Positions 1-39,292 of a stretch of DNA of 39,292 nucleotides are shown here, in pieces; within the stretch, counting starts at the first letter, position 1, and every line of letters starts with the position of its first letter. The position numbers and the translations under genes were made by a program. The stretch lies in NCBI GenBank assembly GCA_913041665.1, contig CAJWKT010000007.1:1-39292 (forward strand), in the 5' to 3' direction. This DNA is from an uncultured Gammaproteobacteria bacterium. Its GTDB lineage: Bacteria > Pseudomonadota > Gammaproteobacteria > Steroidobacterales > Rariloculaceae. The notes under the pieces were generated by a model. It searched no databases, had not been told where the DNA came from, and saw only the letters and a list, made by a program, of their open reading frames with translations.

Positions 1-141
1 TGTGACGTGGGGGAACTTGATGACATAGAGCTGACCTTGCGGGAGATCTCCATCATTTTCACCACCACAGCTCGCTACGAGCGCCATCAACCCTAATAGC
101 CAAAAACGGCTGCTCCCTAGGCCTAAGTATGTGTTCAACAT
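1..141 (-). CDS. TRAP transporter substrate-binding protein DctP-like lipoprotein, N-terminal fragment (truncated by window edge)
   Basis: Reverse strand from ATG at 141 reads MLNTYLGLGSSRFWLLGLMALVASCGGENDGDLPQGQLYVIKFPHVT: lipobox signal peptide plus the same QLYVIKFPHVT start as the neighbouring DctP. Confidence 0.75.
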   Translation of the reverse strand, partial: MLNTYLGLGSSRFWLLGLMALVASCGGENDGDLPQGQLYVIKFPHVT

Positions 142-200
142 GTATATTTCCCCGTTGGACTTGATTTTAGGGGGATTTTAACCTGTGTGGGTCCACTCGC

Positions 201-1235
201 CTAATTGCCAACTTCCATAAAACTGGCACTGCGCGCAGCTTCAATAAGTTCTGGCCCTATTTCATCAGAAAATCTGACCCAAACCGGTTGCATACGATTT
301 TGCCAGGAAAGTATCTCATCATTTGAAAGCGTCAAAATTTCGGTACGCTGGGAAGCAGCAATCTTTAATCGGCTGTCTTCGTTAATGGCGGCTGCCCGCG
401 CATTACCCCAGGCAGTAACCTCAGCCATGATCTCCTCTAAGCCCTCTCTAATATCCCCGGGCAGTGACTGCCAAAATTGGGCATTTACAGCAACCAAATA
501 CCCCACGTACCCATGATTGGTATACATAAAATAAGGCTGTACTTCATAGAATTTGGATGAATAGATGTTGGACCAAGTATTCTCAAAAGCGTCCACCGCG
601 CCTGTCTGAAGTGCCTGATAAATCTCGCCAAATGCCATCTTTTGGGGACTACCGCCAATTGCAATCATCTGGGCCTGCAGAACGTCGGATTCCATGATCC
701 GGAATTTCAGTCCGTTTGCGTCGTCCGGCTGTAGCAAGGGGCGTGTGGCCCCAAACTGCTTCATCCCATTGTGCCAAAAGGCCAATCCCAAAAAACCTTC
801 CTCAACGAGATCACCCAGCAACCCCCTACCTCCTGTGCTCGCTTGAAAGCGTTCGACCGCTTCAAGATCTGGAAAAAGAAATGGCAGATCAAAAATCTGG
901 AATCGCTGCGTGAGCCGATCGAACTTGGAAAGGGCCACCGCAATCATCTGGATCTCTCCAAAGGCCAGCGCCTCCAGCGAGTCGTCATCGTTCATTAGCT
1001 GACTGGATGGGTACACCTCTACATCCACTCGCCCGGGAAAGCGAGCTTCGGCAAGATCCTCGAAGCGTGCCGCAGTTTGGCCCTTTGGCGTACCAGGAGC
1101 TGTGACGTGGGGGAACTTGATGACATAGAGCTGTTGTGATGGGTCTTCAGATCCACCCCCACAACTAGCCAGCAAACCAGCAAGCACTAGCCCACCAACG
1201 CAGCGTTTTACCGGAGACAAAATTAGGGTCGACAT
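201..1235 (-). CDS. dctP: TRAP transporter substrate-binding protein (DctP family), lipoprotein
   Basis: Lipobox LLASCGGG; DctP-type sequence (YVIKFPHVTAPGTPKGQ, RIMESDVLQAQMIAIGGSPQKMAFGEIYQALQTGAVDAFENTWSNI). ORF extends to 1307 but the Met at 1235 precedes the signal peptide. Confidence 0.9.
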   Translation of the reverse strand: MSTLILSPVKRCVGGLVLAGLLASCGGGSEDPSQQLYVIKFPHVTAPGTPKGQTAARFEDLAEARFPGRVDVEVYPSSQLMNDDDSLEALAFGEIQMIAVALSKFDRLTQRFQIFDLPFLFPDLEAVERFQASTGGRGLLGDLVEEGFLGLAFWHNGMKQFGATRPLLQPDDANGLKFRIMESDVLQAQMIAIGGSPQKMAFGEIYQALQTGAVDAFENTWSNIYSSKFYEVQPYFMYTNHGYVGYLVAVNAQFWQSLPGDIREGLEEIMAEVTAWGNARAAAINEDSRLKIAASQRTEILTLSNDEILSWQNRMQPVWVRFSDEIGPELIEAARSASFMEVGN

Positions 1236-1251
1236 ATGGTTTCCAAAAAAT

Positions 1252-1755
1252 TTAATCGATGACGGCCATTGCGTTAATTTCGATAAGACAATGCGGATCC
1301 GTAGCAAGCTCTACCACCTGAAAAGTCGTAGTTGCTGGCTTATTATCACCGAAATACTCAGCCCAGACCCTATTAAGCGCGTCCTGATCTGCAATGTTCG
1401 TTAAATAACGATTCGCAGTGACTACATCGCTAAAGGTAGCCCCAGCAGCTTCAAGGCCTTTCTTTAGATTCTCTAATGCCCACCTTGCCTGTTGCTCCAT
1501 ATCTCTCGGCATGCTGGAAAATTCCTCTGGGCGGTGCGGATGGGAATGGTAGACAGGCGCTGCTGTAACCCCTGCAAGGTAGACTGCTGTCCCGCCCGTC
1601 ACCTTTATAGCAGGAGCGTATGGCATCCAAACATCTGGGGCATCGGGCCAGTGAACGTGCTCAATGGATTTTGTTGTTGCTACCTCTTGACCATTCGCAC
1701 GAGCGACCATGATCAGAATGAATAGTGCGCCTGCCAATCGACTCAGGTGAAACAT
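1252..1755 (-). CDS. RidA/YjgF/Rid-family protein with signal peptide
   Basis: N-terminal signal peptide (LAGALFILIMVARANGQ), then Rid-type core: ARWALENLKKGLEAAGATFSDVVTANRYLTNIADQDALNRVWAEYFG ... CLIEINAMAVID. Confidence 0.85.
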   Translation of the reverse strand: MFHLSRLAGALFILIMVARANGQEVATTKSIEHVHWPDAPDVWMPYAPAIKVTGGTAVYLAGVTAAPVYHSHPHRPEEFSSMPRDMEQQARWALENLKKGLEAAGATFSDVVTANRYLTNIADQDALNRVWAEYFGDNKPATTTFQVVELATDPHCLIEINAMAVID

Positions 1756-2027
1756 AGTACCGACTCCTTAAATAGACAAAAACTCAGGCTGAAAAGACCC
1801 ACAAAAAAAAGTTACCCAATAATACATTCGTAGTGCAGACTCTTGAAATGAATAACTCTAATATAACGATCGGTCCTGCTCGCCACACTCAGTTTTTTAG
1901 TCTATATTTTTAGGGACTTTTTCTTAAATCAGGCCCACAGGCAGGGCCTCCTTATTCCAGCTCTGTAGAATTCGTTCAAATACATGGGCGGACTGATACA
2001 ATAAAACCAGAATTTTGGAGCGAAAGG

Positions 2028-2918
2028 ATGAATATCATAAAAACGACAATGGTAGTTGCAGTGGCAATGGTTGGCACACAGGCGCTAGGACAAGATTTTT
2101 CACAGGTACAGATCAGGACCACTGAGGTTGCCGAAGGTATTTATATGCTGGAGGGCTCCGGGGGTAATCTAGGTCTGTCTGTGGGTACGGACGGCGCTTT
2201 TCTGATAGATGATCAATTTGCCCCTCTTAGCGAAAAGATTTCGGCGGCGATTGCAGACATCACTAACGATGACGTGCGGTTTTTAGTCAACACACACTGG
2301 CACGGTGACCACACAGGTGGCAATGAAAATTTTGGCAATGCGGGCGCTATAATCGTGGCCCACGATAACGTCCGAGCCCGGATGAGTACCGAGCAGTTCA
2401 GGGAAATCTTTGACCAGCGCATTCCAGCCTCTCCAGCAACGGCATTACCTATAGTGACTTTTGCAGACAGAACTACATTCCATTGGAATGGACAAAGAAT
2501 CGTTGTAAAGCACGTCGAAAATGCCCATACAGACGGGGATTCGGTTGTCTGGTTTGCCGATGCCGATGTATTTCATCTCGGTGATGTATTTTTTAACGGG
2601 TTCTATCCCTTCGTCGATGTTTCAAGCAATGGTTCGCTGGAAGGCTACATTAGTGCGGTTGAAGGCGTCCTCATGAGGACCACCGAAAACACGACAATCA
2701 TCCCGGGTCATGGACCGCTTGCCAATGCGAACGATCTAAGGGCTTATTTAGAAGTACTTCGGACAGCTCGTGAGCGTATTCAGTCTGCGATTGATGGTGG
2801 GATGTCCGAAGATGAGGCAGTGGCCGCAGACCTGATGGCGGACTATGATGAGCAGTGGGGGGGCGGTTTCATGAATCCGGAGAACTTTGTTCGCTTGTCC
2901 TACAAGAGCTTGCAGTAG
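2028..2918 (+). CDS. MBL-fold metallo-hydrolase, exported
   Basis: Signal peptide; zinc motif NTHWHGDHTGGNENF, NAHTDGDSV, GHGPLA. Confidence 0.9.
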   Translation: MNIIKTTMVVAVAMVGTQALGQDFSQVQIRTTEVAEGIYMLEGSGGNLGLSVGTDGAFLIDDQFAPLSEKISAAIADITNDDVRFLVNTHWHGDHTGGNENFGNAGAIIVAHDNVRARMSTEQFREIFDQRIPASPATALPIVTFADRTTFHWNGQRIVVKHVENAHTDGDSVVWFADADVFHLGDVFFNGFYPFVDVSSNGSLEGYISAVEGVLMRTTENTTIIPGHGPLANANDLRAYLEVLRTARERIQSAIDGGMSEDEAVAADLMADYDEQWGGGFMNPENFVRLSYKSLQ

Positions 2919-3061
2919 GGCGGAAAAAAATAAAGACAATCTCGGGTTACTTTGTGTAAAAAATTTCATAGTCATTCATCTAAAGCACAACAAATGGCAA
3001 GACTGCGCATGGTTGACTGCAATCAATGCCTTAGGCTGAGAGAACCCTAGGAGAAAAATCA

Positions 3062-4363
3062 ATGGCCTCTAAGGTATCAGACCGTCAAATAATCAAGGAC
3101 TCGGACATCGACCCCCGGCATGATTGGTCGAGGCCTATCAATGCCCATGGCGTCATGAATGTGGACTTTGAGGAGCGAGTGGACTTTCGCCGGCTCCACC
3201 GGTACCGCTTGGCTAGAGCACGCCAGGCTCTCGAAGCCTCAGAATTGGGTGCCCTGCTGACCTTCGACAATAACAATATTCGCTACATCACCTCCACGAC
3301 TATTGGTGAGTGGTCCAGGGATAAGATGGCACGGTTTGCATTACTTGCCGGAGACGGGGAGCCACATCTATGGGACTTTGGTTCGGCAGCCATTCACCAC
3401 CGGATCTATGCACCGTGGTTGCAGCCTGTCTGCTGTCATGCCGGAAATGTAGGGCTGCGGGGCACAATTCCTCCAAATCAGGGACTCGTTAAACGAGCTG
3501 CGCAAGAGATTTATGATGTTCTTCAGGAACAGGGGGTGCAAAACATGCCAGTCGGCGTAGACATTTGCGAACCGCCCCTTCTTTTCGAACTTCAAAAATT
3601 GGGCCTGGAAATTCGAGATGGACAGCAAACCATGCTGGATGCACGTGAAATTAAAAGCAAAGACGAAATTATGCTGCTAAATACGGCTGCTGCTATGGTG
3701 GATGGCGTGTATCAGGATATCTACGAAGCCCTTAAACCAGGTGTGCGGGAGTCTGATATTGTTGCCATGGCTAGCAAACGGCTCTATGAAATGGGATCCG
3801 ATGACGTCGAGGCAATCAATGCAGTTGCAGGAGAACGCTGCAGCCCGCACCCACACAATTTCACCGACAGAATCATCCGTCCTGGGGATCAAGCTTTTTT
3901 TGACATTATTCAGGCTTACATGGGCTACCGTACCTGTTACTACCGCACCTTCAACGTGGGCCGGGCTACCGACGCACAAAGAGATGCATACAAAAAAGCG
4001 AGGGAGTGGATGGACCGAGCCATCGATCGTATCCGGCCGGCAGCAAGTACGGACTCAATAGCGAAAGTGTTCCCAAAAGCTGAAGAATTTGGATTCGCCG
4101 ATGAGATGGAGGCATTTGCCTTGCAATTCTGTCACGGTCTGGGTGTCGCATTACACGAGCGCCCCATTGTGAGCCGCCTTGTCTCTTTAGATTTTCCAAT
4201 GGAGATCAAGGAAGGTATGGTATTTGCCATAGAAACCTATTGCCCAGCCAGTGATGGTGTCTCAGCTGCACGCATTGAGGAAGAAGTGGTGGTAACAGCA
4301 GACGGTTGCCAAGTGATCACACTGTTTCCGGCAGAAGAACTTCCAGTGGCCAACGAATACTAG
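3062..4363 (+). CDS. M24 (pita-bread fold) family protein, Xaa-Pro peptidase/DddP-like
   Basis: M24 C-terminal pattern: FFDIIQAYMGYRTCYYRTFNVG, CHGLGVALHERP, IETYCPASDGVSAARIEEEVVVTADG. Confidence 0.8.
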   Translation: MASKVSDRQIIKDSDIDPRHDWSRPINAHGVMNVDFEERVDFRRLHRYRLARARQALEASELGALLTFDNNNIRYITSTTIGEWSRDKMARFALLAGDGEPHLWDFGSAAIHHRIYAPWLQPVCCHAGNVGLRGTIPPNQGLVKRAAQEIYDVLQEQGVQNMPVGVDICEPPLLFELQKLGLEIRDGQQTMLDAREIKSKDEIMLLNTAAAMVDGVYQDIYEALKPGVRESDIVAMASKRLYEMGSDDVEAINAVAGERCSPHPHNFTDRIIRPGDQAFFDIIQAYMGYRTCYYRTFNVGRATDAQRDAYKKAREWMDRAIDRIRPAASTDSIAKVFPKAEEFGFADEMEAFALQFCHGLGVALHERPIVSRLVSLDFPMEIKEGMVFAIETYCPASDGVSAARIEEEVVVTADGCQVITLFPAEELPVANEY

Positions 4364-4369
4364 CCAATT

Positions 4370-5797
4370 ATGCAAACGATGCTCTTTATCGGCGGTGAAT
4401 GGCGCCCCGCTTCAGATGGCGGTACTTTTCCGGTTCTCGATCCTGCGACGGAAAAACCCATTACTGAGGTCTCCAATGCAACAGTGGAGGACGTAGCATC
4501 AGCTGTGCATGTTGCCTACATGGCAGGAAAAGGCTGGGCAAAAAAACTCCCTAGAGAAAGAGCTGAAGTTCTGCACAATGCGTTCAACCTGCTGACCGAA
4601 TGTAAACAGGAAATTGCGGAACTCATGACACTAGAGAATGGTAAAGCTCTGGAAGACTCCCTAAGCGAGGCAGCCTATGCGACGGAATTCTTCCGCTGGT
4701 ACTCCGAAGAGGCGGTCCGAAATACTGGCGAACTGACGCAATCACCCTCAGGTAGCAACAGGATAGTTGTGATCAACGAGCCCGTGGGGGTAAGCGTACT
4801 AGTGACACCGTGGAATTACCCTGCAGCGATGGCGACGAGAAAAATTGCGCCGGCACTGGCAGCCGGCTGCGCTGCCATTCTTAAGCCCGCATCCGACACA
4901 CCCCTCACGGCTCTTCGGGTCGCCGAAATCCTAACCGAGGCAGGCGTACCTCCCGGTGTGTTAAATGTAGTTCCTTCGCGACGCTCCGGCGAAGTGGTAT
5001 CGGCCATGCTGCACAATCCATTCGTACGCAAATTATCTTTCACCGGGTCCACCGAGGTCGGTAGAGCGCTTCTCTCTGAGGCCTCCGAGTGCGTCGTGAA
5101 CTGTTCTATGGAACTCGGCGGTAATGCTCCTTTTCTAGTTTTGGAAGATGCCGATATAGATGAGGCAATAAAAGGCGCGATGATTGCCAAGATGCGAAAC
5201 GGCGGGGAAGCCTGCACCGCAGCCAACCGATTCTACGCCCACGAGAAAATCTACAATGAATTCACCGACAAATTTGCTGCTGCCATGGCGGCATTGAAAG
5301 TCGGTCCCGGTCTTGAGCCGGGCGTACAACTTGGGCCGATGGTGAACGCTCAGGCCGTCAAGGATATCGATCGTCTGGTCCAAGACGCAACTGGCAAAGG
5401 GGCCAAGGTTTTAATAGGCGGTAGGCCAACCGCGGGTGTGGGTTATTACTATCCACCGACCGTGCTTGGCCATGTGCCAGCAAATGCGGATATCCTCAAA
5501 GAAGAGGTCTTTGGGCCGGTGGCACCGGTTGTGTCTTTCAACGATGAGCAGGAAGCTATCGAGCTTGCAAATGACACGGAGTACGGCTTGGTCTCGTATC
5601 TCTACACCAAAGATCTTGCGCGGGGAATGGCCATTTCCGAACAGCTTGAGGCGGGCATGATCGGGCTCAACCGCGGGTTGGTTTCTGACCCAGCAGCACC
5701 CTTTGGCGGGATGAAGCAGAGCGGACTTGGCCGAGAAGGGTCCTACGAAGGCATGATGGAGTACATGGAAAAGAAATACATCGCTGTCGAATGGTAA
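4370..5797 (+). CDS. NAD(P)-dependent aldehyde dehydrogenase, succinate-semialdehyde dehydrogenase-like
   Basis: ALDH signatures: VTPWNYPAAMATRKIAPALAAGC, MELGGNAPF, NGGEACTAANRF, KEEVFGPVAPV. Confidence 0.93.
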   Translation: MQTMLFIGGEWRPASDGGTFPVLDPATEKPITEVSNATVEDVASAVHVAYMAGKGWAKKLPRERAEVLHNAFNLLTECKQEIAELMTLENGKALEDSLSEAAYATEFFRWYSEEAVRNTGELTQSPSGSNRIVVINEPVGVSVLVTPWNYPAAMATRKIAPALAAGCAAILKPASDTPLTALRVAEILTEAGVPPGVLNVVPSRRSGEVVSAMLHNPFVRKLSFTGSTEVGRALLSEASECVVNCSMELGGNAPFLVLEDADIDEAIKGAMIAKMRNGGEACTAANRFYAHEKIYNEFTDKFAAAMAALKVGPGLEPGVQLGPMVNAQAVKDIDRLVQDATGKGAKVLIGGRPTAGVGYYYPPTVLGHVPANADILKEEVFGPVAPVVSFNDEQEAIELANDTEYGLVSYLYTKDLARGMAISEQLEAGMIGLNRGLVSDPAAPFGGMKQSGLGREGSYEGMMEYMEKKYIAVEW

Positions 5798-5840
5798 TGA
5801 GCCCATCGCCTAAAAAAATATACAGGGGAGAAATTCTATA

Positions 5841-6788
5841 ATGCGCAAAACCGTTTTATTTGGATTGCTACTGGTACCCCTCGTTTCGCTTCCGCAACAG
5901 GATGTGAGTGAGCCCTTAGAGCCTGCTGTATTTGTTTTCACAGAGCCCGTTCAAAACTCGGACATTCCAGTGGACATCACACTCCTAGAAACGGTGGATG
6001 GGCTCTACACCGCCATGGGGGTGAGACGACCCAAGGGCAAAGGCCCCTTCCCGATCGTCATGTTTTTCACCGGAAACGGTGGTGGTGGCGTCCCGTGGGT
6101 GCGTCACCAGATTAACAACCGTGCCTACACCATGGAGCGGTTCCTCACCGAAGGCTACGCCGTAGCGTGGCTACGCTATAGGGCTGAGGTATGGTTCGAA
6201 TACACCCGGGTACCGCCATTGGAGGTCTCCACCCACCTAGCCCATCAACTGATGAACCGGCCGCCGCTGGAATACAACGATCTTAATACAATTGTGCAGT
6301 ACGTTAAGACCCTGCCTTACATAGACGAGAATAAAGTTGGCCTTATTGGCAACAGCCACGGCGGTGGGATGATTCTTAAGGCAACCGCGGAAGGGATGGA
6401 TATCGCGGCCGCTATTACCTCAGAGCCCGATGCCAGTGAAGTGTTGCAGATGGATCCGTCCAAGTTTAGTGGCGATGCCGAGTACCGAACAATGGACTCG
6501 GTGTTACCTTATCTTGATAAGAAAATTGCCATGGAAAGACTGAGCAGGATCAACACACCAATTCTGATGATGGGCCGTGAGGACGATCACCTTCAAGGAA
6601 TCTTTGAGACGACCTATGCTTGGATGCGCGAAGCCGGCGCAAATGTGGAATGGATTACCCACGACCACCCAATCCATGGTTACTTAATTCGGGTGCCTAA
6701 AGAAAACGGAACCTACAAACCAGATGATGTACAGCTAGAGGCCATCGACGAGGCACTGGAGTTTTTCGGTAAGCACATGGCCCCTTAA
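5841..6788 (+). CDS. alpha/beta hydrolase (dienelactone hydrolase/prolyl oligopeptidase-like), probably exported
   Basis: Nucleophile elbow GNSHGGGM; hydrophobic N-terminus; terminal DHPIHGYL His region. Confidence 0.8.
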   Translation: MRKTVLFGLLLVPLVSLPQQDVSEPLEPAVFVFTEPVQNSDIPVDITLLETVDGLYTAMGVRRPKGKGPFPIVMFFTGNGGGGVPWVRHQINNRAYTMERFLTEGYAVAWLRYRAEVWFEYTRVPPLEVSTHLAHQLMNRPPLEYNDLNTIVQYVKTLPYIDENKVGLIGNSHGGGMILKATAEGMDIAAAITSEPDASEVLQMDPSKFSGDAEYRTMDSVLPYLDKKIAMERLSRINTPILMMGREDDHLQGIFETTYAWMREAGANVEWITHDHPIHGYLIRVPKENGTYKPDDVQLEAIDEALEFFGKHMAP

Positions 6789-6908
6789 GAATTACTGGCC
6801 TCCCGAAGGGAAAAAAAGAACCGTACCACAAACGAGGTTGTTTCAAGTCAGTGTAACAATCACTGTCGCATAAGTTGAATTAACAAAGGTCAAAGGAGCT
6901 AAAACAAA

Positions 6909-7835
6909 ATGTCTAACTATACCCACACAATCGGCTGGATTGGAGCTGGCCGAATGGGCTACGCAATGGCAAAAAACCTTCTCGATGCGGGTTGTGATGT
7001 GTCCATATACAACCGGACACGAAGTAAAGCCGAGCCCCTAGCGGAATTCGGCGCCAAAATTGTAGACACGCCGAAAGATCTCTCTGATCGTGACATTGTT
7101 TTTACTATGGTGTCGGGCCCTGATGATCTCTTGAATGTGACCTTTGGAGAAAACGGCGTTCTGACAGCAGACACAAAAAAACCAAAGCTGTTGGTGGACT
7201 GCTCCAGTGTTTCTGAAGAAGCGTCCGCTGCAACACGAAAGAAAGCAAACAAAATAGATGTTGCTGTTCTGGCGGCACCAGTAAGCGGAAATGCCAAAGT
7301 CGTCAAAGCAGGAAAATTGACCATTGTGGCTTCGGGGCCTCGGCAGTCTTTTGAAATGGCTGAACCTTATTTGAATGCAATCGGTGTAGGTGCAACTTAT
7401 GTGGGTGAAAATGAACTTGCCCGAATGGTTAAAATCTGCCACAACTTGCTGCTGGGTGTGGTTACACAGAACCTATCGGAAATTACCGTGCTGGCTGAAA
7501 AGGGTGGCGTACCTCGCCATGCCTTTCTCGATTTCATCAATAAAAGCGTAATGGGCTCCATGTTCACACGCTACAAAACACCGGCCTTTGTAAACCTCGA
7601 TATGACACCCACTTTCACGCCCGAGCTCCTACGCAAAGACCTTGATCTCGGATTGGCTGCTGGAAAAAATCTGGGGGTTCCGCTTCCTGTGACACAACTT
7701 ACCCGCGACATGGTCCAAAAGACCATAGACGCCGGACACAGCGGGCGCGATTTTTCTGTACTACTGGAAGAGCAGGCTAAAGAATCGGGATTGGAGTTGA
7801 AACCGGAACACGTTGAGGTGGGAGACGGATTGTAG
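6909..7835 (+). CDS. NAD(P)-dependent 3-hydroxyisobutyrate/beta-hydroxyacid dehydrogenase family
   Basis: IGWIGAGRMGYAMAKNLL Rossmann start; APVSGNAKVVKAGKLTIVASG; ELARMVKICHNLLLG catalytic-Lys helix. Confidence 0.9.
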   Translation: MSNYTHTIGWIGAGRMGYAMAKNLLDAGCDVSIYNRTRSKAEPLAEFGAKIVDTPKDLSDRDIVFTMVSGPDDLLNVTFGENGVLTADTKKPKLLVDCSSVSEEASAATRKKANKIDVAVLAAPVSGNAKVVKAGKLTIVASGPRQSFEMAEPYLNAIGVGATYVGENELARMVKICHNLLLGVVTQNLSEITVLAEKGGVPRHAFLDFINKSVMGSMFTRYKTPAFVNLDMTPTFTPELLRKDLDLGLAAGKNLGVPLPVTQLTRDMVQKTIDAGHSGRDFSVLLEEQAKESGLELKPEHVEVGDGL

Positions 7836-7863
7836 TGGGCCTTCCTTAAGACGCTGTTCAATA

Positions 7864-7899
7864 AACGGCCTTCTTACTCCCTGGTACCATCCGGCCGTT
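7864..7899. terminator. Possible bidirectional terminator-like inverted repeat between convergent genes
   Basis: Inverted repeat AACGGCC (7864-7870) / GGCCGTT (7893-7899) between convergent CDSs; the long 22-nt loop makes it uncertain. Confidence 0.3.
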
Positions 7900-7910
7900 C
7901 AATTAAATAA

Positions 7911-8153
7911 TTAATCTATGTTCCGGTGCGTGCCATCACAGCGAGGCTGATTCTGGGTTTGCTTGCATCCGCAGAAATAGACGGTACCTGATTCCTCAGC
8001 CTTGTAAGGCACAGGCCTGAATTCTGTGTCTTTATGGCTACCATCGCAAAACGGCTGATTTCCACTTCTTCCGCAACTGCACCAGAAATAAGTCTTCCCT
8101 TCTTCGGCCTCAACACCAAACGGAGTTTTGCTTGCAACCACTGCCTCAGACAT
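7911..8153 (-). CDS. CDGSH-type iron-sulfur protein with two motifs
   Basis: CSCGRSGNQPFCDGSHKD and CGCKQTQNQPRCDGTHRN: two CxC...CDG[ST]H 2Fe-2S motifs. Confidence 0.92.
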   Translation of the reverse strand: MSEAVVASKTPFGVEAEEGKTYFWCSCGRSGNQPFCDGSHKDTEFRPVPYKAEESGTVYFCGCKQTQNQPRCDGTHRNID

Positions 8154-8466
8154 CTTTACACCTCATATAATATAGCCAAAAAAATCATGCTTAAGCCGGA
8201 TGTAACACCAATAAATTCCCTGGAAAAGGAGTGTACTAGATCAACGGGACATTTAAACAGGATAGGAACAGTTATTACTCTGATTCAAAGAAGTTAAGTT
8301 CGGCTGCACAAAAACAATATCAAAAAAAACTAGTGTAGCGGGGCCTCTTATTATTCAGGTTGATTTGCACTGGGGACGGATCAAGTCTTCACCGCTTCAA
8401 TGCATTTCTTGGCCCTTGTGAGATAATGCCGCGCATTTTCAAGAAACAGGCACAGGAGAAAAATAA

Positions 8467-9489
8467 ATGATTAGGACGGCTATTGTTGGCCTCGGATGGT
8501 GGGGGAAAACTTTGGTGGAATCGGTACAGGACAACAAACTCATACGCTTCACAGCGGCAACAACACGCTCACGATCAAAAGTACATAAAGAATTCTCCAA
8601 CCAGCACGGCATCGATCTAAGGGATAACTACAGCAGCCTCATAGAAGATCCTGACATTGATGCTATCTTGTTGGCAACACCACCAGCGCTACACCGGAAC
8701 GAAATTATCGCTGCAGCGGAAACCGGAAAACACATTCTTTGCGAAAAACCCTTCACCATGAATGCGAAGGAAGCGATGGAAGCCATCGAGGCTACTCGAA
8801 AGGCAGGCGTTGTTCTTGGAATTGGCTATAACCGACGCTTTCATCCATCTTGGATTGACCTGCGGAATCGAATTTTAGGAGGCGAACTAGGACAGATCCT
8901 CCACATGGAAGCAACCATGACAGGCCCTAATGGTCTGACGCTTCCCCCTGAGGCTTGGCGTGCTCAACGAGATCAAGCCCCCTGCGGCGGGCTGTTTCCA
9001 ATGGCAGTTCACGCAATTGACGGTATGATCAATCTCGGCGGTGAATTTCAGGAAGCATATGCTTACAGCCGCCGCGCGGTAGTACCAAACGAAGTTGACG
9101 ACACTACGTCTATGCTTCTGCAGATGAAGGACGGCACATCATGTTCCATCACCACTATCATGGCTACTGCTGGGAATTTTGGGTTTCGAGTGTTTGGGTC
9201 AAAAGGCTGGGCCTATCTGGGTGGCCAGACTCACGTGGCAGGCCAATCTTCGGAAGAAAGACGCAGCCGCCTATTTGGCTCCTATATTTTCCAGCCACTA
9301 AAGGGCGATGCTCTTTCGCTAGATGTACCAGAGTTTGATGTTAACCGTGCAGAACTTGAAGCTTTTGCGAACGCCTGCTCAGGGGGCCCTGATTACCCAA
9401 TTTCTCTAGAAGATACACTGCACTGCGTTTCAACCACCGACGCGGTTATTAAATCGGCTAACTCAGGAAAACCGGAATATGTTGTGTAA
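8467..9489 (+). CDS. Gfo/Idh/MocA family oxidoreductase
   Basis: VGLGWWGKTLVES Rossmann motif, ILCEKPFTMNAKEAMEAI, GIGYNRRFHPSW. Confidence 0.92.
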   Translation: MIRTAIVGLGWWGKTLVESVQDNKLIRFTAATTRSRSKVHKEFSNQHGIDLRDNYSSLIEDPDIDAILLATPPALHRNEIIAAAETGKHILCEKPFTMNAKEAMEAIEATRKAGVVLGIGYNRRFHPSWIDLRNRILGGELGQILHMEATMTGPNGLTLPPEAWRAQRDQAPCGGLFPMAVHAIDGMINLGGEFQEAYAYSRRAVVPNEVDDTTSMLLQMKDGTSCSITTIMATAGNFGFRVFGSKGWAYLGGQTHVAGQSSEERRSRLFGSYIFQPLKGDALSLDVPEFDVNRAELEAFANACSGGPDYPISLEDTLHCVSTTDAVIKSANSGKPEYVV

Positions 9490-9588
9490 CCTACCCAAAT
9501 AATTTTCCTTCAGCCCAAAACGCAGTGAGTATCCAAATGACTCTTTATGCCTATAACTAAAGAACGCTAAAAATTCTAATACCACTAA

Positions 9589-9930
9589 CTATCCCCCCAA
9601 TGTCCTGAGATAGGCAATCACATCCCGCACATTGGGAGCCGTCATACTCTCTACGCGTTGCATTTTGCCCTTACCACGAACGATGAGCTGGCGAATTTCT
9701 AAGTCAGTCAGAGCCTGAGTTTCTGCTGATCCCAAATACCTGAACTCAATGTCCAGCGCTACCGATATTTCTCGATTACCCCGCGCATCTGCCCCATGAC
9801 ATCGTTGACACTTTGACTGATAAACTGAAAGTCCCGTTGCAGGATCCTGTGAAAATGCACTGCCTGTCAGAGCAAAAAACAGGAATACTGATCCGCAGAT
9901 CTTCCCAACCGACAAATTCGTGACCATCAT
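9589..9930 (-). CDS. c-type cytochrome (single heme), exported
   Basis: Signal peptide; heme motif CQRCH; KMQRV Met region. Start overlaps the stop of the upstream cytochrome gene. Confidence 0.88.
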   Translation of the reverse strand: MMVTNLSVGKICGSVFLFFALTGSAFSQDPATGLSVYQSKCQRCHGADARGNREISVALDIEFRYLGSAETQALTDLEIRQLIVRGKGKMQRVESMTAPNVRDVIAYLRTLGG

Positions 9931-10310
9931 TCCTCGTTCAAAAGCGGTATGTCTTCCAAATCTAGTGAGGTTGAAGGTAGCGACCTGATGTAAGCATACA
10001 CATCAGCCAAATCCTGCTCAGAAACGTCCGGCCCAGCGTAAGCAGGCATACTAAAGCCCATTCCAAATCCACCGGGCATCTCAGGTGGATCACGGAGATA
10101 GTCTATGAAGTCTGGCAGGGTAAACAAAAGTGGATTAAGCCGCACTCTGGCCGTCTCCCCAGTGTACCCGTGACAGGCATAACAACTATAGGCGCTGTAG
10201 AGCTTCCTCCCGCTCTCAACATCGCCCTCCAGCTCCTGTGCCCAAGAAGCAGAGAGAGAAAGAAAAAACCCGATTACAGCCAAAGGCAACACCACAGAAA
10301 TATTCTTCAT
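9927..10310 (-). CDS. c-type cytochrome (single heme), exported
   Basis: Signal peptide; heme motif CYACH; MPAYAGPDVSEQDLADVYAYIRSLP. Confidence 0.9.
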   Translation of the reverse strand: MKNISVVLPLAVIGFFLSLSASWAQELEGDVESGRKLYSAYSCYACHGYTGETARVRLNPLLFTLPDFIDYLRDPPEMPGGFGMGFSMPAYAGPDVSEQDLADVYAYIRSLPSTSLDLEDIPLLNEE

Positions 10311-10322
10311 AACAGCCTCACT

Positions 10323-12236
10323 CTACCGCGGCTGGGTTACAACATCGACCAACGCTGGCTCGCCTGCTCGAACATGGGCAAGTGCACGCTGAAGCGCTGG
10401 ACCCAGATCATTCGGATCCTCAATGGGACCTTCACCATACATGCCGTAGGTCTCAGCCATTTTCGCGTAATTGATATTGGGATCGCGAAGGGTTGTTCCA
10501 ATGTGAGCCCTATCAGAGCCGCGCTTCCGTTCCGCACACTGGCGTTGCACAAACATCACTTCCGCGTGATAGGCACGATTATTATGCATCACGGTTAGAA
10601 GCGGGATTTTGTGATGCACAGCCGTCCACAAAACCCCTGGTGCATAGTTAAGATCCCCGTCAGTCTGAATATTGATGGAAAGCCGACCGTGTTTCTTATT
10701 GGCCAGTGCAGCACCAACCGAAGCAGGGGCATTGTAGCCAATACCAGCTGCACCTTGACCACCGATATAATGATAATGTTTTTCCACATTCCACAAGCGA
10801 CCCGGCCACTGACTGATGAAGTTCTGCCAAGAGACTAAAGACCAGTCATCATGCTTAACTTGCCCCCAAAGCTCTGCACACAAACGGGCCAGACTTACTG
10901 GAGTTGCATTCCAGCCATAGGCGGCATCAATACGGTTTTGTTCGTGATCAAGCGCATGTTCTGCCGCGATAATTTCGCCCCGGGCTTTCAACTCCCGCCT
11001 GCGGCCATCAGTGAGCAAAAGCCGAACTTCCTCGATCAGGGCTGGCAATGTGGCCTGTGCATCCGCTGCAATCGATAGATCTACCTCGGCATAGCGCCCG
11101 TAATCATGGATATTGCTGCCATGAAAAAGATCCACCGATGAAATACTGATTGTCCTTGCGCCGGTTCTTTGTGCGGCTCGGGCCTGGTTGTACATGTCAT
11201 TCACTTCGAGCGCCAAAATTACATCGGGCTCGTAGCCGAACCCACCCCTTCCGTAGAGTGGGTGACGCCAAGGGAAATTTACCCGCTCACTACCAGTTAC
11301 TGGAGTTTGCAAGAGTTCAGCGAGCTCTACCAGGAGATCAATACCTTCGGGTGTCCGAGCATAACGCTGCGCAGATATCAGGGGACTTTCCGCCTCAACA
11401 AGCATCCGGGCGGCCTCACGCACTGCATTGGCATCACCCTGCGGAGGTGCCGCCATGGTGAGTCTAGGAACCCTCGGCATTGATTTACCATCAATGGGCT
11501 CTCCCTGCATCTTGTGATCAATCACTACCAGAGTGGGCCCCATAGGCGGGGTCATGCCGATTTTGTAAGCACGAACTGCAGACTGCGCGAATCGTCCTAC
11601 TGATAGCGTTTCATCATCCCATTTCACAAAATCCCGGACCAGGGCACCTAGGTCTTGAGCACTGTGGTAAGCATTCACACCCCCGGCGGGGTCGTAGTGA
11701 TTCGCTGCCATAATATAAACGGGCACCCGATCAGCATACGCGTTGTAGATCGCCATGGAGCCATGCATCAGACCCACCGTGCCATGCAGAAGCGCCATCA
11801 TGGGCTTACCTTCGATCTTTGCGTAACCGTGAGCCATAGCCACCGCGGACTCTTCATGCAAACAGGTCAACAACTCAGGGCTCTTGTTGCCACCATAATT
11901 GATCAGCGATTCGTGCAGACCGTCAAAACTTGAGCCGGGATTAGTGGTTATGTAATCGAGATTGAGAGACTTAATGACATCTACCATAAAGTCCGATGTC
12001 GGGTTCTCTACAAAATGATAACCAGCTTGTTTAGTCGAAGGACCCACTATAGAGGTTAGCTCGGCCTGGGACGGCGGTAACGCACTCGGACGTGGATTAT
12101 CCGACTGCTGAGCATCAACAACGGGGGGCTTTGTCGCCAAGGCCGCCGCACCTACAGCTGCGCCCTTGAGAAAATTACGTCGATCTACCGCATTGTTATC
12201 CCGTGAAACCGGCTGGCGTTGCTTTCCTTTGCTCAT
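10323..12236 (-). CDS. Thiamine-diphosphate-dependent enzyme (benzoylformate decarboxylase/acetolactate synthase-like) with Tat signal
   Basis: Twin-arginine signal DRRNFLKGAAVGAAALA; NPGSSFDG, LHEESAVAMAHGYAK (ThDP-activating Glu region), TDGDLNYAPG...MHNNRAYHAE (GDG...NN type ThDP motif). Confidence 0.88.
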   Translation of the reverse strand: MSKGKQRQPVSRDNNAVDRRNFLKGAAVGAAALATKPPVVDAQQSDNPRPSALPPSQAELTSIVGPSTKQAGYHFVENPTSDFMVDVIKSLNLDYITTNPGSSFDGLHESLINYGGNKSPELLTCLHEESAVAMAHGYAKIEGKPMMALLHGTVGLMHGSMAIYNAYADRVPVYIMAANHYDPAGGVNAYHSAQDLGALVRDFVKWDDETLSVGRFAQSAVRAYKIGMTPPMGPTLVVIDHKMQGEPIDGKSMPRVPRLTMAAPPQGDANAVREAARMLVEAESPLISAQRYARTPEGIDLLVELAELLQTPVTGSERVNFPWRHPLYGRGGFGYEPDVILALEVNDMYNQARAAQRTGARTISISSVDLFHGSNIHDYGRYAEVDLSIAADAQATLPALIEEVRLLLTDGRRRELKARGEIIAAEHALDHEQNRIDAAYGWNATPVSLARLCAELWGQVKHDDWSLVSWQNFISQWPGRLWNVEKHYHYIGGQGAAGIGYNAPASVGAALANKKHGRLSINIQTDGDLNYAPGVLWTAVHHKIPLLTVMHNNRAYHAEVMFVQRQCAERKRGSDRAHIGTTLRDPNINYAKMAETYGMYGEGPIEDPNDLGPALQRALAHVRAGEPALVDVVTQPR

Positions 12237-12359
12237 GGCTGCCCTCCCATTTTTTTACTGCACCATTTTTTCTTTTATCCTAAATTCGGCATTCTAGACC
12301 TTATGCGTATCAACCGCAGACTACCTCGTAGTTTCACCGAAGGTAACATAGCTCTGAAT

Positions 12360-12767
12360 TTATGTTTCTATGAGAGACAAGAGCCGGTCCTTCGCATGCT
12401 CCACATCCACTAACGGGTCTTTCCGGTATCGACCGACTTCCTCAGCATCATATGGTTCAAAATCTCTCGGTAAGTTATCCGGGCTGAATTCATAAAGTAT
12501 CCAATTCAGGACTTCGGCTAATTCAGCATCATTGACAAGGGAACCAGAAACACCCGGGACCCGCACCAGAAACTCTCTGCCACCTTCCACCGAAAGGAAA
12601 CGGCCAACTCCGATCAAGGCGGGAATTTTTCCCGAAGTCCCGCCGCCATTAACAAGATGGCAACCCTGACAGTGCAAAATATAGTTGAAATGGGCTGATT
12701 CTGCGTTTGCTTCACTAAATAGGTTAAATACAAAAACTAAGACCGCTAACAGGAACGTTAAACGCAT
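12360..12767 (-). CDS. Small c-type cytochrome adjacent to amine dehydrogenase light chain
   Basis: Signal peptide; CQGCH heme motif; DAELAEVLNWIL C-terminal helix typical of cytochrome c. Confidence 0.82.
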   Translation of the reverse strand: MRLTFLLAVLVFVFNLFSEANAESAHFNYILHCQGCHLVNGGGTSGKIPALIGVGRFLSVEGGREFLVRVPGVSGSLVNDAELAEVLNWILYEFSPDNLPRDFEPYDAEEVGRYRKDPLVDVEHAKDRLLSLIET

Positions 12768-12771
12768 GGGC

Positions 12772-13317
12772 TCAGTTTCCCTCAGAAATACCTAATACGA
12801 GCGCTACGGTACTGTTGTAAGCAGTAGTTGAGGAAGCGAGGCACCAGTTAATATTGTTTGATTTTGCTGGCACATAGGTGGGCCTGTCATCTTCATTATT
12901 ATTACAAAAACACTGGCCACAACGACTCTGTCCACAACAGTCGTTGTATGAAATGAGGTAATCACGATTGTCAGCGGGATTGCGGCAAGTCCCTACCCAA
13001 GTGACGGCAGACATCTCTGTACCTGGGGGGCAAGAAGTCGCCGTACCCCCGCAACAGGCCGACATGAAACCATCGATTGAACAGTAGCGCCAATAGTCAC
13101 AGCTCTGCGGGTCACCAGCATCCCCCTCAATATCAGGATCCTTGAACCCCATATCAGCTGCCTGTGCACCTACCCGCGACATTGGCAATAACGGAATGGA
13201 GGCCGCGCCGAACAAAAATGTACCCAACTGGGATAAAAAACTACGACGTGAAGTGCGCCTAGCAAAATGCCTAGCACTTATTTCGAACCCCCGATCAATC
13301 CAATTTCTTTGCTGCAT
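12772..13317 (-). CDS. aauA: TTQ amine dehydrogenase light (beta) chain, aromatic amine dehydrogenase-like
   Basis: Tat signal TSRRSFLSQLG; CDYWRYCSIDGF..CCGG...CPPG, TWVGTC and NINWC (the two TTQ Trp), SYNDCCG. Upstream ATG at 13338 is also possible. Confidence 0.9.
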   Translation of the reverse strand: MQQRNWIDRGFEISARHFARRTSRRSFLSQLGTFLFGAASIPLLPMSRVGAQAADMGFKDPDIEGDAGDPQSCDYWRYCSIDGFMSACCGGTATSCPPGTEMSAVTWVGTCRNPADNRDYLISYNDCCGQSRCGQCFCNNNEDDRPTYVPAKSNNINWCLASSTTAYNSTVALVLGISEGN

Positions 13318-13318
13318 T

Positions 13319-13945
13319 TCAGGCCACCTCCTCCTCATTTATTTCTTTGCTCTGGGCTAACTCCATAAATTCCTGCAACGATGCGACGCCCCTCTCGCTA
13401 GCCTCAAACAGACTCTCAATGTGCTCTCGAGAATTGACGAGGCCTGTAGAGCGAATAACACCAGTTTCGTCGATTAGCACAGCATGCGGAAGTCTTCCAA
13501 CCCTGTACCCCAGACCAAGTTCCGTGGACAAAAAATATGGAAATTTTTCCAAACGATAATCCCTTACGAATGACTCGTGTTCCTTTCGCTCCCCATCGCT
13601 AGCCAAAAGAATATTCAACCACTTCTTTTCGCGATTGGAGATTGACTTAAGCGCAGGCAACAACGTTTTGCAGACCGGACAGGTTGGAGAAAGAAAAAAG
13701 AGTAAACGGCTGCGCGCGTTTGGAAATTCTCCACCAACCTGATGTAGCTCACCATTCAAATCTCGCAGATTTAATATCGGTGCAGCCTCTCCTACTTTCG
13801 GACCATTGCCAAGCACAAGTGCACCAGCCGGTGCGACCCTTTCGTAGAGAACTCCGATCTGACGAACCAAAGCAAACATCACTGCTACTGTCGCTAGCAC
13901 TACAATCCATAGCAACAGATTTGAAACCAATAGCCCGTTCAACAT
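13319..13945 (-). CDS. mauD: MauD-like thioredoxin-fold protein for amine dehydrogenase light-chain maturation
   Basis: N-terminal TM helix, FFLSPTCPVCKTLLPAL, position between mauE-like and light-chain genes. Confidence 0.9.
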   Translation of the reverse strand: MLNGLLVSNLLLWIVVLATVAVMFALVRQIGVLYERVAPAGALVLGNGPKVGEAAPILNLRDLNGELHQVGGEFPNARSRLLFFLSPTCPVCKTLLPALKSISNREKKWLNILLASDGERKEHESFVRDYRLEKFPYFLSTELGLGYRVGRLPHAVLIDETGVIRSTGLVNSREHIESLFEASERGVASLQEFMELAQSKEINEEEVA

Positions 13946-13947
13946 AT

Positions 13948-14475
13948 TTATCTCCTGAGACGAGCAAGCTCGGGAACATTAGCAATCAGTCTATTGACTG
14001 TAGCGTAAACCGCCACAAGGGCGCCAACTGCAAAAATAATAGAGATGCTGTCCAGCCACAAAAATTCCCTGGGCTGTACGGGTAACAAACAAGCCAATGC
14101 TAGACCCGCTAACAACAGGTTCCGCCACACCAACCATCCACTCAGGGATTGCTGCGCTAGCCCCATACAACCGCAATCAATATATCGACGGCCTCTGAAA
14201 AGATTGATCCCGATCGCGGCAGCATATATCCCAAATAACCCAGCGCTACTTAGCAAAAAAAAGGAACGGGTGAATGGCAACACCACACCGATACTAAAAC
14301 AAAGCTCCATCCCCACGAGGGCCGCCGAAAAAGGAACTATCGTACTTTCAGGCACCAGTTGATAATCACGTAGGGTGGCAACAAAACCCTCAAAAACAAA
14401 CGCTTTTTTTACAGCTGCTGTAAACCATAAAAGTGCGAGAGCGTAGCAAATTACTAATTCAATAACCGGGTCCAT
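13948..14475 (-). CDS. mauE: MauE-like membrane protein for amine dehydrogenase maturation
   Basis: Multi-TM, RDYQLVPESTIVPFSAALVGMELCFSIGVVLP, YIDCGCMG; adjacent to mauD-like gene. Confidence 0.87.
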   Translation of the reverse strand: MDPVIELVICYALALLWFTAAVKKAFVFEGFVATLRDYQLVPESTIVPFSAALVGMELCFSIGVVLPFTRSFFLLSSAGLFGIYAAAIGINLFRGRRYIDCGCMGLAQQSLSGWLVWRNLLLAGLALACLLPVQPREFLWLDSISIIFAVGALVAVYATVNRLIANVPELARLRR

Positions 14476-14489
14476 TTTCTGATCACCCT

Positions 14490-15671
14490 CTATTGCGCTT
14501 GATTTCTTAGGGTCAGCCGGCCGCTCCCTGGTACGTTTTTCAGCTGCTCGTGTATGTATTCACCCGTGATCGCATTGCGAACAGAGACCCCACCCCCCAC
14601 CGTAACCAATACTGAGCCATCACCTTGGGTGACAAGTATGCCCGAGGCTCCATCACCGCTCGTTGAGCCAATGCCAGTAGTGGCACCAATCTCTTCATCC
14701 TCTCGCTCAGGCACAGCCTCCAGTCGTTGGACACGTTGCCGGGATTCGAGATCATAAACCCAGATTTCAGTACCATCCATGTCACCAGGATCATCTAATG
14801 GCTCCTCGCTCTGGCGGACCAACGAATAGAGTCGGCTGGTCGCCTGATGGATAACTAGGTGTTGCTTCCCCGCAATACGCCAGTTCTCGGCTCGATCCTC
14901 ATCAGTCAAAAGCGACCAGCTATCCTCGAACTGCAGCGTAGCGCCTGATACGTCCAATGGATGAACCACGCCACCGAAAGACACAAACAACCATTGGTCA
15001 CCATAACGCACGCCTGCCTCCGTAATCGGGTCACCCTCCGGATCAAAATAACCAGCTGTGCGCGTTTTCGACAGTTCTCCGCCATCCTCATCTAGCGTCA
15101 CTGAAAGCACGCCACCATCTGCGCACAGCATCAAATAACGACGCTCACCTGCCGGATAAACCAAACTGCACCCGGGCGTGGAAATTTCTCCAACGAACTC
15201 TCTTCTCTCAATATCAACAACACTCAGGGACGTCGCAGGCGTCAAGTTAAAGACTGCAAGAAAACGGTTTTCGTCGGATAGAGCCGTCGCGCCGTCGATA
15301 CTTCCCATGAGAGCTCTCTTCGGAGGAACGATAATCTCATCTACTGGTGCAAGTGTACTCGTATCAAAGATGGTAACCGTGTCCGTACGCTGGCCTCGGT
15401 TGCCTCGTGAGTAAAAACTCTCCACTGTAAACATGAAACGGTTGTCGGCAGAGAACGTAAAGGACGATCCCATCCCTCCGCCTGAGACCCCAGCTATGCC
15501 GAGAAACTTGTTGTCCATAACGTCTACTAGACTGGAGCCGATGAACACCCAATCTGGTTCCGGCTCAACCGGCAGAACCTCGGAGGCCCCATGACTATCG
15601 AATGTCTGAGCAAAGCAAACGTTGGTCCAAAAGATCGCAATAAACAAAAAAGATTGTATTTTTACATTCAT
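14490..15671 (-). CDS. aauB: TTQ amine dehydrogenase large (alpha) subunit, beta-propeller
   Basis: Signal peptide; DWVFIGSSLVDVMDNKFLGIAGVSGGGMGSSFTFSADNRFMFTVESFYSRGNRGQRTDTVTIFD is characteristic of amine dehydrogenase heavy chains; cluster position. Confidence 0.88.
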   Translation of the reverse strand: MNVKIQSFLFIAIFWTNVCFAQTFDSHGASEVLPVEPEPDWVFIGSSLVDVMDNKFLGIAGVSGGGMGSSFTFSADNRFMFTVESFYSRGNRGQRTDTVTIFDTSTLAPVDEIIVPPKRALMGSIDGATALSDENRFLAVFNLTPATSLSVVDIERREFVGEISTPGCSLVYPAGERRYLMLCADGGVLSVTLDEDGGELSKTRTAGYFDPEGDPITEAGVRYGDQWLFVSFGGVVHPLDVSGATLQFEDSWSLLTDEDRAENWRIAGKQHLVIHQATSRLYSLVRQSEEPLDDPGDMDGTEIWVYDLESRQRVQRLEAVPEREDEEIGATTGIGSTSGDGASGILVTQGDGSVLVTVGGGVSVRNAITGEYIHEQLKNVPGSGRLTLRNQAQ

Positions 15672-15693
15672 GTATTTAGTCGCTTTGAATCTT

Positions 15694-16938
15694 CTAATTT
15701 CCCAATCCAGGCAAAGCCAGATTATCTTGGTATAGGCAATTGGCTTCTTTCACATCAGATCTCAAGACCCGATCTCTGAACTTTGTGTGCTTCCATTCCC
15801 CTACCCAGTGCTCTGGGTCGACGAACATATATTCAGTCATCAGGGTGTTTCCGTCATTGAGTATTTGTATGCGCTCGATAATTTTCAGTTGACTACCCGT
15901 GACCACGCCTGCTTGCATCATATGATTTTCATCCGTGAATCCTTCAGTTTCCACAACCAATACATCTCCTTCCCAATGAGCTAAGGATTCGCCTCCCCAG
16001 TTGCGGTCAAGATAATTATCGGGCACACGGGGGCGCCCATCGAGATAGATGACCCGGTACTCGTTGTTCAGTCTAGAAATCATAAAAATTGCGGTAGAAT
16101 ATTGAAGCATCATCAAGGAACCGTAGCGTGTCATCATTCTGGGCATTCCAGCCGGATAACAGAAGGCCGTAGGGTCCCGAAAGCGATCCCCTTTTACCGC
16201 CGCCTCCTGATAAGCATCATAGAACGCTTGGCCTTTAGCCGTAAATTGAGGCTCCGGCTTAAATTCGTAGGAGCCATAATTTTCTCTCCATTGATCTTCC
16301 CCTCGATACTGCCACACGCCGGTCAGATCAAAGGATGAATTTTGTTGCTCTTTTTGCAAGTTACTAGGGTCTAATGCTCCGGATACCCGCCCTGTGCTAG
16401 TAGAATCCCCGGTTCCGAGACCATCAGAAATGATAGGCAATCTGTTGGGACGCGTTTTCCTCTCCCGCTCTTGCCACGTTTCTCCCGATGGCGGTGGAAC
16501 ATAGGCCGTCAAGGAGGGGATCACCTGTCGTTGTTGCTCCGGAGTCTCCGGCCCATCCATGGAATAAGCCACTCCATCTGCGGAAATCAGTCCCTGTAGC
16601 AACCCGCCGGGTTCACCGTTTCGCATGGGGTGAACACGGACAGTAATTTCATCACCTTCAGACACGACGTTTCGATCAAATCCCGCTGCAACCATTGTTG
16701 CAATGCTTTGTCCCTCAATTTTCCATAAAACATTAGTACCATCATCATTTTTTACATCCATATTGATGCTGAGGTGCGGGCTACGCCATATGAACTGAGT
16801 GACCTCTCCTGTTACTTGAAGGGATGAATTTGGCTCAAAAGCCACCGCTGAATGGTGAGCAAGTACTGTCGGAGATGAATACACAAACGCAAGCAAAACG
16901 ATCATTACACTGGTGGTTCTACTGATGACTTCTTCCAT
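15694..16938 (-). CDS. Exported protein: N-terminal DUF6152-like domain fused to a C-terminal hypothetical domain
   Basis: Signal peptide; HHSAVAFEPNSSLQVTGEVTQFIWRSPHLSI (DUF6152-like), then VIYLDGRPRVPDNY...HWEGDVLVVETEGF. Confidence 0.7.
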   Translation of the reverse strand: MEEVISRTTSVMIVLLAFVYSSPTVLAHHSAVAFEPNSSLQVTGEVTQFIWRSPHLSINMDVKNDDGTNVLWKIEGQSIATMVAAGFDRNVVSEGDEITVRVHPMRNGEPGGLLQGLISADGVAYSMDGPETPEQQRQVIPSLTAYVPPPSGETWQERERKTRPNRLPIISDGLGTGDSTSTGRVSGALDPSNLQKEQQNSSFDLTGVWQYRGEDQWRENYGSYEFKPEPQFTAKGQAFYDAYQEAAVKGDRFRDPTAFCYPAGMPRMMTRYGSLMMLQYSTAIFMISRLNNEYRVIYLDGRPRVPDNYLDRNWGGESLAHWEGDVLVVETEGFTDENHMMQAGVVTGSQLKIIERIQILNDGNTLMTEYMFVDPEHWVGEWKHTKFRDRVLRSDVKEANCLYQDNLALPGLGN

Positions 16939-16950
16939 GTTAGCTTCTCC

Positions 16951-17994
16951 CTATAACCTACGATCAGCACGATCAATGTATTCTTGCATTTTCCCTTCGT
17001 CGTACAACTGACGAAAAAATGAATCCGGATCACATTCATAGGGAAAAAGAACAGCATCAGCGTCACGATGCCATTGCCGACGGCGAATCGGTGGCCTCAA
17101 ATAATTCTCCGGATCATGTAACGTCATCACAACAGTCAGCATCGTGCCGTCTTCATTCAACTGGTAACGCTCCACGAACTTGGCATTCTCAGACACAGGC
17201 TCACCGAGAAAATCCCTGACATTTCGAGACAGCAAGGTCGTCTCAATTACGAATGTACCACCCTCCCAGTGCCCTGTGGAAAATCCCATGGGTGAGTGCG
17301 GATAATATTCGGGTGGTTCACGCCCATCCAGGTAGACTCGGCGTACTTCACTCCCCACCTCGTAAATAATTGTTATGCGACCTTCGTCAATCAACCACTC
17401 AGAAGGATAAGCTGACCATGCAATCATCGCTACGATTCCAGGTGAAACACAGCGAACATTTGGTTGGTCTAAATGCAGGAGATAATCCTGATGCCAAATT
17501 TTTGCCTCGGGGGTCAAATCCATGGAGTACTTGCGAAAATCCATGCCTGCTGCAGGTATCCAGGTACCGGACAAATCGGCGAGGCGAGGCTCTCCAACGA
17601 TTTCCACATTTTCACTGGCACGGCGAGCAGTCCAAAACGAGCCAGATTCGTTTGAATCGGGTTGGCCAATGATGCTCAGAGTACCGCTCATCACGTTATC
17701 AGTCAGTCTACCAAGTAGACGACGCTCAAAGATAAAGCCAGCAATATCACGGCTGTCTATGATGAGCTCGATCTGGTCGCCTCCAATATTGACTACGACA
17801 GGACCACCCTCAACATGTCCCATCCACTCTGAGCCTAGACGCTGCAACGCCAAAAGACCCACAACATCAGCTGGTGGCACAGCAAGTTCCAGCATCCAAT
17901 CACCAGAAAAGCCAGTTTCCTTTGATTCCTGAGCACAAACAGAGCCAAACAGGACCCCAAAACAAGCTATTAATGGACAAAACTTTTTAAGCAT
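16951..17994 (-). CDS. Exported hypothetical protein sharing its C-terminal domain with the adjacent gene
   Basis: Signal peptide; VYLDGREPPEYYPHSPMGFSTGHWEGGTFVIETTLL parallels the C-terminal domain of the 15694-16938 product. Confidence 0.7.
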   Translation of the reverse strand: MLKKFCPLIACFGVLFGSVCAQESKETGFSGDWMLELAVPPADVVGLLALQRLGSEWMGHVEGGPVVVNIGGDQIELIIDSRDIAGFIFERRLLGRLTDNVMSGTLSIIGQPDSNESGSFWTARRASENVEIVGEPRLADLSGTWIPAAGMDFRKYSMDLTPEAKIWHQDYLLHLDQPNVRCVSPGIVAMIAWSAYPSEWLIDEGRITIIYEVGSEVRRVYLDGREPPEYYPHSPMGFSTGHWEGGTFVIETTLLSRNVRDFLGEPVSENAKFVERYQLNEDGTMLTVVMTLHDPENYLRPPIRRRQWHRDADAVLFPYECDPDSFFRQLYDEGKMQEYIDRADRRL

Positions 17995-18006
17995 TTTTCT
18001 GCTTCG

Positions 18007-18411
18007 CTAATCGGTATGTCGGTAATCTAACAAGGCACCCGGGGGCAAAACCGTACCATCACCCAGTAGTACCGTCCTAATGTCGAGCAATTTCCTGCCA
18101 TCTCTGCCCCGGTTGCCGGTCATGATAACTTTGTCACCAACTTTGATACTATCCCGAGTCCAACTACCGCGTCTCTGGTAATTTGTAGCACTTCCTCCCC
18201 GAGTATCCCAGATCTCAGTATTCCCTGATTGGGTCTGAACTTCGACGTAATACCGAATATGTGGATTTCTAAACCAGACCCCTGTAACCACTCCTTCGAT
18301 AGTTACCACCTCTCGGATGAACTCTGCCGCAAACGAGTGATGGCCGTAGCCCAAAGTGGGCATGAGACCGAAGCTCAATAACAACCCATAAAAAAGACCT
18401 CGCACGAACAT
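18007..18411 (-). CDS. Exported stand-alone DUF6152-like protein
   Basis: MFVRGLFYGLLLSFGLMPTLGYGHHSFAAEFIREVVTIEGVVTGVWFRNPHIRYYVEV; ORF extends to 18489 but Met at 18411 fits the signal peptide. Confidence 0.75.
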   Translation of the reverse strand: MFVRGLFYGLLLSFGLMPTLGYGHHSFAAEFIREVVTIEGVVTGVWFRNPHIRYYVEVQTQSGNTEIWDTRGGSATNYQRRGSWTRDSIKVGDKVIMTGNRGRDGRKLLDIRTVLLGDGTVLPPGALLDYRHTD

Positions 18412-18710
18412 AACATTAGACCCCCTGTCTAAAATGTCACCACCCTCAGTATAGTGGGACAGCGTTACTAGCCAAACATCAATTATCACTTACTCCTGAA
18501 ATTACAAGCATACGAGGAGTAAGGGGGAAATTTATACAGGTAGAAATTGGTAGGTCCGATAAACGGACGAGGAAAATGTTAGTTCTTTATAATGAGATAC
18601 ATCAATATTCTCTCATTGCAATTCAGAAAAGGGTATGCCCTCCTACCCTTTCCTTAGACCTCATTCACAAAAATTGTTCAGCGCGAGAGTTTCCGGCTAC
18701 TCTAGCAAAT

Positions 18711-19691
18711 ATGCCTTTAACGCCCATTAAAAAGCGATTATTTCTAGGCTACCTGAATGCATCCAGCATCCTCGTATTTCTAGCTTATGGTACTTGTCTT
18801 GCCCAAGATGACTATCCGTCTAGGCCCATCAATGTTGTGACTCACACTTCGCCAGGGGGGGGTACCGATGCAACGGCTCGCTCGGTCATGGTTGGCACCA
18901 AGCTCGCACTAAATATCGATATGGCAGTGTTACCAAGAACGGGGGCCGGGGGCATTGTTGCTATGAATTATGTAAACAACCAGCCTCGGGATGGCTATAC
19001 AGTCCTTGCCATCACACCATCGCATCTCTTTGCCATTGCAAGAAACCAAGGTCCATTGCGCATCGAAGATCTTGTGGGTGTAGCCAGAGCAACGGATGAT
19101 CCTAGTATTGTTATGGTGCGCGCGGATAGCGCTGCTTCAACGCTTGAGGAATTATTTGAAATGGGTCGACGTCGACCAATCAAATGGGGCACCACGCAAA
19201 TTGGCGGAGGAGATCATATTTCCGCGGCTACTTTAGCTAAAGTGGCGAACACAAAAATTGCAGTCGTACCATTTTTCGGGGGTGGAGAAATTGTCACCAA
19301 TTTAATGGGTGGCAGCATCGAAGCCGCTGGACTGAATCTCACCGAGGCGCTTGATCAAATCAGACGAGGTGATTTTCGTGCCCTAGCAGTTATGGCAAAC
19401 GAACGACTTGCGGTTATTGATCATGTGCCAACCACGGTGGAATTAGGTTATGACACCGTCTATTCCACAGTCCGCGGATATGCGGTCCTCAAAGGCACGC
19501 CGGAAAACCGAATCCGAATACTCGAGCAAGGCATGCTTCAGGGGATGCATCATCCAAGCTACCAGGACTATCTACGGGGTGCAGGCTTAAGCCGCAATGC
19601 GATTGCGGGGCAAGAAACCTGGAACGCCCAAATTAATCAACTTTATCTGGAAGCGCGCCAAGCCATGGTCGATCTTGGGATTATTCGATAG
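18711..19691 (+). CDS. tctC: Tripartite tricarboxylate transporter substrate-binding protein (TctC family)
   Basis: DDYPSRPINVVTHTSPGGGTDATARSV, LPRTGAGGIVAMNYV, followed by TctB/TctA genes. ORF opens at 18576; ATG at 18711 fits the signal peptide. Confidence 0.9.
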   Translation: MPLTPIKKRLFLGYLNASSILVFLAYGTCLAQDDYPSRPINVVTHTSPGGGTDATARSVMVGTKLALNIDMAVLPRTGAGGIVAMNYVNNQPRDGYTVLAITPSHLFAIARNQGPLRIEDLVGVARATDDPSIVMVRADSAASTLEELFEMGRRRPIKWGTTQIGGGDHISAATLAKVANTKIAVVPFFGGGEIVTNLMGGSIEAAGLNLTEALDQIRRGDFRALAVMANERLAVIDHVPTTVELGYDTVYSTVRGYAVLKGTPENRIRILEQGMLQGMHHPSYQDYLRGAGLSRNAIAGQETWNAQINQLYLEARQAMVDLGIIR

Positions 19692-20149
19692 TGAAACCAC
19701 ACTCAGATACCCTCGTTGGAATCGTCCTACTCATCTTCTGTGGCATTGCTCTCTGGCTCACCTCAGGATTCACTGAAGTACCAATAATTCTTTCCCAAAA
19801 TATACCGCCAACCTTCTTCCCGCGACTGATTTTGATGATCATTGCAGGACTCAGCGTTGTTTTAATCTTGGGCGGGCTACGCTCTGAAAAAAAACCAAGC
19901 GCCGAAATACCGTCAGCTACTCTCATCACAGCATTGGTGATCACAGTTGCGGTTGCAGTAACTGATTTTGTGGGAATTTTCCCAGCACTATTTCTCGTGT
20001 CAGTTGTTTTGCCTTTGTGCTGGAAAGAACAGCGACTCCATTTTATTGTACTTCTGGCGCTTTCCCTGCCTACCAGTATCTATCTAATCTTCACGATAAT
20101 TCTCGGTGTGCAATTTCCCCACGGCCTCATTGCAGACGCTTTCTCCTGA
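19691..20149 (+). CDS. tctB: Tripartite tricarboxylate transporter TctB family small membrane subunit
   Basis: Four TM-like segments; GTG start overlapping the tctC stop; between tctC and tctA. Confidence 0.85.
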   Translation: MKPHSDTLVGIVLLIFCGIALWLTSGFTEVPIILSQNIPPTFFPRLILMIIAGLSVVLILGGLRSEKKPSAEIPSATLITALVITVAVAVTDFVGIFPALFLVSVVLPLCWKEQRLHFIVLLALSLPTSIYLIFTIILGVQFPHGLIADAFS

Positions 20150-20154
20150 TCGCA

Positions 20155-21657
20155 ATGTTGCCTACAGGTTTTGATTTTGCTATCTCGGCGTTGGCCAACC
20201 CGTTTGTCCTAGGATTAATCGGACTTGGAACACTAGCAGGCGTACTCGTAGGTGCATTGCCTGGCCTATCATCTTCCATGGCAGTCGCACTACTTTTACC
20301 ATTCTCCATTTATCTTGATCCTATTCCTGCCATTGCCTTGCTCTCAGCTTTGTATTGTGCAGGAACTTTTGGCGGATCCATTACCGCTATCCTGATCAAC
20401 GCTCCTGGTGCCCCGCCAGCAGTGGCCACTGCCTTTGATGGTTACCCAATGGCGGTAAAGGGAGAAGCGGGGCGTGCTTTGGGTATGGCTGCGGTAGCTT
20501 CGGTTTGCGGAGGCATTTTCAGCGTCTTTGTGCTGCTTTTTACTGCACCAGTACTCGCACGCATTGCCTACAGCTTCGGACCCCCAGAGTATTTTGCTCT
20601 CGCTGTGTTCGGCCTATCTATGCTGGCTTCCATTAGCAGAGAGGCGCCAATAAAAAACCTTATCGGAGGCTGCCTGGGGCTCACGATCGCAACAATCGGA
20701 GTAGATTTAACAACAGGCGTAGAACGATTCACTTTCGGGGTTGCAGAACTCTATGGCGGCATTCATTTCATTCCAGTCTTGATCGGCCTGTTCGCAGTAA
20801 CAGAACTACTTTCGCAGGCCGCACGACTAGGGAAGGAAACACATAGCATCACCCTTGCTGCCTTAAAATTGCCCACTCGAGAAGATTTTAGACGCGTACG
20901 TGGAACAATTGCTCGATCCAGTGTCATTGGCACTTTGATTGGCGTGCTGCCAGCGGAAGGAGGCACCATCGCGGCTATGATCGGCTACAACGAGGCAAAA
21001 CGATGGTCGAAGGTGCCCGAGAAATTTGGAAAAGGCGCCATTGAGGCAGTGGCTGGACCGGAGGCTGCCAACAATGCCGCGACGGGCGGGGCTATGATCC
21101 CTACCCTAGCACTTGGGATCCCCGGAAGCGCTACTGCAGCAGTGATCTTGGCCGGACTTCAAGTGCACGGCCTGCGCCCAGGACCCTATCTCTTTGAGGA
21201 ACAACCGGGATTGATCTATAGCATTTTCTTTGCGATGTTGATTGCCAATGTACTTTTCCTTTTGATCGGCCTAGCGGGAGCTAAAATTTTTTCAAGAATT
21301 AGCTTGGTCCCAGCGACAATTCTATGGCCTATGGTATTTGCCCTTTGTTTTGTAGGTGCCTATGGACTCGAACAATCAATGGTGGACGTGTGGGTAATGC
21401 TCATTGCCGGCCTATTAGGGTTCGTCCTTAAATACCATGGATTTGGTCCCGCCCCTATCATAATGGGACTGGTACTTGGTGGTCTCATTGAAACATCTTT
21501 AGCGCAATCTATGATAATTTTTGACCAATCTTGGACGGGCTTTTTATCTCGACCAGTAGCAGTCATCTTCTTTGTTTTGGCCCTCAGCAGTATTTTTAGC
21601 TCTCCAATTCGGATGTTGTTTCGAAGTTACATGAACAAAATGGCAAAAAAAACGTAA
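20155..21657 (+). CDS. tctA: Tripartite tricarboxylate transporter TctA family permease
   Basis: [84 protein letters not shown]. Confidence 0.95.
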
Positions 21658-21798
21658 GGTCATTGGCACAGCTCGCTCACAATTGAGGGCCCATAAAGAA
21701 TGTGACGTACGGATATACTAGTTGATATAGTAGGTGCTTCGCTATAATGACAAAATGAATCAAATAACAAATAGCCTACAAAAAATCTGGAAAAAATG

Positions 21799-22485
21799 AT
21801 GTTTAAAACACTTAATCAAAAAAAATTCGTGGCGCTTCTGGCACTCGCAGCACTGACCTTAGTCGCGTGCGACCAGCAGGCACCTAATACTGAACCTTCC
21901 ACCGGACCAATGCCCGCACAAGACATGAGCTTCTTTATTACGAGTGAAGGCTCCGGTAATGGCGGTGACCTTGGCGGCCTTGAAGGTGCCGATTCTCACT
22001 GTCAAAACTTAGCAGAGGCCGCCGGAGCTGGAGACAAAAACTGGGTCGCATATCTTGGCACGGAGCCAGGGGGGGCTCGAGGAATTGACGCACGCAGCCG
22101 AATTGGCAACGGGCCTTGGCATAATGCAGCGGGTGAAATGATCGCTAAAGACATCGATGATCTGCATTTGAACGCTAATATTGTTAGAGGCACTGCACTC
22201 GATGAGAACGGTAATCGCGTACTTGGCCGAGGAGACTCAACAAACCGGCATGATATTCTCACCGGTGCAATGGAAGACGGCACGGCATTCTTCCCTGACG
22301 CCGAAGATCATACCTGCAACAACTGGACAAGCAGTGGTGAGGGCAGCGCCATGGTTGGTCATTTTGATCGTCAAGGTGGTGGGAACACTTCCTGGAACAC
22401 CGCACATCAATCCCGAAGCTGCTCCCTGGCAGACCTTCGGGCGACCGGTGGGGATGGCTTACTGTATTGTTTTGCGACTGACTAA
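21799..22485 (+). CDS. Lipoprotein with C-type-lectin-like (endostatin/NC10-like) fold
   Basis: Lipobox LTLVACDQQ; FFITSEGSGNGGDLGGLEGADSHCQNLAEAAGAGDKNWVAYL ... CNNWTSSG...SCSLADLRATGGDGLLYCFA. Confidence 0.7.
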   Translation: MFKTLNQKKFVALLALAALTLVACDQQAPNTEPSTGPMPAQDMSFFITSEGSGNGGDLGGLEGADSHCQNLAEAAGAGDKNWVAYLGTEPGGARGIDARSRIGNGPWHNAAGEMIAKDIDDLHLNANIVRGTALDENGNRVLGRGDSTNRHDILTGAMEDGTAFFPDAEDHTCNNWTSSGEGSAMVGHFDRQGGGNTSWNTAHQSRSCSLADLRATGGDGLLYCFATD

Positions 22486-22587
22486 AAAGCCTGCCTCCAC
22501 ATAAGCAGCCAAGGTTGGTTTTTTTGCTGCTCTAAACAAATTTGTGGCGGGTATGTTTTTGAGAATCCTTGATAGGAGGGATTTGGG

Positions 22588-24810
22588 TTACGCAGTGCCT
22601 ATTTGATAGATAGTAAGTGCACCGACATAGCCCAAGATGGTCATATAGGTCCACGCAATAACCGGCCAACGCCAACTGTTGGTTTCTCTACCGATAACTG
22701 CGAGTGTCGCTGCACACTGAAGACACCAGGCATAAAACACAAGTAGGCCCAGCACCATCGGTAACGAATAAATAGGACGCCCATCGGGCCAGGTAACAGA
22801 CTGCAAACGCTCCGCTAGACTTACCTCGTCTGCCTGTCCTCCCACCGCGTAGATAGTTCCGAGAACAGCCACTACAACTTCACGCGCAGGAAACCCCGCT
22901 ATCACAGCAGCTGATACTCTCCAGTCCCAACCGAGTGGGACAAAAACTGGCTCTATTGCCTGACCGGCACGTCCCAGCAAACTCTGGGCTAGATGCTCAG
23001 CTGCAGCTTCATTGTCAACGCGGTCTAGCTCTACTTGAAGAGCTTGACCAGATAAAGATAACGCTGCCTCACCACGTGCCGCGATTCTCCCGTCTTCGAT
23101 AGAAGCCGAGCGAGGAAAATAGGCCAGCGCCCAGACCACGACAGCTACGGCAAAAATAATGGTTCCTGCGCGACGCAGAAAAATCCGGGCTCGATCAAAC
23201 AATTTCAATATAACAGACCTTAAATCTGGAAAGCGGAACTCCGGCAGGGCAAGCATAAAAATAGGATTGCTTCCTCGCAGCACGGACCTTTTTAAAAGCA
23301 GCGCTGTCCCTACACCGCCAGCGATTCCAAGGAGGTAAAGACCAAACAGAACTAAGCCCTGAAGATTAAGCGGGCCAAAACTCGTGCTTGGGACAAATGC
23401 CGCAATTAGCAAAGCATAGACAGGTAATCTGGCCGAACAGGTCATAAAGGGAGCTGCAAGAATCGTAGCAATCCGATCACGCCGATTTGGGATCACCCGG
23501 GTTGCCATGATCGCTGGCACGGCACAAGCAAAACTTGATAGCAATGGGACCACGGACTGACCCGAAAGGCCAAAGGATCTCATAGCACGATCCATCAGAA
23601 AGGCGGCCCGAGCCAAATATCCCGTATCTTCCATCAGGATGATGAATAAAAATAGTATGAGAATCTGTGGGAGAAAAATAACCACGCTACCGACACCGGC
23701 AACGATACCATCTACAAGGAAACTCGATAGAATGCCCGGCGGCAGCACGCCGCCGATCCAATTGCCTAGTGAACTCGTGGCACCATCAATCATACCCATA
23801 AGCGGCGCAGCCCAGGCAAAGACGGCCTGAAATACTACCCCCATTGAAAAAATAAATGAGAGCGCCGAAGGCCACGGCTGATTGAACCAATTAATTGCGG
23901 CACGGCCTAGTCGTGGTAATGGGGAAATCTGTCTTTGCAAATCACTCAGCCTTTCACGAATCCAGGTATACCTGTAGCGAGCCTCAGCGGCTAATGGTGG
24001 GGTATCACCGCAGAGGTCACGCCTCACTGCCAACAAATAGTCGAGACTGGAATCACCTGCTTCCACTCGCAATGACTCAACAATTTCAGGATCTCCATCT
24101 ATTATCGCGCGCTCGAGTTCCACCACCTGGAAGGCTGCAGCGGACTCACCAATTCTTTTTCGCAGCTCCTCAGCGGCATGACGGAGGTCAGGCCAAAAGA
24201 CAGGGGGCTCGGACTCGGACGGTACTGCCTCAAACATTCCGCTGATCGCATTTTTTAATTCTGAAAAACCAGAACCTCTGGTAGCAACTACTGGGAAAAT
24301 TGGAATGCCGCCAAGCCTTTTGCTGAGGCCCTCTATATCGATACGCATCCCTTCAAGATGAGCCATGTCAGTCATGGTCAGCGCAATAATCATGGGGTAC
24401 CCCATTTCTGATAGCTGCTGAACGAGGTAAAGCCCTTGATAGAGTCGGGTTGCATCCACAACTGCCAAAATCCCTTCGAGTTCAGGCGTACCCAATATTC
24501 GGCCCAACAGCACATCTACCGCAATACGCTCGTCAGTGGAATAGGGGCTCAATCCATAAATACCTGGTAGGTCAATCAGATCAAATGCCGAATCTCCAAT
24601 TGTGGCCCTGCCCACTCTCTTCTCTACCGTCACACCAGGATAGTTTGCTACCTTCTGACGCATTCCGGTCAGACGGTTAAAAACTGTGCTTTTACCCGTA
24701 TTAGGATTACCAACTACAGCAATAACTCGTTCTGCCCGGCGAATAACCGTCAAATTCTCAGCAGAGACATAAACTTCGCTAGAACTAGCCATTGATAGGG
24801 ATAGGCTCAA
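22588..24810 (-). CDS. feoB: Ferrous iron transport protein B
   Basis: GNPNTGKSTVFN G1, DLPGIYGLSPYSTDE, Gate domains, C-terminal AWCLQCAATLAVI. Confidence 0.95.
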   Translation of the reverse strand: MSLSLSMASSSEVYVSAENLTVIRRAERVIAVVGNPNTGKSTVFNRLTGMRQKVANYPGVTVEKRVGRATIGDSAFDLIDLPGIYGLSPYSTDERIAVDVLLGRILGTPELEGILAVVDATRLYQGLYLVQQLSEMGYPMIIALTMTDMAHLEGMRIDIEGLSKRLGGIPIFPVVATRGSGFSELKNAISGMFEAVPSESEPPVFWPDLRHAAEELRKRIGESAAAFQVVELERAIIDGDPEIVESLRVEAGDSSLDYLLAVRRDLCGDTPPLAAEARYRYTWIRERLSDLQRQISPLPRLGRAAINWFNQPWPSALSFIFSMGVVFQAVFAWAAPLMGMIDGATSSLGNWIGGVLPPGILSSFLVDGIVAGVGSVVIFLPQILILFLFIILMEDTGYLARAAFLMDRAMRSFGLSGQSVVPLLSSFACAVPAIMATRVIPNRRDRIATILAAPFMTCSARLPVYALLIAAFVPSTSFGPLNLQGLVLFGLYLLGIAGGVGTALLLKRSVLRGSNPIFMLALPEFRFPDLRSVILKLFDRARIFLRRAGTIIFAVAVVVWALAYFPRSASIEDGRIAARGEAALSLSGQALQVELDRVDNEAAAEHLAQSLLGRAGQAIEPVFVPLGWDWRVSAAVIAGFPAREVVVAVLGTIYAVGGQADEVSLAERLQSVTWPDGRPIYSLPMVLGLLVFYAWCLQCAATLAVIGRETNSWRWPVIAWTYMTILGYVGALTIYQIGTA

Positions 24811-25063
24811 TTTTAAATTGTTGTGCCTGCTCCTTTCTCAGGGAAAGCGCAGTTCCGTAGACCTGAAATTCTAATGGATCACCGCCTAAGGAAGCTCTCA
24901 CGAAAACAATTTCAGTACCCTCTACGAGCCCCATCATCATCAGGCGCTCAACGCCAGGTGCGTCTGTCGAAATTGACTGGATCACAGCCTTGTCATTAGG
25001 TTTAAGGTCCGATAAATCCATACTGGTCAAAGATGCCTTGCGAACAATTGGTTGCGAGAACAC
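24785..25063 (-). CDS. feoA: Ferrous iron transport protein A
   Basis: FeoA-type SH3-like: MDLSDLKPNDKAVIQSI...VERLMMMGLVEGTEIVFVRASLGGDPLEFQVYGTALSLRKEQA; overlaps the feoB start. Confidence 0.93.
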   Translation of the reverse strand: MFSQPIVRKASLTSMDLSDLKPNDKAVIQSISTDAPGVERLMMMGLVEGTEIVFVRASLGGDPLEFQVYGTALSLRKEQAQQFKIEPIPING

Positions 25064-25090
25064 AACTACAATGGGATCACATGCTACTCT

Positions 25091-25128
25091 AATTGAGAAT
25101 TACTCTCAAATAAGAATAGTTCTCAATT
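25091..25128. promoter_or_regulatory. Putative tandem Fur boxes upstream of feoA
   Basis: TGAGAAT-T-ACTCTCA (25094-25108) and TAAGAAT-A-GTTCTCA (25111-25125) resemble 7-1-7 Fur boxes; outer inverted repeat AATTGAGAA/TTCTCAATT. Confidence 0.7.
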
Positions 25129-25204
25129 TCTAAGCAGATACAGTCAGTTTGGCTATCAGTCCAGCTGGATAGTGCTGCGTAGATACTAAAAAATTAAATG
25201 CGAC

Positions 25205-28135
25205 TCAATTAACCCCTAAGGCTTGTTGTACGACATCTCTCATTTCGGAACAGGGGGCATAGTTTGGATCCAGAGAAAAACACGTATCTATATAGGCCGC
25301 AGCCTCTGCTAGTTGCCCTCGATCAATTGAATCGTCTACCAAAAAAGGCAGCGGATAAATTTGATCGCCGTCAATTTCAAAAGAAAGCTTAAACAAACTT
25401 AGTGCCTCCTGTCTCTGCTCATCTTCCCATAATAGAAAGCCCGTGGCATTTAATGCTTCAAGGTTGTCGGGCAACAGAGTGAGAGACCGTTGATACTCCT
25501 CAAGTGCTAATTCGTATTGCTCTTGTTCAAGCGCGAGTCGGCCTGCCAACCTGTGTATTTCAGCAAGATAATGACTGGCTATAGGATGGGGAGCGGCTGC
25601 TTGTGCGGCGGCTCTTGCTTCAACCAACCAGGGATAATTTGCCCCAAGGGTACCCAAATGTGCTTTCATAATATGCGCCCTGGCTTCAAAGTATTGATCA
25701 AACCGTTTTTCTATATCAGCAGCCTCTTCTACTGATAGATTGCTTGTATCAATGAAGTTCGGTGCTTCCAAGATACGTCGATCTAGGTAATAGATTAAAT
25801 TCTCGTTCTCGGTATTGCGGAGAATAGAGCGCGGAGCGAGAAACTCGATGATCGGGTAATCGTCAGTGTTGAGGGGCAAATCACTCCCGATTTCCGGTAT
25901 TAGTGTCTCGTCGAACATATAATTGGCCAAAAAATCAAGTTCATTATCGATCCCGATCTCACTCAAATCCCGTGCAATATCCGGATGACGGACACGCTCC
26001 CTGAGCAACTCATAATTAACTACGATCGGCTCTTCTGAGCCTATAAGCAAAATGTCATTGAAAGCGAACCATGCAGTCACGTGCGAAAAAACCTGATTAA
26101 ATGTTTTTACAATGATGCGAGATTCCTCTAGGCCAAGCTGATACAAGGGAAGATACTGACACATGATGCCGCCCGGTTTCAGGGCGCGGCGAGCATTTTC
26201 AAAATGCTCAATATCATACAAGTATCCCGATCCCATAAAGAAAGGGTCAAGCGGATCCTCGGTGATTACATCGTATTTTTTTGTGGTCGTAATTAAGTAA
26301 TTCCGCCCATCGTCAAAAATAATATTGGCATTTGGCTGATCCAGCGCTGAGCGGTTATATCTCGCAAACTGCCGTGCGCCCTCGACAACCTCCGGTGAGA
26401 TTTCGATGACATCAGTAAGTCCACCGTGCCTTAGTAGAGCACCGAAAGTCATGCCCGCACCGAGGCCGATCACCATTGAGTCCTGCGGATTTGGGTGTAA
26501 TAACATGGGAAGGTGCCCAAGCAAATACTGATTAGCAACATCAGTTAGCAAGGTTGAGGCCATAGGCTTTCCATTGATAGTGATCGTGTCCGGCTCTGTG
26601 AGGCTTCCTGTAACAGAAACATTCACGTTCACCCCCTCGCGGTAATAGTGCAAGTGCTTACTCATCTGACTCTCTATCATGGATGCCGCATTTGGATAAC
26701 GCAGCCAATACGGCCCAGCATCAATTAATAGGGGGTTCCAAGGAGAATAGATCAACATGGATAGAACGACGAGAACTACACCACCAACTGGCGCTGCAAT
26801 CCGCATCCCCCTCTCCGCGAGAGGCATTGCGATCGCGACCGCGAGTAAAACTCCGGCCACACCCATGGCTGCAATGGTCACTTGCGTTCCCAACATGGGT
26901 AGAAAAACAAACCCCCCGAGGAATGAACCCAACACCCCACCCACAGTGTTCACAGCGTAGACGACACCCACATCCCGACCAGAGTCTGCTGAACGCTGAG
27001 CAAAAACAGTGGCCACCAATGGAAATGCAGCGCCAAACATTAAAGTAGGGATGAGAAAAACGATTGTGGCGGTAAAAGCCTTGCTCAGTAATTCCAGAAA
27101 AAACGGGCTAAAAACCTCTGAAGAAAACCCGGCCAAACCAAGAGACAAACTCACATAAAAAGCTGGAAGACTATCAAAGTAACTAACACTCAATAACGAA
27201 TAAACGGAGGCTAAGATTTCTACCAGTACGAGCATACCAACCGCCGAGCGAATCTTTGGGAGCAAGCGTGTTGAAGCCGCGCTACCTAGACCTACCCCCG
27301 CAATAAAAATACTCAACATCAACCCAAATGTGTAAACAGAAGTACCCGTGATCTGGATAAGTAGCCTAAACCAAGCAACTTGATAGGCCATCGATATAAA
27401 GCCTGCAACACCAAACAGAGTGAGAATGTATTTCTGAACACCGCTATGGAAATATCGTGCCGCAGGTTGCTGCACCGCTTTCTCACGGGCTTCTTTTTTA
27501 AACACCAACCAGGCAAATACTGCGATGGCGATATTTATAAAACCTGCCAGGTAAAGACTGCCATTGACGCCAAGAAGTGGGATAAGACTGGTCGCTGCCA
27601 GCAGTGTACCCAAAGCGGCCCCAAGAGAATTCACCGCATACAAACGTCCGGCGCTTTCTGCTACACCTGCATCGTTCTTGGCAACCAGCTTCACCAATAC
27701 CGGCAGTGTTGCGCCCAACAAAGTCGTCGGAATCAGTAAGGCTATAAATGAGAGGGCAAATCGGAGGGCAGTTAACCGAACCGGGGTGTCTCCTAAGAAT
27801 GGATACAGAAGACTATGCGACCAATCGATTGCGTCAAATAACAGAGGGCTCGCAAAACCAAACAATCCAATAGCGAACTCCAATCCAATATAGAGGTATA
27901 AGGGACTCCTAACATGATCAACCCGTCGACCGATCAGATAGGCCCCTAAAGCCAGCCCGGCGAAGAAAACCGTCAGGATCGTTGTCACAGAATAAACAGT
28001 AGAACCGAAAATCAGGGTCAATTTTCGGTTCCACATGATCTCGTAAATCAGCCCAGTGGCCCCGGAGAGGAAAAAGAGTAAATACAGGACCCAGGTATAT
28101 AGACTTCTCGCATTACCCTGCGTTAACAAACTCAT
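25205..28135 (-). CDS. MFS-like/spermidine synthase-like fusion with C-terminal TPR
   Basis: Many TM segments (GATGLIYEIMWNRKLTLIFGSTVYSVTTILTVFFAGLALGAYLIGRR), then VIGLGAGMTFGALL...VIEISPEVVEGARQF...IFDDGRNYL, then ALEEYQRSLTLLPDNLEALNATGFLL. Confidence 0.88.
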   Translation of the reverse strand: MSLLTQGNARSLYTWVLYLLFFLSGATGLIYEIMWNRKLTLIFGSTVYSVTTILTVFFAGLALGAYLIGRRVDHVRSPLYLYIGLEFAIGLFGFASPLLFDAIDWSHSLLYPFLGDTPVRLTALRFALSFIALLIPTTLLGATLPVLVKLVAKNDAGVAESAGRLYAVNSLGAALGTLLAATSLIPLLGVNGSLYLAGFINIAIAVFAWLVFKKEAREKAVQQPAARYFHSGVQKYILTLFGVAGFISMAYQVAWFRLLIQITGTSVYTFGLMLSIFIAGVGLGSAASTRLLPKIRSAVGMLVLVEILASVYSLLSVSYFDSLPAFYVSLSLGLAGFSSEVFSPFFLELLSKAFTATIVFLIPTLMFGAAFPLVATVFAQRSADSGRDVGVVYAVNTVGGVLGSFLGGFVFLPMLGTQVTIAAMGVAGVLLAVAIAMPLAERGMRIAAPVGGVVLVVLSMLIYSPWNPLLIDAGPYWLRYPNAASMIESQMSKHLHYYREGVNVNVSVTGSLTEPDTITINGKPMASTLLTDVANQYLLGHLPMLLHPNPQDSMVIGLGAGMTFGALLRHGGLTDVIEISPEVVEGARQFARYNRSALDQPNANIIFDDGRNYLITTTKKYDVITEDPLDPFFMGSGYLYDIEHFENARRALKPGGIMCQYLPLYQLGLEESRIIVKTFNQVFSHVTAWFAFNDILLIGSEEPIVVNYELLRERVRHPDIARDLSEIGIDNELDFLANYMFDETLIPEIGSDLPLNTDDYPIIEFLAPRSILRNTENENLIYYLDRRILEAPNFIDTSNLSVEEAADIEKRFDQYFEARAHIMKAHLGTLGANYPWLVEARAAAQAAAPHPIASHYLAEIHRLAGRLALEQEQYELALEEYQRSLTLLPDNLEALNATGFLLWEDEQRQEALSLFKLSFEIDGDQIYPLPFLVDDSIDRGQLAEAAAYIDTCFSLDPNYAPCSEMRDVVQQALGVN

Positions 28136-28716
28136 TGATTCACACCGATGGCTAAATTGCCCAACAAAATTGGTCTATCCCATCGCACACTTGAAAGCAC
28201 GGATTGTTAATAGCGTTTTTTTCACTGTAGATCTCCAAAATATTTTGATGTGGCTATCTTTAGTCTTATCTCCAAAAGACAAAGGTAAGCAGCTTGAAAT
28301 TCATCCGACGGAACATTGTGCCAGCGCCAGTTTCCCTTACCAAGCCACCCAGAAAAATTGCCTGATTTGGCCCCTTCCGAGATCACACCAACAAAGGCCG
28401 AAAGATCTGGTTTTGGGCATACAGATGACCAAGCGTTTTGTCCGGACCTCCCAATATACATGGGGTTATGGGGCCCAATCAGCGCAGATCCCCTTAATCA
28501 GCCTAGTTGAACGAAGAAGATGAGGGAAACCAAAGACCCAAATTTGGCTCTATCCACTGTGATTCTGCCATCATCCAAGCTCCTTAAAGGCATACAAAAC
28601 CTAGCATCTGAGAAAATTTCCTTCTTAAAACAAGGGTTTCAGCCATATCAAAGGGCCAATGATAAGTATTGGCAATTGAAAGCCCCCTAGCTTTAAGTTA
28701 TCGTTTGGCCCAGTTA

Positions 28717-28784
28717 TGCGGGGCGCGAGGGGAAGTCGAGATCCCCTGTGGGACCGCAGTGATAGATGCAACCTTTTCGGTTGC
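28717..28784 (+). ncRNA. Possible structured 5' leader (two stacked helices plus hairpin), identity unknown
   Basis: TGCGG(28717-28721)/CCGCA(28754-28758) enclosing AGGGG(28728-28732)/CCCCT(28743-28747); then GCAACC/GGTTGC hairpin 28768-28784; about 50 nt before an ATG. Confidence 0.35.
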
Positions 28785-28833
28785 TGAAGTCTCCTATAGA
28801 GTGTAAGTACAAAAACGAATTTGGGGGTATCTC

Positions 28834-29553
28834 ATGAAATCAACGCTTTTTGGGCTAATAGCTGCCTTTTTTGCAATTTCAGCTACTGGTGAGGCACAGG
28901 CACGGCTATCCCTGCCAAGAGTCGGCGTAAATCCGGTTCGCATAGTAATAAATAATGCGGATGCAGGAACCGTAGCACGGTTAAAAGCATCGCAAGATGC
29001 AATCAACACAGCTAGAGACACGGTCGGGGCCTACAAAAAGGCGGGTGACAAAGAAGCCACTAAGGCCGCCCTAAAGGATCTCCGCTCAAAACAACGCGAA
29101 AGGGACAAGTTTGTCAGAAAAACGATCTCTGGCAGCGACGATCTCAAGGCCGCCTTACAAACTGAGGTTAGAGCCGCAAGAGTAGCCACTGCCAAAAAGA
29201 GGGCTACGGTAAGAAAAGATGTTGGAAGCCGGATTGCAGCCGCGGCTACTGCTGACCAGCAGGCGTCATTGGAAGCAAACAAAGCGACAATCGGGGGCGT
29301 CATAGCGGAGCTTAGAGCCGCCCGAAAAGGTGGGGCTAGCAAGGCAGATACTCAGGATTTGAGAAAACAATTGGCCGGCTTGCAAAAAAGTCAGAAACAA
29401 GTTGTGGGTGAAATCTTAAAGGCTAATGAAGCTTTAAGCGCCGCATTAAAATCTGAGGCCAAAGGCAGAGCACTTGAGGCCCGCAGATCTGTAAAGGGTC
29501 AAGGAAAAAACCGCCGTAACGTCAGACAACGTCGCGCTACTAAAAAGTCATAG
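28834..29553 (+). CDS. Exported Lys/Arg/Ala-rich helical hypothetical protein
   Basis: Signal peptide MKSTLFGLIAAFFAISATGEAQA; long helical, basic composition; followed by a strong terminator. Confidence 0.7.
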   Translation: MKSTLFGLIAAFFAISATGEAQARLSLPRVGVNPVRIVINNADAGTVARLKASQDAINTARDTVGAYKKAGDKEATKAALKDLRSKQRERDKFVRKTISGSDDLKAALQTEVRAARVATAKKRATVRKDVGSRIAAAATADQQASLEANKATIGGVIAELRAARKGGASKADTQDLRKQLAGLQKSQKQVVGEILKANEALSAALKSEAKGRALEARRSVKGQGKNRRNVRQRRATKKS

Positions 29554-29575
29554 GAGATATCCCTCCTACAAGATG

Positions 29576-29609
29576 CACGCGCGCTCCTTGGGCGCGCGTG
29601 TTTTTTTTT
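29576..29609 (+). terminator. Rho-independent terminator
   Basis: Perfect 9-bp stem CACGCGCGC-TCCTTGG-GCGCGCGTG followed by nine T. Confidence 0.95.
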
Positions 29610-29702
29610 GCACGCTGAACGAAACACGATAAATCACTCCCCAAATTAAGGGCGTTCTTTGTGCGGCAGAAAATGCAACTTTTTCACTTCTAGACACATC
29701 TT

Positions 29703-31100
29703 ATGGGTATAAACCGCCGAAGAATGGACTCAGGCATCATGGGTATTTGGAAGCTATTAAATCAAGCACTGCATCTCGCTTTTGTTTTCTGTTTGCTACA
29801 AGTGCAGGTACATGCCGTAACTTTCGAAGAGGCTTCTGAAAATTTTGAGAAGGGTGCTTATGAAAATGCAAAAATACAATTTGAACAGCTAGCCACGGAA
29901 CACCCCAACGATATCGAAATCACTTATGCCTTGGGTCTCATCAATTTTGTATTGGATAACCATGATGAGGCTTCACCCTACTTCGAGACGCTTCTTGTTA
30001 CTGAATACGAACAAATTTCTACCTACTACCTTGCCATGATCGCATATGGGCGGGGTGAAACGGATATCGTAATAGATAGGCTCAACCGAGTAGCCAACCA
30101 AACCATTGACCTCGAAGCCAGTGAGCTTGCAAGTGATGCTCTGTCGCAAATCGGCCTAGAAAAACTGTACCAGGAACTGTCTTCCAACGAATTTCTGGAA
30201 ACATCCAGTAACTATGGGTATCTGGAACTCGGCGTAAGCCAACAAGACGGCATCGTTGACCCGGACAATTTAGTCGGGCTGGATGAGCATGACAGTGCTC
30301 TTGAATATATTTTTGCGGGTAATCTGAACATTAGAAGCACGGAGATATCAGACACCAATTTTGGTGGATCAGTGTTTCAACAAAAATATTCCAATTTTAA
30401 CGACTACGATATCTCCGCCATAAATATATATATAGGGCAGCAACGCTGGTTTGGTGCGCAACAGTGGGGGCTAACCCTTTCGGCAAATCAAATTTGGCTG
30501 GCTGGCGAAGATTACCTGAGTCAAGTGGATCTACAGCTTAAAGACGAAATACTTCTAGTTGGAAAATACATCGTCAGCTTGAGTGCACAATACAGTGACA
30601 TTGATAGTGATGATCCACTATTTGATCGATATGCGGGAAAATCTTCCGAGCTCATGGTCGAAATCCGAGGCGGAAGTAATCCCTATTGGCAAATAGATTA
30701 CACCTATCTTTACGAGGATAAAGAAAACTGGAAATCCATTGATATTAATACCGCTTATACGATCTTTGATATATACACTAGCTACTCAGGCGATGTTCAT
30801 GAGCTAGGTGGCCAGCTAGAATGGAGCATTAATAACTTGTGGGCAACTCGTTATGCGTTGATTTTACGCCAATCTTATAACACAGGACGTGATGTATTTT
30901 TGTTTAATGCAACCGACCGGTTTTCTACTGCTTTAGCAAGAGAAAGCAAACGAATTTATTTTGAAACGGAACTCATACGTACAATCTCGGATAATATTTT
31001 TCTAAGGGCCCGCTACGAATACCTCGACAATGACTCAAACATTGACCGTTTTGATTTTGGAAGTAATCTCATTTCCCTGTCTTTTAATTATATTTTTTAG
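29703..31100 (+). CDS. TPR + outer-membrane beta-barrel protein (Slam-like architecture, tentative)
   Basis: TPR-like N-terminus (ASENFEKGAYENAKIQFEQLATEHPNDIEITYALGLINF), then beta-rich C-terminal half ending ...NLISLSFNYIF with a terminal aromatic. Confidence 0.65.
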   Translation: MGINRRRMDSGIMGIWKLLNQALHLAFVFCLLQVQVHAVTFEEASENFEKGAYENAKIQFEQLATEHPNDIEITYALGLINFVLDNHDEASPYFETLLVTEYEQISTYYLAMIAYGRGETDIVIDRLNRVANQTIDLEASELASDALSQIGLEKLYQELSSNEFLETSSNYGYLELGVSQQDGIVDPDNLVGLDEHDSALEYIFAGNLNIRSTEISDTNFGGSVFQQKYSNFNDYDISAINIYIGQQRWFGAQQWGLTLSANQIWLAGEDYLSQVDLQLKDEILLVGKYIVSLSAQYSDIDSDDPLFDRYAGKSSELMVEIRGGSNPYWQIDYTYLYEDKENWKSIDINTAYTIFDIYTSYSGDVHELGGQLEWSINNLWATRYALILRQSYNTGRDVFLFNATDRFSTALARESKRIYFETELIRTISDNIFLRARYEYLDNDSNIDRFDFGSNLISLSFNYIF

Positions 31101-31111
31101 TGGGCTATCGA

Positions 31112-32248
31112 ATGCGCACGGTTAGCATTATCTTTTTGTCAGGCTTCCTGAGCTCTTTGCTGGTTGCCTGTGGAGGCGGAGGCGGAGGGGGTAATCCTTC
31201 ACCAACTCCTACTCCTACTCCTACTCCTACTCCTACTCCCATCTCATACAATAAAAACCTAGATGTAGAACAACTGGGCGGTTCTTTTGACACGGATGCA
31301 GGCGTAATGAGTTACCGGACTTACCAGGAAACGGGTGCCATGTGGGTTTCGACTGGAGATCCGACTACTGAGCTATCAATAAGTGTTGATGGAACAAAAA
31401 CCACAAAATTTAGTCGCACATACTCTTTTACACCAACAAATGGATCAACCAATCTAGATGTGAGTATGAGTTTCGAGCAAGTTTCCCTAGCTGATGTAAT
31501 CTATTTAGACGTCGGAAATGACCTAGATGGATATCTCTACTGGGAGTCAGACTGGGGGCTATCTCCACCTGATGACACGTCATCCAGCTATGAGTGGAAT
31601 TATCGATCATTCGGTTTTTATTCAGATATAGGCGAAGAATTTCTTGGCGTGGATTATGTAAATATTTTTGTAGCTGATCTTGATTATGGTGACGATCTTT
31701 CCTCTGGTTTTGACATATGTGATGTATCTGATAGCACCTGCGTTGACAACATTCAGGATAAGGACGTTCTGGCCGGCGCGTTCGGAGATTTTACGCAGAC
31801 GAGCGATATGCCTACGAGTGGCACGGCAACTTATACGACAAAGGCCCTCGGTCTTTGGCACCCTAATTTGCTGGAGACAGAATCCAGTATTCCACACTGG
31901 CCAGCGTATGAGGGTGATGCAACAATTACCGTGAATTTTGGGCAGGGAACCCTTAGCGGTGATATCACTCTAGATTACGTGTTTCCAGACAGAAAGGCTG
32001 AGAGCAGTACCTGGAACCAGGTAAGCGGCATATCTGCGGGCACTATTAAATTAGTCGCTACGATCTCATCCAACGAATTCCAAGGAACCGCAACCTGGAA
32101 TACCGATATTGCCAATTATGGGACAGGGGAGATCAGTGGGCATTTTTTTGGGCCAGATGCCGAAGAATTAGGTGGATGGTCTTACGTTTATGATGGCAAT
32201 GATCAGGACTGGGCGGAGATCATGATAAGCTTTCTAGGACATCAATAA
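31112..32248 (+). CDS. Lipoprotein with TbpB-like beta-barrel C-terminal domain (surface lipoprotein candidate)
   Basis: Lipobox SSLLVACGGGGGGG, Pro-Thr linker, C-terminal FQGTATWNTDIANYGTGEISGHFFGPDAEELGGWSYVYDG. A GTG start at 31100 is possible. Confidence 0.7.
   Translation: MRTVSIIFLSGFLSSLLVACGGGGGGGNPSPTPTPTPTPTPTPISYNKNLDVEQLGGSFDTDAGVMSYRTYQETGAMWVSTGDPTTELSISVDGTKTTKFSRTYSFTPTNGSTNLDVSMSFEQVSLADVIYLDVGNDLDGYLYWESDWGLSPPDDTSSSYEWNYRSFGFYSDIGEEFLGVDYVNIFVADLDYGDDLSSGFDICDVSDSTCVDNIQDKDVLAGAFGDFTQTSDMPTSGTATYTTKALGLWHPNLLETESSIPHWPAYEGDATITVNFGQGTLSGDITLDYVFPDRKAESSTWNQVSGISAGTIKLVATISSNEFQGTATWNTDIANYGTGEISGHFFGPDAEELGGWSYVYDGNDQDWAEIMISFLGHQ
31205..31240 (+). repeat. Hexanucleotide tandem repeat (ACTCCT)5 + ACTCCC in coding sequence
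   Basis: Read directly: six consecutive 6-bp units encoding a (Pro-Thr) linker. Confidence 0.95.
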
Positions 32249-32348
32249 GAATACTATCTAGATTCATGAGTGAATCGAATCCAATACAAAAATTCCTTGC
32301 TGATTAAGGCTCGCCTCACTCTAGGAATCTAAAAACACAGGAAACATT

Positions 32349-33260
32349 ATGGCTCAGTCAATTTTCCGCGGTGTTCTAGTTCCAGCCTTGACACCATTTA
32401 AAAAAAATCTTGAGCCCGATACAGATGCCTTTCTTACTCACTGTCAGTGGCTTCTTCAGCAGGGTGCAGCCGGTCTCGCAGTTTTTGGTACTACAAGCGA
32501 AGGCAATTCACTCGTTGCGGAAGAACGCATGAACCTGCTGGAGGCACTGATTGCAGGTGATATTTCTCCAGCCAGGCTGATGCCTGGCACTGGTACCTGC
32601 GCTCTACCGGAAACAGTGCGGCTCACCAAACATGCGGTCTCCAGAGGTTGCGCAGGCGTACTGATGTTACCTCCTTTTTACTACAAGGCTGTAAATGATA
32701 ATGCGCTCTTTGCTAGCTACTCGGAAGTCATTCAGCGAGTTGGCCATTCAGATCTGCGCATCTATCTCTACCACATTCCCCCGGTTGCCCAGGTCCCGAT
32801 CTCGCTCACGCTGATCGGAAGGCTGCTCAAGCACTACCCCGATGTTGTGGTAGGTCTCAAGGATAGCTCGGGGGACTGGAATCACACCGAAGCGGTGCTT
32901 CGAGAATATCCGACGCTCGCGACATTTTGCGGTTCAGAAATATTTCTTCTCGACACATTGCGACATGGGGGCTCAGGGTCCATCACAGCGACCGCTAACG
33001 TCAACACAAAAAATATTTGTGCTGTTTTTGAGCACTGGAAAAAACCGAATGTCGACCAACGTCAGGCACAAATTACTGCGGTCCGGAGAATACTTGAGGG
33101 GTATGCACCGATTCCAGCATTGAAATCCATAGTGGCCGAATTTTATGAATCACCCGAGTGGAAAACAACTCGTCCACCTTTAAATGCACTCAGTACCGAG
33201 GAAGAAAAATCTTTAATGGGAGCTCTAGGTAGATTCGGCTTTAGTATGGCCAATCAGTGA
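32349..33260 (+). CDS. Dihydrodipicolinate synthase/N-acetylneuraminate lyase (DapA) family
   Basis: GTTSEGNSLVAEER, YLYHIPP (Tyr), VVGLKDSSGDW (Schiff-base Lys). Confidence 0.92.
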   Translation: MAQSIFRGVLVPALTPFKKNLEPDTDAFLTHCQWLLQQGAAGLAVFGTTSEGNSLVAEERMNLLEALIAGDISPARLMPGTGTCALPETVRLTKHAVSRGCAGVLMLPPFYYKAVNDNALFASYSEVIQRVGHSDLRIYLYHIPPVAQVPISLTLIGRLLKHYPDVVVGLKDSSGDWNHTEAVLREYPTLATFCGSEIFLLDTLRHGGSGSITATANVNTKNICAVFEHWKKPNVDQRQAQITAVRRILEGYAPIPALKSIVAEFYESPEWKTTRPPLNALSTEEEKSLMGALGRFGFSMANQ

Positions 33261-33270
33261 TTACAAATAC

Positions 33271-33981
33271 ATGAGGAGAATGAGTGTGAGACAACTGCTA
33301 GCGGGACTACTGATTTTTTGTGCTTGCCTCCAAGCTAGCGCACAAGACTCCAGCCTGACTTATGATCGAATTAACCTTAGCGTTAATGCTCAAAGAGAGA
33401 TCGAAAATGATTTGTTGATTGCTTCTCTTTACACACAAGAAGAAGCACTCCAACAAAATCAAGTAGCGGAGCGTATTAATGCCACAATGCAGTGGGTACT
33501 TGATATAACTGACGAAGAGCGTTCGGTACAAATGCAAACAACACAATACAACACCTATCCTGTTAGAGACCGTAATAATCGTCTTACAGGGTGGCGCGGA
33601 CGGCAGGGAATTCGCCTGCAAAGTACTGATGTGAAAACATTGACGAGATTGCTAGGTGCCTTACAGCAAAAGCTAGCTATCGAATCGATGACCTATGGGA
33701 TTTCCCAAGCATCGCGCAATGTCGCTGAGGAAGGCCTTATAACCGAAGCAATCACGCAATTTCAAAAACGGGCCGAACTAATAACCAGCGAGATGGGTCG
33801 TACTGATTATCGGGTTGTAGCTATGAATATCAACACGCAACCAAACCGTCCATCGCCCCTACCCTATCAAAGCCGGGCCCTGGCAATAGAAGCTGATATT
33901 GCAGCACCTGTCGTAGAGCTGGGGCTGCAAACGGTAGTTGTCTCAATCTCCGCCACCATCGAGCTCGATACACCCCGTTAA
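33271..33981 (+). CDS. SIMPL (DUF541) domain exported protein
   Basis: Signal peptide; INLSVNAQREIENDLLIASLYTQEEA...VQMQTTQYNTYPVRDRNNRLTGWRGRQGIRLQSTD; C-terminal VVVSISATIEL. Confidence 0.88.
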   Translation: MRRMSVRQLLAGLLIFCACLQASAQDSSLTYDRINLSVNAQREIENDLLIASLYTQEEALQQNQVAERINATMQWVLDITDEERSVQMQTTQYNTYPVRDRNNRLTGWRGRQGIRLQSTDVKTLTRLLGALQQKLAIESMTYGISQASRNVAEEGLITEAITQFQKRAELITSEMGRTDYRVVAMNINTQPNRPSPLPYQSRALAIEADIAAPVVELGLQTVVVSISATIELDTPR

Positions 33982-34262
33982 GTCACGAGAACTTATGAAA
34001 AGGTATAGACCATAAAAAATGTAACCTGAAACAGATTTAAATTTTTCGTTGTCTTCAAAATTTTCTTTGTCAATTCACGGAAAATTGGAAAACTTAAATT
34101 ATGAAAAGACCGTCTACTTTTGAATTTATCCTTGAAAATATTATTGTCATTTGTATTTAATAGTAGTTGTATTTTCTTTAATTAATACCGCAAAAGCTAA
34201 TGTGAACATAGACGATTCCATAAAAAACTCAGGTCACGTGTTTCTGGCTATTTAGCCTTGAT

Positions 34263-35384
34263 TTAATGGCAAACGTTATTGGAGAGTCCGATACTAAAGG
34301 CGCCGGCACCACTATATACAGCCGGAATATATCTTATTTCTTGCTTCTCCAGATCGATGACGGCTACCTCAGCTCCATCTTGGAAGGCAACATAGGCGGT
34401 GCGACCGTCTGCAGACCCTAATGCGTCCAGTGGAACGTGGTTGAATTTCCCAGATCGGACCACAGATTTCTGAATATTGTCGTATATATAAAAACTTGGG
34501 TTCTCAGTACTCGCGAGCAAATTCATCCGGTCGAAACGACCCACCGTCACCAGATCAATACCTTCACCGATAATCTGGTCTACGTATTGCTCAAAGCGGT
34601 TTTGCTCAACGGAAAGAAATCGCCCGGTAGCTTTGTCCATCATGTATAAAAACACCCCTTCCGGGGTGGTATAGGGCCGGGCCGGGTCCTCACCAACCTC
34701 GAAGGATCGGTATATCACTTTAGAAAATGCATTGAGGCTGTACACTTCGCCAGACGTCTCGTTCGCTACGTACACATAGCGACCATCTAGGCTTCGGCTT
34801 GGTGATGAGAACTGTTGGTCCCCTCCCTCCGTTAGGCTAATCTCTATTGTTTTACGGACATTGGTATCGATGAGTCCAACTGTGCCGGCCTTACTATTAC
34901 TGTAATAAATATCGATTTCATTCGGGTCAAACAGAACATCTGTCGTGGGTGGAAAATCTTCTAAGGAAAACAAAATTGTCCCGGCATAGGCAGAAAAGAG
35001 CACAAAGCCGCCATCGCGGCTATCCGTAAAACCGATCTTTGAGCCGGTAGTGTCCATCACCATATGCCTAGGTACAATGGGCAACTTCACTCTCTTGGCG
35101 ACCAGTTTATTTTTCAGGTCGTAGAGGGTAACTAACCTCTGTTCAATGTTGGTATAGACCAGAACCGGCGCATGGGGAGTCGCCACCAGATCATCCACTT
35201 TGTAATCTGTTTCTATCCTGAATATCACTTCCTCTTCTCTAAGATCAATCACATCAATGATAGGCTCCAACCCATCAGCAACAAACATCAATCGCAAAGG
35301 ATTCGAGATATCAACCGCTGCCGACGCTGAAGCCGTCCAAACATACCCAGTTACCAGCAAAAGAAATAAGGGTAAGTTTCTCAT
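34263..35384 (-). CDS. Exported YVTN-type beta-propeller protein
   Basis: Signal peptide; repeated blades (VIDLREEEVIFRIETDYKVDDLVATPHAPVLVYTN, SLDGRYVYVANETSGEVYSLNAFSKVIYRSFEVGEDP). Confidence 0.75.
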   Translation of the reverse strand: MRNLPLFLLLVTGYVWTASASAAVDISNPLRLMFVADGLEPIIDVIDLREEEVIFRIETDYKVDDLVATPHAPVLVYTNIEQRLVTLYDLKNKLVAKRVKLPIVPRHMVMDTTGSKIGFTDSRDGGFVLFSAYAGTILFSLEDFPPTTDVLFDPNEIDIYYSNSKAGTVGLIDTNVRKTIEISLTEGGDQQFSSPSRSLDGRYVYVANETSGEVYSLNAFSKVIYRSFEVGEDPARPYTTPEGVFLYMMDKATGRFLSVEQNRFEQYVDQIIGEGIDLVTVGRFDRMNLLASTENPSFYIYDNIQKSVVRSGKFNHVPLDALGSADGRTAYVAFQDGAEVAVIDLEKQEIRYIPAVYSGAGAFSIGLSNNVCH

Positions 35385-35408
35385 TTTTCTCGAGTCCTCG
35401 GTGTAAGC

Positions 35409-36767
35409 TTAATTCAATCCAAGATAGGGATAAATAATATCGCTAACAGTATGAAAATTGTCGGTCACCAGAATCAAGCCGAAGGCAATAATCACTGCCA
35501 TGCTTGCATAGCTCAATCTCTTTGCGTGCCGCGCTAGCAGGACAAGGATACTGTCCACTCTTGAAATGTAGTAGGCTGAAAGTAGGAATGGAATTGCAAT
35601 GCCAATCGCGAATGTCAACATGATTCCAGCTCCAATAGCTGCACTACCAATTGCGCCCACGTACACAATAAGGGTCGCTACGATGGCACCACCAAAACAA
35701 GCGGTACAACCAAGCGCGTAACCCATGGATGCAACTACCGTTCCTGCCGTATCCCTAAACGACAAATTCTGCATAGCCCGCGAGTCAGGAATCTTGCAGG
35801 CTAAGTCCCTAGTGCCCCTCAGCCCTACCCAGATACCCAAAGCAATAACAACTAACCCTGAGATGACAGCAATCAGACGACTGTACTCGGCAAATAACAG
35901 TTGGGCCTGGTGCCCAATCGCACCAATTAATGCGCCTGCGAGCGTATACAAAACCACAAATCCCAGCACAAAGGCAATCGCGATCTGGAGAATTTTGCGT
36001 CGTATGATCGGTGTCATCTGAATCTGGGAGCCGCTTCCACCCGGTAGAGTAGAAAACCCAGCGATCACACCGCCAAACATCACCACTAACTGAAGCAAGC
36101 AGGGCGTCAGAACAGAAGACAAGAGCCCGGCACCCAATGCAAGTACCGCTATAGGTGTGACATCGGCTCTCGATTTAAGTTCTTCTGGAAGACTGTACGG
36201 TGCATCCCAGGCACCCACAAAGGTAAGCTTTTGCTCACTTCCCAAATAATAATTAGAGACATACAACCGCATGCTACCAGCCCCATCGATATCAATTAGG
36301 TTGCCTTGTATATCTCGCTTGGGAAAGCTGTACACAGTGACCCGATGATGTTGCGCATTTCTTGGTCCGTCAGATATATCAGGAAAATACTCCTTCTCGC
36401 CCACTTTCAACAATACATCCGGCACTTCGGCTGCGAGAGAGTCCGCGTGAACAGTTTCGCTTACAAAAAATACTAGGTTTCTGTCTGGGCGTAAATTACC
36501 GACGACACTAGCCCGATCCACATACTGAAAATATTCATCGCTTGCGAATGTGGCGGTCAATTCCAACTCTCTGGTATACACGAGCTCACGGGTCAGATAT
36601 CGAGACACGCTACCCGCTTTTATGAGACGGCTATGATCCCCAACACCGCGCAGTAACTGCTTTCCCTGAACAAAATAAGGAAACACTAGCCAAGACGAAG
36701 CAATCAGAAGCCCGATCAATAGCAGCGCCCCTAACTTGATCGGATTGACTCGCGCTATAGTTACCAT
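35409..36767 (-). CDS. CcdA/DsbD-type transmembrane protein with large N-terminal extracytoplasmic domain
   Basis: VLTPCLLQLVVMFGG and GYALGCTACFGGAIVATLIVYVGA paired-Cys TM motifs; about 190-aa N-terminal soluble domain. Confidence 0.75.
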   Translation of the reverse strand: MVTIARVNPIKLGALLLIGLLIASSWLVFPYFVQGKQLLRGVGDHSRLIKAGSVSRYLTRELVYTRELELTATFASDEYFQYVDRASVVGNLRPDRNLVFFVSETVHADSLAAEVPDVLLKVGEKEYFPDISDGPRNAQHHRVTVYSFPKRDIQGNLIDIDGAGSMRLYVSNYYLGSEQKLTFVGAWDAPYSLPEELKSRADVTPIAVLALGAGLLSSVLTPCLLQLVVMFGGVIAGFSTLPGGSGSQIQMTPIIRRKILQIAIAFVLGFVVLYTLAGALIGAIGHQAQLLFAEYSRLIAVISGLVVIALGIWVGLRGTRDLACKIPDSRAMQNLSFRDTAGTVVASMGYALGCTACFGGAIVATLIVYVGAIGSAAIGAGIMLTFAIGIAIPFLLSAYYISRVDSILVLLARHAKRLSYASMAVIIAFGLILVTDNFHTVSDIIYPYLGLN

Positions 36768-37379
36768 CTAGCGTGCCTTCCAGTCCTGCCGAACAGCCAA
36801 AAGAATTTCTTCCGGGGAAACATTCACCGCAAATATATTTTGCAAGTCACCGTTGGGACCTATTAGATAGATATTGGCGGTATGCTGCACGGTGTAGTTG
36901 CTCTGTGTCTTGGTTACAGCGTAACTCAATTTAAAATTACTTGCCGCGGTGTTGATCTGTTCATAATCACCACTTAGGCCTATCATTCTGTCTCCAAAGG
37001 CAGATGCGTAATTATCGGTCACCATTGGTGTATCGCGCTCCGTATCCACGCTTACAAAAATACCAACTGCATCTCTCTCCGTTGCCTCCAGTACACTAGC
37101 CATATTGAAGGCCATAAGCGGACAAATCTGCTCACAGTGCGTAAAACCAAAAGCCAGAAGCACGTACTGCCCGCGGAAATTCTCCTCGGTAACGGTCACC
37201 CCGTTCCGGTCTAACAGCTCAAAACTCGCCTTGATGCCATGGAAATTATTGATTGAAGCCATGTCGGCGACATTACCAAGGTTGTGATGCAAATGTTCAC
37301 CCTGACCTTGGGAAAAAGCGGACCCTCTAGGTAGTACAACCAGAAACATCGCATACAATATGACGTACTTTTTTACCAT
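36768..37379 (-). CDS. SCO1/SenC family copper/thiol protein
   Basis: FGFTHCEQICPLMAFNMASV (CxxxC) and VQHTANIYLIGPNG (His). Confidence 0.92.
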   Translation of the reverse strand: MVKKYVILYAMFLVVLPRGSAFSQGQGEHLHHNLGNVADMASINNFHGIKASFELLDRNGVTVTEENFRGQYVLLAFGFTHCEQICPLMAFNMASVLEATERDAVGIFVSVDTERDTPMVTDNYASAFGDRMIGLSGDYEQINTAASNFKLSYAVTKTQSNYTVQHTANIYLIGPNGDLQNIFAVNVSPEEILLAVRQDWKAR

Positions 37380-37433
37380 GTCCCTATCTGTCTACCTACC
37401 TCAATGTGCTAACAAGGAGCCTAGCCAGCGCCA

Positions 37434-39176
37434 CTACATCAAAGGGCGACCAAGGGCTGGATTCACGCCGTTATGAAACCCTCCCTGATCACGCACCACG
37501 CGAGACTGGCCTTGCTCGTCATAGTGCACCCAAATAAGCCCGTGAGCGTCTCCGTTTTGAGGCATGTCGATTTTATGGGTGATTTCCTTGGTCTTAGCGT
37601 CATATACATAGATACGGCCCTCACCGTTACTCGTTGACCACATTTCCTTACCATCCGGTGAAAGCAGGACATGATCCGCCTTGTAGGCACCATAAAGCGT
37701 CTCTACTGCGTGACCATTGGAAGTGTCTATCACGGTGATGGTTCGGCCCAAATGGTGTGCACCCTCACCTTTATCAGCGACCCAAAGCTCAGTCTCATCA
37801 GCATTCAGGCTAGCTCCGTACGGCCCGATTCCAGTGCCATTACTCCACTCTATCGCTCCAGTCACCAAGTTAATCTTGGAAACATTAGAGGAACTAGCAA
37901 TCACATAGAGTGCCTCCTTTTTTGAGTCTACGACTGCCCAATTAGGCCGGTAACCGGGAACGGGAATTTCTTGAACCACTTCCCACGTTTTCGCATCTAT
38001 TTTAGCGACCCAAAAGGGCTTCATCGCCACTAATTTACCTTGATACAGATTAATGACACCCCTCATTCCCGTTGAACGTCCTGGCCCATAGCCTCCAGGC
38101 TCCATTAAAGCGTAGATGTACTCGTAGTCCCGGTCCGTCCAAACTGTATAGATCATGCCACCCATATCAATATCTTTAACGCCACCTACTACGGTATCAG
38201 TCTCCGGGTCATACAGCATGAGACCCAGCCCATTCGGATCTCTCGTAAACATATCAAACAGGATGTAATCACCAAAAACCTGGGCATGATGAAGACGCCC
38301 GCCTATGGTTACCTGCTTAATTGGTTGCAACGTGAGTGCATCGACTTTGAGTAAGGTCGCTGAACCCAAAACCGTTTCCTCTAAATCAATGTCTCCATTC
38401 GGCCGGCCGCCAATGATATAAGCGTATCGACCATCGGGTGACATCGCAGAAGTGTGTACTGTGGCACGAAGTTCTTCCGGGATTGCGTAGCTGGCTATAA
38501 TTTCCTTCGTCTCCGCGTCACCAACCACTATCTGGTTCCTAGTTGGTAATTGATAGCCGTCAAAAAGCACCTGAGGAGTGCTGTTCGTTCCCACATTCTC
38601 ATAAAAATAAGTGCGGCCTGGTTGTGGCTTGAATTTCGGTTCCCCCGGATCAAACTCCGCTAAGACCTGGTTTTCATAGTGACTTAGTACGCTCCCCTCT
38701 TTGGCGCGTCGCTCCCAGCTTGTGAGAACCGTGCCAAACGATTCAATGGCCTCAACGGCCAAATCGCGTTCTGTTTTCATGAAGTCGTGGTCAGGTTTCT
38801 GGTTGGCTTTTACAAAAGCGAGCGAATCTCGGTACTGCTGAGGAAGCTCTGGATCCAGAGGAAGTCCACCAAGGGTTCGAATGTACATGGAGATTGCAAC
38901 CAAATCTTCATCGCTGGGATTTAACTCCGAGATGATGACCTGCATCATAGGATTACTCTCAAACTGGGCAAATATATCTGCGGCCGAAGGACCAAAATGC
39001 AGGCTCGGGCCCACAAGTCCTTCACCGGTTTCTTTGTGGCATACCCAGCAACCTACTGGCTTAGCATGGAAAAGCTCTTCTCCTCGGGCAAACAGGATAT
39101 CCATTTCGCTCTGGGCAATGACGGTACCGCCCAGAAAGGATGAAATCATAAAAGAGAAAAATAACTTTCTTTTCAT
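37434..39176 (-). CDS. Cytochrome c/beta-propeller fusion (NirS/NirN-like domain order, tentative)
   Basis: Signal peptide; CWVCHKETGEGLVGPSL heme c domain; propeller with VHTSAMSPDGRYAYIIG and YVTN-type blades. Confidence 0.8.
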   Translation of the reverse strand: MKRKLFFSFMISSFLGGTVIAQSEMDILFARGEELFHAKPVGCWVCHKETGEGLVGPSLHFGPSAADIFAQFESNPMMQVIISELNPSDEDLVAISMYIRTLGGLPLDPELPQQYRDSLAFVKANQKPDHDFMKTERDLAVEAIESFGTVLTSWERRAKEGSVLSHYENQVLAEFDPGEPKFKPQPGRTYFYENVGTNSTPQVLFDGYQLPTRNQIVVGDAETKEIIASYAIPEELRATVHTSAMSPDGRYAYIIGGRPNGDIDLEETVLGSATLLKVDALTLQPIKQVTIGGRLHHAQVFGDYILFDMFTRDPNGLGLMLYDPETDTVVGGVKDIDMGGMIYTVWTDRDYEYIYALMEPGGYGPGRSTGMRGVINLYQGKLVAMKPFWVAKIDAKTWEVVQEIPVPGYRPNWAVVDSKKEALYVIASSSNVSKINLVTGAIEWSNGTGIGPYGASLNADETELWVADKGEGAHHLGRTITVIDTSNGHAVETLYGAYKADHVLLSPDGKEMWSTSNGEGRIYVYDAKTKEITHKIDMPQNGDAHGLIWVHYDEQGQSRVVRDQGGFHNGVNPALGRPLM

Positions 39177-39292
39177 TAGGTTAGATCCTATGTAGAGTGT
39201 CGAATTGTTCCCATTTTATCTTAAATATCGACCTAGATGTTATTGGAGGCTGCAGATACGAAAAAAAGGGAAGCGCGAGTCTTACAGTGAAT

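Follow-up and report, generated by a model that had tools for sequence, protein, structure and literature searches.

Thiamine diphosphate (ThDP; vitamin B1) chemistry is regarded as cytoplasmic, and enzymes of this kind normally work inside cells; the known periplasmic oxidations of bacteria are carried out by quinoprotein, flavin, and molybdenum enzymes. The quinoprotein alcohol and amine dehydrogenases, which are periplasmic and cytochrome c-linked, resemble the locus described here in that an exported enzyme is encoded beside a dedicated small cytochrome c, but their cofactor is a quinone rather than ThDP. Pyruvate oxidase or pyruvate:quinone oxidoreductase (PoxB), a ThDP enzyme of the same superfamily, oxidizes its intermediate for respiration, using FAD and a quinone at the cytoplasmic face. 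The 2-oxoacid:ferredoxin oxidoreductases resemble the system proposed here in handing on electrons one at a time to a metal-cofactor protein, a ThDP radical giving a single electron to an iron–sulfur cluster (PMC5020499). They differ in their architecture, in their use of iron–sulfur clusters and CoA, and in being cytoplasmic. Finally, benzoylformate decarboxylase (Pseudomonas putida, 1bfd; Mycobacterium smegmatis-type, 4q9d) shares with our enzyme its Glu47 and His70 positions and the NPGS motif; benzoylformate decarboxylase itself, with ≈20% identity over the fold, is cytoplasmic and non-oxidative, has no cytochrome, and works with a separate aldehyde dehydrogenase.

Organization of the locus

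The window (the whole stretch of 39,292 nucleotides analyzed) carries three minus-strand ORFs within 9589 to 12236, exactly where the sequence-only reading had placed a ThDP gene followed by two cytochromes. The ThDP enzyme (10323–12236, minus strand, 637 residues) starts with the ATG at 12236, which is preceded by a GGGAGG ribosome-binding site, and is assigned a benzoylformate decarboxylase-like fold and a Tat signal on the basis of Pfam, NCBIfam, a PDB profile search, AlphaFold2/Foldseek, and conservation. A gap of 12 bp separates its stop from the start of cytochrome c 1 (9927–10310, minus strand, 127 residues), which has one heme motif, CYACH, and the Met-ligand motif MPAY; this gene in turn overlaps by 4 bp (ATGA) that of cytochrome c 2 (9589–9930, minus strand, 113 residues), with the single heme motif CQRCH. 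Both small proteins have Pfam matches to Cytochrom_C/Cytochrome_CBB3. The same genome holds a second copy of the ThDP gene, on contig C12, likewise with a cytochrome c downstream.

Fold and active site of the ThDP enzyme

Pfam identifies TPP_enzyme_N (5.5e-19), TPP_enzyme_C (6.9e-21), and, more weakly, the central TPP_enzyme_M domain (6.4e-6). An AlphaFold2 model (mean pLDDT 84, pTM 0.84) retrieves benzaldehyde lyase, benzoylformate decarboxylase, glyoxylate carboligase, and acetolactate synthase in Foldseek, with query TM scores of 0.66 to 0.72 at ≈20% identity, and a PDB profile search returns benzoylformate decarboxylase and benzaldehyde lyase as the closest solved sequences. The N- and C-terminal domains, the fold, the cofactor Glu, and the NN motif all place the protein in the ThDP superfamily (BFD/PDC/ALS type). 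The ThDP motif picked out in the sequence-only reading is borne out by a 47-sequence alignment, in which E128, H151, D526-G527-D528, and N552-N553 are invariant; in the canonical GDG motif, Thr takes the place of the initial Gly. E128 and H151, which are retained in non-exported relatives as well, align with Glu 47 and His 70 of P. putida benzoylformate decarboxylase, and NPGS is common to the enzyme and 4q9d. The likeness to benzoylformate decarboxylase previously proposed from the NPGS and LHG segments agrees with this alignment, from which the predicted active site is like that of benzoylformate decarboxylase.

The central domain bears on whether electrons could leave through a flavin. It is 8 residues shorter than that of acetolactate synthase, in the helix region ahead of the DVILAL strand, and since the shortening falls at this acetolactate synthase helix, the enzyme is unlikely to have a classical FAD site, an argument that stops short of proof. 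An exported pyruvate oxidase-like enzyme carrying both ThDP and FAD, with electrons moving via the bound flavin to cytochrome c, would fit the fact that flavin is a usual relay from two-electron to one-electron chemistry, and pyruvate oxidase, acetohydroxyacid synthase, and glyoxylate carboligase, all of the same superfamily, do bind FAD, the last of these being among the fold matches. We nonetheless judge such an enzyme unlikely, as the closest solved relatives, benzoylformate decarboxylase and benzaldehyde lyase, need no FAD and the central domain is both short and weakly matched. Pyruvate oxidase is absent from the best matches, none appearing among the Foldseek and profile matches listed for the ThDP enzyme.

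The Tat leader is conserved

The N terminus of the ThDP enzyme (MSKGKQRQPVSRDNNAVDRRNFLKGAAVGAAALATKPPVVDAQQ...) is a Tat-type leader, which spans residues 1 to ≈35 (12132–12236, minus strand) and combines an RR-x-F-L-K motif (RRNFLK, residues 19–24) with a hydrophobic stretch, as in Tat substrates. The Pfam TAT_signal model matches residues 17 to 35 (1e-4) with 22.5 bits, narrowly missing its cut-off of 22.7. The Tat motif reported in the sequence-only reading is conserved: an RRxF-type motif occurs in 79 of 84 homologous ThDP ORFs, the other five being mostly truncated or mis-started; R19, R20, F22, and L23 are nearly invariant in the 47-row alignment. The window's own genome encodes TatC as well as proteins for cytochrome c assembly. 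On these grounds the enzyme is probably exported to the periplasm. That the RR motif is instead a non-working signal on an ordinary cytoplasmic 2-oxo acid decarboxylase, as the narrowly missed TAT_signal cut-off might be taken to mean, is extremely improbable: RR-x-F-L is conserved across phyla, the whole leader is absent from non-exported relatives, and heme attachment requires the partner cytochrome to be in the periplasm.

A dedicated cytochrome c accompanies the putatively exported enzyme

We scored pairing by the first same-strand CXXCH position downstream of each exported ThDP gene for which at least 600 nt of downstream sequence was available (104 genes). A count by ORF start (51/81) is too low, as starts are hidden by long overlapping ORFs. 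A same-strand CXXCH protein lies downstream of 99 of the 104 genes and is absent beside the remaining five, such that the conserved cytochrome association on which the sequence-only reading had staked its proposal is found on examination. This is the trait of cytochrome c-linked dehydrogenases, a dedicated cytochrome c encoded alongside. The CXXCH position falls at a median of 138 nt past the ThDP stop (range 110–389, 102 pairs); upstream cytochromes are rare (3/74). The partner is a single recognizable cytochrome type, characterized by GC[YW]xCHGxxGQG, MPPY, and a C-terminal IPLL[NK], and carries one heme motif in 86 and two in 16 of the 102 pairs. None of the nearest non-exported relatives has the cytochrome (0/11 versus 99/104; Fisher p = 6e-12, relatedness ignored), and pairwise distances among enzymes and among cytochromes are correlated (r = 0.64; the top of 999 permutations is 0.12). 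No natural fusion of enzyme and cytochrome occurs among 112 genes, and a sequence search found no solved relative of cytochrome c 1. Such linkage and shared inheritance show that enzyme and cytochrome are functionally tied; they do not demonstrate electron transfer.

The three-gene unit envisaged earlier is only partly upheld by these data: cytochrome c 1, identified by Pfam and by its presence at these loci, is the conserved partner, but the second cytochrome is an occasional extra and cytochrome c 2 is best described as accessory. Of the domains of diheme partners, the second is the best match to cytochrome c 1 (1.6e-19), whereas cytochrome c 2 weakly resembles the first domain of some of them (2e-6), and thus the diheme form may be present in the window in two pieces.

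Pairing of this kind also bears on a non-redox role, in which an exported ThDP decarboxylase or carboligase carries out no redox chemistry and the cytochrome serves a separate enzyme that oxidizes its product or substrate. The catalytic residues of benzoylformate decarboxylase type are indeed retained, and carboligases and lyases head the Foldseek list; there is, however, no third conserved gene to be that separate enzyme, and the cytochrome comes directly after the ThDP enzyme at nearly all loci scored. We consider this role improbable.

In some Acidobacteriota, further proteins are encoded near the ThDP locus (L010, 10367–11134; L012, 10417–11295), of which that in L010 matches the photosynthetic reaction center cytochrome c subunit family (3e-12).

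Distribution and phylogeny

A scan of GTDB genomes yielded 80 loci with homologues (47–63% identity) in Acidobacteriota and in alpha-, beta-, and gammaproteobacteria, and named strains with homologues include Limnohabitans sp. 15K, Caballeronia zhejiangensis A33_M4_a, and Novosphingobium sp. KACC 22771. Within the window's bacterial family, 18 of the 21 other genomes have the gene, often in two or three copies, as do only 3 of 36 genomes from the remainder of the order; a class-wide sample of 274 added a single match, of the non-exported type. In a maximum-likelihood tree (quick search), the exported proteins all lie to one side of a single branch, supported at an SH-aLRT of 97, and export and cytochrome pairing therefore most simply arose once. 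The window's ThDP protein groups with Acidobacteriota sequences and with others of its own bacterial family, and the nearest relatives of cytochrome c 1 also include Acidobacteriota ones; we infer that the ThDP gene and its cytochrome may have moved together between phyla, for which such placements are as expected.

The best curated profile matches across the full enzyme are PRK08327 (thiamine pyrophosphate-requiring protein; 218 bits, cut-off 456) and PRK07092 (benzoylformate decarboxylase; 149.5 bits, cut-off 493), the models of which have no leader. Both scores lie far under their cut-offs, and the enzyme is thus covered by no curated family. We found no earlier description of the ThDP–cytochrome pair, and no experiment on any member, in the open-license literature.

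Non-exported relatives and gene neighborhoods

The nearest 11 relatives that lack a Tat leader (31–38% identity) lack the cytochrome also; a phylum sample in which additional relatives of this kind were sought gained two. An aldehyde dehydrogenase is encoded nearby at 5 of 8 non-exported loci versus 6 of 112 exported ones (Fisher p = 1e-4), in a comparison where the non-exported set is small and mostly plasmid-borne and flank lengths are unequal. An alpha-hydroxy acid oxidase is also found near some non-exported relatives. This arrangement matches that of a mandelate-type path, from hydroxy acid to oxo acid and, through the decarboxylase, to aldehyde and then acid. Members of the exported clade have the cytochrome where these cousins have the aldehyde dehydrogenase, a replacement that leads us to propose that one exported enzyme carries out both reactions as an oxidative decarboxylation with cytochrome c as acceptor; the comparison supports this proposal but does not prove it.

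No other neighbor family recurs in more than four members among 132 adjacent same-strand genes, the most frequent being UbiD, MFS, and YkuD (four each) and TctC (two per side), and as a result the enzyme–cytochrome pair looks self-sufficient. With no neighbor family above four members, deduction of the substrate from gene neighbors was dropped.

Proposed mechanism

The pairing of an exported ThDP enzyme with its own cytochrome suggests that, outside the inner membrane, bacteria oxidize oxo acids or aldehydes by an undescribed route, with electrons entering respiration directly. With location, electron transfer, substrate class, and the absence of flavin inferred from the comparisons above, we consider it rather likely that the pair forms a two-component periplasmic oxidoreductase in which the ThDP enzyme oxidizes a 2-oxo acid or an aldehyde and cytochrome c is the acceptor. 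The enzyme would fold in the cytoplasm around ThDP and Mg2+ and would then be exported by the Tat system. In the periplasm, ThDP would add to the 2-oxo acid with release of CO2, and the resulting enamine (Breslow) intermediate would be oxidized by the partner cytochrome c in two one-electron steps, the electrons passing onward to the respiratory chain; an aldehyde could serve as an alternative entry to the same cycle. Hydrolysis of the acyl-ThDP would release the free carboxylic acid, the ending to be expected since there is no CoA in the periplasm. One exported enzyme would in this way replace the apparent decarboxylase and aldehyde dehydrogenase of the cytoplasmic relatives. That the substrate is aromatic is a guess.

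To our knowledge, a c-type heme as the natural acceptor from a ThDP intermediate would be new. Direct one-electron transfer from ThDP to heme, with a dedicated soluble periplasmic cytochrome c as partner and no flavin, iron–sulfur cluster, or lipoate, throughout a widespread and unnamed two-gene family, is a more tentative proposal, to which we give slightly less than an even chance. ThDP intermediates are able to donate single electrons to O2, to the dye DCPIP, and to redox-active inhibitors (PMC11908136). If the proposed oxidation is correct, electrons would have a new way out of the ThDP intermediate, and cells could gain energy from oxo acids or aldehydes with no need for uptake or CoA.

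The neighboring amine dehydrogenase operon

A Mau operon encoding MauB, MauE, MauD, and MauA together with a cytochrome lies upstream of the ThDP gene, on the same strand and 123 bp away, and the sequence-only reading had tentatively tied the two together. On that account, the ThDP enzyme would act on the aldehyde made by the neighboring tryptophan tryptophylquinone (TTQ) amine dehydrogenase, a chemically suitable substrate, and both enzymes would be periplasmic. The tie does not survive comparison with other genomes: five relatives have the Mau operon without the ThDP pair, seven other fetched regions have the ThDP gene without Mau, and because the two are found apart in this way, their adjacency in the window is not conserved. 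The Mau operon moreover has its own cytochrome, and Mau is not among the recurring neighbors of other ThDP pairs. We have rejected the amine dehydrogenase link, which we regard as very unlikely.

The Mau operon (MauB, E, D, and A; 12360–15671, minus strand) ends in a small c-type cytochrome (12360–12767) with no Pfam match. Five relatives share this five-gene unit, with light chains 77 to 80% identical, and the light chain scores under the methylamine dehydrogenase cut-off. The match to the light chain in one more remote relative (L143, G041:C81) crosses one in-frame TGA, which is possibly at or near a cofactor position or may reflect either a pseudogene or an error of assembly.

The window also encodes, on the upstream side of the Mau operon (15694–18489, minus strand), a pair of DUF6152 proteins along with a related secreted protein (16951–17994) that has no Pfam match. 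Proteins similar to these recur near Mau operons (L144 and L145) and near ThDP pairs (L149, L155, and L088) in the same bacterial family. Elsewhere in the window (34263–39176, minus strand), a DsbD-like transmembrane protein is encoded between two weak cytochrome D1-type matches.
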